64,000 nt of DNA from a bacterium. Lineage in GTDB: Bacteria > Zhuqueibacterota > QNDG01 > JAFGCO01. The stretch covers positions 62,001 through 126,000 of the forward strand of contig JAFGCO010000055.1 of assembly GCA_016932575.1 (NCBI GenBank). The letters run 5' to 3'. The position numbers and the translations under genes are program-made. The number at the start of each line of letters is the position of its first letter. The stretch's first letter is position 1. The notes beneath the pieces were generated by a model, which did not search any database, was not told where the DNA came from, and saw only the letters and a program-made list of their open reading frames with translations. Below are positions 1-64,000 of the stretch, one piece after another.

Positions 1-663
1 TGCAGAATCAATCAGTAACCGAATCAGTTTGACATTAACATTCGAAGCATTCCGGCAACGATCCTGAATACTACTCTTGATTTCATGGAGAGGCAGACCG
101 GATAATCGTTCATTCAAAACAGACGCCGTATTTTTCAAATCCTGTTCCTTTAATTTCGAATCGATCTGAATGACAATCGTCTTTACAGAACGGCTGCGCA
201 CATGAATAACAACCAGGACCTTCTGTGAATTCAATGAAATCAATTCCAGTTGATCGAAAATCGCATAGCTGACAGAGGGTGTCAACACAACGGCCAGTTC
301 ATTTGAAATCTGACCCAATATCTGGGATGCCTGCTCCAGTATTTCGTGGATATCCCATTGCTTTTTAAATACATTGCGAATGCATTCCTGTTCCCCGTGG
401 GTTAATTTTTCTCTTCGCATTAATGAATCAACGTACAGGCGGAATGTCTTGTCCGTTGGTATTCGTCCTGCGGATGTATGAGGTTGGTTCAGGTATCCCC
501 TTGCTTCCAAATCGGCCATTTCGTTTCGAATCGTGGCCGTACTGCATGACAGTGCACCCTTCTGTCGTACAACAAAATCAGAGCTTACGGGTACAGCTGT
601 TTGTATATAACTGTGAACAATACATCGCAATAACTGAGTTTGTCGTCGTGTAATTCCCTGCAT
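1..663 (-). CDS. hrcA: Heat-inducible transcription repressor HrcA (3' end cut by window)
   Basis: The reading frame runs from an ATG at 661-663 to the window edge, 221 codons with no stop. The N-terminus (MQGITRRQTQLLRC) followed by a winged-helix stretch with STATIRNEMADLE and HTSAGRIPTD is the HrcA signature; the rest looks like the start of its GAF-like domain. Family knowledge: HrcA represses groE/dnaK heat-shock operons by binding the CIRCE inverted repeat and is kept active by GroEL. No CIRCE element is visible in the leader, so autoregulation through it is not supported here. grpE and dnaK often follow hrcA but lie outside the window if present. Confidence 0.93.
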   Translation of the reverse strand, partial: MQGITRRQTQLLRCIVHSYIQTAVPVSSDFVVRQKGALSCSTATIRNEMADLEARGYLNQPHTSAGRIPTDKTFRLYVDSLMRREKLTHGEQECIRNVFKKQWDIHEILEQASQILGQISNELAVVLTPSVSYAIFDQLELISLNSQKVLVVIHVRSRSVKTIVIQIDSKLKEQDLKNTASVLNERLSGLPLHEIKSSIQDRCRNASNVNVKLIRLLIDSA

Positions 664-681
664 TTTTCACCACATAAATCA

Positions 682-702
682 CCCTGCTGCAAAAGAGCAG
701 GG
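682..702. other. Hairpin in the hrcA leader
   Basis: CCCTGCT (682-688) and AGCAGGG (696-702) form a perfect 7-bp stem with a 7-nt loop, 18 nt upstream of the hrcA start codon. No T-tract follows on either strand, so it is not a typical terminator. It could influence translation of hrcA; that is inference. Confidence 0.5.
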
Positions 703-788
703 TATAAAATCGAATACGCTCCAGAATACGCAAAAATCAACACAACTTGGCTCTATTCCATAAAATAATAAAGCCAAAAAACCAAATA

Positions 789-817
789 AAGTTAAACATT
801 TTTCCATATTGAGTCAA
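789..817 (-). promoter_or_regulatory. Putative housekeeping promoter of hrcA
   Basis: On the minus strand TTGACT (812-817) is followed after a 17-bp spacer by TAACTT (789-794). The site lies about 125 bp upstream of hrcA in the 272-bp gap after ftsX, a gap that otherwise holds only the leader hairpin. The -35 box is strong and the -10 box weak. Confidence 0.5.
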
Positions 818-935
818 GGTAAAAATATTTATTGTATTTAGGATGAAAATATGCACGTACAGATTGATCAATTCCCTGAATCATAGCAGACATCGATATC
901 ACTATTAACAAGATTATTTGATATCTCCCGTGCCC

Positions 936-1796
936 TCAGGTTTTTAAAAACCGTCTTACACTGACAATGCTGCCCAGATATCCAAGAATTGAACCTAAAA
1001 TCGGAGGGAAGAGATAAATCCAAAAAGATACATGTAAAAGTGTCGGAAATCGCATCCGAATACAAGAGACGACCATCCAAATAAGAACTGTGCTGATACT
1101 GCCTCCCATCAAACCCTGAAGCAAGCCTTGAATTAAATACGGCCTCCGAATAAATGATGGGGTTGCACCCACCAGCTCCATAATCGCGATTTTCTCCTTT
1201 TGTGCATAGATGGTTAATCTGAGAGTGTTTGAAACTAAAAATAAGGTGGCGATCCATACAAAGATACAAAGAATCAGCGTACCGATAAACAAGCCTCTTC
1301 GATACTGATGCAACACATGGAAAAGCCGGCCCTGATAAATTACTTCATCCACACCTGCTTTTGATTCGAGACAGCTGACCACACTATTGGCCTTTTGTGG
1401 TGAGTGGTACGTGTCTTTCAGATAGACATGAAATGACGCTGGTAAAGGATTTTCACCTAATATTGAAAGAGGATCCTCACCAAATTCATTCTTGAATTGC
1501 TCCATCGCTTTTTCGGGTGAAATATAGTCTACGGCTTTGACTCCCGGACACTGAAGAAGTTGTTTTTCCAGGAAGGAAATAGACGAGTCGCTCAAGCTGT
1601 TATCAATAAATACATCTAAACGCATCTTTTCGTGAAAAATGCCCACAAACTGCCCTACATTTGTGGTTAACAGTAAAAAAAATCCCAGAAGTGTAAAAGT
1701 AATCGCTACAGTGCTCACAGTTACAAAGGTAGCAACGCGAGTTCGTCGCAGCCCTGAGAATCCCTCTTTGACAATATATTGAAGATTGAGAATCAT
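936..1796 (-). CDS. ftsX: Cell division protein FtsX
   Basis: A 286-residue membrane protein with FtsX architecture: a short cytoplasmic N-terminus, one membrane helix (about 22-46), an extracytoplasmic domain (about 50-165) and three C-terminal helices (about 172-195, 220-245, 258-280). With FtsE it forms an ABC-type complex that, in other bacteria, activates peptidoglycan hydrolases at the division site. The ATG overlaps the ftsE stop codon by 4 nt (ATGA), so the two are translationally coupled. It is the last gene of the run yjbQ-thiL-methyltransferase-ftsE-ftsX. Confidence 0.93.
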   Translation of the reverse strand: MILNLQYIVKEGFSGLRRTRVATFVTVSTVAITFTLLGFFLLLTTNVGQFVGIFHEKMRLDVFIDNSLSDSSISFLEKQLLQCPGVKAVDYISPEKAMEQFKNEFGEDPLSILGENPLPASFHVYLKDTYHSPQKANSVVSCLESKAGVDEVIYQGRLFHVLHQYRRGLFIGTLILCIFVWIATLFLVSNTLRLTIYAQKEKIAIMELVGATPSFIRRPYLIQGLLQGLMGGSISTVLIWMVVSCIRMRFPTLLHVSFWIYLFPPILGSILGYLGSIVSVRRFLKT

Positions 1797-2443
1797 GGCA
1801 CGACTTTCCCTTCGTTTAACCTGACGATTGTTATCGCATGGCCGCTTTCGGGCAATTCCTTATGGGATGCCATTAAAACTGCTGTCCCCTTTCGGTTAAT
1901 CCGGAATAAAAGCTGCATCACATCCCGTGTGGATTCCGGATCAAGATTCCCCGTAGGCTCATCAGCAAGCAATACAAACGGCTCATTACTTAACGCCCGG
2001 GCAATGGCCACGCGCTGCTGTTCCCCGCCGGACAATTCAGAGGGCATGGCGTACCGTTTATGGCTCAAACCCACTTCGGCCAGTACCTGAAAAGCCCGTT
2101 TTTTTATTTTTCTTCCGGGAACACCAGTCGCCCAAAGAGCAAAAGCAACATTTTCATATACATCACGATCATCCAGCAGTTTAAAATCCTGAAAAATCAC
2201 GCCAACCTTTCGGCGAAACAACGGAATTTGGCCCGGTCTAATCTGACGAGACCGGTAATCCGCCACTTTCACCGTTCCCCTTGTTGGCTTTAATTCCATA
2301 TGAATCAGTCTTAATATCGTACTCTTTCCCGCTCCGCTTGGGCCGATCAGACACACAAACTCACCCGCTTTGACACGAAGATCTATATTCGAAAGAATGG
2401 GATATTTATCTATATGATACCAGACGTCCTTTAATTCGATCAT
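1793..2443 (-). CDS. ftsE: Cell division ATP-binding protein FtsE
   Basis: An ABC ATPase of 216 residues. Walker A GPSGAGKST, the signature LSGGEQQRVAIARAL and Walker B VLLADEPTGNLDP are all present, and the protein has the short length typical of FtsE/LolD-type ATPases; pairing with ftsX identifies it as FtsE. A longer version could start at a TTG at 2458, but the ATG at 2443 has a strong GGAGGG site 5 nt upstream and overlaps the stop of the preceding gene (TAATG), so that start is preferred. Confidence 0.94.
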   Translation of the reverse strand: MIELKDVWYHIDKYPILSNIDLRVKAGEFVCLIGPSGAGKSTILRLIHMELKPTRGTVKVADYRSRQIRPGQIPLFRRKVGVIFQDFKLLDDRDVYENVAFALWATGVPGRKIKKRAFQVLAEVGLSHKRYAMPSELSGGEQQRVAIARALSNEPFVLLADEPTGNLDPESTRDVMQLLFRINRKGTAVLMASHKELPESGHAITIVRLNEGKVVP

Positions 2444-3204
2444 TATTCCCTCCGACAAAGCACTACATGAATCCGTTCTGAATGGTTATTTCCCGGCTCA
2501 AAGGTGAAGTCATCAAAATGTCCATAATATTCAAAACCGCAGGCCTCAGCCTGTTCAATATAAAATGATACAGGATAAATCCACTGTTTATGATGTTCGT
2601 AATATATATTTTTTTGATTATCGATCAAGATATTAAATTCCGTATGCTGGCAACTTTTTCTTGCATTATACCAGCATTGTCTTGTATAGTAAAATCCATT
2701 CTCCCGCCCTTTCTCAGTATAACCAGCCCAGCACTGTTTCACGTGATGTTCCGTTACAATATCAAAGACCAGAATACCATGAATCCGAAGCGAATAAAAC
2801 AATTGGCGGAAAACTTGGGTAATTTTATCTTTCGGTATATAATGAATCGTATCGTATAAACAAAGCAGCGCATCCCAATTTTTCACTGCGGGTTGGCACA
2901 GATCACCCTGCCAAACCCTTTTCATTCCTTTTGATCGTGCCATGTAAACCATCGGCAATGAAATATCAAATCCGGCGGCCCAAAAGCCTCTCCGTTTTAA
3001 TTCCAGGACCATTGATCCGGTGCCGCATCCGACATCCAGCACAGAATGAATATTTTTACCAAATTTTTTAAAACATTCTTCAATATAATCCGCCCATAAA
3101 CGATAATTGACATGGGACATCAAATCATCATAGAATCCGGCAATGGCATGATAGGGTTTATTGATCTGCCGTTTCTTAAATGGATATAAACCGAAAGTTC
3201 TCAT
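2443..3204 (-). CDS. Class I SAM-dependent methyltransferase
   Basis: About 253 residues. SAM motif I is clear (VLDVGCGTGS), followed by an acidic residue after the second strand (GFDIS) and the motif IV region WDALLCLYDTIHYI, so this is a Rossmann-fold methyltransferase of the type acting on small molecules or proteins. The substrate cannot be told from sequence. An upstream in-frame start at 3225 exists, but ATG 3204 overlaps the thiL stop by 4 nt (ATGA) and is the more likely start. It sits between thiL and ftsE with overlaps on both sides, so it is co-transcribed with them. Confidence 0.85.
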   Translation of the reverse strand: MRTFGLYPFKKRQINKPYHAIAGFYDDLMSHVNYRLWADYIEECFKKFGKNIHSVLDVGCGTGSMVLELKRRGFWAAGFDISLPMVYMARSKGMKRVWQGDLCQPAVKNWDALLCLYDTIHYIPKDKITQVFRQLFYSLRIHGILVFDIVTEHHVKQCWAGYTEKGRENGFYYTRQCWYNARKSCQHTEFNILIDNQKNIYYEHHKQWIYPVSFYIEQAEACGFEYYGHFDDFTFEPGNNHSERIHVVLCRRE

Positions 3205-4199
3205 TGATGAAAATGATCCCAGCACTGAAAATTTAAAGGGGTTGTTTCACCATTTATTTCAATGATAACGCCTTCTGAAGCTTTTCTAATGTCTCCAATT
3301 TTTTGAAGAGTTGAAATACCGTAGTACTGGTTGGATTCGAGTCGATAATACGCCTCCGGCTGTATTGTAAAAAGCAATTCATATTCTTCACCGCTCTCCA
3401 TGACAAATGATAATATTGAATGTTCTCTCTTTTCAATCCAGCGCAGTGCAGAGGATGCAATCGGTACCCGATCTGCGAATATCCGGCATCCCACATGGCT
3501 TTCCCGACAAATATGGTGGATTTCAGAAGACAATCCATCACTGATGTCAATCATGCTGGTTACGCCTCCGTGCTTTAAAAGTTTTCTGGATTCATAAATA
3601 CGAGGCACCGGCTTGAGAAACCGTGTTCTTGCATCGTTGTATTCCAGATCATTGTTACCTTCTGTCAGAACTTCCATCCCGGACCTCGCATCACCCAGGG
3701 GACCTGTCACACAGAGATAATCTCCCGGCCTGGCGCCGGATCGTTTCAATGCGCATCCTGATTCCACTTCACCTATCACCGTGATCGTAATGATACTGTC
3801 TCGAGGCAGCCGGACTGTATCACCCCCAACGATCGGACACTGAAATGCATGACTGCATGCATTGAGGCCTTGATAGAAATCGTCTATTGTCTTAATTGTC
3901 CAAAAATCAGAAATGCCCAGAGAAACGATAGCACATACAGGCAAACCGCCCATAGCCGCCACGTCACTGAGATTGACAGCCAGGGCTTTCCAGCCCAAGG
4001 CTTCGAATGGCGTGTATGATAAATCGTAATGAACATGTTCAACCAGGGTGTCGATCGTAAAGATGGTTTCCCATGCGGGATTGGGTTTGATCAGGGCTCC
4101 ATCATCGCCAATCCCCAAACCAATCCGATTGCTATGGAAAGACAAGTGGGATCGGAACCGCTTAATCAAACCGAATTCACCCACATCTGACAGACCCAC
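3201..4199 (-). CDS. thiL: Thiamine-monophosphate kinase ThiL
   Basis: A 332-residue protein with the ThiL N-terminus (VGEFGLIKRF), the GIGDDGA motif, DTLVEHVHYDL and the NLSDVAAMGG helix, all characteristic of the ThiL/PurM-like ATP-binding fold. It phosphorylates thiamine monophosphate to the active cofactor thiamine diphosphate. The start is a GTG at 4199 placed directly after the yjbQ stop (TGAGTG), with GGAGGG overlapping the end of yjbQ as ribosome-binding site. Adjacency to yjbQ supports a thiamine-related role for both. Confidence 0.95.
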   Translation of the reverse strand: MGLSDVGEFGLIKRFRSHLSFHSNRIGLGIGDDGALIKPNPAWETIFTIDTLVEHVHYDLSYTPFEALGWKALAVNLSDVAAMGGLPVCAIVSLGISDFWTIKTIDDFYQGLNACSHAFQCPIVGGDTVRLPRDSIITITVIGEVESGCALKRSGARPGDYLCVTGPLGDARSGMEVLTEGNNDLEYNDARTRFLKPVPRIYESRKLLKHGGVTSMIDISDGLSSEIHHICRESHVGCRIFADRVPIASSALRWIEKREHSILSFVMESGEEYELLFTIQPEAYYRLESNQYYGISTLQKIGDIRKASEGVIIEINGETTPLNFQCWDHFHQ

Positions 4200-4598
4200 T
4201 CAGCCCTCCATGACTTTAACCATCATCCTGCGTTGACGGGGGCCGTCAAATTCGCAAAAATATACAGATTGCCACGTACCCAGCACCAGACGCCCACCCG
4301 TAATCAGCAATGTCAATGACGGACCGAACAGGCTGGATTTAATATGGGCTGCCGAGTTGCCTTCCATATGTTGATAATCGTCTCGAAAGGGAATCACTTT
4401 ATTCAATTCATAGAGAATATCCCGAACCACCGAAGGATCCGCATTTTCATTGATTGTCACACCAGCCGTAGTATGGGGTACCCACACAACACAGAAGCCC
4501 TCTATCACGCCACTCTTTTGAATTACAGATTGAATTTGCTGATCCACAATCACCAGTTCTGTTTGGGAATTCGTTGAAATTTTCACTTCCTGAATCAT
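4200..4598 (-). CDS. yjbQ: YjbQ/UPF0047 family protein (secondary thiamine-phosphate synthase type)
   Basis: A full-length 132-residue UPF0047 protein. The conserved core is visible: VPHTTAGVTINENADPSVVRDI, a central DDYQHMEGNSAAHIKSSLFG and the C-terminal LGTWQSVYFCEFDGPR. Family knowledge: E. coli YjbQ has weak thiamine-phosphate synthase activity and some homologues are called secondary thiamine-phosphate synthase enzymes. Here the stop codon is directly followed by the thiL start, which makes a thiamine role more credible than sequence alone. Its true physiological substrate is unproven. Confidence 0.9.
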   Translation of the reverse strand: MIQEVKISTNSQTELVIVDQQIQSVIQKSGVIEGFCVVWVPHTTAGVTINENADPSVVRDILYELNKVIPFRDDYQHMEGNSAAHIKSSLFGPSLTLLITGGRLVLGTWQSVYFCEFDGPRQRRMMVKVMEG

Positions 4599-4658
4599 AC
4601 TTCAATGTAAAAAAGGCCTTACTTTTTTCCAAACCATTTTTCATCTGATATAGGATAT

Positions 4659-5462
4659 CTACTTTCCGGTCACTTTAATGTCGCCATTCACTGTTTGCAA
4701 TTGAATGGAACCCGATCCATTACCAACCACACCATAGAATGTTGTCTTCGATATTCTTTGCTGGTGAACTTCCAGCCCGTCAACAAAAATCGACCCATTG
4801 GTTACCTGAGCTTCCATCACTGCAGAAAAGACACCCATGGTTTCGAGTGCGATATCCCCATTTACAGCAGCAAGAATGCAGTACCCCTGATCGGGAAGGA
4901 TCATTTCGCAATGGATTTCTCCATTCACAATCGAAGCCAAGCAGCTTCCTCTGATATTCTGACAATCGACTTCACCATTCACAAGCTCCGCCTTTACCGC
5001 ATTTGTCATATTGAGAACGATAAGATCCCCATTGATTGAAGCGGCAGTAACAGTCAATGATCGAGGTAGCCGAACATGATAATCCACTTCATAAGATCGT
5101 CTGTTGGATTCATTGGGCTGCTCTGTTTTCACGCTGAGCACTGAATCGCTGGTCCGCACTTTCACCTGAAGCAGGCTGAGATGATCATCCGCATCCGTCT
5201 GTGTATCTGACCGGACAACACGATCGCCCCAAATCTCTATTGAATCACAGTCCGTTCCCGTTATCTCTATATCACCATTGATTCCCCCTATTTCAAACTC
5301 GACAATCTTATCCGCGGGAACCTGATAACTGAAATGTTCAATCGCCGAGGCATCCAGACTCATATTCAAAGAATCAGAAACAGAGCATGACATGATTCCC
5401 AGTGTGACCCAAAGTGTGAGTCCGATCCAAAATAGTTTTACACTTCTTGCAAATAAAGACAT
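4659..5462 (-). CDS. DUF4097-type repeat protein, probably exported
   Basis: 267 residues. The N-terminus has a hydrophobic stretch (about 9-25) ending IMSC, which could be a lipobox, though Met at -2 is unusual. The rest consists of short beta-rich repeats with an Asn-Gly turn: GGINGDIEI, ASINGDLIV, ELVNGEVDC, SIVNGEIHC, AAVNGDIAL, QVTNGSIFV and QTVNGDIKV, seven in all. This is the pattern of DUF4097/DUF2807 putative adhesin-like beta-solenoids. The function is unknown. It lies 22 bp downstream of the FecR/TPR gene and 60 bp before yjbQ, in the same direction. Confidence 0.75.
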   Translation of the reverse strand: MSLFARSVKLFWIGLTLWVTLGIMSCSVSDSLNMSLDASAIEHFSYQVPADKIVEFEIGGINGDIEITGTDCDSIEIWGDRVVRSDTQTDADDHLSLLQVKVRTSDSVLSVKTEQPNESNRRSYEVDYHVRLPRSLTVTAASINGDLIVLNMTNAVKAELVNGEVDCQNIRGSCLASIVNGEIHCEMILPDQGYCILAAVNGDIALETMGVFSAVMEAQVTNGSIFVDGLEVHQQRISKTTFYGVVGNGSGSIQLQTVNGDIKVTGK

Positions 5463-5484
5463 GGTATTCTCCTTTCAAAAACAA

Positions 5485-6207
5485 TCAGGAATCAGACATT
5501 AACCGGTCCAATGCAGCCTGTATTTTCTTTTTCCGGTTGATCAACTTTTGTGAGGTATCCGAATCCTCAATCTGCTTCAGGGCAGTACGATAAGCATCAC
5601 ATGCGCGTCCGGGTTTCTTCAGGGCCTCAAAAGCCTGTCCCAGATGGAAGTGGATCTCGCCATGGTCAACAAGAGAAGGATACCGCTCTAAGATTTTATA
5701 AAATTTCATAATAGCATTTGTATAATATTCTGCGGCTAAAAGTGCCCTTGCACCATTGGCTTCCAACGACCAATCTGATTTCTTAATCGAAGAATCGTCA
5801 ATCGGTTTTATCTCTTTTTTTGTACCGCGCACCACGCTCACATTGGTAATATGAATTTTTTCTGTCGATTCCGGGACATCAAGCGTTTCCACTTTTTTTG
5901 ACATCAAATAAAGAAACAGTTGCCGCTCTGTAATGCGCCGCAAATCACTGACATCCAGCACCGCGTTACTGCCCAGAGTGAAAATCGATTGATCATCGAG
6001 CTCAAGTACGACTTTGGACGCTTCCCCGGAAAAAATGGTGTCCATAGGCTTCAGGTTCATACCGATTCCGGCAGAAATCCAGTCTTCTTCCAACCCACGA
6101 CGAATACGAATATCTCCTTGGATTTGACGAATGCGCACAGCTGAGGATGTCACCTGAGCACTTATCATAAGCGCTATGCAAAACTGATTGATATGCCTTA
6201 TCATCAC
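5485..6207 (-). CDS. Exported FecR-domain protein with TPR-like C-terminus
   Basis: 240 residues. The N-terminal 22 residues look like a signal peptide. Residues about 25-110 resemble a FecR domain (VRIRQIQGDIRIRRG, then KPMDTIFSGEASKVVLELDDQSIFTLGSNAVLDV). Residues about 145-235 contain helical repeats of TPR type (ALLAAEYYTNAIMKFYKILERYP; IHFHLGQAFEALKKPGRACDAYRTAL). There is no cytoplasmic anti-sigma part, so it is more likely a periplasmic scaffold than a classical FecR regulator. It sits between the transglutaminase/barrel gene and the DUF4097 gene. Confidence 0.7.
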   Translation of the reverse strand: MMIRHINQFCIALMISAQVTSSAVRIRQIQGDIRIRRGLEEDWISAGIGMNLKPMDTIFSGEASKVVLELDDQSIFTLGSNAVLDVSDLRRITERQLFLYLMSKKVETLDVPESTEKIHITNVSVVRGTKKEIKPIDDSSIKKSDWSLEANGARALLAAEYYTNAIMKFYKILERYPSLVDHGEIHFHLGQAFEALKKPGRACDAYRTALKQIEDSDTSQKLINRKKKIQAALDRLMSDS

Positions 6208-6222
6208 CGGCCCCTTTTCATA

Positions 6223-7869
6223 TTATTTAACGTTGATAATTTTCACCCAGCCTTCATCCAATCCCTGACGTATCACCCCTTCCTCCATATACTGGGTGGC
6301 AGCCGCCTTCCAGGCAGTTTCAAATCCAGCCTGAATCAGAGTGGTTTCTACAGGAATCCACAGGGTTGAAACGCCTTCCCTGTTCTTCCGAACAAGATAG
6401 CGTTTTTCATTGCTGGAAATAATACTGCCCTGCTCCGGAACAACACTGGAATCAAAGATTAAATAGACATGACCCTGAGATATTTCGGGATCCCGCACAT
6501 CAATAAATGCTGTTGAAATACCAATACTTTCTAATAAGGACGCATAGAGTACAACAAGATCGTCGCAATCACCCGTTCCCAGAGAAAGTGTCTTGGGTGC
6601 AAACTGGACACGGTCGTCCCGATCAAATGGTATATTGGGATCGCTTTGATACCGGATTCCTCTTTTACCCAGTGTATTAAAAATTAAACGGGCCTCCTGA
6701 AATTTACGGTCTGCTCTATTCACCGATACCGAATCGGATTTCAGCATGGATCGACTTAACAAATGAATTGCCTGATCATCAGGAGTGACAAATACAGTCA
6801 ATTTATCGATCTCACCATTCCAGGCATTCTTGCTGTGTACGACAACCTGAGCGCTGTAACTTTTTCGTAATGTTGTTCCGGCTCTCGCTTCTATCTCAAG
6901 ATCTATTACCGCAGGTTCACGATTTTCAGTTTTCAATAATTCGGGTCCAAACAGTAAATATACTGGAATATCTTTTGATTCTCCCTTTGGAATTTCAATA
7001 AAGCCACTTTGACGCACGCCATCCGTATATCCGTCAATCCAGGAATGCAAGTTGACTTCTATTGAATAGCCCGCCGTATTCTGAATGGTGACGTACGCCA
7101 GTGGATACATATTATAGAACCGGTAATATGCCGGGTAAATATCCTCCACAATAACCTTAACCATTTTCACATTGAAAATTTCTCTTTTCTTTCCCCACAT
7201 GAAACAAAATCCAAACCCAAATTCAAAACCACTGTTGGGATTTGTTGTTGAAAAATCCACAAAATGGTATCTTGAGATAAAATTGAGGGCAAACCAGCTG
7301 GACAGTATCACATGGGCGCCCGCTCCGCTATACATGCCAAAATCGAAATCGGATTGGGTGGAAACATTCGTGTTTTGAATGTTATCGTTTTCAACAGCCG
7401 TGTCGACCAGCCAGTAGGTGCCTGTTCCTGCGCAAACAAAGGGCTGAATGCGACTCTCGAGACGGCTTGTCAATAAATCATACCTCACCCCAAACACCAA
7501 AGGAATCATCACAGAAACATGAACATTTTCCTCATATTGTTCCTTTTCCACAACCTGCACCTTGGCCACCGAACCCAGACTGCTCTCCATAAACCAGTTT
7601 TCATACAGACGAGAAAAAAAAGTGAGGGAAGCACCCGTACCTTCTACGTTTATACTCGATGTATTATCTGTTGCATCAACCCGAATATTCATGGTCTGAT
7701 CGTTGATTTTCCAAAATCCGCCTCGAATCCCGAGACCTGTCGAACGGGTCATGCCTTGTCCATACATTGAGGTTGTATGTAAAAATAGAAGGACAATAAT
7801 AAATACACCGGGATTGTAACGGTTATTGATGCAGTTTTGTGATTTTTTCATGTTCGCTTTTAATTGCAT
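6223..7869 (-). CDS. Outer-membrane beta-barrel-like protein fused to a transglutaminase-like domain
   Basis: About 548 residues from ATG 7869; ATG 7851 (MKKSQNC) is an equally plausible start, and both are followed by a signal peptide ending near MYGQG. Residues about 40-240 resemble an outer-membrane barrel, with alternating beta strands closely matching the next gene upstream (GLGIRGGFW, LTFFSR, RYHFVDF, SGFEFGFGFCF). After a beta-rich middle region, residues about 400-500 show a transglutaminase-like fold: GTGDCDDLVVLYASLLESIG with Cys435, then GHVYLIF and WIPVETT as candidate His and acidic members of the triad. The activity may be proteolytic or cross-linking; this is not known. The combination is unusual. 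Confidence 0.7.
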   Translation of the reverse strand: MQLKANMKKSQNCINNRYNPGVFIIVLLFLHTTSMYGQGMTRSTGLGIRGGFWKINDQTMNIRVDATDNTSSINVEGTGASLTFFSRLYENWFMESSLGSVAKVQVVEKEQYEENVHVSVMIPLVFGVRYDLLTSRLESRIQPFVCAGTGTYWLVDTAVENDNIQNTNVSTQSDFDFGMYSGAGAHVILSSWFALNFISRYHFVDFSTTNPNSGFEFGFGFCFMWGKKREIFNVKMVKVIVEDIYPAYYRFYNMYPLAYVTIQNTAGYSIEVNLHSWIDGYTDGVRQSGFIEIPKGESKDIPVYLLFGPELLKTENREPAVIDLEIEARAGTTLRKSYSAQVVVHSKNAWNGEIDKLTVFVTPDDQAIHLLSRSMLKSDSVSVNRADRKFQEARLIFNTLGKRGIRYQSDPNIPFDRDDRVQFAPKTLSLGTGDCDDLVVLYASLLESIGISTAFIDVRDPEISQGHVYLIFDSSVVPEQGSIISSNEKRYLVRKNREGVSTLWIPVETTLIQAGFETAWKAAATQYMEEGVIRQGLDEGWVKIINVK

Positions 7870-7925
7870 TGTACGCCTGTAAAATATTTTGATCAACGAA
7901 TTATATATTGACTTTCTTAATTTCA

Positions 7926-8570
7926 CTAACGTCGCCATGAAAATGCCAGACCCATACCTATTTCAAATCCGCTCAAATTATTTTCCGGATTGAAATTAAT
8001 GAAATGATATCGCATTTCTACATGAAAAGCAAGCCAGTCTGTCAAAAGAAAATAATTACCCGCTCCCACAAAGGCACCTGCTTTGATGCGATTATTCACT
8101 GTCACTTCATCGTCCATTAATGAATACTGGATCTTATGAACATGGGTAATAACATAGGGTCCGCCTCCTGCTGAAACATACGGTAAAAACGGGCTTGTGT
8201 TCCGGTCAGAAATAAGGGAATATGCATATCCGAAAAGAACGGGGGAAATCACCTGTACATCCACCTGTTCGGAGAAGAGCCCCTCTTCCACAACATGAAC
8301 ATGAACAATGCTTCCAAGAGTAAAAGTGATATGTCCCCTTTCTCCTGATCCGGAAAAAAATGTAAGAAATCCTCCGACGCCATCGACATTCACCTGGCTG
8401 GTAGCTATTTCTTGTGAATTCACGCGGATCATGTCATCTTCTCCCTGTTGATGCCAGTAACCACCCCGAAAAGCAATCCCCGCCCTATCCTGAAAATGTG
8501 ATCCAGCGTATGCAGAAACACTGACCATACATCCGATTACCCATAAAATTTGTTTCACTTTGTGTTGCAT
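7926..8570 (-). CDS. Outer-membrane beta-barrel protein, paralogue of the neighbouring barrel domain
   Basis: 214 residues from the ATG at 8570, chosen because AGGAGG lies 6 nt upstream; an earlier in-frame Met at 8588 lacks a site. There is a signal peptide of about 22 residues ending SAYA. The mature part is almost entirely amphipathic beta strands with aromatic ends and a C-terminal strand GFEIGMGLAFSW, fitting a small outer-membrane barrel. It aligns by eye along its length with residues about 40-240 of the downstream gene (RGGYW/RGGFW, LTFFS, RYHF[IV][ND]F, SGFE[IF]G), so a tandem duplication is likely. The function is unknown. Confidence 0.75.
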   Translation of the reverse strand: MQHKVKQILWVIGCMVSVSAYAGSHFQDRAGIAFRGGYWHQQGEDDMIRVNSQEIATSQVNVDGVGGFLTFFSGSGERGHITFTLGSIVHVHVVEEGLFSEQVDVQVISPVLFGYAYSLISDRNTSPFLPYVSAGGGPYVITHVHKIQYSLMDDEVTVNNRIKAGAFVGAGNYFLLTDWLAFHVEMRYHFINFNPENNLSGFEIGMGLAFSWRR

Positions 8571-8662
8571 CAGATCCTCCTTTAACATTAAACTGTAATT
8601 TAATTAATTTTTTAATCAGTGCCAACTTTAAGTTTTCTATTTAGTAATCCCGGAATCATCTT

Positions 8663-11074
8663 TTAAAACTCCACTGTGATTCCGACAACAGGTAGAAAAG
8701 AAAACTGATTGTATGTTTCAACCCCGCCATTGCTCTTGTAATTATACATCCAGATGTTCTTTTGATTATATATATTCATAATATCAAGATAGGTGACAAT
8801 ATTCCAGCCTTTAAACATAAAGCGACGGTCCAGTCGTAAATCCAATCGGTGATAAGCCGGAAGTCTATGTGCATTTACCGTGACATTTTCATCCAGCAGC
8901 CATGTCTGATATTCTTGATGATAATTCGGACGCGTATAGGGCCGACCTCCCAGATATCGCCATCTGCAACTGATTTCCACCTCATCACCAAATGGCAGCA
9001 GCCAGCCAGTGAATTTATATATCAGTGTCTTTTCGAGTTTTTGATACCATTTTTTATCTTTCAAATGCAGCTGAATGCCACCAATAGCCGTAAGCACATG
9101 CCGGTAATCATAATCCCAGTTGAAATAATGACCATTTCGAGGATCCTTTCCCTTTGAAATCGAATACGCGTAACTCACAGTGAAATGTGTGCTGCCTGTG
9201 GGTTTTTTCTGTAAAAAGAGCTCAATCCCTTTGGCAAATCCTTCACCCTTACTGACACCTCGACCGCTGGACACATCAAATGGATCAGGCGTTAATTCGG
9301 CAGTTCCAATCGGCACCTTATCATAGCCTTTATAGAAAAGTTCAACTGTTCCGCGTATGTCCTCTCTGAAAAGATGAGCCATTCCGAATACAACCTGGCG
9401 AGTGCGTTTGTAGTCCAAATCTGTATTCAAAGGATGTGCAGTGATTTCTGCATAACCGGGTGTCTGGGATTGCTGTCCGACAGCCAGGTTGACAGAGGTA
9501 ACCGGCGTGACATGATAACTGAGCCCCAATCGGGGATCAATAGCACCGTCACCAATAAAATGAAAATAATCCCCGCGTAATCCCGCAGAGATTGTCCATT
9601 TTGATGAGGGATGCCATTTTCCGTGAAAATAAGCCGCTGCTTTATAATCATTGTCATGTTTTTGCTGAGAGAAGGAATCATACTCATGATGAATCTCTTT
9701 TGAAAGAATTGCTCCCGAAGGATCCAGCTCATGCACAAACAGGGTATCACCCTGCATCCATTGTGTAATATTGAAATGAACATCCTTAACTTGAATACCC
9801 AGCTGGAGTTCTGCACGAGATGAAGGTAAAATAACCAGCTCACTCTTTAAGGTACGCTCTGTTTCCATTGAGCGGTTTTTATAATTGGGCAATTCATTTT
9901 TCGTTTCCCAGATATCCCATTCTGCTTTTACCTGGGATAATAAGGTTTTTAAATACCCCGTTTTTCCAAGTAAGCATCGCCATCCCAATCCATATACCTG
10001 CTGTCCGCTGTTAAATTTCCAGATATAATAGTCATCAGAAACATTATCAGGATTATCTCCGTCATCTCCCTCAATATCATCTGATCCGTATAGAGTGTTT
10101 AAAATCAATTTGTTGTTTTTACCAATATCATAAACCCATTTGGTTTGAAAACTATAATAGTGCGGGACTTCCTCCATGCCGATATTGCTGAGGATCAGGT
10201 CGATATAGCTTCGACGGCCACTGATAAGATACGAGCCTTTGCCATTAAAGAGGGGTCCTTCGGCACTCAATCCGGCGCCAGCCATGCTCATATATGCATG
10301 CCCGGTGAATTGCTCACGATCTCCTTCACGCAGGGAAATATCCATCACAGAAGACGCCTTATCTCCATATCTGGCCGGAAATGCTCCCGCATAAAAATCA
10401 ATCTTACGAACAAATTTCGAATCAATCATATTGATCGGCCCACCACTGGTTCCCTGGTCAGCGAAATGATTCGGATTGGGAATCTCAATATCGTCCATAA
10501 GGAACAGATTTTCCCCAGGCATGCCACCGCGCACAATGATCTCATTGCTGCCATCTCCACTGGAAACAACCGCAGGAAGCGCCTGCATGACACGCTGAAT
10601 ATCTTCTGCACTACCGGGATCCGACTGGATTTCCTGAAAATCCACACTGCGGCTGCTGACAATCGCATCCCTGGCAGATGGAAAATATCCAGCGGTCACT
10701 GTGACACCCTGCCCCTCAATAATCGTTGTTTTCATCTCGATCTGCTGCCAAGTGGTGCGTCCCGGATTAACAATCACCTGATTTACAATTCTGGATTCGT
10801 AGCCCATCATCATAAATCGGACATTATAAATTCCGGAAGGCACATTCATGATGACATACTGCCCGGACGTATCCGTGGCTGCTCCCAAATTACTCCCTTC
10901 AATAATAATATCGGCTGATATCAGGGGCTGACGGGTTGATTGATCAATGAGTTTTCCTTTGAGCTGGCCAAATGCGGCTTTCTCTTGTTTCGACTCTGCA
11001 TATAGAATGACCTGAAGAATAATGCATACCCAAAAAACCGTTTTGAAATAGGTCTCTTTGTATTTTTGCTTCAT
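8663..11074 (-). CDS. TonB-dependent receptor with N-terminal carboxypeptidase-regulatory-like domain
   Basis: About 803 residues from ATG 11074, which has GGAGG 5 nt upstream; a longer in-frame start at 11134 lacks a site. After a signal peptide, residues about 35-120 form a carboxypeptidase-regulatory-like beta domain (GQLKGKLIDQSTRQPLISADIIIEG... DTSGQYVIMNVPSGIYNVRF). Then comes the plug (VMQALPAVVSSGDGSNEIIVRGG, FLMDDIEIPNPNHF) and a long beta-barrel of about 22 strands ending in an aromatic strand (VGITVEF). Such receptors import siderophores, vitamins or glycans using TonB/ExbB/ExbD; the ligand cannot be read from sequence. There is no SusD partner, so it is not a SusCD pair. It is followed at 92 bp by the small barrel gene. 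Confidence 0.88.
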   Translation of the reverse strand: MKQKYKETYFKTVFWVCIILQVILYAESKQEKAAFGQLKGKLIDQSTRQPLISADIIIEGSNLGAATDTSGQYVIMNVPSGIYNVRFMMMGYESRIVNQVIVNPGRTTWQQIEMKTTIIEGQGVTVTAGYFPSARDAIVSSRSVDFQEIQSDPGSAEDIQRVMQALPAVVSSGDGSNEIIVRGGMPGENLFLMDDIEIPNPNHFADQGTSGGPINMIDSKFVRKIDFYAGAFPARYGDKASSVMDISLREGDREQFTGHAYMSMAGAGLSAEGPLFNGKGSYLISGRRSYIDLILSNIGMEEVPHYYSFQTKWVYDIGKNNKLILNTLYGSDDIEGDDGDNPDNVSDDYYIWKFNSGQQVYGLGWRCLLGKTGYLKTLLSQVKAEWDIWETKNELPNYKNRSMETERTLKSELVILPSSRAELQLGIQVKDVHFNITQWMQGDTLFVHELDPSGAILSKEIHHEYDSFSQQKHDNDYKAAAYFHGKWHPSSKWTISAGLRGDYFHFIGDGAIDPRLGLSYHVTPVTSVNLAVGQQSQTPGYAEITAHPLNTDLDYKRTRQVVFGMAHLFREDIRGTVELFYKGYDKVPIGTAELTPDPFDVSSGRGVSKGEGFAKGIELFLQKKPTGSTHFTVSYAYSISKGKDPRNGHYFNWDYDYRHVLTAIGGIQLHLKDKKWYQKLEKTLIYKFTGWLLPFGDEVEISCRWRYLGGRPYTRPNYHQEYQTWLLDENVTVNAHRLPAYHRLDLRLDRRFMFKGWNIVTYLDIMNIYNQKNIWMYNYKSNGGVETYNQFSFLPVVGITVEF

Positions 11075-11725
11075 GAATCCTCCATTATTTTCTGAATTGA
11101 CATTCGACCATTCGACAATCAAAGACAATGCCAAAACATAAAAATGTCTTAATCTAATTGATATTATTGTTTTTAAATTGGTCGAATGTTCAAAGGTCTG
11201 ATAGAGTTCAAATGCGGAAATGCGGGATTTTTCCGCGGAATCTTAATAGTCAACGTGAATCTGAAATATGTCGCACTATCCGACAGAGTCCATACGACGG
11301 ACTTCTTATTGATACGCCAATATATGGAAAACAAGGCCGCATGAACCTACCCTCACGGGATCTTTTAACATAGATGAATCGATAAAATCCATATCTCGGA
11401 TTCACTTGACAGCTTGAATTTCCACTGGCGCTTTAAGTGACTCAGCCGGTTTTCACAGAATCCTGAAACAAGATTAAAGTATAGTAGGAATGATTTTTAA
11501 ATGGGGACTAAAGGACTTTTATTGTAAATCATCATACAGTAAGATTTATATCTCAATTTATCAGGCATCCGCATTTTGTTTAGGAAGATATCATATTGAC
11601 GGGATAGAAGGAAGGTCATCCCTTCGTGTTCCATTTCTTAAAACAAATCCTTATCACCTTTTGATGCTCTCTGCTTTTATCTTTTACAATCATGACACAA
11701 AAAACGAGACCCGTTATTAAAATGG
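11075..11725. other. 650-bp intergenic region with repeated octamers near the TonB-receptor start
   Basis: No convincing gene. Near the receptor start, the octamer CATTCGAC occurs twice in tandem (11101-11116) and its reverse complement lies at 11181-11188, inside an 11-bp inverted repeat pair (11100-11110 and 11179-11189). A small hairpin occurs at 11214-11236 (GCGGAAA/TTTCCGC). Short open frames on the plus strand (11158-11373, 11490-11720) resemble nothing recognisable. No clear promoter or terminator was found. Confidence 0.6.
11100..11189. repeat. Inverted and tandem GTCGAATG motifs (possible operator)
   Basis: ACATTCGACCA at 11100-11110 is the exact reverse complement of the sequence at 11179-11189. 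The left arm also carries a second CATTCGAC copy at 11109-11116. Three copies of one octamer within 90 bp just upstream of a TonB-receptor gene fit a regulator binding array, but the regulator is unknown. Confidence 0.5.
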
Positions 11726-14700
11726 CTATTCTCTACCTTCCTCTTCCAACAGCCGGACCAAGGCTTCAAAATACTGACGGATAAGCTCCTGATAATCTCG
11801 CGTATATCCTGCTTCATTGAGCCTTAAAATTTCTCTCATCAGTTGATCTCGAATTTCAGACCGGTCTAATTGCAATGGCCCTGGGCTTTGCCTTATAATG
11901 TCACTACCGCTCTTGGCTCGACGTTTTCGACTTACATCCCGTTCATGAACAGAATGCTGGGCTTCCAGCATCCGGGAAAGTATCTGCTCCTGACGCTCAA
12001 TGGTCTTTTGCGATGCCTGATTATTTTTCAATTCATGGATCACTTCTTCCATGGCCTCGATCAGGTTTCCAAGACGGCCTGCTATATCCGAACGCTCCCC
12101 ATAATCACGCATAAGCTGTTCCATATGTTTTTGTATTGCGCGCTGCTCGGCTGCCAGACGCGACATGGCTGCCTGTTGCTGCAGACTGAGTTCTCCCCGG
12201 CCCAACATATCTGACAACTTTCGATTCAAGGCCATCTGCTGTTCGCTCATACTGCCTATCTGCATGATAAACTGATCCATGCCCATCCCCCCCATACCTC
12301 CCGCCTGTATATCACCCAGCATGTCTTGCAGGAGGGCGGCAGTTTCGTTCAGTGCACCCATGGCCTGCGCCTGATGACGGCTGACGCCTCCATTGGATTG
12401 TTGCATGGCTTCTGCGGCTTGCTGCATACGGGCTCGGGCCCGACCGATGGATCGCCCCACTTGAGGCGACATCATAATCATCTGTGTAGAGAGCTGATAC
12501 AGTGAATCTGATATCTGTTTTGCACCCTGCATCATAGCACCCTGACGGCGAATAGACTCGGAGCTTGAAACACCTCCCTGTCTCATCTGTTGCATTAAAT
12601 TTTCCTGGGATTGTGATAGCTGCAGAGTTTGAAAAGCCGTATGTTGAAGAGCCTGCAGCTCCCTCTTGTTCTGCTGACTCTGCATGGATTGCTTCACCTG
12701 ATGCAGAGCTTGAGATATGCTGGAAAGATTTCGGGAGATTTGTTGTCCCTGATGGTGAGCGGACTCTGTCTGCTGTTCTGAAATCTGTTTGCTCATCTCT
12801 TCCATTTGTCGAGAAAGTGGCTGCCGGTTCAGAGAATCCATCAATACCTTCATTTCATCACTCGGCATGTTGGGGATTTCCAGCATCGCTTCAGATAGGT
12901 TTTGCATGGCCTTTTCGAATGATTCCGCATCTTTCTGCATTTCAGATTCTTGATCAGCGAGAGAATCGGAGGGACCATCCTGGGTTAAAGATTCATTGAC
13001 AGCTCTTTGTTGATCAGACATCTTTTCTACCCGCCGGATCATTTCATCCACTTTCTGTTCCATCTGAATTTTTTTAAGAAGAGAAATGGTTCGTTCAAGA
13101 GATTTCAGCAGCATCTCCTGGTTGATTTCCATATTTTCTGTGGCCTGCCGAAGCGTCGCCTGATCTATCTTTTCAAGAGATTCCTGTAACTGTTTCATTG
13201 CTTCTTGAAGTTCCGGAGTGGCAATCTCCTGAAACAGGTTCTGAAGCTCCTGGTATTTTTCCAGGGTTTCCATGGAAACAAGATCATTATTTTCAAGTTT
13301 CTCAATCATTTTATTGACTTCATTTTCCAGTGCATTCACCTGCTGTTCAATCTGACTCTGTCGTTCCACTGCTTCCTTTATTTCGCGTTTTTCTTCCCAG
13401 GGGATTTCACGATTGGCCTTGATATCCTCGGATAACTCCTGAAGTTTTTCATCCAAAAATTGTCCTTCATCCGCTATTGATTCAAGCGACTCGATTTGAT
13501 CATTTTGCATGCGTGTAACGTCTTTGAAAATTTCCTGAATGGATGGAAACCGGGCCGTGTAAGTATCACTGCGTCCACGTTTTGGACCCGAAATTTGGTC
13601 ATTGTCCCAGACCTCAAAAAAATAAACGACTCGATCCCTGGGCAATAGCCCCAAGGGATCAAGATCCCATTCATAATTTAAAAGCAACCGACGCGTATTG
13701 GGAAAATCAAAATTAACCGGAGAATATACAGTATCCAAGGACAAGGACTGTGAACTGCCTTCTCGACAGATCCAATGGGCCAGTCTGACCCGGGTCAGTC
13801 CAAAATCATCTTCTGCTTCGAGTGAAAGGGGCAACCTCATTTGCTCATCCAGGTCCACATCTTTGGCAGGTGCGGTAATTCGAACAACCGGAATCAAATC
13901 CGTACGCACCTGAATGGCATAATGAATGGGATTGGCATTATCAAGTCCCTGAGTATCTGTAATGGCGATCCAATAATGATCCGGTTTAAAAACTGAAATC
14001 GCATGCCCCGCATTTACGGATTGGAAAATAGTCATGGATTGCAATGGTTGGTTCTCGAACATCAAGGACGCTTTTTTCAGAGGATGACTGGAAGTTATTT
14101 TCAATTCGGCCCGCGTTCCTTTTAGTGCATGAATATCTCCAATATTGGATTCCAGAGATTGTGCGGGTATCCCGGTATATGCAGGAGAAAAGAGTTGAAC
14201 TTGAAGACGGCGGACCACCGGACGCTCACGAACATTCACATGGAATTCGGATGATTCGAATTCGCCGCTCCGGATGCGATAATCAAAAGACCGTTGAACC
14301 GAATGAATGCGATATTGAAATGGCTTTTTCAGGCGTATCTGCCTGGGTTGATGATCTGCTTCCCAGGTAACAAGGTCAATGTTATCCGGTACCTCTCCGG
14401 ATATGTCCACGACGATTCTCAAACTGTCTCCCTGTATCAATTGGATATTTCCCGGATAGATAATCCATTGGAAAGGGATGGATTTTTCAAAGGTTCTCAA
14501 TGGCCGACAAATTCGATAGAGCGCCCCGGTCATGGATTTTGAAAAAAACAAGGTAAGCAACAAGCCCGTCATTAGCAGAATAATTAAATTTCTTAAAACA
14601 GGAAATAAGAGGGGATAGTAAAAGGCGGTTCTATAATCGAGTGATCGGGTTTGTTGGTCTATGTCCTTCAGAGCAGATTCAGCCAGTGAATTCGAAGTGC

Positions 14701-15070
14701 CGTCCTGATGTAACTCATGGTCCCTAACCACCTGCAATGCATCAATCAGCCGGTCACGGATGCTGGGAAACGTTTCGCCAATTTTTTCCGCCAACCAGTC
14801 ATCAGGGGGCAATTCTGAGTGAAATAAAGAAATAATTGGCAGAAAAAAAGACCATACCAGAAACGCCGTCCCGCCAATCGACAGAATGACAGCGAAGATC
14901 ATCCGAACGGGCTTTTCAAATCGGAATATGAATTCCAATAAAAGAACAGAAACGACGAGAACGCACAACACAGACGCACCAACCAGAATTCGAAAAACAA
15001 ACCGCCGGATTTTCAGAACCTGTCTTGCCCGATGAAGCCGCTGAAGTTGTTGATAATATGTGTTCGCCAT
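11726..15070 (-). CDS. DUF4175 family membrane protein with long coiled-coil C-terminus
   Basis: About 1114 residues from ATG 15070; an upstream in-frame Met at 15127 is possible and neither has a strong ribosome-binding site. Two N-terminal helices (about 30-52 and 58-80) and a third near 155-178 anchor it. A large extracytoplasmic beta-rich region follows (about 190-520), then about 500 residues of Gln/Met/Glu-rich helical repeats (for example LEEKLQ-like, MQKDAESFEKAMQNLSEAM, QISEQQTESAHHQGQQ) that should form coiled coils. This layout is typical of DUF4175 proteins of the FCB group. The function is unknown. It lies 12-70 bp downstream of the DUF4159 gene. Confidence 0.8.
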   Translation of the reverse strand: MANTYYQQLQRLHRARQVLKIRRFVFRILVGASVLCVLVVSVLLLEFIFRFEKPVRMIFAVILSIGGTAFLVWSFFLPIISLFHSELPPDDWLAEKIGETFPSIRDRLIDALQVVRDHELHQDGTSNSLAESALKDIDQQTRSLDYRTAFYYPLLFPVLRNLIILLMTGLLLTLFFSKSMTGALYRICRPLRTFEKSIPFQWIIYPGNIQLIQGDSLRIVVDISGEVPDNIDLVTWEADHQPRQIRLKKPFQYRIHSVQRSFDYRIRSGEFESSEFHVNVRERPVVRRLQVQLFSPAYTGIPAQSLESNIGDIHALKGTRAELKITSSHPLKKASLMFENQPLQSMTIFQSVNAGHAISVFKPDHYWIAITDTQGLDNANPIHYAIQVRTDLIPVVRITAPAKDVDLDEQMRLPLSLEAEDDFGLTRVRLAHWICREGSSQSLSLDTVYSPVNFDFPNTRRLLLNYEWDLDPLGLLPRDRVVYFFEVWDNDQISGPKRGRSDTYTARFPSIQEIFKDVTRMQNDQIESLESIADEGQFLDEKLQELSEDIKANREIPWEEKREIKEAVERQSQIEQQVNALENEVNKMIEKLENNDLVSMETLEKYQELQNLFQEIATPELQEAMKQLQESLEKIDQATLRQATENMEINQEMLLKSLERTISLLKKIQMEQKVDEMIRRVEKMSDQQRAVNESLTQDGPSDSLADQESEMQKDAESFEKAMQNLSEAMLEIPNMPSDEMKVLMDSLNRQPLSRQMEEMSKQISEQQTESAHHQGQQISRNLSSISQALHQVKQSMQSQQNKRELQALQHTAFQTLQLSQSQENLMQQMRQGGVSSSESIRRQGAMMQGAKQISDSLYQLSTQMIMMSPQVGRSIGRARARMQQAAEAMQQSNGGVSRHQAQAMGALNETAALLQDMLGDIQAGGMGGMGMDQFIMQIGSMSEQQMALNRKLSDMLGRGELSLQQQAAMSRLAAEQRAIQKHMEQLMRDYGERSDIAGRLGNLIEAMEEVIHELKNNQASQKTIERQEQILSRMLEAQHSVHERDVSRKRRAKSGSDIIRQSPGPLQLDRSEIRDQLMREILRLNEAGYTRDYQELIRQYFEALVRLLEEEGRE

Positions 15071-15138
15071 TGTTGAAAGTTGAAATCTAAAAAATGGTAG
15101 CGCAACGGGAATCCGTCGTTTGACCAATAAAATAAATT

Positions 15139-15843
15139 TTAATGTATGAGTGCCCAGAGGATAATATTGGTCCCCATTTTCAAGGAAGCCTCCCTTTTTT
15201 CTGGAGGATCATTATACATCTGGGGATCAGTCCAGCCGTCCGATAAATTGCATTCATAGGTATAGAATATCATCAACCGCTGTTGATCATCAAATATGCC
15301 GAATCCCTGAGCCGGCTTATTGTCGTGTTCATGAATTTTTGGCAGGCCGTTTTCAAAACGAAAAGGTGTCCTGTAAATATCATGACTGAACGGCAACTCG
15401 ACCAATTCCCGGTTTGGAAAGATCTGTTTCAAAGCCCGGCGAAAATCTTTATCCAATCCGTAATCGTCATCCACATACAGGAAACCGCCCCTGAGAAGAT
15501 AACACCTCAAGCGTTCTGCTTCCGTGTCATTAAAGGAAAGCTGTCCATGTCCTGTCAGAAACAGGATGGGATAGGCAAATAGGGACTCGTCCATTAATTC
15601 TATCTGGGCTTCCTGATCGTTTATGTTTATTAGAGTGTTTTGCTTGATGAACCGTGCGAGATTGGGAATAGCCGAAGGATCATTGTACCAGTCTCCGCCG
15701 CCCCGGTATTTAACCCGTGCAATCACCACGTCAGGGGAAGCAAACCCCTGAGCCTGAATATAATTCCAGAATGAAAAAAGGATTGCTCCATATGTGATCA
15801 GACGGTTTGTCATATTTCTCCGGATGGATGAAATAAAATCCAT
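15139..15843 (-). CDS. DUF4159 domain-containing exported protein
   Basis: 234 residues with an N-terminal hydrophobic segment (about 14-31, ending IQAQG). The DUF4159 hallmarks are present: ARVKYRGGGDWYNDPSAIPNLARFIKQ near the N-terminus, PILFLTGHGQLSF, LLRGGFLYVDDDYG, and the C-terminal DGWTDPQMYNDPPEKREASLKMGTNIILWAL. These proteins resemble class-I glutamine-amidotransferase-like folds and commonly sit in clusters with MoxR ATPases and Bat proteins. None of those partners is present here; the neighbours are DUF456 (1 nt upstream) and DUF4175. The role is unknown. Confidence 0.85.
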   Translation of the reverse strand: MDFISSIRRNMTNRLITYGAILFSFWNYIQAQGFASPDVVIARVKYRGGGDWYNDPSAIPNLARFIKQNTLININDQEAQIELMDESLFAYPILFLTGHGQLSFNDTEAERLRCYLLRGGFLYVDDDYGLDKDFRRALKQIFPNRELVELPFSHDIYRTPFRFENGLPKIHEHDNKPAQGFGIFDDQQRLMIFYTYECNLSDGWTDPQMYNDPPEKREASLKMGTNIILWALIH

Positions 15844-15844
15844 T

Positions 15845-16348
15845 CTAATACAATTTTAATCCGATCAGGATTACCATGGTAATCGCAACAATAATTTTGG
15901 TTATTTTGCCACTGACAGCACCAAAGAAGGCCCCTAAACCCACCCGAAAAGCGCGCCGTGAATTGTTTTCATGCACAAATTCAAACGTCATGGCGCCCAG
16001 GAAAGATCCCAGAAAAGCTCCAATCAGGGTTCCGAGAACAGGCATAATTGGTGTGCCAATGGCTGCACCAGAGAATCCACCGACCATAGCACCGATCATA
16101 CCCCATCTGGACCCACCAAATTTTTTAGCCAGAAGGGCACCATACACCGCTTCTAAAATTTCCATTATCACAGCCATAACAAAAAGAATGATGATAATAC
16201 GTATGGAGATTTCTTCAAATCCGGTAATAAGGCCATAAATCAGGGCAGCACCGACAATAATAAAGGTTCCTGCCACACCAAAAGGAATGATCAGTATGCC
16301 TGCGATCAAGACCATCCAGAACAGGATAATCCCCAGTATTTCCCACAT
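15845..16348 (-). CDS. DUF456 family membrane protein
   Basis: 167 residues, almost wholly hydrophobic, with about five membrane segments. Glycine-rich helices (GGSRWGMIGAMVGGFSGAAIG, GTLIGAFLGSFLGAMTFEF) and the sequence KKFGGSRWG match the DUF456 family. The stop codon lies 1 nt before the DUF4159 start, so the two are co-translated. It is the first gene of the DUF456-DUF4159-DUF4175 set, which follows the terminator of the preceding isomerase run; a promoter should lie in 16349-16568 but none is obvious. Confidence 0.85.
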   Translation of the reverse strand: MWEILGIILFWMVLIAGILIIPFGVAGTFIIVGAALIYGLITGFEEISIRIIIILFVMAVIMEILEAVYGALLAKKFGGSRWGMIGAMVGGFSGAAIGTPIMPVLGTLIGAFLGSFLGAMTFEFVHENNSRRAFRVGLGAFFGAVSGKITKIIVAITMVILIGLKLY

Positions 16349-16568
16349 AGCTGTTTGTATCCCAATTGTATTTACAGAACAATGATTAATTAAAAATAAG
16401 TGCGAAACCGTTTCATAAATATGTCTTGTCTTTTAATATTACCGTATCGTCATCTCCACAGAGGGAAGCACTCATAAATTATACGAATAACATTATCCGA
16501 TGCAACTGTTTTCTTCTGATAAACTGCGATAATAAAAATGCTGTCCATAATGTACAAAAAGAACGTCT

Positions 16569-16600
16569 AATAAGAAAGCCCCGGAAACAGAACCGGGGCC
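16569..16600 (-). terminator. Rho-independent terminator after the SurA-like gene
   Basis: On the minus strand GCCCCGG-(8 nt)-CCGGGGC (16593-16599 with 16578-16584) is followed by TTTCTTATT. It begins 13 nt after the stop codon of the SurA-like gene and closes the mnmG-rsmG-mfd-PPIase run. Confidence 0.85.
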
Positions 16601-16612
16601 AAGTAAATCCAT

Positions 16613-17911
16613 CTACTGATTTTCCAATATGTCTTCTTTGATCTCAATATAGAGATCTTTTTTTAATTCATCGATCCATTCATTGAGTATTTTTTGGTGT
16701 TTCATATTCAGAGCCATATTTTTCAGATCTTCATAATCATCATTCAGGTTCAATTTTCGGGCCGGTTTTTTCTCTTCCATTTTAACCAGATGATAACCAA
16801 AAGGCGTTTTAAAGGGTTCGCTTATTTCGCCTTCTTTCAATGCAAAGGCCAGATTTTTAAACTGCTCGATTTGAAGCATATCCACGGGCAGCCATCCCAG
16901 ATCACCACCATCTTCACGTGTGGTTTCATCATCCGAATACTTACCGGCCAGTTCAGCAAAATCCTCGCCGGCCCTGGCCCGTTCTTTTAATTCCTGCAAC
17001 GTCTGAACAATTTTACTTTCATCAACCTCAGACGTTTCCAACCGTATCAGGATATGTCGAATATTTACACGATCTCCCCGCTTTTCAATCATTTGGATGA
17101 TATGAAATCCTACCGGGGTTTCCACTATATCCGAGATCTCTCCGTCTTCCAGATTGAATGCTGCTTCCTCAAATTCAGGATAAAGAGTTCCCCGTTCAAC
17201 AAATCCCAGACTCCCGCCCCTGCTGGCTGTTCCTGGATCCTGAGAATATTTTTTGGCCAGGATTTCAAAATCCTCACCGGCCAGAAGCTGGTTTTGGATT
17301 TCTTTGATTTGATCGAACGCCTCCTGACGGGTTTCTTCACCAGCCTTGAGATTAATAAGAATATGACGCATACGAACCGAAGGTTTGCGTTCCGGCAGGC
17401 TGTCCTGCATGGTTAGAAAAAATTGTTCGACCTCATGCCGGGAAACATTAACGGATTGCAGTTTTTCCATACGCACCTTTTGAACGATGAGCTGTTTGCG
17501 TACTTCATCTCTGTAGTCACGTTTGATTTTTTCAATGGACATACCGAATTGTGCTTCAACACGTTCACGGGATCCCAGTTGCCGGATAAATTCCTGAATT
17601 TTATTTTCAAGTTCCGTATCCACCTGCTGGTCTTCAACCGTGATCGTATCCTCTTCGGCTTTTGCCAGTAGCACCCGTTCTGAAATGAGATTTTTAAGCA
17701 CCTCGTCTTTGAGTGTGTTCATCTGATCTTTCTGCTTTTGAGGATCAATGCCCATCTGAATGGCAAATCCCTGAGTGGTCTGCATCAATTCCGAATAAAG
17801 AATTATTTCATCACCCACAATGGCCACGATACCGTCTATAAAATCTTCGGCCATGAGCATCGCCCCCATCAGGCATCCGATCAAAATCGGCAGTTGTTGT
17901 TTTTTTCGCAA
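16613..17911 (-). CDS. SurA-like periplasmic peptidyl-prolyl isomerase
   Basis: 432 residues with a signal peptide (about 1-21, ending MLMAED). An N-terminal SurA-type helical domain (DGIVAIVGDEIILYSEL) precedes two parvulin domains at about 178-275 (MRHILINLK ... GFHIIQM) and 285-385 (IRHILIRLE ... GYHLVKM). The order signal peptide, chaperone domain, PPIase, PPIase is that of SurA, which guides outer-membrane proteins through the periplasm. It is the last of three consecutive parvulin-family genes and is followed directly by a terminator. Confidence 0.88.
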   Translation of the reverse strand: MRKKQQLPILIGCLMGAMLMAEDFIDGIVAIVGDEIILYSELMQTTQGFAIQMGIDPQKQKDQMNTLKDEVLKNLISERVLLAKAEEDTITVEDQQVDTELENKIQEFIRQLGSRERVEAQFGMSIEKIKRDYRDEVRKQLIVQKVRMEKLQSVNVSRHEVEQFFLTMQDSLPERKPSVRMRHILINLKAGEETRQEAFDQIKEIQNQLLAGEDFEILAKKYSQDPGTASRGGSLGFVERGTLYPEFEEAAFNLEDGEISDIVETPVGFHIIQMIEKRGDRVNIRHILIRLETSEVDESKIVQTLQELKERARAGEDFAELAGKYSDDETTREDGGDLGWLPVDMLQIEQFKNLAFALKEGEISEPFKTPFGYHLVKMEEKKPARKLNLNDDYEDLKNMALNMKHQKILNEWIDELKKDLYIEIKEDILENQ

Positions 17912-17983
17912 AAGATCTCCTTTAAACCGTTTATCAAAAAAGCTGTCTGTTTTTCGGACCGTGTTAATAAAAACCGGACAAAA

Positions 17984-18850
17984 TTAATCTGTGATGATTT
18001 CTTCTGTTTGAACAGAATCAGAAGGCTGTACAGCATCCGGCGGCTGAAACACAAAATATTTATTTTGATTTTGCAGCTGATAGAGCAGATCATAATAGAC
18101 CTGACCCTCTTTAATGACACGTAATCGCTGCATAATTTCAGGCTGGACTTCCGCTAACGAGCGAGACTCACCGGCCGAACGGTGTTCCAGGACTTTGATA
18201 ATATGGTATCCGAAAGGACTCCGAATCACTTGTGAAATCTGATTTTTCGACAGACGGAAAGCCTGCCGTTCAATTTCCGGTATTAAGTCCCCTTTTTTAA
18301 CATACCCCATATCACCACCCTGGGAAGCGAATGCATCAATAGACCGCGATTTTGCAACATTGTCAAAAGGTTCGCCCGTATTGATTTCCTGTAATGCCAG
18401 ATTGGCATCTGAACGGCTTTTACAAAGGATATGCTGGATCCGCACCTCGGTTTCACTGACTGTAAAATCAGAGATGTTCTGTTCGTAGTAAGATCGAATC
18501 TCTTCTTCGGACATTTTTATTTTCTCTTTATATGTACGATCCAGCAATTTGTTGATCAGCAATTCTTTTTCAATACGAACGAGCTCATCCTGAATATCTT
18601 CTGTTTGGTCCAAATGCTGACGCAACGCTTCATGATAAAGCAGTTGCCTGTGAATCCATCGGTCAACATATGTTCTTTCCTGATCCGGCGGATATCCTTC
18701 TTTGTTCATTCGATCGTGGAGCTCCTGCCTTGTCAATATAGTATTTCCGACCTTGGCAATGATATCATCATCACTGATTCTGGAACCGCATTGAATAAAC
18801 AATGTCAGAATTAGAACAAACAGAATCCCCTTGTAAAAAAAACACTTCAT
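17984..18850 (-). CDS. Parvulin-type peptidyl-prolyl isomerase, probable lipoprotein
   Basis: 288 residues. The N-terminus has a hydrophobic helix ending LFIQCGS; Cys is well placed for lipidation, but Gln at -1 is unusual, so simple export is possible. A SurA_N-like helical region (about 30-130) is followed by a single PpiC domain (about 139-235: RIQHILCKSR, SIDAFASQGGDMGYVKKGDL, GYHIIKVLE). The start overlaps the stop of the upstream PPIase gene by 4 nt, so the two are coupled. Confidence 0.82.
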   Translation of the reverse strand: MKCFFYKGILFVLILTLFIQCGSRISDDDIIAKVGNTILTRQELHDRMNKEGYPPDQERTYVDRWIHRQLLYHEALRQHLDQTEDIQDELVRIEKELLINKLLDRTYKEKIKMSEEEIRSYYEQNISDFTVSETEVRIQHILCKSRSDANLALQEINTGEPFDNVAKSRSIDAFASQGGDMGYVKKGDLIPEIERQAFRLSKNQISQVIRSPFGYHIIKVLEHRSAGESRSLAEVQPEIMQRLRVIKEGQVYYDLLYQLQNQNKYFVFQPPDAVQPSDSVQTEEIITD

Positions 18851-20592
18851 GATGATTCATCACCATAATAAGATTCTAAGATTTCTTCTAATTTTGCATC
18901 ATCAGTCATAATATTAACGGCAGCACGTTTGTCTTCAAGCCATTGACTTTTCCGTTCCCTTTTAATATCGTTGGTCAAATGGATTCGAACCCGGCCTTTT
19001 ATTTTTTCAAAGGGGCGGGGACTTGGTGCTGTACGCTCCAGTACCTTGATGACAGAATAACGATTCTCCCTCAGTTTGATCGGGCCACCAATATCACCAA
19101 CAGAGAGTGAATCCGCATAGGCAAAATGTTTGGGTTTGCGTTTCTTTGTCACATTCTCTTCAATCCCCTGATTTCTTTCTTTTCCGGGTTTAACCGAATA
19201 TTTTTGAACCAGGGTGGAAAAACGCTGACCCGCCTTTGCCCAAGCGACGATCTGTTCAGCAAGTTCTTCTGTTTCCACCACAATTTCCTGGAGTTGGTAC
19301 CTTGACGGTTGTGTATATTTGTCTTCAATATGTTCTCGATAGTATTGGACAATATCCTCTTCCGAAGGATCAATGGTTCCCCATATTTCCCGCTGGATGA
19401 ATAACTGAATCATTTTTCTCTCATAAGCCTTACGTACTTTCTTTTGCACATCCGGATATTCGTCGAGCCCTTTTTGCTTAGCTGTTTCATATAGCAGGTC
19501 TCCCATAAGCAGATTGTCCAGCATTTTTTCAAAAGTCCGCATCCTGGTAATGCCCCCACGAATATCAGGTTCTACCATAACCTGTTTTATCCAATGTTCG
19601 AAATCAGAGACCTTCACCTCCCCCCCCTTGTATGAAAGCAGAGTCATATTCCGAATGGAATCAGGCAAATCGGCAAGTCCTGTCAATACCGAGTCCGTTA
19701 TAAACGTGTTCCATGTTATTATGATTTGAAAGACTGAATCTATATTTTCGTTGTAAAGCTGGACTTTTTTGCTTTCTTTTAACTTATCCCAGTATTTACC
19801 GGCATATTCATTGATTGCCTGACGTTTGTGTCTGGCAATAGCTGATTTGATGCCTTCTCGAGCATCAAAGTAAGGTTTTTGATCGATGTTCTGAATCTCT
19901 TCTACTTTCAGGATATTGAAACCTTTTTTTGTTTGAATGATATCCGAAATTTCGCCTTGTTTCATAGAAAAAGCTGCTTCCTGAATCGGATCTCCTATAT
20001 CCGCGTACTTTAATGTGCCAATCAATCCGCCATTGATTGCTGTCCGCCGGTCCTGAGAATGTTTGGAGGCCAAAAATTCAAAACTTTCTCCATTCCGGAG
20101 CTTCCGTAAAAGTGCTTCAGCATCTCTTTTAATGAGGTCAACCACAACCGAATCGCTTTGGGGTGGTACTTCTATTAAAATGTTTCTAACCACGACCTGG
20201 CGTCCGGTCTTTATATAATAATCCCGAATGTCCGATTCGAGCACATATTTATTGACGATTTCATGCTGATAAAGTTTTTGTATTGATTCCTGTATTTCAG
20301 CACTTTGTTTTTCGGCCAGTACGGTTGAATCCTGATCATAACCGGCTTCATACGCACCCAGAAGAATAAGCTTGGAGTCAATCATCTCTTTCAGTTCTGT
20401 TTTCAATTTTTCCAGATCTTCTTCAAAGGACTCGCCCTTTCTGAATCTGGTATTTGCTTCCCGAAAATCTTCAACCGAAATGGTTATCTGTTTTCCGATA
20501 CGGGCCAAAGTGGCTTCTTTTTTTCCACATCCCCACATAACAGGAAGTAACAATGCAATAGTGACACAAAATGCTTTCCAGTGTTTAATCAT
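18847..20592 (-). CDS. Large parvulin-type peptidyl-prolyl isomerase lipoprotein
   Basis: 581 residues. The N-terminus ends in a good lipobox (VMWGC, Cys22). Two parvulin-like domains are visible: about 138-235 (RNILIEVPP, SQDRRTAINGGLIGTLKYADIG, GFNILKVEEI) and about 440-540 (LQEIVVETEELAEQ, VGDIGGPIKL, RYSVIKVLERT). The second has lost some of the usual catalytic positions and may serve in binding. It probably acts as a periplasmic folding factor with the two following PPIases. The start is 50 bp downstream of mfd. Confidence 0.85.
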   Translation of the reverse strand: MIKHWKAFCVTIALLLPVMWGCGKKEATLARIGKQITISVEDFREANTRFRKGESFEEDLEKLKTELKEMIDSKLILLGAYEAGYDQDSTVLAEKQSAEIQESIQKLYQHEIVNKYVLESDIRDYYIKTGRQVVVRNILIEVPPQSDSVVVDLIKRDAEALLRKLRNGESFEFLASKHSQDRRTAINGGLIGTLKYADIGDPIQEAAFSMKQGEISDIIQTKKGFNILKVEEIQNIDQKPYFDAREGIKSAIARHKRQAINEYAGKYWDKLKESKKVQLYNENIDSVFQIIITWNTFITDSVLTGLADLPDSIRNMTLLSYKGGEVKVSDFEHWIKQVMVEPDIRGGITRMRTFEKMLDNLLMGDLLYETAKQKGLDEYPDVQKKVRKAYERKMIQLFIQREIWGTIDPSEEDIVQYYREHIEDKYTQPSRYQLQEIVVETEELAEQIVAWAKAGQRFSTLVQKYSVKPGKERNQGIEENVTKKRKPKHFAYADSLSVGDIGGPIKLRENRYSVIKVLERTAPSPRPFEKIKGRVRIHLTNDIKRERKSQWLEDKRAAVNIMTDDAKLEEILESYYGDESS

Positions 20593-20642
20593 GTTTCCTC
20601 CGATATTGAATTGAATGATTCACAGATGAAAAATATACAGAA

Positions 20643-23600
20643 TTAGCCCCAGCTTTGCAACCATTTTTTAGTGAAGCTCAGACGATCCGATTCAGGAATG
20701 TCAAGTTCCAACCCCAGTCCGTGATGTGTAAAAAAACGAACCGGAACGGAAGAGCTATCGGTAATCCGGTGAAGAAAACAGGACAAGGTCTCTGAATTAT
20801 CCAAAATTTCTGCCAGCAGCGGATCAAAAAAAATCCGGAGTTTGTCGTTTTCAATCCGGATTTGCCGGATATATTTTCGTCCGCCAAAAATCTGCAGATC
20901 GAAAAGCCCAAGCAGATTTTCGGCGCTCTGAGGCAAAGGGCCAAACCGGTCCCGCATCTCATCTGAGAATAAACGCAGGTCCTCTTCAGATGCCATGTTG
21001 GAAAGGCGTTTGTAAAGATTCACCCGGATACTTTCATCCGGAATATAATCATCCGGAAAATAGGCATCTTCGTCAATTTGAGCCTGGCAGAACGGGTAAT
21101 GGGTTTTCGGAGTGGGCTCTCTGAACTCTTGGGTTTTTAGCTCTTCCACGGCCTCTGCAACAAGCCGCGTGTAAAGTTCAAACCCAACAGCATCCATGTA
21201 ACCGCTTTGTTGATAGCCCAGCAGATTACCGGCCCCTCGAATTTCCAGGTCTCTCATGGCAATTTGAAAACCAGCTCCAAGCTCTGTAAATTCTTCAATC
21301 GTGCGTAGCCGTTTCACTGCTTCGGGTTTCAGTCCCTGCAAAGGCGGCGTGAACAGATAAGCATAGGCTTTTTTATTGGAACGGCCTACACGGCCACGAA
21401 GTTGATACAATTGCGAAAGACCGAGACGGTCCGCCCGATTAACCAGCAGCGTGTTTACATGCGGCATATCCAATCCGGATCCCACAATCATCGTCGCGAC
21501 CAGACAGTCATATTGATGCTCAACAAAATCGACCATGATTTTTTCCAGAACCCGCTCATTCATTTGTCCGTGGGCAATCGCCAACCGAATACCAGGTACA
21601 ATACGCTCGATCATCCTCGCTACGGTATGGATGGACTGAATACGGTTATGAACAAAAAAAATCTGTCCCTGTCGATCGAGTTCTCGATGTATGGCTTCCT
21701 CAACAATTGCTTCATCAAAAGGCATGACCTCTGTATGGATTGATAATCGGTCCCGGGGTGGGGTATTGATCAACGACATATCACGAATATTTACCAGAGA
21801 TAAATTCAATGTTCGCGGTATCGGTGTAGCAGACAATGCCATCACATCCACTGTTTCACGGAGTGATTTTAACCGTTCTTTATGTCTCACACCGAACTTT
21901 TGTTCTTCATCGATAATCACCAGACCCAGATCTTTAAATTCGACATCTTTGGAAAGCAATCGGTGGGTGCCGATAACAATATCCAGAGTTCCCATATTTA
22001 ATCGTTGGACAATTTCAGACTGGGCATTTTTGCTTCGAAACCGGGAAAGCATTTCGATTTGAACCGGAAAACCGGACAGGCGCTCCAGAAAGGTCTGATA
22101 ATGCTGCTGGGCTAAAACCGTTGTCGGAACAAGAAGCGCCACCTGTTTTCCGTCATTTACAGCCTTGAATGCAGCACGGACGGCAACTTCTGTTTTACCA
22201 TACCCCACGTCTCCACAAATAAGACGGTCCATGGGCACCGGCTTTTCCATGTCTTTTTTCACATCCCGTATGGCACGAAGCTGATCCGGTGTCTCCTCAT
22301 ACACAAAAGCGGCTTCCAGTTCATTTTGCCAGACCGTATCCTGGCTGAATGCATATCCCGGCCTGGACTGTCGTGCTGAATAGAGAGTGATCAATTCCCT
22401 GGCAATTTTCTCAACAGATTTTTTTGTGCGTGATTTGGTCTTTTCCCAGACGTTATTTCCCAGTTTGTTCAATTCAGGGATACTGCTTTGCCGGCCGGCA
22501 TATTTCTGAACACGTTCCATCTTATCGACAGGCACATAAAGCATATCCTCATCTTTGTACCGGATGGCAATACATTCCCGTTCTGAATCCGCTACGGTGA
22601 TCCTTTGCAATCCCTGATACACACCGATGCCATGATCAATATGAACGACAAAGTCACCTTTCGAAAGCGCAGTCATTTCACGTATTGGTTTACCCGCAAT
22701 GCGGAAACGTTTGCGCGGACGGTAGTGATGAAACCGACCGAAAATTTCGGATTGAGTCAGAACGATCAGCGAACGGTCCGGGATACGAAATCCATACCTC
22801 AGGGGACCGGAAACCACATGACATCCGGAAACGGGATTTTCTTTTAAATCAAGAAAATCTATCATCTGTCCGGTTTGGCGTGGCGAATCACAAAACAGAT
22901 AAACCTTTTGCTGATGATCTGACCAGGTACTGATTTGATTTCGAATGCTTGAGGGAAACCGACCCATAGGAGGAATAGGATGCACATCCAGCAGAAGACC
23001 TTCGTGAGGGGATGTCAGTGTATGATGATGGATGATCCTTAGATTCCTTAAACGGTTTTCCATGGAGGCAACAGTATCGATAATGCCTGCTTTATCCTGA
23101 TCCGGATTTTTTCCGGAACGGATTTTTTCCCAATCTTCAATAAAAATCCAGGGCATATTCTTAAAGTAATCTATAAGAATTTTGCCTGCTGAATATTCGG
23201 CATCCGGGGATGCAATAAGTGTCAGTTGTTCAACTGTCTTGATAGATCGCTGGGTGTCAATATGAAAGGTTCGCATAGATTCCAGTGTATTACCAAAAAA
23301 CTCGAGCCGATGAGGGGGTTCCCCCGTATACGGGAAAATATCCAGAATACCTCCCCTGACACTGAATTCCCCGGGGCGTTCTACCATGGTTTCCCGCACA
23401 TATCCGAAATCGACCATTTTTTCAATAAGATGTGCCAGATCGAATTCCTTGCCCGGTCCGAGATGGAGCCGGGTGCGACAAAGCCATTCAGGATCAGGCA
23501 ACCTCTGAAAAAGACCTGATCCTGATGTGATAACCAGGGTTAATTTTTCTCCCAGCAGATCCCTGAGTACTTCCATGCGCATACCAGCCTGCCGCGGATT

Positions 23601-23885
23601 CAGGGTAATGGGAACATTACGATCTTCAAACACAGGAAAAAAAGCCACCTCTTCTTCTCCAAATACGGCCTGGGCCTCTTCTGCCAGTGCTTCTGCAGCA
23701 TCAGCATCTGGAAGGACGACCAGGCCCGGCCCAAAAGAAGAACGTATGAGATCAACAAACAGGAGACGACTGGAACCTGTCAGATTTTTCAAAAAGGACT
23801 GTTGATTATTTGAAATGTGTTTAAAAAAATGATTATCAATTAGATAGGATGATAATATTTCTTGAACGATCGAAATTGAATTCAT
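20643..23885 (-). CDS. mfd: Transcription-repair coupling factor Mfd
   Basis: 1080 residues, near the usual length. It contains a UvrB-homology N-terminus, the RNA-polymerase-interacting domain (KGDFVVHIDHGIGVYQGL ... YVPVDKMERVQKY), the superfamily 2 translocase with Walker A GDVGYGKTEVA, DEEQKFGV as the DExx box, SATPIPRTL, and the TRG motif region followed by the C-terminal TRCF domain. It removes stalled RNA polymerase and recruits UvrA. It lies 24 bp after rsmG. The start ATG 23885 has no clear ribosome-binding site. Confidence 0.96.
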   Translation of the reverse strand: MNSISIVQEILSSYLIDNHFFKHISNNQQSFLKNLTGSSRLLFVDLIRSSFGPGLVVLPDADAAEALAEEAQAVFGEEEVAFFPVFEDRNVPITLNPRQAGMRMEVLRDLLGEKLTLVITSGSGLFQRLPDPEWLCRTRLHLGPGKEFDLAHLIEKMVDFGYVRETMVERPGEFSVRGGILDIFPYTGEPPHRLEFFGNTLESMRTFHIDTQRSIKTVEQLTLIASPDAEYSAGKILIDYFKNMPWIFIEDWEKIRSGKNPDQDKAGIIDTVASMENRLRNLRIIHHHTLTSPHEGLLLDVHPIPPMGRFPSSIRNQISTWSDHQQKVYLFCDSPRQTGQMIDFLDLKENPVSGCHVVSGPLRYGFRIPDRSLIVLTQSEIFGRFHHYRPRKRFRIAGKPIREMTALSKGDFVVHIDHGIGVYQGLQRITVADSERECIAIRYKDEDMLYVPVDKMERVQKYAGRQSSIPELNKLGNNVWEKTKSRTKKSVEKIARELITLYSARQSRPGYAFSQDTVWQNELEAAFVYEETPDQLRAIRDVKKDMEKPVPMDRLICGDVGYGKTEVAVRAAFKAVNDGKQVALLVPTTVLAQQHYQTFLERLSGFPVQIEMLSRFRSKNAQSEIVQRLNMGTLDIVIGTHRLLSKDVEFKDLGLVIIDEEQKFGVRHKERLKSLRETVDVMALSATPIPRTLNLSLVNIRDMSLINTPPRDRLSIHTEVMPFDEAIVEEAIHRELDRQGQIFFVHNRIQSIHTVARMIERIVPGIRLAIAHGQMNERVLEKIMVDFVEHQYDCLVATMIVGSGLDMPHVNTLLVNRADRLGLSQLYQLRGRVGRSNKKAYAYLFTPPLQGLKPEAVKRLRTIEEFTELGAGFQIAMRDLEIRGAGNLLGYQQSGYMDAVGFELYTRLVAEAVEELKTQEFREPTPKTHYPFCQAQIDEDAYFPDDYIPDESIRVNLYKRLSNMASEEDLRLFSDEMRDRFGPLPQSAENLLGLFDLQIFGGRKYIRQIRIENDKLRIFFDPLLAEILDNSETLSCFLHRITDSSSVPVRFFTHHGLGLELDIPESDRLSFTKKWLQSWG

Positions 23886-23909
23886 TATAAAGCCAATTAA
23901 ATCAATATG

Positions 23910-24578
23910 TTACGCTGTTTTATTGTTCAGTACAACATAAACTACATATCGTTCCAGATCTGGAAAAACATCCGGAAATGGTTTGAACGCTATCCAACGG
24001 GCCTGAATAATGCTTCGACCCTTGATTCTTTTCGGAAGAATTTTCAATTCAGTACTGGCATCCGGTCCTTTCAGGGCAACCACTGTTGCAGTTCCGGGTG
24101 TCAGATAAGGAATACTCCATTGAAGCAGGATTTGAATTTTTGCAACAGCCCGGCTGCATATCCAACCCACAGGATTAATGTAATTAACTAAATCTTCCGC
24201 CCGGCCAACAAAGATATCGATGCCCGTCATATCGAGATTCTGTACCAATCGCCTTAGAAACAAACCCTTCCTTCGATTGGACTCGACCAGAACAAGATCA
24301 ATATCAGGACGGATGATTTTAATCGGTACTCCTGGAAAACCGGCACCGGTTCCCAGATCGAGCACACGAAGACCGGCCGGAAAGGGAACGGCGCTCAACA
24401 GTGCGAGTGAATCGATAAAATGGCGAAGCCCGATTCTGGATTCGTCATTTTTTGAAATAAGATTTACACGGCCATTCCACGCCAGCAACTGGGCATGATA
24501 ATTCTGAAATTTTTCCAAAGCGTCTGCAGGGGCGTTTAGCCCATCCAGGATTGCCTTCAGTTCCTCTTTATGGTCCAT
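23910..24578 (-). CDS. rsmG: 16S rRNA (guanine527-N7)-methyltransferase RsmG
   Basis: 222 residues with the RsmG signature: [23 protein letters not shown], then the SAM-binding motif [17 protein letters not shown] and CSRAVAKIQ. It methylates G527 of 16S rRNA. The ATG overlaps the mnmG stop region by 11 nt, the classical gidA-gidB arrangement. In many genomes parA-parB follow; here mfd follows instead. Confidence 0.95.
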
Positions 24579-26466
24579 GAGAAACGACCTTCACCGATCC
24601 TCTCGAAATTAATACAGCCAATGCAGAGATGTCAGCCGGCGATACTCCGGAAATCCGGGAAGCTTGTCCCAGAGAGCGTGGGCGGATTTTTCCAAGCTTT
24701 TCCCGCGCTTCTTTTGAAAGAGCCTGCATATGTTCATAATCAATATTATCCGGAATTTTTTTTGATTCAAGGGCCTGATACCGGACGATCTGATCATGCT
24801 GGCGTTGCAGATATCCCTCATATTTGATTTCAATCTCCACCTGCTGAACAACTTCAGATCGCAATTCCTTCAGTGAGTTTAACAAGACACCTACTTCCGG
24901 TATGGTCTCAAAGGCGTCTAAAAAAACATGGGGACGCCGCAAAAGGCGCAGTATATTCTGTCGTTCATTAACGGTCGATGAGCCCATTCCGGAAAGAATC
25001 GGATTTACCATTTCAGGATCGGGTTTTATTTGTAATAGCTGATCCGTGACATGATGAATCGCCTTCACCTTATTCTGAAGGCGCTTGTGCAATGTTTCTT
25101 CAATCAGTCCGAACCGATGCCCGTGCGGCATCATACGCTGATCCGCATTGTCCTGCCTCAGGAGCAATCGGTACTCTGCCCGGGATGTGAAAAGACGGTA
25201 GGGCTCACTGGTTCCCTTGGTGACGAGATCATCAAGAAGCACACCGATATAACCATTGCTGCGGTCAGGAATAAATAATGACTCATTTCTTATTCCAAGT
25301 ACGGCATTTACACCCGCTACCAATCCCTGAGCCGCTGCTTCTTCGTATCCGGATGTGCCGTTGATCTGGCCGGCAAAAAAGAGTCCGGACACACGTTTTG
25401 CTTCTAAAGATGGCTTCAGCTGAGTCGGCGGAAAAAAATCATATTCAATTGCATAGCCAAGGCGGGTAACCGAAACATTTTCCAGACCCGGAACTGTGCA
25501 AATGGCGGATAATTGCACATCTTCCGGCAGACTTGTGGCAAAACCGTTGACATAATATTCCGTGGACTGCAGACCTTCCGGTTCCAGAAAAATCTGATGC
25601 CTGTTCTTGTCCGAAAAACGAACGATTTTATCTTCAATGCTGGGACAATATCGAGGCCCAACACCTTTAATCACACCTGTATAAAGGGGGGACCGATCCA
25701 GGCCTGAACTCAGGATGTTGTGTGTTTCCTGATTCGTGTACGTTAGATAACAGGGTACCTGGGGGCGTTTGATCGAAGTGGTCTGAAAGGAAAAGGGATA
25801 GGGATTCTCATCTCCGGGTTGGGATTCAGTTTTACTGATATCAATGGTCCGACCATCAATGCGGGGTGGCGTTCCGGTCTTTAAACGTCCCGCTTCGAAT
25901 CCCAGATTTACCAGACATTCCGTTAATCCCTTAGCCGGAAATTCTCCGGCGCGTCCGGCCGGAAAATTTTTTAATCCTATATGAATTAATCCATTTAAGA
26001 ATGTTCCACAGGTCAAAATGACACGTTTTGCAGATATTTTTCTTCCGGTTTCAGTTTCAATACCACCCACTGAATTATTTTCTATCCATATACCAACGAC
26101 CATAGCCTGGAGTAATTTCAGACCTTCCTGATTCTCAACAGCAGTTCGCATCCGTATTGAATACCCCTGACGGTCGGCCTGTGCACGCGGGGCCCACACA
26201 GCAGGCCCTTTGGATTGATTCAGCATTCTGAACTGAATGCCGGTGTCATCAATGGCTTTTGCCATTTCCCCACCCAGAGCATCGATTTCACGAACCAGAT
26301 GCCCTTTGGCCGGACCACCGATGGCTGGATTACAGGACATCTGGGCAATATTAGGAATGTTCATTGTAATTAGAAGGGTCTGAACACCCATCCGTGCAGC
26401 AGCGAGCGCAGCTTCGCACCCTGCATGACCTCCTCCTGCAACAATGACGTCAAAGTCCTTCTTCAA
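24568..26466 (-). CDS. mnmG: tRNA uridine-5-carboxymethylaminomethyl modification enzyme MnmG
   Basis: 632 residues from a TTG at 26466, which has AAGGAG 6 nt upstream; the open frame continues to 26835, but that extension lacks family similarity and would cover a parS site. The FAD dinucleotide motif [21 protein letters not shown] starts at residue 6. The GidA signatures [22 protein letters not shown] and the C-terminal helical domain ([12 protein letters not shown]) are present. With MnmE it installs cmnm5 at U34 of certain tRNAs. It is first in the run mnmG-rsmG-mfd-PPIases. Confidence 0.96.
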
Positions 26467-26543
26467 ATCGGTCTCCTTATTCTCTGCACAACAGACAGGA
26501 GCGGAATGTGATCCATCCCCGCCCACAACAGGAGAAAGATACG

Positions 26544-26559
26544 TGTTCCACGTGGAACA
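26544..26559. other. parS centromere-like site 1
   Basis: A perfect 16-bp palindrome, TGTTCCACGTGGAACA, identical in form to the parS sites bound by ParB in many bacteria (core consensus GTTYCACGTGRAAC). It lies 78 bp upstream of the mnmG start. Origin-proximal position and repetition at 26808 support the call. Confidence 0.88.
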
Positions 26560-26574
26560 TATATTTAAATATAA

Positions 26575-26606
26575 ACACCAAAACCCCGAAGAAGATTTCC
26601 CCGGGG
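26575..26606 (-). terminator. Probable Rho-independent terminator after mnmE
   Basis: On the minus strand ACCCCG-(13 nt)-CGGGGT (26601-26606 with 26582-26587) is followed by TTTGGTG and then a T-rich stretch. It lies between mnmE and mnmG and would separate the two transcription units. The T-tract is interrupted. Confidence 0.5.
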
Positions 26607-26807
26607 TGTCCTGGATGAAAAATATAAGAAAGGTTCGATGAAAATGCAAAGGAAAAAGAATGCTGTTCTTTCGACCGCCTGGATGAATTTTTTTAAAATA
26701 GAATGTGCAAGCGGGGGGATATTCGTCATAAAGACAAACGGATACTTTAAACTCAGGGAAGACTTGAAGTGGCGCCGTGCCGGGTGTTTTTCCGGGGATA
26801 TGGCTGG

Positions 26808-26823
26808 TGTTCCACGTGGAACA
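26808..26823. other. parS centromere-like site 2
   Basis: A second copy of the same perfect 16-bp palindrome, 264 bp from the first and 59 bp downstream of the mnmE stop. Two exact copies in one non-coding gap are very unlikely by chance. Confidence 0.88.
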
Positions 26824-26831
26824 ATATATTT

Positions 26832-26880
26832 TCAACCCTCCTCAACCCTGACAGGGTTCAGGGTTGAGTATTTGGGTTGA
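26832..26880. repeat. Nested inverted repeat next to the mnmE stop
   Basis: An inner stem CTCAACCCTGA (26841-26851) with TCAGGGTTGAG (26858-26868) has a 6-nt loop. An outer pair TCAACCC (26832-26838) with GGGTTGA (26874-26880) encloses it. No T-tract follows, so it may be an mRNA 3'-end stabiliser or a Rho-independent-like pause; its closeness to parS could also matter. Confidence 0.6.
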
Positions 26881-26881
26881 T

Positions 26882-28267
26882 TTACTTTCCTATGCAAAAT
26901 TCGGAAAATATTTGATTCAATATATCATCCGGGGTCGTTTGACCAGTGATGCAACCCAGGGCTTCAAGAGCACCGCGGAGATCCAGAGCAATAAATTCCT
27001 GGGACATATTCTTCTTTATTGAGTCCTGGGCGCTTTGAACGTGATTTAAAGCGGACCGAACAGCTTCGGCATGGCGCGCTCGCGTAATCAGCGTCTCCCC
27101 CTCATGAGGGACATCCCCGGAAAGCGCAGTGGACTTCAATTTCTGAATCAATGTGTCTATCCCCTGGCCTGTCAAGGCTGAAATCTTTAAAATGTCTTGA
27201 TTTGGAATCCCTTGTGTGAGCCGCGATATATCTGGGTGGGGTTTTAAGTCAATTTTATTGACTGTATAGAAACAGGGAACCTGTGCCTGACGGACGGATA
27301 ACAAAAGATTTTCATCTTCAGGCAGCCAGGGCTGGCTGGCATCCGTCATCCAAATAATCATATCTGCGGCATTCAGGGCCGCATAGGTTCTTCGGATCCC
27401 CTCCTTCTCCACCAAACCTGACTCCGAACGCAGCCCTGCCGTATCTGTAATAACAAATAACACGCCTTCAATATCCAGCATTTCCTCAATAGTATCCCGG
27501 GTTGTGCCCGGAACATCGGTTACGATCGCCCGCTCTTTTTCTATCAATCGGTTCAGCAGGCTGGATTTGCCTACATTGGGCCGACCGGCAATGACCAGAC
27601 GTATCCCGTCACGACATACTCTTCCCCGGTTGAACGTGGACAGCAATTCATTCAGTGACTTTTGAATCGAGATCAATCCGGATTTTAGGTCATTTCGGGA
27701 AGCAAACTCCACGTCTTCTTCCCCGAAATCCAGTTCCAATTCCAGCAAACTGCAATTCCTGATTAACGTGTCCCGAATTGTTGTAATGCGCTCTGAAAGC
27801 CGGCCCTCCAGTTGATAAGCGGCAACCCTGCGAGCATACTCGGTCTTTGCATGGATCAAATCCGCCACAGCTTCGGCCTGATTGAGATCCAGCTTTCCAT
27901 TGAGAAAAGCCCGTTTTGTGAATTCTCCCGGCTCCGCAGTTCGGATACCATGATTAAGCAACAGATCCAAAATGCACTGGCAGATCAGCGGGCCTCCATG
28001 ACCACTGACCTCGACCACCTCTTCACCGGTATAGGAATTGGGAGCCTCAAACCATGTAAGCAACACTTCATCCACAGGCTCTTTCCCGTTCATGATCCAG
28101 CCATGACAAGCGTGATGGCTTTCCGGAGCCGTATTGCTGATATCCGATTTAAATATATGTTTTACAGCATTCCAGGCATTAGGCCCGCTGATACGAATGA
28201 TCGCAATACCCCCGATTCCAGGAGGCGTGGCAATGGCTGCAATAGTATCATTCATCATATGGGTCAT
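26882..28267 (-). CDS. mnmE: tRNA modification GTPase MnmE
   Basis: 461 residues: an N-terminal tetrahydrofolate-binding domain (TIAAIATPPGIGGIAIIRISG), a helical domain, and an inserted G domain with GRPNVGKSSLLN (G1), DVPGTTRDT (G2/G3 region), DTAGLR and NKID. It ends in the invariant CIGK with the catalytic Cys used in the modification reaction. It works with MnmG on U34 of tRNAs. The start could be any of the Met residues at 28267, 28258 or 28255; the shortest form best fits the family. Confidence 0.96.
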   Translation of the reverse strand: MTHMMNDTIAAIATPPGIGGIAIIRISGPNAWNAVKHIFKSDISNTAPESHHACHGWIMNGKEPVDEVLLTWFEAPNSYTGEEVVEVSGHGGPLICQCILDLLLNHGIRTAEPGEFTKRAFLNGKLDLNQAEAVADLIHAKTEYARRVAAYQLEGRLSERITTIRDTLIRNCSLLELELDFGEEDVEFASRNDLKSGLISIQKSLNELLSTFNRGRVCRDGIRLVIAGRPNVGKSSLLNRLIEKERAIVTDVPGTTRDTIEEMLDIEGVLFVITDTAGLRSESGLVEKEGIRRTYAALNAADMIIWMTDASQPWLPEDENLLLSVRQAQVPCFYTVNKIDLKPHPDISRLTQGIPNQDILKISALTGQGIDTLIQKLKSTALSGDVPHEGETLITRARHAEAVRSALNHVQSAQDSIKKNMSQEFIALDLRGALEALGCITGQTTPDDILNQIFSEFCIGK

Positions 28268-28378
28268 TGAGACTACCCTGAAAAATCACACGTTTTAAAT
28301 CCCTGAAATATACAATTTCACTCAGATCAATGTCAATTGTATTTCTCAGGAGCCGGCGCATATTCATGATTGTTGCTT

Positions 28379-28420
28379 TAATAAAAATAAAAGCCCTGTC
28401 ATAATATCAGACAGGGCTTT
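28379..28420 (-). terminator. Rho-independent terminator after yidC
   Basis: A perfect 11-bp stem, GACAGGGCTTT/AAAGCCCTGTC (28410-28420 with 28390-28400), loop 9 nt, is followed on the minus strand by TTATTTTTAT. It lies 20 bp past the yidC stop and ends the rpmH-rnpA-yidD-yidC unit. Confidence 0.9.
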
Positions 28421-28439
28421 GTCTCATGCATTGATTCAT

Positions 28440-30107
28440 TTATACGGAAGCTGTCTCGGTTTTTCCCCGCCTGACAATAATTTCCTGGGCGATCGTAAAG
28501 ATATTGAATATCAGATAATAGAGATTCAATCCTGAAGAAAATTTATAAAAAATAAATGTAAGAAAAATAGGCATAAAATAGGTCATAGCCTTTTGCTGTG
28601 TATTTTGGGCGGATGATAATTTTTGTTGAACAATCATGGCCAGACCCATAATTACTGGCAGAACATTAATCGATCCCAGCAGATGATCCGGGGCAGAAAG
28701 ATCTTTGATCATCAGAAATTCTGCATGACGAAGCATAATCGTGGATCTGAACAAATTAAACAGGGCAAAAAGCACAGGCATTTGAAGCAGCATTGGCAGA
28801 CATCCCCCCATTGGATTCACACCATGGCTTTTATAGAGCTTCATGGTTTCTTCATTCATTTTCTGAGGATTGTCTTTATACTTTTCACGAATTGCACTCA
28901 TTTTCGGCTGAAGGGACTGCATTTCCCGCATGGATTTGTAACTATGCCGGGTGAGAGGATACAGCACAATCTTAATCAAAATGGCAAAAACAATGATTGC
29001 CCATCCATAATTGTGCAGGATGCTATATAAAAATTGAAGGGCATAAAGGGCACCGATGCTGAAAGGCTTGATCAGCTTCCATCCCCAGCTCATGGATTTT
29101 GCAAGATCTGTCTTATAACTTTTCAGGAGCTGATAATCCATCGGGCCCAGGAAAATCTGATATGAATGTGTCTCTTCCTGAAGGCCTTTCCAGGGCATGG
29201 CGAGATCTGCCTGGATGGTTTTCCGGTGATTGTCCTCTTCAACCCTGAGTTCTGTTCCGATGCCTGTCTCCTCCGGAATGATTGCCATTATAAAATATTT
29301 GGTTCGTACTGAAACCCAATGGGTATTGCCTTCCTGAAATCCCGTACTTCCCCTTTTTTTCTGTTTAACCAGATCATCTCCCTGCAATGCAATGGCTTCA
29401 TAATACATCAAATCGTCTTTAGGATTGGGTTCTGTATATCGTAGACCCGAATTCCACTCAAGCCGGTATTTTTCTCCGATTTGTTCCCACTGAAATCCCA
29501 CAAACTTTGTCTGCAGGATCAGATGATACACCCCGGGTGTCAGGATATAAATTTTTTCCAACCGCGCGCCGGTCTCCAGGTCTCTGGTAAATCGTACAGT
29601 TTGAATACTGTCCTTTTTTGAATTTAATGTGACTTCGAATTGCATCCTGCCGAAATCATAACCATGGTCTGTGGTAATGGCCAAGTTGTCATGGGCATCG
29701 TCGGGAATCATTTCGATCGGCTCATTTTCATCAATTCTCGTTTTATACTGATACTCAGTCGTATCATCGACATCTTTTGCAATTAATTTCCAGCTGATAA
29801 GAGTGCCCCCTCCTCGGGAAGACAACCTCACCAGAATACAATCATTTTTCATTGTAACCACTTTATCGGACCCTCTATCTGTGGCAACAACTTCATCAAG
29901 CTGAACAACCGGTGTCGGCTGAATCGGCTTGTCTTCACGAGGTTCAGCTTTGAATGCTTGTGTAGAATCTCCAATGTCTATATCAGCCACAGTCGTATCT
30001 GCAGGCACAGGCTTAACACCGACAATTTTTTCGCGATACCAGCGAGAGGTTGATAACAACAATATGACTCCAATGAGCACAAAAGCGAAAATCGTATTTT
30101 TATCCAT
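28440..30107 (-). CDS. yidC: Membrane protein insertase YidC
   Basis: About 555 residues from ATG 30107 (MDKNTIFAFVLIG); the longer in-frame start at 30143 would overlap yidD. It has an N-terminal membrane helix, a large periplasmic beta domain (about 60-330), and the conserved five-helix Oxa1 core (GWAIIVFAILIKIVLYPLTRHSYKSMREMQSLQPKM with the hydrophilic-groove Arg; NPMGGCLPMLLQMPVLFALF). It inserts membrane proteins alone or with SecYEG. It is co-linear with yidD, rnpA and rpmH, the standard arrangement. Confidence 0.96.
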   Translation of the reverse strand: MDKNTIFAFVLIGVILLLSTSRWYREKIVGVKPVPADTTVADIDIGDSTQAFKAEPREDKPIQPTPVVQLDEVVATDRGSDKVVTMKNDCILVRLSSRGGGTLISWKLIAKDVDDTTEYQYKTRIDENEPIEMIPDDAHDNLAITTDHGYDFGRMQFEVTLNSKKDSIQTVRFTRDLETGARLEKIYILTPGVYHLILQTKFVGFQWEQIGEKYRLEWNSGLRYTEPNPKDDLMYYEAIALQGDDLVKQKKRGSTGFQEGNTHWVSVRTKYFIMAIIPEETGIGTELRVEEDNHRKTIQADLAMPWKGLQEETHSYQIFLGPMDYQLLKSYKTDLAKSMSWGWKLIKPFSIGALYALQFLYSILHNYGWAIIVFAILIKIVLYPLTRHSYKSMREMQSLQPKMSAIREKYKDNPQKMNEETMKLYKSHGVNPMGGCLPMLLQMPVLFALFNLFRSTIMLRHAEFLMIKDLSAPDHLLGSINVLPVIMGLAMIVQQKLSSAQNTQQKAMTYFMPIFLTFIFYKFSSGLNLYYLIFNIFTIAQEIIVRRGKTETASV

Positions 30108-30126
30108 CGTCTTGTTCCTGTTTAAG

Positions 30127-30327
30127 TTAGGGCACGGGATCATACCCGCCCGGATGAAAAGGATGACAGCGAAGCACCCGTTTTATTGAATAAAATAAAC
30201 CTTTTTTAAGTCCATGTTTATTAAGGGCTTGGATTGTGTATTCCGAGCACGTTGGATAAAAACGACAAGCCAGCGGCAGGCGCGGCGAAATCCAACGTTT
30301 ATAGAACTTTAAAATTGAAATCATCAT
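30127..30327 (-). CDS. yidD: Membrane protein insertion efficiency factor YidD
   Basis: 66 residues from ATG 30327, which overlaps the rnpA stop (TGATG). It contains the YidD signature: [22 protein letters not shown] and the C-terminal [12 protein letters not shown]. The family assists YidC-dependent insertion. An open frame extends upstream to 30441, but that part overlaps rnpA and is not homologous. The stop is 19 nt before the yidC start. Confidence 0.94.
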
Positions 30328-30689
30328 CAATCGAATGTCGAAGATGCAAGGCCTTCCTGCCTGATGCATTGACAAAATTCGGTCTCGATCTGTTTTAATT
30401 TTGGCAACTCTCCGGTTTTTTTGGCCATAATGAGAATCCAAAATTCCCCCACTGCGTATTTATGGTGTCTGTAAGCTTCCCGCATAAGACGTTTGATTCG
30501 ATTTCTGATCACTGCCTTGCCCAACCGTCTCGGAACGACAAAGCCGACTTTTCGTTCATCGGCTTTGAAATAAAAACATTTGATAATTTTTCCTTCCCAT
30601 CGTTTACCGCGTTTTAAAACGCATTGAAAATCATGAGATTTCTTTAAAATCTCTTTTTTGGGAAGTCTGAAATCATGATTGACGGACAC
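30327..30689 (-). CDS. rnpA: Ribonuclease P protein component
   Basis: 120 residues. The RNase P protein signature is present: a central [21 protein letters not shown] with the RNR motif, LMREAYR, and an N-terminal [16 protein letters not shown]. It is the protein cofactor of RNase P, which matures tRNA 5' ends. It follows rpmH at 65 bp and overlaps yidD by 1-3 nt, which indicates one operon. Confidence 0.95.
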
Positions 30690-30754
30690 GGATTGGACAG
30701 TATAATAATATGATTAAATATTCAGTCTAATACAACGAAGATCGATCCGGAAAA

Positions 30755-30904
30755 TTACCGGACCTCATCACTGACGGTCAGCCGCTTTCTTCCTTTGGCT
30801 CGCCGTCGCTTGATCACATCCTGTCCATTTTTTGTGGCCATGCGGGATCGAAAGCCGTGTTTATTCTTTCGCTTTCGTCTGCTGGGCTGATATGTTCGTT
30901 TCAT
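30755..30904 (-). CDS. rpmH: Large ribosomal subunit protein bL34
   Basis: 49 residues, [18 protein letters not shown] then [20 protein letters not shown] and RKRL: textbook bL34. The C-terminus carries a few extra residues (TVSDEVR). AGGAG lies 8 nt before the ATG. It leads the rpmH-rnpA-yidD-yidC unit and has its own promoter at 30966-30993. Confidence 0.97.
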
Positions 30905-30965
30905 ACTAAAAACTCCTAAATTGAACTCTGTTTATCCGTGATAATCGGCAACACGCAAGCCATTT

Positions 30966-30993
30966 AAGATAAGGAATTTATTGAAAAAGTCAA
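30966..30993 (-). promoter_or_regulatory. Putative housekeeping promoter of rpmH
   Basis: On the minus strand TTGACT (30988-30993), a 16-bp spacer and TATCTT (30966-30971) lie about 60 bp upstream of rpmH, immediately after the stop of the LptF/G gene. Confidence 0.65.
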
Positions 30994-30994
30994 G

Positions 30995-32080
30995 CTATTT
31001 TCGCACCCGGTACTGATTATAAATCCCTGCCAGAAATGCCAGACCGTTCCCCATCCACGCTGCAATCAAGGGGCTGAGTTCCCGCTTATGCCCGAATGTC
31101 TGTCCGGTCTTCACCAGCCCAAAGTAGAAAAAACAAATCAGGAGACTGATGCCCACGCCGGCAGCCAGACTTTTTTTTCTTCGATTATACACCATAGGAA
31201 TGCAGAGAAAGACAACAAACACATTGCTTAACGGAAATGCCACTCGAAGATGCAAATCCGTCATCCATTTATAGATTTCACCACCTGAATCCCGAATGCG
31301 CATGGCAAACCGATAGAGCTCGAAAACGCTCATCTCTTCAGGTGTTATTTTTACCTGGGTTAATTCCTTTGGAGAAAACTGAAAATCAAACCTGAGTGTA
31401 TCCTGAATTGGACAAGCTGTTTCCTCGAGCCCCTCAAAAATCCGCATATATCCTGAAGTAATAATCCACTGCCCTTTATTGAACATCATACAAGGCGTAT
31501 CAATTCGCTTTACAAGGTGATGTCCATCATAGGTCTCAATTTTTACATCACGGGCAAGATTGGTATTTTTGGAAAACTCAGCCATGGTAATCAACAGATT
31601 GGGAGGTTCCTGAATCTTCAGATCCCGGTAACGGGAGCGGTCTCGCTCCAGATGTTTTTTCAGATAATCCCGTTCCATCTCTACCCTTCTCCGTGTCGCA
31701 GGTGCGACCACACCTTCGGTGAGTCCAAAGCTGAGAACACTGATTCCAAGGCCCATCCAGAGCAACAATATTAATATTTGATAGTAACTGTATCCCAGTG
31801 CTTTCATTGCCACCAATTCGTTGTATCTTGCCAGATTGCCGATCAGAATTGAAGTGGCCAGAAGCGTGGCCATAGGCATGGTGAGTACAACAATGTATGG
31901 TGTATAAAAGATGTAGTACCCGGCCACCAGATGCCAAGGCACATGCATGTCAATAAATCGATCTGCATTTTCAACCAGGTCCACCACAATAAAAATAACG
32001 ATCACGCCCAGAATACAAAATGAAAACACAGAAAGAAATCGTATTGAAATATGTAGATCGAGTCTTTTCATCATTTTCAA
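30995..32080 (-). CDS. LptF/LptG family permease (second of pair)
   Basis: 361 residues with the YjgP/YjgQ fold: three N-terminal helices (about 12-36, 48-75, 98-122), a periplasmic beta-jellyroll region (about 130-265) and three C-terminal helices (about 283-360). In the LPS-export machine two such permeases pair with LptB to extract LPS from the inner membrane. By position and length it resembles LptG, but F and G cannot be told apart safely. It is 27 bp after its paralogue. LptB is not in the window. Confidence 0.87.
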   Translation of the reverse strand: MKMMKRLDLHISIRFLSVFSFCILGVIVIFIVVDLVENADRFIDMHVPWHLVAGYYIFYTPYIVVLTMPMATLLATSILIGNLARYNELVAMKALGYSYYQILILLLWMGLGISVLSFGLTEGVVAPATRRRVEMERDYLKKHLERDRSRYRDLKIQEPPNLLITMAEFSKNTNLARDVKIETYDGHHLVKRIDTPCMMFNKGQWIITSGYMRIFEGLEETACPIQDTLRFDFQFSPKELTQVKITPEEMSVFELYRFAMRIRDSGGEIYKWMTDLHLRVAFPLSNVFVVFLCIPMVYNRRKKSLAAGVGISLLICFFYFGLVKTGQTFGHKRELSPLIAAWMGNGLAFLAGIYNQYRVRK

Positions 32081-32107
32081 TAAACTTTTTGTCAGATCAT
32101 AAAGGCA

Positions 32108-33484
32108 CTATGGCTGATGTTTTTCTTTTTTCACCAAAAACCGTAACTTGAACCACCATTGTTCCCAGTGGATAAAAGTCGTCTCTTTAACAGTATGGAC
32201 CACCAGGTAAATACCGAATGTTCCAACAATAACATTGGCTGCCCACATGGCAATCCAGGGACTGATGTATCCTCGGTCGGCCAGCTGCTCTCCCCCGATC
32301 AGACAAAACCAGTAAATCAGAAAAAAGATCAGACTTACAATCCAGGCTGTCATTCCCCCTTGATGGGCCATAATTCCCAGCGGCACACCGATCAGAACGA
32401 ATACCAGGCAAGCGACGGGAATGGCAATCTTTTTATCTATCTCTACCTGAAGACTGCGAATCGACCGCCTGTAACCATTGATGATGTTTAATTCCGAATC
32501 AACCTGTTGGAACAGGCGACGGACATTTGATTTGGGTTCTCTGTGAGCAGAATAATATCCGGAGGAAACCTGAGCCGATAAGGAATCGTTGACCAATTGC
32601 CAGGAAGAGGGAAAGATATGTCGGACGATTCCGTTCATAAGCGTTCGGATACGATTCTCACGTTCAAGAATGCGGTTTCGATACCCCTCAATTTCATGTT
32701 TCATCATAAGTGTATCTTTTTCACGATCACCGCGGTGTTTTTCCGAACTGCGTTTCAATGACATATTATCCAAAGAAAATGAGAACGTTTGTTTGGCGAA
32801 CAAATACCGCTGATAATTTTGTAAATGGTTCCGTTCAGTTTCATGTATTTCACCGTTTGATAAAACAAGAATCATCCTCTCATCTGCTTCAGAAAAATTC
32901 AACGTCCCCGATTGAGCAATAATGGTCCTGTTTTTTTTTGAATCACTGGCATCGTGAATGATAATCCCCTTCAACTCATTTGTCCGGTCATTGATACTAT
33001 GAACCAGAATGCCATAATCGGGAATCTCATTAAAAAAGATGTGTGGTTCAAGAGAAATCATTGGACGTTTCTTGGAAATATCTCTCCATAGCAAGCTGGC
33101 CCGATAATTAAAATCCGGTAACACCAGGTTATTAAAACGCTCTAAACCCACAGCTAAAACGGCAGCGGCGATTAAAACCGGGGTGATCAATTTATAAAGA
33201 TTGGTACCGCTGGCTTTCAGAGCTGTGATTTCATTATCTGAAGAAAGCCGGCCAAATGTAGAAAGACATGAAATCAGAACAGCCATTGGAATAGCCAGCG
33301 CCAGAATCCAAGCAATATTTAAAAAGAAAAATTCCAGGATAACCAGAATCGGCAATCCCTTTCCCAAAAGCCTTCCCAGATCACGAAACACCACATTAAG
33401 AATAAAAATAAAGACGATGGCAGACAAACCAAATATAAATGGACTGATATGTTCTTTTAAGATATATTTTGTTATAATTTTCAT
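32108..33484 (-). CDS. LptF/LptG family permease with helical insertion (first of pair)
   Basis: 458 residues. N-terminal helices (about 12-35, 47-80, 100-120) and C-terminal helices (about 355-440) match the YjgP/YjgQ family; the periplasmic part has the expected beta segment (about 150-240). Compared with its 361-residue neighbour it carries an extra charged helical stretch (about 255-345), probably a coiled coil (KHEIEGYRNRILERENRIRTL). Such an insertion is common in FCB homologues. It is divergent from sprA. Confidence 0.86.
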   Translation of the reverse strand: MKIITKYILKEHISPFIFGLSAIVFIFILNVVFRDLGRLLGKGLPILVILEFFFLNIAWILALAIPMAVLISCLSTFGRLSSDNEITALKASGTNLYKLITPVLIAAAVLAVGLERFNNLVLPDFNYRASLLWRDISKKRPMISLEPHIFFNEIPDYGILVHSINDRTNELKGIIIHDASDSKKNRTIIAQSGTLNFSEADERMILVLSNGEIHETERNHLQNYQRYLFAKQTFSFSLDNMSLKRSSEKHRGDREKDTLMMKHEIEGYRNRILERENRIRTLMNGIVRHIFPSSWQLVNDSLSAQVSSGYYSAHREPKSNVRRLFQQVDSELNIINGYRRSIRSLQVEIDKKIAIPVACLVFVLIGVPLGIMAHQGGMTAWIVSLIFFLIYWFCLIGGEQLADRGYISPWIAMWAANVIVGTFGIYLVVHTVKETTFIHWEQWWFKLRFLVKKEKHQP

Positions 33485-33831
33485 TTTAATAATTTACTAA
33501 AATTTCATGAAAAATGAAACCGAATGATTCATTCCGGCGTTCCATGTAACGTATACGCCATATGATCTCCAATAGTTTTAATAATGTCATGATATGATAA
33601 AAAATAATATAGAGACAAGTACCGGTTTTTCCAAGATTAAAATCAAGACTGACCAAAACCCGTATTTTTTTCTTGCAATTCAACTATTTGATTATTAAGT
33701 TTTACTCGCTTTCTATAATATTATACGACAGGAGATGCCTATCGAATCAATGGTTAACGGCCGTTTTTAATGAAAAAGAAATCAGCGTCCGGAAACGATA
33801 GTGAGAAAAAATATCTCAAAGAAAGCGATTT
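33485..33831. other. Divergent intergenic region between the permease gene and sprA
   Basis: 347 bp, AT-rich. It must hold the promoters of both divergent units. A TATAAT-like hexamer at 33711-33716 is present, but no well-spaced -35 box was found. No gene or strong repeat seen. Confidence 0.5.
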
Positions 33832-36800
33832 ATGCACACATACCGATCCTATAGATCGAACGGTGTCGGGTTTGGAACGACCTTTTCGATCTTTTTTTTC
33901 ATTTTCACTTCTCTGTTTGCAAAAGTTGGGCTGCAACTGCCGGAGCCTTATTCTCCCCTGGCGCCTCTTGATGCACCAAAACAAATCCTTCTTTTTTATC
34001 AGGGAGATTCACTTGCCAAATCAGATCCTTACTATTCATCAAAAATTCGCCATGAAGTGACCATCGACTCCACATGCAAAACCGTCACGATTCGGATGAA
34101 GATTCAGGAACGGGATATTCTTTTTCCAAAAATTATCACATTCGAGGATTACATCCGCTGGCGTATTGCCTACGAAAACCAGCAGCATTGGAAAAACTAC
34201 GCTGTGTTACATATTACCAGCACAGAAACAGATCAGCGCCGCGGCGGTCTGAAAATCGAAACGCCACGAATCAAGAGCAAAGCCTTTGAAAGTATTTTTG
34301 GCGGCAATACTATGAGTCTGACGGTCAATGGAAATATCACAATTGATGCCAGCATGAGGAATGAAAAAAGGAGCCAGGTAAAAACCGCAGCTACGCGGGG
34401 CTCGAATACCAATTTTCAGATGAAACAGACACAGCGATTTAAAGTGGAAGGAAAAATCGGTGAAAACCTGTCAATTTTTGTGGACCAGGACAGCGAACGG
34501 CCTTTTGAATTTGAAAATGCAATTAAGCTTCGGTATACAAGCCAGGGTGAAGACGGCATTGTAAAAAGCATTCAAGCTGGAAATGTCAGTTTGTCTCTGC
34601 CGGGCACACGTTTTGTCACGGTAAGCGCTCAAAATGCAGGGCTCTTCGGCATTAAAAGCGAATTAAAGGTGGGCCCCCTTGACATTACAGCTATTGCCAG
34701 TATGGAAAAGGGTCAGAAGAGTAAAAAAACATTTGAAGGCGGGACGTCCAGCGAAGCCAACGAAATCGATGATTATGATTATATAAAAAGCACCTATTTC
34801 TTTCTGGATTATTTTTATCGGGACCAGTTTGCAGTGATAGATCCCAATACAGGCGAACATCAATATGATCCGAACCATGTTATTACCGACATCAATGTTT
34901 ATTTAAGCGAAGGAAGCGAGCAATCTGAGCTGAATGATTACATTATTGCCTGGGCCACGCTCTCCGGAGATACGACTTCCAATGAAGCCCTTACCAATAC
35001 CGATCCAAAGCGGATGTATAACGGCTATTTCAGACATCTCACAGAGAATGAAGATTATTATTTTGACGCCAAGTTAGGATTTATTCAGTTAAACCGGGCA
35101 CTTATGGAAAATCAGATCTTGGCAGTTGCCTATCAAACGCAAAACAGAGAAGCATTCGGGCATCAAAATGATGTTGAGCCCGATTTTGATGGCAAGGGCG
35201 CTAAAAGACTATTAAAAATGATCCGGCCTCGAAATCCTCAACCCTCAGACTCGACATGGAATCTTGAATGGCGACACGCCTATTCCCTGCGCGGCCGCAA
35301 TATTAATAAAGAGAGCTTCGAACTTAAACTCTTTCAGAAAACTGCATCCGGAGATCCAAAAGAAGTACTGACCATTGATGGTGAATCAGTCGGCTTTTTA
35401 CATGTGTTCGGACTGGACAATTTCAACAAAAGCGGCAGCCGAACCCCCGACAACAGCGTGGACAACAATCCCAACTTTTTAAATCTGGCAGAGGGCGTGC
35501 TGATCTTTCCAGACCTCCGCCCATTTGATCCTGATGCCGAATCTTCATTTTACCAGGACCATCCGGCATTATATGAGGCATTGGAAAAAAACGGTTTGCT
35601 GACGCCCTCGATTTATGATACAACCAACCGTCAGTATATCAGCGACCAGAGTAAATTTTTTATCGAAGTGAAATCTTCCAGCCGGAGCGCCACCTTTAAT
35701 CTGGGAATGAATGTCATTGAAGGCTCAGAAGAAGTCATTTTAAACGGACGGCGGCTCACGAAGGATGTGGATTATTCACTGGAGCCGTTTTCAGGCACGC
35801 TGACCATGCTCAATGAGGATGCTCTTGATCCTACAGCCAAACTTGAAATCAGTTATGAAAATCAGCAACTGTTTACTATTGATAAAAAAACCCTGTTAGG
35901 CATGCGAGCGGAATATACATTGTGGGAATCTGGCGGCAACCGATCCTTTATCGGCGGTACACTGCTCTATCTCAACCAGAAGACTCTGGACAGACGAGTA
36001 CGGGTTGGCCAGGACGCACCCATGCGCAATGTGGTCTGGGATATCAACACAGCCATGAAAGTGGAACCAGCGTTTATAGATCGAGCCCTGGATGCAGTAT
36101 CGTTTATTCATTCTTCCGGTCTTTCTTCCATCAATTTCGAAGGCGAAATGGCACAAATCGTTCCCAACCCAAATACATTAAATAACGAAGACACCGGAGA
36201 TCGTAACGGTGTTGCTTATCTGGATGACTTCGAGGGATCACGGCAGCAAATCACACTGAGCATCATGGATAAAGCATGGCGTTTCAGTGGACCACCGGAC
36301 GGTAAAGATCTGAGCACCAGGGGACATATGATCTGGTACAATCCATGGGAACAGGTGCCGATTCAGGAAATCTGGCCGGAACGTGAAGTCACAACCAACT
36401 ACGGCAATACAACGGTCACTCATGTACTGGATATGGTATTTTATCCAAATGATACTCTCGATCATCCGGCCGATTCCTGGTACGGCATTCAGCAGGGGCT
36501 TTCGACTGGATACTTCGAGCAGACCGACAAACGATTTCTGGAACTATGGATTAAGGGCGACCGGGGCAGACTCAACATTGCCCTGGGCAGACTTTCGGAA
36601 GATGCAATTCCCAATGAGGAATACGATACGGAAGATTTAATGGATGGGGGCATCCGGAACGATCTGCTGGATGACGGGGAAGATGTGGGTCTGGACGGAG
36701 TTACAGGGGATGATCCCGAAGGCCTGTTTCATCCCCATGAAACAGCAACGATTAACAACGGGGCGGCTGAACCCTATGATTTTTGGGACTTGAACGGAGA

Positions 36801-39800
36801 CAATATCAAACAGCCCAGCGAACCCTGGAGTTATGATAACTGGCAATACAGTGAGGGCGGTAAAAATTATGATCATTATAACGGCACGGAAAACAGCGCT
36901 CCGGCCAATACCTTGAAAATACCGGATACAGAAGATTTGAATAACAACGGGTACGTGGATTATGCAAATGATTATTTTAAATACAGCATTTCTCTGCCTG
37001 AAAGAGAGTATATGGCCGGCGGCGGAGAAAGCAATCACGGATGGTATCTCTACCGGATTCCTCTGAACGATTATGAGGCTGTGGGCAATCCCGACTGGAC
37101 TTCTATTGAATTCATCCGGCTTTGGCTGGATGGTGTGGATCCCGATGAAATCGATCAGGATTACATCAAAGTCCGCATTGCCGAAATCAGTTTAACCGGT
37201 AATGAGTGGAAATTACGTGGTGTTGTTTTTGGTCAGGATACAAGCAACGTTGAAGATGATTCCACGCTTACTGTGAGTGTAATTAACAATCATGACAATC
37301 CTGATTATGATGCACCTAAAGGCGTATCCGGAGTGGAAGATCCCGTCTATAAAATCAAATCAAAAGAACAGTCGCTGGTCTTAACACTCAAAGGCCTGGC
37401 TCCCGGTACCTCTGCCTGGGCAGAGAAAATCATGATGCCCGAGGTCAGCATTCTTGACTATAAGGTAATGAAAATGTTTGTACACGGCGGAGGCACAGAC
37501 CACAAACTGAGCGATACCGATTCTGTGGCTTTTATTTTGCGCCTCGGCTCTGATAAAGGATCTGAAAAGAAAAACTATTATGAAATTGAAATCCCCAGAG
37601 TTCATTCAGGATGGGACGACCAGCTGAAACGTAATTACGTTAAAGTGTATCTGGATTCTCTCAGCCGATGGAAAAATGAAATGGAGCTCCTTGCCCTGGA
37701 CTCTCTTCAGCAACCCAAAATCCTTGAAAACGGTCATCGTGTACGAATTGCAGGCAGGCCGACTCTGACCCGAATCGCCTGGATCAGGGTCGGTGTGAAA
37801 AATAATGGCAATGGATACTTCAGTGATGAAATCTGGCTAAATGAATTACGGGTATCGAATGTGCGAAAAGACAAGGGCATGGCCTACCGTGTGAAAGGCG
37901 ATGTTGCCATCGGTGACTTGTTCCGTATTAACGGAGAAGTTAACCATAAAGACTCGGATTTTCATACAGTGAACGAGCGCTTCGGACAGGGAGCCACCAG
38001 TGACGATTATAACTGGAGCGCCAGCTTCAATCTGCATAAATTTCTACCATCCAGCTGGGGGATCAGCCTGCCTGTGACCTACAATGAACGAAAAAATGAA
38101 TCTTTACCCAAATTTAAATCCGGCAGCGATATATTCAGTGAGCTGCTGACGGAGGCCCAGAAAGATGAAATCAGGAACAAGAGCAAAAGTACCGGATTCA
38201 GCACGTCAATCAGTAAACGTACCAGCTCCCGGAATTTTCTGGTAAAATATCTGATCGATCCGATCAGCGGTCGATTCAGCATTTCGAAAAGCCAGGCCAG
38301 CAGTTCCACTATTCGCGAAAGCGAAAACATCGGGTACCAGGCTTCCGCCGGGTATAAACTGAATTTCAGCAGCCAAAAGTATGTAGAACCCCTGAAATGG
38401 CTGGGTCAGAAAAAACTCGTTAAACCGGTTTCCACATTGAAATTTTATTATTTACCAAACAATCTGAATTTCGATGTTCAGGCTGTCCATTCCACCAAAC
38501 AATCCACGACACGGGACAGCCTGGTGACCCAGGACACAACCAAAACCTATAACCAAACCTTTTCAACAGCCTATCAACCCTTCAAATCGATGAATTTTTC
38601 CTATAACTGGAGCCAAAATTCTGATCTTCGATTTCATCAATCTGCCTGGAATGAAGTATTGTCCTCACTCGAACCAGGCGAGGTAACTTCCAAAGACCAT
38701 TCGGCCAGCGCCACATTCAATCCCACGCTATCATCCTGGCTCAGACCCAACTTCAAATATAATGTATCCTATCGATGGTCCAACAATCTGGAGATGCTGA
38801 GAAAAGGAACCGGTACCAGCCAGAGCTGTAATAAAAACGCCTCTATATCAGTCAGCGGAAATCTGGATCTGAAAAAGATGGTGCAATCCTTCAGTAAAAA
38901 GCGCGGAGGCCGATCAGCTGCGCGATCTTCACAGCGTCGCCCAAGACCTCCTCAAAGAAACGCACAGGAGCAAAGCGATAAAAAAGAGCCGGAAAAAAAA
39001 GAGGAAAAAAAGCCGTTTCCCCTGCTAAAAATTGTCGGTTTTGGAGGAAAGATACTCGAGCGTATAGAGCCTATTTCCGTTTCTTATAATACATCTCGAA
39101 AGGCCAATCACAACGGCATTCTGGGAACACCATCCCTGGGATATCGGTTTGACATGTCTCAGGATCCTGAGGTGAATATTTCTGAAAATGTCACCCAGCC
39201 TGCCACCCTCGGTGATGACTCACGTTGGTCTGTCCGGTCCGGTTTTCAAATTACAAGCCAGATCACAGCCAAACTGGATTACAGTTTATCTAATAACCGA
39301 AATAAGCGTACGCAGGAAACCGAATCCATCACCCAGTCTGTACTCAAAACCGGCGATTCAGCCATTCCGTTTCCCAACTGGACTCTCAGCTGGCGTGGAC
39401 TGGAAAAATTGCCTCTGATTAATAAGGTTATAAAATCCGCATCGCTGAACCATAATTTCTCCGGTCAGAAAAGCCTCAGTATAAGCGATGGCGACACCAC
39501 TGCCGTGACTATCTCGAAAGATTTCAGGCCGTTGATTGGATTAAATGTTTCCTTGAAAAACGAATTAAGCATCTCTATGCAATACAATACATCTGAAAGT
39601 ATAAAGGAGCAAAAAAGTTTTGGCTCCGGCGATACAAAAACCCTTTCCGGAACTGTGAATATCTCGGTGAACTATAAAAAACGTGGCGGATTAAAACTGC
39701 CATTTATGAAAGGTAAAAAACTGGATAACAATATCGATTTTTCCATGACCTACTCCAGCAGCAACAATTCCACGGAAGTACGAAAAGAAGAAAAATGGGT

Positions 39801-39975
39801 GGAAACACGTTCCACATCCAACTGGTCTTTGAAACCAAAAATGAGTTATACATTCAGCCGTACTGTTCAGGGTGGCCTGTATCTGGAATTCGGCAAGCGT
39901 ACAGACAAGCTTACCGGTGATACATCCATAAAAGCATTCGGCCTGAATACAGTCATCCAATTGGCTGGTCGGTAG
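33832..39975 (+). CDS. sprA: SprA family outer-membrane protein (type IX secretion translocon)
   Basis: 2047 residues with an N-terminal signal sequence (about 12-31). The N-terminal SprA domain is recognisable (FESIFGGNTMSLTVNGNITIDASMRNE, then FKVEGKIGENLSIFVDQDSE). A second repeat of the family follows (KFFIEVKSSSRSATFNLGMNVIEGSEEVILNGRRL), and the C-terminal half is rich in alternating strands and Ser/Thr/Asn turns, as expected of the giant 36-strand barrel. In Flavobacterium SprA is the outer-membrane pore of the type IX secretion system; the known homologue is about 2400 residues, so this one is somewhat shorter. No other type IX genes lie in the window. The start codon has no strong ribosome-binding site. 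Confidence 0.88.
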   Translation: MHTYRSYRSNGVGFGTTFSIFFFIFTSLFAKVGLQLPEPYSPLAPLDAPKQILLFYQGDSLAKSDPYYSSKIRHEVTIDSTCKTVTIRMKIQERDILFPKIITFEDYIRWRIAYENQQHWKNYAVLHITSTETDQRRGGLKIETPRIKSKAFESIFGGNTMSLTVNGNITIDASMRNEKRSQVKTAATRGSNTNFQMKQTQRFKVEGKIGENLSIFVDQDSERPFEFENAIKLRYTSQGEDGIVKSIQAGNVSLSLPGTRFVTVSAQNAGLFGIKSELKVGPLDITAIASMEKGQKSKKTFEGGTSSEANEIDDYDYIKSTYFFLDYFYRDQFAVIDPNTGEHQYDPNHVITDINVYLSEGSEQSELNDYIIAWATLSGDTTSNEALTNTDPKRMYNGYFRHLTENEDYYFDAKLGFIQLNRALMENQILAVAYQTQNREAFGHQNDVEPDFDGKGAKRLLKMIRPRNPQPSDSTWNLEWRHAYSLRGRNINKESFELKLFQKTASGDPKEVLTIDGESVGFLHVFGLDNFNKSGSRTPDNSVDNNPNFLNLAEGVLIFPDLRPFDPDAESSFYQDHPALYEALEKNGLLTPSIYDTTNRQYISDQSKFFIEVKSSSRSATFNLGMNVIEGSEEVILNGRRLTKDVDYSLEPFSGTLTMLNEDALDPTAKLEISYENQQLFTIDKKTLLGMRAEYTLWESGGNRSFIGGTLLYLNQKTLDRRVRVGQDAPMRNVVWDINTAMKVEPAFIDRALDAVSFIHSSGLSSINFEGEMAQIVPNPNTLNNEDTGDRNGVAYLDDFEGSRQQITLSIMDKAWRFSGPPDGKDLSTRGHMIWYNPWEQVPIQEIWPEREVTTNYGNTTVTHVLDMVFYPNDTLDHPADSWYGIQQGLSTGYFEQTDKRFLELWIKGDRGRLNIALGRLSEDAIPNEEYDTEDLMDGGIRNDLLDDGEDVGLDGVTGDDPEGLFHPHETATINNGAAEPYDFWDLNGDNIKQPSEPWSYDNWQYSEGGKNYDHYNGTENSAPANTLKIPDTEDLNNNGYVDYANDYFKYSISLPEREYMAGGGESNHGWYLYRIPLNDYEAVGNPDWTSIEFIRLWLDGVDPDEIDQDYIKVRIAEISLTGNEWKLRGVVFGQDTSNVEDDSTLTVSVINNHDNPDYDAPKGVSGVEDPVYKIKSKEQSLVLTLKGLAPGTSAWAEKIMMPEVSILDYKVMKMFVHGGGTDHKLSDTDSVAFILRLGSDKGSEKKNYYEIEIPRVHSGWDDQLKRNYVKVYLDSLSRWKNEMELLALDSLQQPKILENGHRVRIAGRPTLTRIAWIRVGVKNNGNGYFSDEIWLNELRVSNVRKDKGMAYRVKGDVAIGDLFRINGEVNHKDSDFHTVNERFGQGATSDDYNWSASFNLHKFLPSSWGISLPVTYNERKNESLPKFKSGSDIFSELLTEAQKDEIRNKSKSTGFSTSISKRTSSRNFLVKYLIDPISGRFSISKSQASSSTIRESENIGYQASAGYKLNFSSQKYVEPLKWLGQKKLVKPVSTLKFYYLPNNLNFDVQAVHSTKQSTTRDSLVTQDTTKTYNQTFSTAYQPFKSMNFSYNWSQNSDLRFHQSAWNEVLSSLEPGEVTSKDHSASATFNPTLSSWLRPNFKYNVSYRWSNNLEMLRKGTGTSQSCNKNASISVSGNLDLKKMVQSFSKKRGGRSAARSSQRRPRPPQRNAQEQSDKKEPEKKEEKKPFPLLKIVGFGGKILERIEPISVSYNTSRKANHNGILGTPSLGYRFDMSQDPEVNISENVTQPATLGDDSRWSVRSGFQITSQITAKLDYSLSNNRNKRTQETESITQSVLKTGDSAIPFPNWTLSWRGLEKLPLINKVIKSASLNHNFSGQKSLSISDGDTTAVTISKDFRPLIGLNVSLKNELSISMQYNTSESIKEQKSFGSGDTKTLSGTVNISVNYKKRGGLKLPFMKGKKLDNNIDFSMTYSSSNNSTEVRKEEKWVETRSTSNWSLKPKMSYTFSRTVQGGLYLEFGKRTDKLTGDTSIKAFGLNTVIQLAGR

Positions 39976-39985
39976 AATCAAACCT

Positions 39986-40897
39986 TTACTCATACGGCTC
40001 CAGATGTACGACAACATCAATGATGTCCGGTCCCTGATCTATAAGTGCAGTTTTCACATGTTCAGAAATCATATGCCCTTCCCGAACCGACATTTCCGTG
40101 TTCACCAAAATATGCAAATCCACATGAATATTTGGCCCTAGCCTGCGAGTGCGGATGGCGTGTACCTCCTGAACACCTGGCACCTGGCAAGCAATCTGCC
40201 GGATCGCTTCACGGTCATTTTCACATACTCCGTGATCCGATAATTCCGATACAGCGGGTCGAACGATACTCCATGACACTTTCAGAATAAATAGTGAGAT
40301 GATTATTGCGCCAATGTGATCCACAAATGTCCAATCCGGATTGAGGTAAGCCGCAGCCACGGCAATTAATGCGGGGATCGAGCTCAGAGCATCCGACCGG
40401 TGATGCCAGGCATTGGCAATCACAGCAGGAGACCGGACCTGACTCCCGATAGCAACCGTCCATCGATATAATAATTCCTTAAGCAGGATGGATACCATAG
40501 GACCAAGAAAAGCAATCCATGAAATCCTGTGAACATGGGGATCACGTATAGTGGCCATAGCATGATATCCCAGGGCCACGGCCGCGCCTGCCAGAATCAT
40601 TCCAATCACCACTGTGATTAAGGTTTCGATACGTTTGTGACCGTAAGGGTGGTCGGTATCCGGAGGTGCAGACCAGAATTTCACTCCGAAAAGTACTGCA
40701 CAGTCTGTTGTCATATCAGAGAGGCTGTGCACCGCATCCGCAATAACCGCCTGGCTTGAGCCTAAAAATCCAACTAAAAATTTGATTCCGGCCAGACCTA
40801 AATTGAATGCAAATCCAATCCGGGTAATTTTACGTATCCTGTGAATATCCCTATCTGTCTTTTGATCGAACATGAGCAACCGGTCCATTCGATTCAT
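39986..40897 (-). CDS. Cation diffusion facilitator (CDF) metal transporter
   Basis: About 303 residues from ATG 40897; starts at 40963, 40888 and 40873 are also open. There are six membrane segments. The metal-binding HSLSD (first HxxxD) and HHRSD (second) motifs are present, the latter in AWHHRSDALSSIPALIA, as in Zn/Fe/Cd exporters. The C-terminal cytoplasmic domain (about 215-300) has the usual ferredoxin-like pattern (VHAIRTRRLGPNIHVDLHILV). It is the only minus-strand gene between 33.8 kb and the right edge, and converges with sprA at only 10 bp. Confidence 0.92.
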   Translation of the reverse strand: MNRMDRLLMFDQKTDRDIHRIRKITRIGFAFNLGLAGIKFLVGFLGSSQAVIADAVHSLSDMTTDCAVLFGVKFWSAPPDTDHPYGHKRIETLITVVIGMILAGAAVALGYHAMATIRDPHVHRISWIAFLGPMVSILLKELLYRWTVAIGSQVRSPAVIANAWHHRSDALSSIPALIAVAAAYLNPDWTFVDHIGAIIISLFILKVSWSIVRPAVSELSDHGVCENDREAIRQIACQVPGVQEVHAIRTRRLGPNIHVDLHILVNTEMSVREGHMISEHVKTALIDQGPDIIDVVVHLEPYE

Positions 40898-41006
40898 AGT
40901 CAAAAATAAATATATAACGAACAAATAACATTTCAAATAACAAATTTGTCCTTTAATAATCAAAAAACCGAATTATTGTTTGCGATCATTTTAGGATTTG
41001 TTTACA

Positions 41007-41036
41007 TTGACATCGTGATCATACTGCTGGTATAGG
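41007..41036 (+). promoter_or_regulatory. Possible promoter of the CHASE2 regulator gene
   Basis: TTGACA (41007-41012), an 18-bp spacer and TATAGG (41031-41036), about 175 bp before the gene start, in a 0.25-kb gap with nothing else recognised. The -10 box is imperfect. Confidence 0.35.
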
Positions 41037-41211
41037 GATAACGCGTTGAATTTCGGAAGGCATTGTTTTCTTCTTGAAATCTTAAACCAAGAATGATATG
41101 TCAAGATAGAGATTCTTCGAAATCGTCACGTTTAATGTCTTCGTTTTTATTAAAAATTCTGATTTATAAATGACAACAGATCAACCAAACAATCAACTTC
41201 AGAGGCATTGA

Positions 41212-43767
41212 ATGCTGGAACGACCCATTATCATACGTATCATTATACTGCAATTGATTGTTCTGTTTCTGAGCATTTTCGCAGTGAATTGCAATTTTAT
41301 TTATGATACCGATTCGGACTTGCTTTTGAGAATAAGGGGTCCCAGATCAGCCAGTTCCAAAATCTGTTTTATATATCTGGATGAGTCCGATATTGAAGCT
41401 CTCGGCGGATGGCCAATCACCAGGGATTATTACAGTTATGCAATTCATATCCTGACCGAGAAAAATGCCAAGGTCATCGGATTGGATTTTCTATTAAATA
41501 CACCCAACCGACAATATCCAGAATACGACCGTATGCTGGCAGGTTTCATTAAAACTTCACATCGGGTAGTGCTTCCCTGTGTTCTCAATACTACTGAACC
41601 GGATATAATATCCATAGTAGCACCGATTCCGGAACTGATCCGGAACACCAGGGCAACGGGATTCAGCAATCTGAGTGATGGATCCATTCAGCGTCGCATT
41701 CCAATTGTTTATGAATACGACAGTCTTTCTATCTCATTTGGTCTGGCACTTGCCAAAAATTATCTTGATGCAACGGTAAGAAAAAAAAACCGATATGTTA
41801 TATTCCAGTCCGAAATCTCGGGAATCCTGCATATCCCAACAGACAACACGGGATCGATAAGAATCAATCCGGCGGGATGTGCTTCCCGGTTTCAAAATAT
41901 GCGATTTACCCGTCTTTTAAAAACCTATGAAAGCAATCCGGATTCCCTAAATTTTACAAATCAGCTCGTTCTTATTGGAGCCACCGCTCCCTCACTGCCA
42001 GTAATCCGGTCTACTGCTCTATGCCAGCAAATCCCTGCGGCGCTCATCCACGCAACTGTGGCTGAAAATATTATCGGGCGGAACTGGCTGCGTACTCCAC
42101 CCATCACTTTCAGTTTTTTATGGCTGACCTGCTGGGTAATTATCGGTTTCGTTATCGGGATCCGTACCCGTTGGTACGTTCACTGGCTTCTGGCTGCCAC
42201 TGCAATTCTGATCATTACCTCCTTGGGATGCCTGTATCTGTTTCAGATGATATTTCCCTTATGCCTGTCCTTCACTCTCATGTGGGGAGCAGGTCTATTA
42301 TTCAAAAATATTAAAACAGAACGGATCAAAGAAACGGATTCTGTCCGATTCCGGGAAATCGAAGAACGGATCCGGACAAAAGAGAATGAACTCGAGCAAG
42401 CCGAACAGCGTCTACAAGAAATGGAATCCCGTCTGGTTCGGGAAGCAGCGGAAAAAACAAGACTTTCTGAAAAAACCCGGCAATTGACCAAAGATCAGGA
42501 AACACGCGTGCTTGATCTTGAAAAACAGATCCGGGATTTAAAAGGCTCGGTCAATAAGACTTCAACAACAGCACGATCCCCATTTCCAGAAATCATTCAT
42601 GCGCCAGGGAGCCCTTTAACAAAGGTGCTGGATCTGGTTTCCAAAGTAGCACCTGACAATATCCCGGTTCTCATACAGGGAGAAACGGGTACTGGGAAAG
42701 AATTGATTGCCAGGGCCATTCATCAGACCAGCCACAGAAAGCGAAACCCGTTTGTACCGGTTAATTGCGGGGCTCTATCTGAATCATTACTTGAAAGTGA
42801 ATTATTCGGACATGAAAAAGGCGCCTTTACAGGAGCCCAGAACCAGAGGCGGGGCCGTTTTGAATTGGCCCGCGGAGGCACTATTTTTTTGGATGAAATC
42901 ACAGAAACATCAACGACCTTTCAGGCCCGGCTGCTGCGCGTGCTTCAGGAAGGCACCTTTGAGCGAGTTGGCGGTGAACAAACATTACATGCGGATGTGC
43001 GTGTCATTGCGGCCCATAATAAAGACCTGTCCAAAGAAGTTCTGGAAGGTCATTTTAGGGAGGATCTGTTTTTTCGGCTGAATGCATTTCCTTTGGATTT
43101 ACCTCCCCTACGTAACCGGAAGCAAGATATTCCTCCGCTCATCGAATTTTTTCTAAAACAATATCAAAAATTAGGAAACGTTCGAATATCCGAGGCTGTT
43201 ATGACACGCTTACAGCAATACAGGTGGCCCGGAAATGTTCGGGAACTGGAAAATCTGATCCGAAGGGCCGTGCTTCTTGCAGAGAGTGAAGGCCGAAATA
43301 TGGTACAGCTGAAGGATATACCGGAAGAGGTTCGCCGAGCAGCACCGGAAAAAGTCCCAACTGTATACCATTCTACTGAATCCCAGATTCTTGAAACGTT
43401 ACGAGGATTCCATTTTTCCCATTCTGCGATCAGACAAACTGCAACAGCTTTGGGTAATAAGGACCGGGGCACAATTACGGAATATTACCGTGGTTTGTGT
43501 TTTCAGTATTTCACCCAGTATAACAGTTATGATGAAGCCGCCGCTGCTCTGGCAGCTACTGACGATCCAAAAGTTAAGGAACGCGTTGCAGGAAAAATGC
43601 GAAGTTATGTGGAGAATGTGCGACAATCCGTCTGCGAAAATCCGGATACACCTACCTGCTATAAAGGTTTGCCAAAAAAATTTCATTCCTATCTGGACAC
43701 ACTTGTCCGGGATATCCGGGTAAAACTCGACCGAAGTGTCAGCATACAGCCACCCAAAGTCAGGTAG
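41212..43767 (+). CDS. Membrane-anchored CHASE2 sensor / sigma-54 activator (AAA+) protein
   Basis: 851 residues. An N-terminal helix (about 6-28) leads into an extracytoplasmic CHASE2-type sensor (about 35-295: ICFIYLDESDIEALGGWPITRDYY, KVIGLDFLLN, NQLVLIGATAP). Three helices follow (about 302-368), then a coiled coil (about 370-445). Residues about 455-690 form a sigma-54 AAA+ domain: Walker A GETGTGKE (from 490), GAFTGA at 537-542, Walker B GGTIFLDEI, arginine-finger region FREDLFFRLN. The C-terminus (about 715-851) has a helix-turn-helix-like segment (IRQTATALGNKDRGTITEYY). It appears to be a one-component membrane regulator; no separate kinase or response regulator is adjacent. The ligand and target promoters are unknown. 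Confidence 0.88.
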   Translation: MLERPIIIRIIILQLIVLFLSIFAVNCNFIYDTDSDLLLRIRGPRSASSKICFIYLDESDIEALGGWPITRDYYSYAIHILTEKNAKVIGLDFLLNTPNRQYPEYDRMLAGFIKTSHRVVLPCVLNTTEPDIISIVAPIPELIRNTRATGFSNLSDGSIQRRIPIVYEYDSLSISFGLALAKNYLDATVRKKNRYVIFQSEISGILHIPTDNTGSIRINPAGCASRFQNMRFTRLLKTYESNPDSLNFTNQLVLIGATAPSLPVIRSTALCQQIPAALIHATVAENIIGRNWLRTPPITFSFLWLTCWVIIGFVIGIRTRWYVHWLLAATAILIITSLGCLYLFQMIFPLCLSFTLMWGAGLLFKNIKTERIKETDSVRFREIEERIRTKENELEQAEQRLQEMESRLVREAAEKTRLSEKTRQLTKDQETRVLDLEKQIRDLKGSVNKTSTTARSPFPEIIHAPGSPLTKVLDLVSKVAPDNIPVLIQGETGTGKELIARAIHQTSHRKRNPFVPVNCGALSESLLESELFGHEKGAFTGAQNQRRGRFELARGGTIFLDEITETSTTFQARLLRVLQEGTFERVGGEQTLHADVRVIAAHNKDLSKEVLEGHFREDLFFRLNAFPLDLPPLRNRKQDIPPLIEFFLKQYQKLGNVRISEAVMTRLQQYRWPGNVRELENLIRRAVLLAESEGRNMVQLKDIPEEVRRAAPEKVPTVYHSTESQILETLRGFHFSHSAIRQTATALGNKDRGTITEYYRGLCFQYFTQYNSYDEAAAALAATDDPKVKERVAGKMRSYVENVRQSVCENPDTPTCYKGLPKKFHSYLDTLVRDIRVKLDRSVSIQPPKVR

Positions 43768-43887
43768 TTTTCAGTTGAATGAACTTAAAAATTATTTTCA
43801 GTAAAAACAGAGGATCTCATTTAAAAGATAGCCGTATGATACATGAGACCCTGAAATACATCAGAGAAGGCAGATTTTATAGGGATA

Positions 43888-45771
43888 ATGATGACTCGTA
43901 TATTGCTCACCACGATTATCAAAATAAATTCTGGATGTAAATTGATTACAAAACATCTTTTTATCAATAATCAATGTCTCTTTATCGTCCTGTTGTCAGC
44001 GCTTGTGACCCCATTTATTCACGCTCAGGACATTAATCAGCAACTCCGGCTTGCCCGGGAATATGAAAGCGCCGGTCGCTGGAAGGAAGCAAGACAGTTA
44101 TATGAATCCATGTATTCTGAACAGCCGAATCATCCTGTTCTCTATGAAAGGCTGAAAGAGCTTTATATGCGCACATTTGCATATACCAATGCAAAAGCCA
44201 TAATTGAAAGACAATTGAAACACAATCCTGATAATCCTCATCTTGAAGTGGATCTGGCCAGGGTAATTTTCCGTATGGGAAATGAAAAAGGGGCTTTTGA
44301 CAAACTGGATTCTATTTTAAAAAAATACCCCGAAACGGTCAGTGTATATCAACTGGTTGCCTCCGTTTATACGGCAGAGCGTCTGTATGACCTCGCTATT
44401 AAAACTTATCTTAAAGGACGCGAAACTCTTAACCAGCCCAATCAATTTGCAATCAGCCTGTCCCAGCTTTACGCAGCCCAGTCCGATTACATCCTGGCCT
44501 CAGAAGAACTGGTTTCATATCTTAAAAAAAATCCGACCAGGATTCAATTTGTTCAAACCCTCTATTTAAAGTATCCAAAATCAGAGCAAGTATTAAAACA
44601 GCTCACCGGACCATTAAAAAGAGCCCTGGACGGTTCACCAGATCAACTTGTGTTTTATCGTCTTTTGGCCAAACTGTATGAACATCATGAACAGTATGCC
44701 GACGCTTTGAAAATTATCCAGACATTAGAAAAAGAATCTCCTGATAAAAATCAGGGGAATGCCCTGTTTCAATTCGCCGAAGAGGTATTTCTGAAAGGCT
44801 CTATAATTGAATCGAAAGCGGCTTTTCAAAAAATACTCACAAGTTATCCACAATTTCAAAAACGGGATCGGGTCCTCTTCGGCTTGGCTCAATGCCATGA
44901 AGCGGAATCTGATTATCAACAAGCCATAATAACCTATAAACGGATTGTCAGTGAATTTGATACTCGTGATTTTTCAAAATATGCAGCCCTACATATGGGT
45001 CTTTTGCAACGGGATAGATTATTCAACGTGGAGGATGCGATTCATACTTTCCAGTCGATTAAAAATAAAAATCCAGGGATCCCGATATCATGGACCGCAG
45101 AACTGGAACTCGCCCAATGTTATATGATCAAAAATGATACTGTTTCTGCGCTGCCACTGCTTCTTCAAAACATCCATCGAAGACATCCGGACCGCCCCGG
45201 ACACGACCTTCAAGCCATGTACCATCTGGGACAACTCTACTATTTCAACGGCGATTATAAAAAATCTCTTGTCTGGCTAGACTCCCTGGCATCCAATAAA
45301 TGGCGCGACTCATCATTTCAGCATCCTTTTGTCAACGACGGCCTGAAGCTTCGTTTTTACATCCATCAATATTACAAATCGTACCCTGTTCAGCTTCATT
45401 ATCTCTCACGAACGGACCATCTGATCTTTCAGAGAGATTATGAAACCGCATGTACCACTCTTGACACCGTCATGAAGAACAGTCTTCATGCTCCCATACA
45501 AGGAGACGCGCTTTTTAAAAAGGGAGAATTGATGATCCTTCTTAATAAAAATAAGAACGCTTTGTTATATTTTCAAAAGCTGCTGGATGTGTTTCCTCAT
45601 CATCTTTTAGCGGATCACGCTTTGGAACGGTGTGGATATCTCTATGAAAAATTGAATAAAAACACATTAGCGCTGAAACAATACGAAAAGTTACTCACAG
45701 ATTATCCACACAGTCTCTTCAGTGATGATATTCGAAAACGAATTCAAAATATCGAGAAAAAATCATTATGA
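43888..45771 (+). CDS. Exported TPR-repeat protein
   Basis: 627 residues. A signal-type hydrophobic helix ends IHAQD at about residue 47; the start may be one codon later or further downstream. The remainder is about 14 tetratricopeptide-like repeats (for example AREYESAGRWKEARQLYESMYSEQP, GDALFKKGELMILLNKNKNALLYFQKLLDVFP, ALERCGYLYEKLNKNTLALKQYEKLLTDYP). Such proteins are scaffolds for envelope complexes. It overlaps the next gene by 4 nt, so the two are coupled, and follows the CHASE2 regulator at 120 bp. No specific function is assignable. Confidence 0.82.
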   Translation: MMTRILLTTIIKINSGCKLITKHLFINNQCLFIVLLSALVTPFIHAQDINQQLRLAREYESAGRWKEARQLYESMYSEQPNHPVLYERLKELYMRTFAYTNAKAIIERQLKHNPDNPHLEVDLARVIFRMGNEKGAFDKLDSILKKYPETVSVYQLVASVYTAERLYDLAIKTYLKGRETLNQPNQFAISLSQLYAAQSDYILASEELVSYLKKNPTRIQFVQTLYLKYPKSEQVLKQLTGPLKRALDGSPDQLVFYRLLAKLYEHHEQYADALKIIQTLEKESPDKNQGNALFQFAEEVFLKGSIIESKAAFQKILTSYPQFQKRDRVLFGLAQCHEAESDYQQAIITYKRIVSEFDTRDFSKYAALHMGLLQRDRLFNVEDAIHTFQSIKNKNPGIPISWTAELELAQCYMIKNDTVSALPLLLQNIHRRHPDRPGHDLQAMYHLGQLYYFNGDYKKSLVWLDSLASNKWRDSSFQHPFVNDGLKLRFYIHQYYKSYPVQLHYLSRTDHLIFQRDYETACTTLDTVMKNSLHAPIQGDALFKKGELMILLNKNKNALLYFQKLLDVFPHHLLADHALERCGYLYEKLNKNTLALKQYEKLLTDYPHSLFSDDIRKRIQNIEKKSL

Positions 45772-47018
45772 AGCGCCATGTCTTATTACTTTTTCTGTCC
45801 GGATGGCTTTCAGCTCAAAACGTCCTGATTCCAATGGATCTTCGCCAGACAGACCATTTGAAAGCATATGGAGTGGCGTATTGGATTTTACTTAAGGGTA
45901 AAAATATTGAGTGGTTACTTAATTATCGCGGTGGTAGCTTTATGATGAATTCAGATCCTGAGATTGAGCGGATCTGCCGGATTCGAGGTGTTTATTTTGA
46001 AACCATCAACGTATCAGAGATCACTGCTCTCTATCAGGTTATCGAAAACAGCAATATGGAAGTTGTTCTCCTAGAAAAATCACCTGAAATCGCAGTATAT
46101 ACACCCCCAAATAAACAACCGTGGGATGATGCCGTTACGATGGCCTTGACATATGCTGAGATTCCTTATAAAACCCTATTTGACGAAGATGTGCTACAGG
46201 GTCAGCTTGATCAGTATGACTGGCTTCATTTGCATCATGAAGACTTCACCGGACAATATGGAAAATTTTACTCAAGCTACAGAAACGCCGATTGGTACGT
46301 TCAGCAAAAAGCACTTTTTGAATCTGAAGCCAAAAGGCTTGGATATAAAAAAGTCTCCAAATTAAAACTTGATGTCGTAACATCCATTCAGAATTACATT
46401 AACCGTGGTGGCTTTCTTTTTGCCATGTGCTCGGCCACGGATACTTATGACATTGCGCTTTCTGCAAAAAATACTGATATTTGCGATGTGGTCTTTGATC
46501 ATGACCCTGTAGCTCCGGATTATCAGAGCAAATTAGACTTTTCCTCCTGCCTAGCCTTTGAAAACTTCTCATTATATACAAATCCTATGGTTTATGAGTA
46601 CTCAAATATTGACATTACTCCACCGAATCAGCAGGTACCAACAGAAGCGGCTCATGATTATTTTACCCTCTTCGAATTTTCAGCCAAATACGATCCTGTG
46701 CCTACAATGCTTACGCAGAATCACGTTTCTGTGATTCACAACTTTATGGGTCAAACCACAGGCTATCACAAACAGCTGATTAAAAAAACTGTCGTTATTA
46801 TGGCAGAAAAAGAAGGTACAGACCAAGTGAAATATATTCATGGCAATTTTGGAAAAGGAACATTCACTTTCTTGGGCGGCCATGATCCTGAAGATTATCA
46901 GCATTTTGTCGGAGATCCTCCTACAGAACTTTCTCTTCATAAAAATTCTCCAGGATATCGTCTGATTTTGAATAATATTTTATTTCCGGCTGCAAAAAAG
47001 AAAAAACAAAAAACATAA
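45768..47018 (+). CDS. Conserved FCB-group protein often auto-named asparagine synthetase B; GATase1-like
   Basis: 416 residues with a short signal peptide (about 1-16). From memory of the family, it matches Bacteroidota proteins labelled asparagine synthetase B (VLIPMDLRQTDHLKAYGVAYWIL, LLNYRGGSF, AVYTPPNKQPWDDAVTMALTYAEIPY, DWLHLHHEDFTGQYGKFY, RGGFLFAMCSATDTYDIAL). It lacks the N-terminal Ntn glutaminase and the ATP-PP domain of true asparagine synthetases, so that name is doubtful; exported location also argues against it. The GFLFAMCSATD segment resembles a class-I amidotransferase elbow. It is translationally coupled to the TPR gene. Confidence 0.8.
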   Translation: MKRHVLLLFLSGWLSAQNVLIPMDLRQTDHLKAYGVAYWILLKGKNIEWLLNYRGGSFMMNSDPEIERICRIRGVYFETINVSEITALYQVIENSNMEVVLLEKSPEIAVYTPPNKQPWDDAVTMALTYAEIPYKTLFDEDVLQGQLDQYDWLHLHHEDFTGQYGKFYSSYRNADWYVQQKALFESEAKRLGYKKVSKLKLDVVTSIQNYINRGGFLFAMCSATDTYDIALSAKNTDICDVVFDHDPVAPDYQSKLDFSSCLAFENFSLYTNPMVYEYSNIDITPPNQQVPTEAAHDYFTLFEFSAKYDPVPTMLTQNHVSVIHNFMGQTTGYHKQLIKKTVVIMAEKEGTDQVKYIHGNFGKGTFTFLGGHDPEDYQHFVGDPPTELSLHKNSPGYRLILNNILFPAAKKKKQKT

Positions 47019-47039
47019 TTAAGAATTGTATTTGGGCTG

Positions 47040-47370
47040 GTGATGTATTTAAAATTTATTTTAACGTCGGTGTTTATAGACAAGACATATATTAAATAGA
47101 TATAAAAGAAAGTTAAATAAGTAATAATAATTATAATGTGGATTGTGTGGATAATCAGTGCGTGTGACCGCATGAAGCATTTAATTTTAAACTGTTAGAG
47201 AGGATTGAATAACGGAAGAATATGTGAATTGTGTGTGGAAAATACAAGGAAAGACAGTGGATAAACGGCTGACGGAGTGAAACAAATAGGATATATCAAA
47301 TTGTATCCACATTAAATACACATGGAACTAACATATATACACAAGTGTGATATTTTGGATGTGGATAGAT
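47040..47370. other. Candidate chromosomal replication origin (oriC)
   Basis: Part of a 569-bp gene-free gap. Six DnaA-box-like 9-mers: TGTGGATAA at 47146-47154 (perfect), TGTGGATTG 47137-47145 (7/9), TGTGGAAAA 47234-47242, AGTGGATAA 47256-47264, GTATCCACA (opposite strand) 47303-47311 and TGTGGATAG 47360-47368 (8/9 each). An AT-rich stretch at 47041-47136 could be the unwinding element. Hand counts of 60-base lines in plus-strand genes give G 58 / C 68 in five lines left of the gap and G 58 / C 27 in three lines right of it, so skew changes here. Right of it all genes read away; on the left the mnmE-rpmH and lpt blocks do too. Confidence 0.75.
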
Positions 47371-47423
47371 ATTTAGTGAAGAGATAGTAACATATGAAGC
47401 CATTGATAATGCCCCATATTTCC

Positions 47424-47452
47424 TTGACTTTTAAGAGAATTCTTTTTATAAT
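47424..47452 (+). promoter_or_regulatory. Strong putative promoter ahead of rsmI leader
   Basis: TTGACT (47424-47429), a 17-bp spacer and a perfect TATAAT (47447-47452). Transcription would start near 47459, about 130 nt before rsmI, directly downstream of the DnaA-box cluster. Confidence 0.75.
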
Positions 47453-47458
47453 ATTAAG

Positions 47459-47566
47459 CTTTTATGAAAAGTAACACGGAGCATTGTGCTTTGAATTTTA
47501 ACGGGTGAAGAAGCCGCTTTCTTTTTATATAAAAGGCACAAAGAAAGCGGCTTCTCTTTGATTTTT
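47459..47566 (+). ncRNA. Candidate short RNA or attenuated leader upstream of rsmI
   Basis: The stretch between the promoter at 47424-47452 and the hairpin ending at 47566 would give a transcript of about 105 nt if termination occurs. It has no open reading frame of note and matches no RNA family recognised. Either a small RNA from the origin region or a leader that controls read-through into rsmI. This is inference from promoter and terminator placement only. Confidence 0.3.
47509..47566 (+). terminator. 16-bp stem hairpin followed by T-rich tract before rsmI
   Basis: A perfect 16-bp stem, 47509-47524 with 47540-47555, loop 15 nt, followed by CTTTGATTTTT. The T-rich run is on the plus strand only. 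It ends 22 bp upstream of the rsmI start, inside the leader from the promoter at 47424. Confidence 0.75.
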
Positions 47567-47587
47567 ATGATTGCATAGTTCATAAAA

Positions 47588-48298
47588 ATGCATCGGAATG
47601 CCTTGCAAAAAGTGAATTATGGCGTACTTTATGTGGTCGGTACACCGATCGGAAATTTAGAAGATATTTCATTCCGGGCGATTCGAATTTTAAAAGATGT
47701 TGATTGGATTGCTGCTGAAGATACGAGAAGGACTCAGCAATTATTGAAACATTTTGGTATTCAGAATCGATTGGAGAGCTATCACGACCACAACAAAGAA
47801 ATAAAAGCACCGATTTTAATTCGGAGATTGATTTCAGGACAAGATATTGCCGTTGTTTCAGATGCAGGAACACCGGGAATTTCTGATCCGGCATATCGTC
47901 TGATCAGAGAGGCGTTATCGGAAAATATATCTGTTGTTCCCGTTCCGGGACCCACTGCGGCAATTGCGGCCGTTTCTGTTTCAGGGCTGCCAACAGATCG
48001 TTTTGTATTTGAAGGATTTATTCCGGTGAAAAAGGGAAGAAAAAGCCGGATTAAATCGATTAAAGATGAAAGCCGGACGCTTATTGTTTATGAATCACCC
48101 CACCGTCTTCTTAAGACGTTGAGGGATCTTCAAAGCGTTCTTGGGGATAGGCCTGTGGCGGTTTGCAGGGAGCTAACAAAGAAGTTTGAGGAAGTAATAC
48201 ACGGAACAATATCTGAAAGCATTGAAATTTTTTCTAACAGAAAAATACGCGGAGAGTTTGTATTGGTGATTCATGGTAAAACAGGAAAAAAAGCATGA
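47588..48298 (+). CDS. rsmI: 16S rRNA 2'-O-ribose C1402 methyltransferase RsmI
   Basis: 236 residues with the tetrapyrrole-methylase-like fold of RsmI: LYVVGTPIGNLEDISFRAIRILK, DVDWIAAEDTRRTQQLLKHFGI, VVSDAGTPGISDPAYRLI and VPGPTAAIAAVSVSGLP. It methylates the ribose of C1402 of 16S rRNA. Start ATG 47588 has no ribosome-binding site; a GTG at 47612 (VNYGVLYVVG) is a plausible alternative. It overlaps the next gene by 4 nt. Confidence 0.95.
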   Translation: MHRNALQKVNYGVLYVVGTPIGNLEDISFRAIRILKDVDWIAAEDTRRTQQLLKHFGIQNRLESYHDHNKEIKAPILIRRLISGQDIAVVSDAGTPGISDPAYRLIREALSENISVVPVPGPTAAIAAVSVSGLPTDRFVFEGFIPVKKGRKSRIKSIKDESRTLIVYESPHRLLKTLRDLQSVLGDRPVAVCRELTKKFEEVIHGTISESIEIFSNRKIRGEFVLVIHGKTGKKA

Positions 48299-48933
48299 AA
48301 AATTTTATGAGTGAAGCGGTGATTACAGATAAAGTGAAAAAGCAATATTATTCTATTGTAGATCCTCTGATCAATTTGTTTATACGCCTCAATGCCCACC
48401 CAAATATATTTACCATGATTGGGCTGGTTTTAAGTATAATTGCATCCGTTTTTGCGGGAATGGGTATTTTCAGAATCGCCGGATTATTTTTGTTAATTTC
48501 CGGAATGTGTGACAGCATTGATGGAACGATTGCAAGAAGGAGCGGACAGACAACAAAATTTGGGGCTTTATTGGATTCTACACTGGATCGGTATTCAGAG
48601 ATGTTTGTTTTCTTCGGACTCGCTTTTTACTTTATGAAAGACCATGCCTATCTTACATCAATGGCCTTGGCAATTGGCCTGGGTGGATCTTTAATGGTAA
48701 GTTACATCCGGGCGCGTGCCGAAGGTCTGGGATTTAAATGTTCTATTGGATTAATGCAGAGGGCTGAAAGAATTATACTGTTGGCCTTTGGCGCAATAAC
48801 AACAGAGACTGTTCTTATTATGTCCATCTGGATTATTGCCATTTTATCAAATGTAACAGCTATTCAGCGGGTTGCATTCATCTGGAAAATTGATCGGGGG
48901 AAACAAGATAAAGACAATGTGGTCTTTAAATGA
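48295..48933 (+). CDS. CDP-alcohol phosphatidyltransferase, probably phosphatidylinositol-phosphate synthase
   Basis: 212 residues, about six membrane helices. The catalytic signature DGxxARx8GxxxDxxxD is complete (residues in CDSIDGTIARRSG and KFGALLDSTLDRYSE). The family swaps CMP for an alcohol acceptor on CDP-diacylglycerol. Acceptor choice is not certain, but the inositol-3-phosphate synthase gene 0.4 kb downstream in the same run suggests that it makes phosphatidylinositol phosphate, as in Actinobacteria. PgsA-like glycerophosphate transfer is the alternative. Confidence 0.85.
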   Translation: MKNFMSEAVITDKVKKQYYSIVDPLINLFIRLNAHPNIFTMIGLVLSIIASVFAGMGIFRIAGLFLLISGMCDSIDGTIARRSGQTTKFGALLDSTLDRYSEMFVFFGLAFYFMKDHAYLTSMALAIGLGGSLMVSYIRARAEGLGFKCSIGLMQRAERIILLAFGAITTETVLIMSIWIIAILSNVTAIQRVAFIWKIDRGKQDKDNVVFK

Positions 48934-48946
48934 ACAGGATGATATT

Positions 48947-49300
48947 ATGTTGTTGGAAATATTAAAATCAAAAATTCACCGCGCAACAGTAACAGAAGCG
49001 AATATAAATTATATCGGTAGTATAACAATTGATGAGTCGATTATGGAATCCGTTGGATTACATGAGTTTGAAAAGGTTCATGTTTTTAATATTAACAACG
49101 GGACGCGTGCTGAGACGTATGTTATTAAAGGCAACAGGGGGAAAAGAGATATTATCCTGAACGGAGCACTTGCAAGGCTTGCTCAGGTTGGTGATCGTAT
49201 TATTATAGTCTCTTTTGGATTAGTAAATGAGACGGATATTAAGTTGCATCAAACAAAAATGGTTGTTCTGGATGAATACAATAATATTGTTCAACAATAA
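48947..49300 (+). CDS. panD: Aspartate 1-decarboxylase PanD
   Basis: 117 residues from ATG 48947, with AGGA upstream; the open frame begins earlier (48872) but overlaps the upstream gene. The Gly24-Ser25 autocleavage site (NINYIGSITID) that generates the pyruvoyl cofactor is present, with Tyr22 beside it, and the core (VHVFNINNGTRAETYVI, ILNGALARLAQVGDRIIIVSF) matches. It makes beta-alanine for pantothenate and CoA. Confidence 0.95.
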   Translation: MLLEILKSKIHRATVTEANINYIGSITIDESIMESVGLHEFEKVHVFNINNGTRAETYVIKGNRGKRDIILNGALARLAQVGDRIIIVSFGLVNETDIKLHQTKMVVLDEYNNIVQQ

Positions 49301-49334
49301 CATACTTAAAGAAGATATTTTCAGGAGGTAAAGA

Positions 49335-50651
49335 TTGATTCAAAAAGGAGCTGAAATCAAAGAGGCAAAAGGCCGTTTGGGTGTATTGGTTCCGGGCATG
49401 GGAGCAGTTGGAACAACTTTAATGGCAGGTGTGGAAATGATAAGAAAGGGATATTCAAAACCCTATGGATCTCTTACTCAGATGGGAACCATTCGATTGG
49501 GCAAACGAACAGAAGATAAAACACCCCTGATAAAAGAGTTTCTTCCTTTGGCGGATCTCAATGATATTATCTTTGGCGGTTGGGATATTTATGAAGACAA
49601 TGCATACGAAGCAGCGCTTACGGCGGGCGTATTGACCAAGGAGGACATAAACAAGGTAAAACCGTTTCTTGAATCTATTAAGCCAATGAAAGCCGTTTTT
49701 GATAAAAATTATGTAAAAAACCTGGACGGGCCGAATAAAAAATCCGGAAAGAACAAGATGGATCTGGCAGAACAGTTAATGGAAGATATGTCCAAGTTTA
49801 AAAATGAAAATCATCTGGACCGGGTTGTCCTCGTGTGGTGCGGAAGCACTGAGATATTTTTAGAATACAATCCGGTCTGGGAGACAGTCAGTTCTTTCGA
49901 ACGAGGTCTCGAAACAAACCACGAGGCCATTTCTTCCAGCATGATTTATGCGTACGCGGCAATTAAATCCGGGATCCCTTATGCTAATGGAGCTCCACAC
50001 ATGTGTAATGATATTCCTGCCTTGATCGAACTGGCCAAAGAGAATGAAGTTGCTATTGCCGGAAAGGATTTTAAAACCGGTCAGACCCTAATGAAAACAG
50101 TCATTGCACCAGGATTAAAGAGCCGTATGTTGGGTGTTAAGGGCTGGTTTTCGACAAACATCCTAGGAAATCGAGACGGATTGGTTCTTGACGAACCGCT
50201 TTCGTTCCGCTCAAAAGAGGTGACAAAATCCTCAGCATTGGAATGGATTTTCCAGCCTGATAAGTATCCGGAATTGTACGGCAACTTATATCACAAGGTC
50301 CGTATTAATTATTATCCCCCGATTGGAGACAACAAAGAGGCATGGGATAATATTGATATTTTTGGCTGGCTTGGATATACCATGCAGATTAAGATCGACT
50401 TTCAATGTCGGGATTCAATTCTTGCGGCCCCGGTGGCGCTTGATTTGGCACTGTTTATGGACCTTGCGCAGCGTGCTGGAATGAAAGGTGTTCAGGAATG
50501 GCTATCATTTTATTTCAAGAGTCCCATGTATGCTCCTGAGGTTTATCCGGAGCACGATATTTTTATTCAGTTGATGAAGCTAAAGAATACACTTCGGTAT
50601 CTTAAAGGCGAGGAATTAATTACTCATTTGGGTCTTGAATATTATGACTGA
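49335..50651 (+). CDS. ino1: Inositol-3-phosphate synthase
   Basis: 438 residues starting at TTG 49335, with AGGAGG 6 nt upstream. The NAD-binding glycine-rich loop (LVPGMGAVGTTLMAG), the region VVLVWCGSTEIFLEYN, GIPYANGAPHMC and GKDFKTGQTLMKTVIAPGLKSR with active-site lysines, and GWFSTNILGNRDG match the myo-inositol-1-phosphate synthase family. It converts glucose 6-phosphate to inositol 3-phosphate. It lies 34 bp after panD and belongs to the rsmI run. Confidence 0.94.
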   Translation: MIQKGAEIKEAKGRLGVLVPGMGAVGTTLMAGVEMIRKGYSKPYGSLTQMGTIRLGKRTEDKTPLIKEFLPLADLNDIIFGGWDIYEDNAYEAALTAGVLTKEDINKVKPFLESIKPMKAVFDKNYVKNLDGPNKKSGKNKMDLAEQLMEDMSKFKNENHLDRVVLVWCGSTEIFLEYNPVWETVSSFERGLETNHEAISSSMIYAYAAIKSGIPYANGAPHMCNDIPALIELAKENEVAIAGKDFKTGQTLMKTVIAPGLKSRMLGVKGWFSTNILGNRDGLVLDEPLSFRSKEVTKSSALEWIFQPDKYPELYGNLYHKVRINYYPPIGDNKEAWDNIDIFGWLGYTMQIKIDFQCRDSILAAPVALDLALFMDLAQRAGMKGVQEWLSFYFKSPMYAPEVYPEHDIFIQLMKLKNTLRYLKGEELITHLGLEYYD

Positions 50652-50715
50652 ACTGACTGATTGGATTGCACAAAAGGATAAAAGTTTTGTCATAAAAAAA
50701 TTGAGGATGTAACCC

Positions 50716-52353
50716 ATGTCTGCAATCAAGAAAAATTGGATAGGTATCGGCATGATCATGTCGGTGTTTACGCTGGTTCTTGTCAAAATTTATGCGAATG
50801 ATATTTTTTCGGAAATTAACAGAACGTTTCCCATTCTTAAGGAGGTATATAAGGAGGTTATTGTCAGGTACGTAGATGACATTGATACTGAAAGATATCT
50901 AAAGGCAAGCATTGAAGGTATGTTGGGCACTCTGGATCCCTATTCTTCCTATATTGAGAATGAAGATAAAGAGCAGCTTCAGATTCTCACAGATGGAAAA
51001 TATGAGGGTGTGGGTATGGGGCTGAGTATCAGAAACGGTCAAGTGACGGTTAATGATCCGCCGTTTTTAGGAACACCGGCTGCACGCGCAGGCCTGCGTG
51101 AAGGGGATGTCATCATTAAAGTCGATGGTGAGGCGACAAAAGGATTAAGCCTGAATGAAACCGTCCATAAGATACGCGGACCGGCTGGTTCTCCGGTCAC
51201 TTTGACAGTCATGCGTAATGGCCAGGATGAACCATTGGATTTCACCCTGATTCGGGAGAAGATTAATATTGACGATGTGCGTTTTGCCGGAATCATAGAC
51301 GATAAAATCGGTTATATTCGTCTTACACGGTTTTCCAAAAATGCTGCATTGGAAGTTCGGGAAAAGATACAGGAGTTTAACCAGAAAGGTATCAATGGCT
51401 TAATTCTTGATCTACGATCGAACCCGGGAGGCATGCTTGATGCTGCAGTACAAGTCTCGGATATTTTCCTGCCCAAGGAATCCGTGATTGTATCGACACA
51501 GGGACGTATCAAATCTTCGAATCAGACGTTCAAGTCCCGCTGGGATCCTCTCTATAATGGAGAGCATTTGGTGGTCCTGGTGAATCGAAGCAGCGCATCC
51601 GCGTCGGAGATTGTCGCGGGAGCCGTTCAGGATCATGACAGGGGGATTGTGATAGGAGATACCACATTTGGTAAGGGATTGGTACAGACCGTGGTTCCCT
51701 TGACACCCGTTTCTGCGCTTAAAATAACGACAGCCAAATATTATACACCCAGCGGTCGCTGCATTCAGCGTCATGACTATTCCACATGGGCAGACACAGT
51801 GAGCACGGATGAGGAAATAACGTATTACACAGATAATGGCAGACCTGTTTTTGGAGGCGGAGGCATCATTCCTGATATTGTTGTTGAGCCTGAACAGGTG
51901 AATGATTTGGTTTGGGATCTTCAAAGGAAATCCCATTATTTTAATTTTGCCGTGGAATATACCAATGCACACACTGATCTGGATTCAAATATTCAGGTCG
52001 ACGATAAAATGATGAATGAATTTGAAGATTATTTGAAAGGAAAAGAATATTCATTTCAGCATCCTATTGAAAAAGAATTGTCGGCTCTGAAAAAGGAAGC
52101 ACTGAAGGAAGGGTATGATCCGTCTATTCTTTTGGATATCGAGGATCTGCAAAAATCTTTGAAGCGCGCAAAGGATGATATATTTCAAAGCAGCGTAAAA
52201 GATATAAAGCGAATATTAAAACGTGAAGTGGCATCTAAAGCATTTGGAACGGAATTGGAATCCAGAATCGGACTTCTTGATGACCGGGTTGTGCAAAGAG
52301 CAATTACATTGATTAAAGATCCAACATTTTATGCAAATATATTAAATGAATAA
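50716..52353 (+). CDS. S41 family carboxy-terminal processing protease
   Basis: 545 residues with one N-terminal membrane or signal helix (about 8-28). A PDZ domain (about 85-165: GLSIRNGQVTVNDPPFLGTPAARAGLREGDVIIKVDG) precedes the S41 catalytic core (about 190-375). Candidate catalytic Ser295 sits in SSASASEIVAGA and Lys in FGKGLVQT. The C-terminal helical part (about 420-545) fits the CtpA/Prc group. Such proteases trim periplasmic or envelope proteins. It lies 64 bp after ino1. Confidence 0.9.
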   Translation: MSAIKKNWIGIGMIMSVFTLVLVKIYANDIFSEINRTFPILKEVYKEVIVRYVDDIDTERYLKASIEGMLGTLDPYSSYIENEDKEQLQILTDGKYEGVGMGLSIRNGQVTVNDPPFLGTPAARAGLREGDVIIKVDGEATKGLSLNETVHKIRGPAGSPVTLTVMRNGQDEPLDFTLIREKINIDDVRFAGIIDDKIGYIRLTRFSKNAALEVREKIQEFNQKGINGLILDLRSNPGGMLDAAVQVSDIFLPKESVIVSTQGRIKSSNQTFKSRWDPLYNGEHLVVLVNRSSASASEIVAGAVQDHDRGIVIGDTTFGKGLVQTVVPLTPVSALKITTAKYYTPSGRCIQRHDYSTWADTVSTDEEITYYTDNGRPVFGGGGIIPDIVVEPEQVNDLVWDLQRKSHYFNFAVEYTNAHTDLDSNIQVDDKMMNEFEDYLKGKEYSFQHPIEKELSALKKEALKEGYDPSILLDIEDLQKSLKRAKDDIFQSSVKDIKRILKREVASKAFGTELESRIGLLDDRVVQRAITLIKDPTFYANILNE

Positions 52354-52362
52354 TGGTTTTCT

Positions 52363-52388
52363 TTTTCAGTCTGGTTGCCGACTGAAAA
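52363..52388. terminator. Hairpin after the S41 protease gene
   Basis: TTTTCAGTC (52363-52371) and GACTGAAAA (52380-52388) give a 9-bp stem with an 8-nt loop and A/T-rich flanks. It lies 9 bp after the protease stop and could terminate in either direction, but the U-tract is poor. Confidence 0.5.
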
Positions 52389-52433
52389 TTTGTGATTTAA
52401 AAAAAATTTAATTTTATCCTTGGAGGTTTATTT

Positions 52434-55154
52434 ATGGCGAAGAAATTTGTGTACCTTTTCGGAGGCGGCAAGGCCGAAGGCAAGGCGGACATGAAAAATC
52501 TATTGGGAGGCAAAGGCGCTAATCTGGCGGAAATGAATCGAATCGGTGTCCCTGTTCCTGCGGGATTTACCATTACGACCGAAGCCTGTATTCAGTATTA
52601 TGAAATGGGCAAAGAAAAAATGTTTGAAATTCTGGATGGAGATGTTATACAGGGGATTTCAGAAATCGAAAAAATGATGAAAAAGAAATTTGGTGATACT
52701 GAAAATCCACTTCTGGTTTCCGTACGATCAGGAGCCAGGGTTTCCATGCCGGGTATGATGGATACGGTATTGAATTTGGGTTTGAATGATGAAACAGTTC
52801 AGGGACTGGCGAAAAAATCAGGAAGTGAACGGTTTGCGTGGGATTCTTATCGCAGGTTTGTACAGATGTACGGCGATGTAGTATTGGGTATGAAGCCCGA
52901 ATCAAAAGAAGATATTGATCCCTTTGAAGAAATTATTGAGAATATGAAAGGAAGAAAGGGAATCGTAAATGATACAGAGCTGACCAGGGACGATCTTCAA
53001 GGATTGGTATCTGAATTTAAAAATGCAGTAAAACGCGTAACAGGACATGATTTTCCGACAGATCCATGGGAACAGCTCTGGGGTGCCATTGGAGCTGTGT
53101 TTGGGTCATGGAATAATGACCGTGCCATTGTGTACAGAAAAATTAACGGCATTCCCGGCGATTGGGGCACAGCGGTGAATGTTCAGGCGATGGTATTTGG
53201 AAACATGGGAGAAACATCAGCCACGGGTGTGGCCTTTACCCGCGATGCGGCTACAGGGGAAGATCTGTTTAATGGAGAATATCTGATTAATGCGCAGGGG
53301 GAAGATGTTGTGGCCGGTGTAAGGACACCGCAACAAATTACGCTGGAAGGATCCAGGCGGTGGGCCAAACTTGCCGGTGTATCCGAAGAAGAACGAAAGT
53401 CCGATTTTCCCTCTCTTGAAGAAGCAATGCCAGAAGTGTATCAGCAATTATGCGAAGTCGAAACCAAGCTGGAGGCACATTATAAAGATATGCAGGATCT
53501 GGAGTTCACCATTGAGGATGGCAGACTATGGCTGCTTCAGACCCGGACAGGAAAGCGAACGGGTTCCGCCATGGTGAAAATTGCCATTGATATGTTGAAA
53601 CAAAACCTGATCGATGAAAAAACAGCCGTCCTGAGAATAGAGCCCAATCGGCTGGATGAGCTGCTTCACCCCATTTTCGAGCCGAAGGCCTATCAAAAAG
53701 CCAAGGTGATCGGCAAGGGACTTCCTGCTTCTCCAGGCGCAGCTACCGGGCGGGTGGTCTTTTTTGCGGATGAGGCTGTCGAATGGAAAGAAAAAGGCGA
53801 AGAAGTTATTCTTGTTCGTATCGAAACATCACCTGAAGATCTTGCAGGAATGGATGCAGCCAATGGTATCCTGACAGCGCGGGGCGGTATGACAAGCCAT
53901 GCTGCCGTGGTTGCACGTGGTATGGGCAAGTGCTGTGTATCCGGAGCCGGCAAAGTAAAGATCAATTACAAATCGCGCCAATTTGAAGCGGAAGGGAAAA
54001 TATATAAAGAGGGTGACTGGATTTCTTTGAACGGTACCTCCGGGGAGGTACTGGAAGGACAGATTGATACTCAGGAACCCGAGCTGGCCGGCGAGTTTAA
54101 AGAACTGATGAATCTTTGCGATAAGCACACCCGAATGCATGTCCGGACAAATGCCGACACGCCACATGATTCGAAAGTCGCGCGTGAATTCGGTGCTGTG
54201 GGCATCGGATTATGTCGGACAGAACATATGTTTTTCGAAGGTGATAGGATCAAAGCCGTACGGGAAATGATTCTGGCCAAGGATGAAACCGGAAGGCGTA
54301 AGGCCCTGGAAAAATTGTTGCCTATGCAACGGGGTGATTTTGAAGGCATCTTTGAAGCGATGAATGGCCTGCCGGTGACGATCCGTCTTTTAGATCCGCC
54401 ACTTCATGAGTTTGTACCCCATGAAGAAGAGAATCAAAAAGAAATGGCCAAAGAAATGAATATTTCTCTGGAAGATGTCAAAGCGACTGTTGTGGATTTA
54501 TCCGAATTCAATCCTATGCTTGGACATCGCGGATGCCGTCTCGGCAATACCTACCCGGAGATTACGGAAATGCAGGCGCGTGCAATTATCGAAGCCGCCT
54601 TGAGCTGTAAAGCAAAGGGCATTGATGCCAGGCCTGAAATCATGGTTCCATTGATCGGTACCAAAGCTGAGCTGGATATGCAGACGGAAATCATAAAAGA
54701 CACAGCAGAGAAAGTGTTCGAAGAAAAGGGCAACAAGATAGATTTTATGATCGGGACCATGATTGAAATCCCCAGAGCAGCACTCACTGCAGATAAAATT
54801 GCAGAGACCGCCGAATTTTTTAGTTTCGGAACCAACGATCTGACCCAGATGACCTTTGGTTATTCACGTGATGATGCTGGTAAGTTTCTGCCTGTCTACA
54901 TTGATAAAAAACTCCTTAAGGTTGATCCGTTTCAGGTGCTTGACCAGGAAGGTGTTGGGCAATTGGTAGAAATGGGAACAAAGCGTGGACGTTCCACCCG
55001 ACCTGATTTGAAGGTTGGGATTTGTGGTGAACACGGCGGAGAGCCGGCATCTGTTAAATTTTGCCATCAGGTTGGCATGAATTATGTCAGTTGTTCACCA
55101 TTTCGCGTGCCTATTGCCCGGGTCGCTGCGGCTCAGGCGGCAATAGAAGAATAA
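52434..55154 (+). CDS. ppdK: Pyruvate, phosphate dikinase
   Basis: 906 residues, slightly longer than the usual 870-890. The nucleotide-binding N-domain (GGKGANLAEMNRIGVPVPAGFTI, VRSGARVSMPGMMDTVLNLG), the phosphohistidine domain with catalytic His489 in GGMTSHAAVVARGMGK, and the C-terminal PEP/pyruvate barrel (SFGTNDLTQMTFGYSRDD, GICGEHGGEP with Cys864) are all intact. It interconverts pyruvate, ATP and Pi with PEP, AMP and PPi. The start has GGAGG about 8 nt upstream. It is followed by a strong terminator. Confidence 0.97.
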   Translation: MAKKFVYLFGGGKAEGKADMKNLLGGKGANLAEMNRIGVPVPAGFTITTEACIQYYEMGKEKMFEILDGDVIQGISEIEKMMKKKFGDTENPLLVSVRSGARVSMPGMMDTVLNLGLNDETVQGLAKKSGSERFAWDSYRRFVQMYGDVVLGMKPESKEDIDPFEEIIENMKGRKGIVNDTELTRDDLQGLVSEFKNAVKRVTGHDFPTDPWEQLWGAIGAVFGSWNNDRAIVYRKINGIPGDWGTAVNVQAMVFGNMGETSATGVAFTRDAATGEDLFNGEYLINAQGEDVVAGVRTPQQITLEGSRRWAKLAGVSEEERKSDFPSLEEAMPEVYQQLCEVETKLEAHYKDMQDLEFTIEDGRLWLLQTRTGKRTGSAMVKIAIDMLKQNLIDEKTAVLRIEPNRLDELLHPIFEPKAYQKAKVIGKGLPASPGAATGRVVFFADEAVEWKEKGEEVILVRIETSPEDLAGMDAANGILTARGGMTSHAAVVARGMGKCCVSGAGKVKINYKSRQFEAEGKIYKEGDWISLNGTSGEVLEGQIDTQEPELAGEFKELMNLCDKHTRMHVRTNADTPHDSKVAREFGAVGIGLCRTEHMFFEGDRIKAVREMILAKDETGRRKALEKLLPMQRGDFEGIFEAMNGLPVTIRLLDPPLHEFVPHEEENQKEMAKEMNISLEDVKATVVDLSEFNPMLGHRGCRLGNTYPEITEMQARAIIEAALSCKAKGIDARPEIMVPLIGTKAELDMQTEIIKDTAEKVFEEKGNKIDFMIGTMIEIPRAALTADKIAETAEFFSFGTNDLTQMTFGYSRDDAGKFLPVYIDKKLLKVDPFQVLDQEGVGQLVEMGTKRGRSTRPDLKVGICGEHGGEPASVKFCHQVGMNYVSCSPFRVPIARVAAAQAAIEE

Positions 55155-55214
55155 GGATAGACTGTATGGATTAACATTGAATGCATTTTTTATTTTCTCA
55201 TAAGAAAACTATTG

Positions 55215-55250
55215 AGCCCCCGGAGAATAAAGGCCGGGGGCTTTTTTTAA
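55215..55250 (+). terminator. Rho-independent terminator after ppdK
   Basis: A 9-bp stem AGCCCCCGG/CCGGGGGCT (55215-55223 with 55234-55242), loop 10 nt, followed by TTTTTTT. The stop of ppdK is about 60 bp upstream. Confidence 0.92.
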
Positions 55251-55427
55251 TTTCGAATATTTAAAAATTTTCGTTTATTTAAAATGATGGGCGCTTGTTA
55301 CCGATGATTTTTTTTAAATACCATTGAAGGAATCATATTCGATTATTTTATCATTTTTTTTACGAAATCATGGCTTTTTCAATATGAAAAAAAACCAAAA
55401 TTATCCTGAAAATTCTTGAAATTTTCC

Positions 55428-55455
55428 TTGACATTATAAAGGTTTTTGATATATT
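55428..55455 (+). promoter_or_regulatory. Putative dnaA promoter
   Basis: A consensus TTGACA (55428-55433), a 16-bp spacer and TATATT (55450-55455). The predicted start near 55462 lies just ahead of two DnaA-like boxes. Confidence 0.72.
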
Positions 55456-55484
55456 GAGAGAGCCAAAAACGGAAAAACAGACCA

Positions 55485-55504
55485 TGTGGACAAGTTGTGT
55501 ATAA
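55485..55504 (+). promoter_or_regulatory. Two DnaA-like boxes in the dnaA leader
   Basis: TGTGGACAA (55485-55493, 8/9) and TGTGTATAA (55496-55504, fits TTWTNCACA on the opposite strand). A third, perfect TGTGGATAA is at 55674-55682, inside codons 4-7 of dnaA. Position just after the promoter suggests DnaA autoregulation; a second origin sub-region is the alternative. Confidence 0.6.
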
Positions 55505-55662
55505 GTTCGAAAACAAGTTTTATCATGTGATTTCTCTTTGAAATATAATAAGATAGTCCGGTTTTTTCAAAAAATATCTCTTTTTCTATCTTCTTAAATT
55601 TTAAGGAATTGTGTCTTCAGGGGGGGCAATTTTATTGTGAGATTTATTGATAGGAGTGCCTC

Positions 55663-57057
55663 ATGTCATTGGATGTGGATAACTGCGCGTTAAATGTGAA
55701 CAACCAAGATCCAAGAGAAGTGTGGAAGCATGCATTGTCTTTGATACAAGAACATGTAAATCCACAGAGTTATCGCACCTGGTTTTTGCCCATTGAACCC
55801 CTCCGGGTAGAGGGAAGAAAGTTGACTGTACAGGTTCCCAGTCAATTTTTCTATGAATGGCTGGAAGAGCATTACCCCCATGTGATTCGTCAGGCATTGT
55901 CTCAAGTATTGGGCGAGGAATCCGTTCCTGTATATGCAATTCTGCAAAAAGAAGAGCAAAAGGCAACCATCCAATCAGATCCGCCCAAAAGAATGGCTGG
56001 TCAATATATGGGCGAAGATACACATCTGAATTCAAGATACACATTCGATACCTTTGTGGAAGGAAAGGGAAATCAATTTGCCAAGGCCGCATCCCTGGCA
56101 GTATCAGAAGCTCCTGGCCGTACCTCGTTTAATCCCCTGGTTTTATACGGGGGAGTCGGTCTGGGAAAAACCCATCTGATTCAGGGTATTGGAAATTTTG
56201 CAAAGGATAGGAATACGGCAAGCCGTATTAAATATGTTTCTAGTGAAAAATTTACCATTGATTTTATCAATTCAATTCAAAACAACAGGACGAATGAGTT
56301 CAGTCAGCTTTACAGGAATGTAGACCTGCTTCTCGTCGATGATATTCAGTTTTTTATGGCCAAAGAACGTACGCAGGAAGAATTTTTTCATACATTTAAT
56401 GCATTGCATCAGAAGGGAAAGCAGATCGTGCTTTCTTCTGATCGACCCCCTAAAGAATTGAAAGGATTGGAAGAACGCTTGGTTTCACGGTTTCAATGGG
56501 GACTCGTGGCTGAAATACAGCCACCCGATTTGGAAACGCGAATTGCCATTCTACAGCAAAAAGCGGAAATGGACGGAATCGATCTTCCCATGGAAATCAT
56601 TGAATTTGTCGCTGTGAATATAACTTCAAATATTCGTGAACTTGAGGGCGCTCTGATTAAATTGCTCGCATACTCATCGTTGCGAGGGATAGACATTAAT
56701 CTGGAACTTGCCAAAATGGTTTTAAAAGATATTCTAATTACACGGCGTAAAGATATTTCTATAGAAGAAATTCAAAGGGTGGTCTGTGAATATTATGAAA
56801 TTCCCGATGATTTATTAAGGGGGAAGAGCCGTAAAAAAGAAATTGCTCTGGCCCGGCAAATTGCCATGTATCTGTCAAAAGAAATGACGCATTATTCTTT
56901 AAAAAGTATAGGCCTTCATTTTGGCGGCAGGGATCATACAACGGTTATCCATGCCATTCGAACCATTGATGATCTGTTAAGCAACAAAGAAAAAGATCAT
57001 AAATTTCCAGAAACCATCGATACGCTGAGAAAGAAGATTGAAGTCGCCTCTCTTTAG
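55663..57057 (+). CDS. dnaA: Chromosomal replication initiator protein DnaA
   Basis: 464 residues. Domain I (about 10-90) has the normal helical pattern (SYRTWFLPIEPL). The AAA+ domain III has Walker A GGVGLGKT (163-170), LLVDDIQF as Walker B and RFQWGLVAEIQPPD. Domain IV ends with the DNA-binding signature GGRDHTTVIHA (421-431). AGGAG precedes the ATG by about 7 nt. It sits 8.2 kb from the best oriC candidate rather than directly beside it. Confidence 0.98.
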   Translation: MSLDVDNCALNVNNQDPREVWKHALSLIQEHVNPQSYRTWFLPIEPLRVEGRKLTVQVPSQFFYEWLEEHYPHVIRQALSQVLGEESVPVYAILQKEEQKATIQSDPPKRMAGQYMGEDTHLNSRYTFDTFVEGKGNQFAKAASLAVSEAPGRTSFNPLVLYGGVGLGKTHLIQGIGNFAKDRNTASRIKYVSSEKFTIDFINSIQNNRTNEFSQLYRNVDLLLVDDIQFFMAKERTQEEFFHTFNALHQKGKQIVLSSDRPPKELKGLEERLVSRFQWGLVAEIQPPDLETRIAILQQKAEMDGIDLPMEIIEFVAVNITSNIRELEGALIKLLAYSSLRGIDINLELAKMVLKDILITRRKDISIEEIQRVVCEYYEIPDDLLRGKSRKKEIALARQIAMYLSKEMTHYSLKSIGLHFGGRDHTTVIHAIRTIDDLLSNKEKDHKFPETIDTLRKKIEVASL

Positions 57058-57067
57058 AACATTTCTC

Positions 57068-57096
57068 TTGAACATTACATAAAAAGTTATTATAAT
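57068..57096 (+). promoter_or_regulatory. Putative dnaN promoter
   Basis: TTGAAC (57068-57073), a 17-bp spacer and perfect TATAAT (57091-57096) just after the dnaA stop. It leaves a leader of about 200 nt before dnaN; nothing else was recognised in that 251-bp gap. Confidence 0.7.
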
Positions 57097-57308
57097 AATA
57101 GGTTACAATAAATAATAGCCTGTCGGTATAACAGGGTGATTGGATCAACCGAGCATTGGATAGAGATCGGATTCAGGTGACGGCGGAGAAGGAACGTTAG
57201 AGACCAGTTGTTTGAATTAAAGTTATATTCGACTGGGCGGACAATACAATTATCGTCGGGTTAATGACTCTATAGAATAAGGTGTTTTAATCCAGGAGGA
57301 CAGGGAGA

Positions 57309-58427
57309 ATGAAGTTTACCATTAATCAGCATAATTTATTCGAAGGTCTTCAAAAGGTGATCGGTGTGGTGCCCGCAAAATCCACAACACCCGCGTTAGA
57401 GAATTTACTCTTTGACTTAACTGAACAGAAACTGAGAATCACAGGAACGGATCTGGAAGTGACGGTTACAACAGAAATACAACCCGATAAAATTGAGGAA
57501 ACGGGAGCGGTGGCTCTGCCGGCCAGGGTTATTACTGAGATGATGAGATCGCTTCCGGATATTTCCGTTCAATTTGAATCTGACAGTGGTTATAAAATGA
57601 AAATTACCACAGAGCAGGGTTTTTATCAGATATCGGGGATATCCAAGGAGAACTATCCGGCACTTCCGGAGCCGACGGAAGAAAATGTGGTGAATGTCGA
57701 GAATACAAAGCTTTCAAGAATGTTATCAAAAACCATTTTCGCCGTCTCAGTGGATGAACTGCGACCGGCTCTCATGGGTGTTTTTCTGCAAATGAAGAAT
57801 AATGAGTTACGTATGGTGGCTACGGACGGTCATAGGCTTTCCAAAATTGTGGATACCGGTTATAAAGGGGATACGGATAATCTTCAACTGATCATACCGC
57901 CCAAAGCGGTTCAGATTGTGCTTAAAAATTTGGATAGTGAGGGTAGTACCCGATTGGTCATTGATAACAGCAGTATGAGTTTTGAATTGGGCAACACGAT
58001 CCTGCATACCCGTTTGGTTGAAGGACAATATCCTGATTATGAACGTGTCATTCCTCAAGACAATGAAAAATCATTGCTTGTAGATAAACAATTGCTCGCT
58101 GCATCGGTCAAGCGTGTTTCCCTTTTTTCGAGTCAGCTGACCCGACAGATCCGATTCTCACTGGTCCATGAAAAATTGACGATTCTTTCGGAAGACGTTG
58201 ATGTCGGCGGTGAAGCAAGAGAAGAGCTCAGTGTCGATTATCAGGATGAGCCCATGGAGATCGGGTTTAATTCTCAGTATCTTTCCGATATCATTAAGCA
58301 GATTGATACAGATGAGATAGAATTCAAACTAAAAACCCCCATCAGTGCCGCTCTGGTTTTACCCGTGCAACAAAGAGAAGATGAGTCTTTCATGATGCTA
58401 TTGATGCCCATCAAACTAAGTGTTTGA
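57309..58427 (+). CDS. dnaN: DNA polymerase III subunit beta (sliding clamp)
   Basis: 372 residues, standard length for three clamp domains of about 120 each. Typical segments include MKFTINQHNLFEGLQKVIGVVPAKSTTPALENLLF, ATDGHRLS in the second domain, and the C-terminal ALVLPVQQREDESFMMLLMPIKL with the peptide-binding MPIKL-type end. AGGAGG lies upstream. It is transcribed from its own promoter. Confidence 0.98.
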   Translation: MKFTINQHNLFEGLQKVIGVVPAKSTTPALENLLFDLTEQKLRITGTDLEVTVTTEIQPDKIEETGAVALPARVITEMMRSLPDISVQFESDSGYKMKITTEQGFYQISGISKENYPALPEPTEENVVNVENTKLSRMLSKTIFAVSVDELRPALMGVFLQMKNNELRMVATDGHRLSKIVDTGYKGDTDNLQLIIPPKAVQIVLKNLDSEGSTRLVIDNSSMSFELGNTILHTRLVEGQYPDYERVIPQDNEKSLLVDKQLLAASVKRVSLFSSQLTRQIRFSLVHEKLTILSEDVDVGGEAREELSVDYQDEPMEIGFNSQYLSDIIKQIDTDEIEFKLKTPISAALVLPVQQREDESFMMLLMPIKLSV

Positions 58428-58437
58428 TTATTTGTTC

Positions 58438-58590
58438 ATGGACAAATCTGCTGAGGTAAAATGGATTTCAAGAGACCGGGCAGGTCGTGTTGAACAGGAT
58501 CAATACTTCAGAGACGGAAAGACTTTCCAGATTAACGACGGGCAAGTAAAAATAACAGTTATCCCATTGAAATATGAATTCTGGTTGTAA
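58438..58590 (+). CDS. Possible 50-residue protein in the usual recF position
   Basis: ATG at 58438 to TAA at 58590. The translation begins MDKSAEVKWISRDRAGR and ends VIPLKYEFWL; it resembles nothing I recognise and not RecF. No ribosome-binding site precedes it, so it may not be translated. It fills most of the 189-bp gap between dnaN and the DUF721 gene. Confidence 0.3.
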   Translation: MDKSAEVKWISRDRAGRVEQDQYFRDGKTFQINDGQVKITVIPLKYEFWL

Positions 58591-58616
58591 AAGCGCATGC
58601 AGTAAAAGGTCGAAGC

Positions 58617-58892
58617 ATGGAAACATTGGGCCATGTGCTTAAAAGTACATTAAAGGAGCTGGGCATTGAATCTTCCCTGCGGCGATACCAGACGTTAGAA
58701 GTCTGGTCCGGCGTGGTGGGTCCTAAAATTTCGGAAATTGCAGAACCTCAGGCTCTGAGAGGAGGAAAACTGATAGTTCGTGTTAAAAACGATGTATGGA
58801 GGCATGAACTGTTGTACCATTTGCCCGATATTATCATTCAATTGAATAGAAAAGTCGGTATGCAGGCCGTCGAAGAAATTATTTTAATTTAA
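58617..58892 (+). CDS. DUF721 / DciA-like protein
   Basis: 91 residues. The pattern LGHVLKSTLKELGIESSLRRYQTLEVWSGVVGPKISEIAEPQALRGGKLIVRVKNDVWRHELLYH is that of DUF721, whose KH-like domain is found in DciA, the loader of the replicative helicase in many bacteria lacking DnaC. It lies 12 bp before gyrB, a very common position. Whether it loads helicase here is inference from the family. Confidence 0.85.
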   Translation: METLGHVLKSTLKELGIESSLRRYQTLEVWSGVVGPKISEIAEPQALRGGKLIVRVKNDVWRHELLYHLPDIIIQLNRKVGMQAVEEIILI

Positions 58893-60821
<1,929 letters not shown>

Positions 60822-60916
60822 GGCGGCTGCTGTCAACGTTTGTTATGAAACAAGAATGAATAGTTATATGATGATTGTAATAAAAAACCAGATACTACGA
60901 AATAAATAATCCGGGA

Positions 60917-63355
60917 ATGACTATGGCAGAAAAAAGAGATCGCATTGTTTCTATTTATATAGAAGATGAAATGAAAAGCTCCTACATCGATTACTCGATG
61001 TCGGTTATTGTTTCACGCGCTTTACCGGATATTCGGGACGGCTTAAAACCGGTTCACCGTCGTATTTTGTACGGCATGCATCAGCTGGGACTTCGGTACA
61101 ATCGTCCCTACAGAAAATCCGCACGTATCGTGGGAGATGTGCTGGGGAAATATCACCCCCATGGGGATTCGGCTGTCTATGACGCTCTGGTGCGGATGGT
61201 CCAGGAATTTTCTCTAAGATATCCTCTGGTTGATGGCCAGGGTAATTTCGGTTCCGTGGATGGAGATTCGGCGGCAGCCATGCGTTATACCGAGGCACGG
61301 TTAAACGCAGTTTCTGAAACCATTCTGAAAGATTTAGAGAAGAACACCGTTGATTATATACCTAATTTTGATGAGTCCCTGAAAGAGCCGATTGTCATGC
61401 CGGCCCTGTTTCCGAATCTTCTGGTTAATGGGGCCTCCGGAATAGCAGTGGGTATGGCCACGAATATTCCTCCACATAATCTGGGAGAAGTCATAGATGC
61501 AGTCATTGCCCAAATAAACCATCCTGATATTCGGATTGAGACTTTAATGCAGTATATACAAGGGCCGGATTTTCCCACGGGGGGGATAATCTATGGTGTA
61601 AACGGGATTGTCGAGGCATATAAAACAGGAAGAGGCCGGATTACCGTGAGGGCATTGGCGACTTTGGAGAAGGGAAGGGGCAACAAAGAGTCCATTATTG
61701 TCAATGAAATTCCATATCAGGTGAATAAAGCCAATCTGATTGCTTCAATTGCCAATCTGGTTAAGGACAGAAAGATCGAAGGCATCTCGGATATCCGGGA
61801 CGAATCAGATCGGGACGGCATGCGTATTGTGATTGAGCTGAAACGGGATGCAGTGGCCCAGGTGATTTTAAACCAACTGTATGTTCACACCCAAATGCAG
61901 ACCACATTTGGTGTGATTATGCTGGCTCTGGTCGAGGGTGTGCCCAAGGTTTTGGATCTGAAAAGTTTTCTGCAATGTTTTATTGATCACCGGCACGAAA
62001 TTATCGTTCGTCGAACAAAATTTGAACTTGAGAAGGCAGAGCGCGAGGCTCATATATTAGAAGGATTAAAAATTGCTCTGGATAATATAGATGCCATTAT
62101 TGCATTGATCAAGAAATCAAGAAATCCTGAGACGGCGAAAAACGGATTGATGAAAAGTTTCAAACTGTCCGAGATACAGGCCGACCATGTATTAAAGATG
62201 CAGTTACAGCGTCTTACAGGTCTGGAACGCAAAAAAATTGAAGAAGACTATTTAAATTTGATTAAGCTGATCAATAAATTGAAAAGTATTCTGGATAGCC
62301 GCGATAAACAGATGGAATTAATTAAAGGTGAACTGAATGAAATAAAAGAAAAATTTAATGACGAACGACGGACGGAAATTGTAACAAAAACAGAAGAATT
62401 TTCTATTGAAGATATGATTGCAGAAGAAGATATGGTCATTACTATTTCCCACTCTGGTTATATTAAGCGTTTTCCGGTTTCTGGTTATAAAAGGCAAAAC
62501 CGGGGAGGTAAAGGTGTGATTGGCGCAGGGACCAAAGGGGAAGATTCAATTGAGCTATTATTTATTGCCACAACCCATCACTATATTCTATTTTTCAGCA
62601 GTCGGGGTAAATGTTACTGGCTGAAAGTTCATGCTATTCCACAGGCGGGACGGGGATCAAGAGGTCGTGCAATTATAAATGTGCTGAATCTGGATAAGGG
62701 TGAAAGGATTTCCGCTGTAGTACCGGTAAAAACATTTGATACGGATCAGTATGTATTTATGGCGACAAGACTGGGGCTTACGAAAAAGACGCATCTCAGC
62801 GAATTCAGTCGTCCCCGGCGTATTGGTATTAACGCAATTGTGATTCGTGATAATGATGAATTAATTGGTGCTGAACTTACGGATGGTTCTCAGGATGTCG
62901 TCTTGGGAACAAAGAATGGTATGGCCATCCGTTTTCATGAAACAGATGTTCGACAGATGGGACGTACAGCAGCAGGTGTGCGGGGCATTAAACTTGGTCA
63001 GGATGATGTGGTAGTCGGAATGGTAGTGTGCAGAAGAGAAGGGACCTTGCTTGTGGTCACGGATAAAGGTTTCGGTAAACGGTCTCTGATCAGTGATTAC
63101 AGGGTTACCCGGCGTGGGGGTAAGGGAATCATTACCATGAAAACAAATGAGAAGAACGGACAGATGATTACGATTATGGATGTGATTGATACGGATGATC
63201 TTCTGATGATTACATCCAATGGTCAGGTTATTCGACAGAAAATTGAAGACATTAAAGTGATCGGAAGAAATACACAGGGTGTCCATTTAATCCGGCTTTC
63301 AGAACAGGATAAAGTCGCTGATGTGGCACGAGTGGTTCGTAGCGAAGATATATAG
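60917..63355 (+). CDS. gyrA: DNA gyrase subunit A
   Basis: 812 residues. The winged-helix/tower domain carries active-site Tyr124 in [10 protein letters not shown], preceded by [17 protein letters not shown] where quinolone-resistance residues lie. The C-terminal beta-pinwheel (about 510-800) contains a GyrA-box-type sequence ([14 protein letters not shown]), which marks true gyrase rather than ParC. A second Met at 60923 is an alternative start; neither has a strong ribosome-binding site. Confidence 0.97.
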
Positions 63356-63414
63356 TTGAATTTTCAGGAATCGTTTACCAAAGCAAGCAATGATGATCAA
63401 TATCAGGCTTTTTT

Positions 63415-63852
63415 TTGAGTAGTGGTTATAAAATTGTGGATCACACTGCAGATGTGGGATTCCGTGTGTGGGGGAAGAACGGACCGGAGCTGTTCATTGA
63501 GGCAGCCTATGCGATGATGTCTCAAATTGTAAACTTAGAAACCATTAAATGTGTCCAGAAACAGGTCATTCATCTTGAAGAGAAGAATCTGGAATCGTTA
63601 CTTCATCGATGGCTTAGGGAGATACTTTTTTATTTTGATAAAGGATTAATTTTTAATCAATTTCATATTGAAAAGCATAACCTTTCAGACAAGAAAGCTT
63701 CGGAATTCTATTTAGATGGGTATTGGGCTGGAGAACCCATTGACCTGAACAGGCATGAAATTTGCATAGAGATTAAGGCGGTTACACGTCACAATTTTTA
63801 TTTGAGAGCCAATGGTCCCTGGTGGGAAGCAAACATATTGTTTGACGTTTAG
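63415..63852 (+). CDS. Archease
   Basis: 145 residues from a TTG at 63415; the start is uncertain because no ribosome-binding site is visible. The archease signature is clear: YKIVDHTADVGFRVWG with metal-binding Asp, ELFIEAAYAMMSQI, LLHRWLREILFYFD and the C-terminal AVTRHNFYL. Archease activates the RNA ligase RtcB. rtcB was not found within the window; it may lie just beyond, or elsewhere. Confidence 0.9.
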   Translation: MSSGYKIVDHTADVGFRVWGKNGPELFIEAAYAMMSQIVNLETIKCVQKQVIHLEEKNLESLLHRWLREILFYFDKGLIFNQFHIEKHNLSDKKASEFYLDGYWAGEPIDLNRHEICIEIKAVTRHNFYLRANGPWWEANILFDV

Positions 63853-63864
63853 AAAGGTTATACC

Positions 63865-64000
63865 ATGTGGGAAAACGAGACTATTGTATTGATTACCAGC
63901 TTGAAGAAGCGGCTTCTTGCCGGGAACAATAAAGTTCGTTTTAGTAAGATTTCTGCCGATACTGCCCTGCCCGCATATATTAAGGCAATTTTTAAAAATC
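63865..64000 (+). CDS. Unidentified gene, 3' end cut by window
   Basis: ATG at 63865 with AAAGG 8 nt upstream, 12 bp after the archease stop; 45 codons are visible to the window edge. The start MWENETIVLITSLKKRLL and the segment VRFSKISADTALP do not match RtcB or any family I can name. Confidence 0.55.
   Translation, partial: MWENETIVLITSLKKRLLAGNNKVRFSKISADTALPAYIKAIFKN

Follow-up and report, generated by a model that had tools for sequence, protein, structure and literature searches.

Does replication of this chromosome start beside dnaA, or in an AT-rich intergenic gap 8.3 kb away from it? The origin of bacterial chromosomes often, but not always, adjoins dnaA (PMC4285127, PMC10225481), and the oriC of E. 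coli is located apart from it (PMC8287927, PMC4285127). The window analyzed here is the whole stretch of 64,000 nucleotides at positions 62001-126000 of a 407-kb contig (G000:C6), which belongs to a genome (G000) of the KSB1 lineage. The gap lies at positions 47,019-47,587 of the window and has 569 bp and an AT content of 69.6%, compared with 56% for the contig. According to its sequence this gap is very probably oriC, with the nearest DnaA box 8.3 kb from the start of dnaA (55,663). We give a probability of about 0.92 to the reading that it is the chromosomal origin, that it uses a mechanism like the basal unwinding system (BUS), and that its position was derived by a shift from the dnaA-dnaN gap.

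GC skew and replichore boundary

Skew was profiled on four contigs of G000, which represent 1.1 of 4.4 Mb, about a quarter of the genome. Across the entire 407-kb contig the cumulative GC skew falls for 109 kb and then rises for 298 kb, with its minimum at window position 46,773; keto skew is lowest at 47,025, and a two-segment fit places the changepoint of skew at 46,950. The first-pass annotation had proposed a skew change at the gap, and the contig minimum is indeed at 46.8-47.0 kb, not at 55.4 kb. On the other three contigs (690 kb), no interior skew minimum comes near this depth. In the profiled quarter of the genome, the gap coincides with the GC-skew minimum and replichore boundary.

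Predicted genes of the contig are mainly on the minus strand left of the gap (56 of 65, 86%) and mainly on the plus strand right of it (182 of 231, 79%). Coding bias fails to explain the skew change, as had been claimed, because the third-position skew of plus-strand genes switches sign across the gap, from −0.15 to −0.01 on the left to +0.15 to +0.39 on the right. A strand-corrected step model, in which the skew of 200-bp segments was regressed on gene strand and side, located the best step at 47.0 kb, with 46.7-47.0 kb within 1.92 log units. The gap (contig 109,288-109,300) is 1.9-4.3 log units off this optimum, which is within a few hundred bases, and the penalties were −32.5 (ΔlnL) for a site upstream of dnaA and −34.3 for the dnaA-dnaN gap.

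DnaA boxes in the gap

Six DnaA-box-like 9-mers had been reported in the gap (one perfect, four 8/9 and one 7/9), and all of them were found. The perfect box TTATCCACA (47146-47154, minus strand) is abutted by the weaker 7/9 box CAATCCACA (47137-47145, minus strand), recognized by direct reading, and both form a tandem pair in which the perfect box is the upstream member. Two boxes with one mismatch also lie on the minus strand, TTTTCCACA (47234-47242), 88 bp from the BUS box of the pair, and TTATCCACT (47256-47264), 22 bp further. The box scan also found GTATCCACA (47303-47311, plus strand) and CTATCCACA (47360-47368, minus strand), each with one mismatch.

The excess of boxes over shuffled sequence, also anticipated by the earlier reading, was clear: five boxes with at most one mismatch were observed against a shuffle mean of 0.24-0.27, and none of 2000 dinucleotide shuffles reached five. 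None of the other AT-rich (≥66%) 331-bp stretches of the 407-kb contig contains more than three boxes. The gap is the densest box cluster on the four G000 contigs, 1.1 Mb in total, and the three contigs other than that of the window show at most two boxes per 330 bp. Thus, the gap contains an intergenic DnaA-box cluster above chance. Scattered boxes, two of them perfect, are also present inside genes 1.4-2.4 kb left of the gap. At the genome level, the word TTATCCACA is more frequent than its reversed word in G000 (81 versus 17) and in the related genome G002 (139 versus 44), and shows no such excess in G007 and G011.

Candidate basal unwinding system

The published BUS rules call for a box with at most two mismatches, a second box within 3 bp, and 0-16 bp to at least three DnaA-trios, whose middle base is fixed (PMC8287927). 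Under these rules, a run of five trios, TTA-TTA-TTA-CTT-ATT, was identified at 47116-47130 on the minus strand, 15 bp from the perfect box; the order on that strand is TTATCCACA-CAATCCACA-TTATAA-TTA-TTA-TTA-CTT-ATT, as seen both in the scan and by direct reading. With 15 bp, the spacer comes close to the allowed maximum, and the trios are AAT instead of GAT. Among the trio combinations of the contig that contain a perfect box, this module has the top score. The trio scan by itself is unspecific, as the module is outscored by a gyrA site whose box is imperfect, and it is the combination with skew and box cluster that carries weight. Adjoining the boxes is a probable DNA unwinding element (47040-47144), of which 47040-47136 has 82% AT; its least stable 75 bp start at about 47070, with an instability exceeded by 0.026% of the 75-bp positions of the contig.

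The skew, the boxes, the trio run and the AT-rich stretch are observed features, from which we infer the activity of the origin. The gap contains a candidate BUS, and strand separation by the cognate DnaA is predicted from its sequence. By analogy with the known BUS, DnaA would first occupy the scattered boxes, next bind the tandem pair (47154-47137, minus strand), and from there form a filament on the trio run (47130-47116). The AT-rich stretch 47040-47136 would melt and two helicases would be loaded, with one fork moving leftwards towards the parS sites and the other rightwards via rsmI, dnaA, dnaN and gyrAB.

The module shares with the BUS of Bacillus subtilis (PMC6669920, PMC8287927) the tandem boxes, the short spacer, the trios, the AT-rich unwinding side and the box polarity towards the trios. 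It differs in that it is not beside dnaA, has a spacer of 15 bp and shows mostly AAT trios.

Origin position in related genomes

The gene order rsmI-pgsA-panD-INO1-S41-PPDK-dnaA-dnaN-DUF721-gyrB-gyrA is common to the order members G001-G011 on contigs that are long enough, with the exceptions of G007 and G011. In G003, G004, G005 and G009, a box cluster was found in the dnaA-dnaN gap, which is about 305-313 bp, together with a box-trio-like sequence at its dnaN end. Part of this cluster was seen in G008 and G010, on short contigs. G001 and G006 show a skew step at dnaA-dnaN and trio-like runs (CACTACTACAACAACTA in G001), with few good boxes there. None of these eight genomes has a box cluster upstream of rsmI. 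Skew at fourfold sites agrees with an origin upstream of rsmI in G000 (left −0.15, rsmI-dnaA block +0.04, right +0.12) and with a dnaA-dnaN origin in G006 (left −0.34, block −0.37, right +0.08), and is weaker in the other genomes. In G004 (G004:C29:1-100000) two signals conflict: the dnaA-dnaN gap holds the cluster, but the strand-corrected skew step falls 10 kb from there, at the start of rsmI; this mismatch is perhaps the trace of another shift, or a result of poor ORF calling at high GC.

G000 and G002 do show a box cluster upstream of rsmI, and their dnaA-dnaN gaps have no box (G000) or one box (G002). G002 is an independent assembly from a different family than the window genome. Its origin can be aligned with that of G000: the tandem BUS pair is also present, followed by 86 bp (88 bp in G000), a box, 22 bp in both genomes, and a second box. 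To the right of the boxes, G002 and G000 share a promoter (TTGACTTTT..TATAATATT), then a hairpin (GCCGCTTTC..GAAAGCGGC), and then rsmI. The G002 module has canonical trios, TTA-CTA-CTA-ATA-CTC, 11 bp from a perfect box, with GAT trios present. Similarity of the box regions is modest, being reached by six of 200 shuffles, so that the orthology of both origins is judged by their place, their layout and the elements beside them. In G002 the fitted skew step lies 0.9 kb to the right of the cluster, on a contig that ends before dnaA, so the dnaA sites are not comparable there. A BLAST search of the order with the G002 origin gave no orthologue elsewhere, only short promoter-like matches, and in a contig scan reaching many other phyla, the loci with rsmI showed no cluster in the gap that immediately precedes this gene. 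Among the more distant relatives examined within the phylum, box clusters beside dnaA are the rule.

In G007 (C63, C57) and G011 (C192, C387), dnaN-gyrB-gyrA is separated from dnaA. Searches with perfect boxes found no new cluster in either genome and did not locate their origins; the gap upstream of rsmI in G011 has no box with at most one mismatch, and the G007 contig ends inside pgsA.

The dnaA region and alternative explanations

The dnaA gene of the window (55663-57057, plus strand; TIGR00362, 558 bits) has two DnaA boxes upstream of it (55485-55504, minus strand), and the dnaA-dnaN gap (57058-57308), where most lineages outside the clade of G000 have their box cluster, contains no box with at most one mismatch. 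If the true origin were at dnaA, either upstream or in the dnaA-dnaN gap, the 47-kb cluster would be a site of DnaA titration or a DnaA-regulated promoter, like datA or DARS. The three boxes at the dnaA start and the dnaA-dnaN clusters of most relatives outside the clade speak for this; however, the window shows no cluster at either position, and strand-corrected skew rejects both by more than 32 log units. Furthermore, comparable boxes upstream of dnaA occur in nearly every relative in which the dnaA start is present, whatever its origin position, which fits autoregulation, probably their function. We therefore regard an origin at dnaA as very improbable. A bipartite origin, with unwinding at the 47-kb cluster and the dnaA boxes as a second subregion, appears more improbable still. 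Box groups do exist at both places, and some known origins are bipartite, with a spacer gene (PMC4285127), but these extend over no more than about 2 kb (PMC4285127), whereas the dnaA boxes are 8 kb to the right, are few, and are similar in genomes with dnaA-dnaN clusters.

The window comes from a draft assembly of 72 contigs, and the skew step could in principle have arisen by a recent inversion, or by chimeric assembly with its junction at the gap. This is hardly credible, because the independent G002 assembly also has the cluster upstream of rsmI and next to SprA, and because, to the right, the arrangement rsmI...dnaA-dnaN-gyrB-gyrA persists throughout the order. The central claim of the first-pass annotation, an origin at 47 kb and not beside dnaA, is thus upheld by skew, box excess, BUS elements, low stability and the orthologous origin of G002.

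Probable history of the proposed origin shift

A phylogeny of nine markers obtained with FastTree groups G000, G011, G002 and G007 in a clade with support of 1.0, nested within the order. The synteny and this clade are observed; how many shifts occurred, in which direction and with what benefit, if any, is our inference. As dnaA-adjacent clusters are the rule in the distant relatives of the phylum, the dnaA-dnaN gap is likely the ancestral origin position. The order ancestor would have used that gap, and the sequences suggest that one shift of roughly 8-10 kb, to the gap upstream of rsmI, likely took place before or within the clade, perhaps already in its ancestor. In the simplest history, the old site decayed after the shift and dnaN later left dnaA in G007 and G011, the two sister lineages in which the dnaA-dnaN junction is broken. 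Given that the origins of these two genomes were not located, the single-shift reading rests on two genomes. The shift would place the rsmI-dnaA block of seven genes on the leading strand.

The dnaA-dnaN origins of G003, G004, G005 and G009 and the window origin all have a box cluster pointing into a box-trio-AT module, which in those genomes is near dnaN. The window origin differs in its location upstream of rsmI and in the opposite polarity of its module relative to the flanking genes: the new module, upstream of rsmI, is directed away from that gene, and the old one is directed at dnaN. Inverted alignments between new and old origins beat direct ones in most pairs, with short scores driven by the boxes, which is compatible with a move in which the dnaA-dnaN origin was copied in inverted orientation. 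That the whole change was a single relocation of such an inverted copy over 8-10 kb, which freed the dnaA-dnaN junction and turned seven genes from head-on to co-directional, is a tentative proposal that we consider possible but rather doubtful. If true, it would be a natural before-and-after case of a bacterial origin changing address.

Comparison with known origins

An origin away from dnaA is of a known kind. The E. coli oriC (gidA/mnmG-mioC) is likewise distant from dnaA, and mnmG is also present in the wider surroundings of the window origin, 20 kb off. The E. coli origin differs in its flanking genes, and its BUS score is weak (PMC8287927). In Synechococcus lividus the origin is far from dnaA and dnaN (PMC6323995); the oriC of strain PCC 6715 (DoriC 10, PMC6323995) is, as here, displaced from both genes relative to its relatives, although it belongs to a different phylum and its box sequence (TTTTCCACA) differs. 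The history of that move is not described in PMC6323995. To our knowledge, the place upstream of rsmI and the visible before and after are new. Routes of origin relocation are rarely visible, and here both states can be read from relatives with a cluster at the apparent old address, from the clade with the changed position, and from a gene order that hardly varies. The locus suits the study of how an origin shift alters gene-strand conflicts and skew, and if chromosomes of this uncultured group were numbered from dnaA, position 1 would not mark the origin.

Flanking genes and elements

The gap is flanked on the right by rsmI (47588-48298) and on the left by an unnamed conserved gene (45768-47018), whose protein is 60-73% identical in relatives. 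The earlier description of an origin between an AsnB-like gene and rsmI was right in location; the name AsnB-like has to be dropped, since the protein has no Pfam or NCBIfam match. This protein is kept in 55 of 59 relatives, and elsewhere in the phylum its gene frequently lies no more than 30 kb from dnaA. In the window, the region from SprA to the origin (39986-47018) contains four intervening genes, encoding a cation efflux protein, a CHASE2/sigma-54 activator, a TPR protein and the unnamed conserved protein, while in G002 SprA directly adjoins the origin gap.

Two identical parS-like palindromes, TGTTCCACGTGGAACA, are located at 26544-26559 and 26808-26823, on the 5' side of mnmG, and no other near-exact parS site was found in the genome. 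In G001, G002, G004 and G006, a comparable pair lies 13-21 kb left of rsmI, with a one-base difference in G006, which suggests that parS stayed put while the origin moved.

Between the boxes and rsmI, a strong sigma-70-like promoter, TTGACT-17-TATAAT (47424-47452, plus strand; 11 of 12 positions), faces rsmI and points away from the origin; it is aligned with the G002 element. It is followed by a strong hairpin, GAAGCCGCTTTC..GAAAGCGGCTTC, with a T-rich tail (47510-47565, plus strand; z −3.4), which is also present in G002. An Rfam search of the gap gave no family above threshold. Candidate readings of the hairpin are a terminator, an attenuator or the end of a small RNA ahead of rsmI, and promoter and conserved hairpin together (47424-47565) may define an origin-proximal small RNA or an attenuated leader of about 110 nt.
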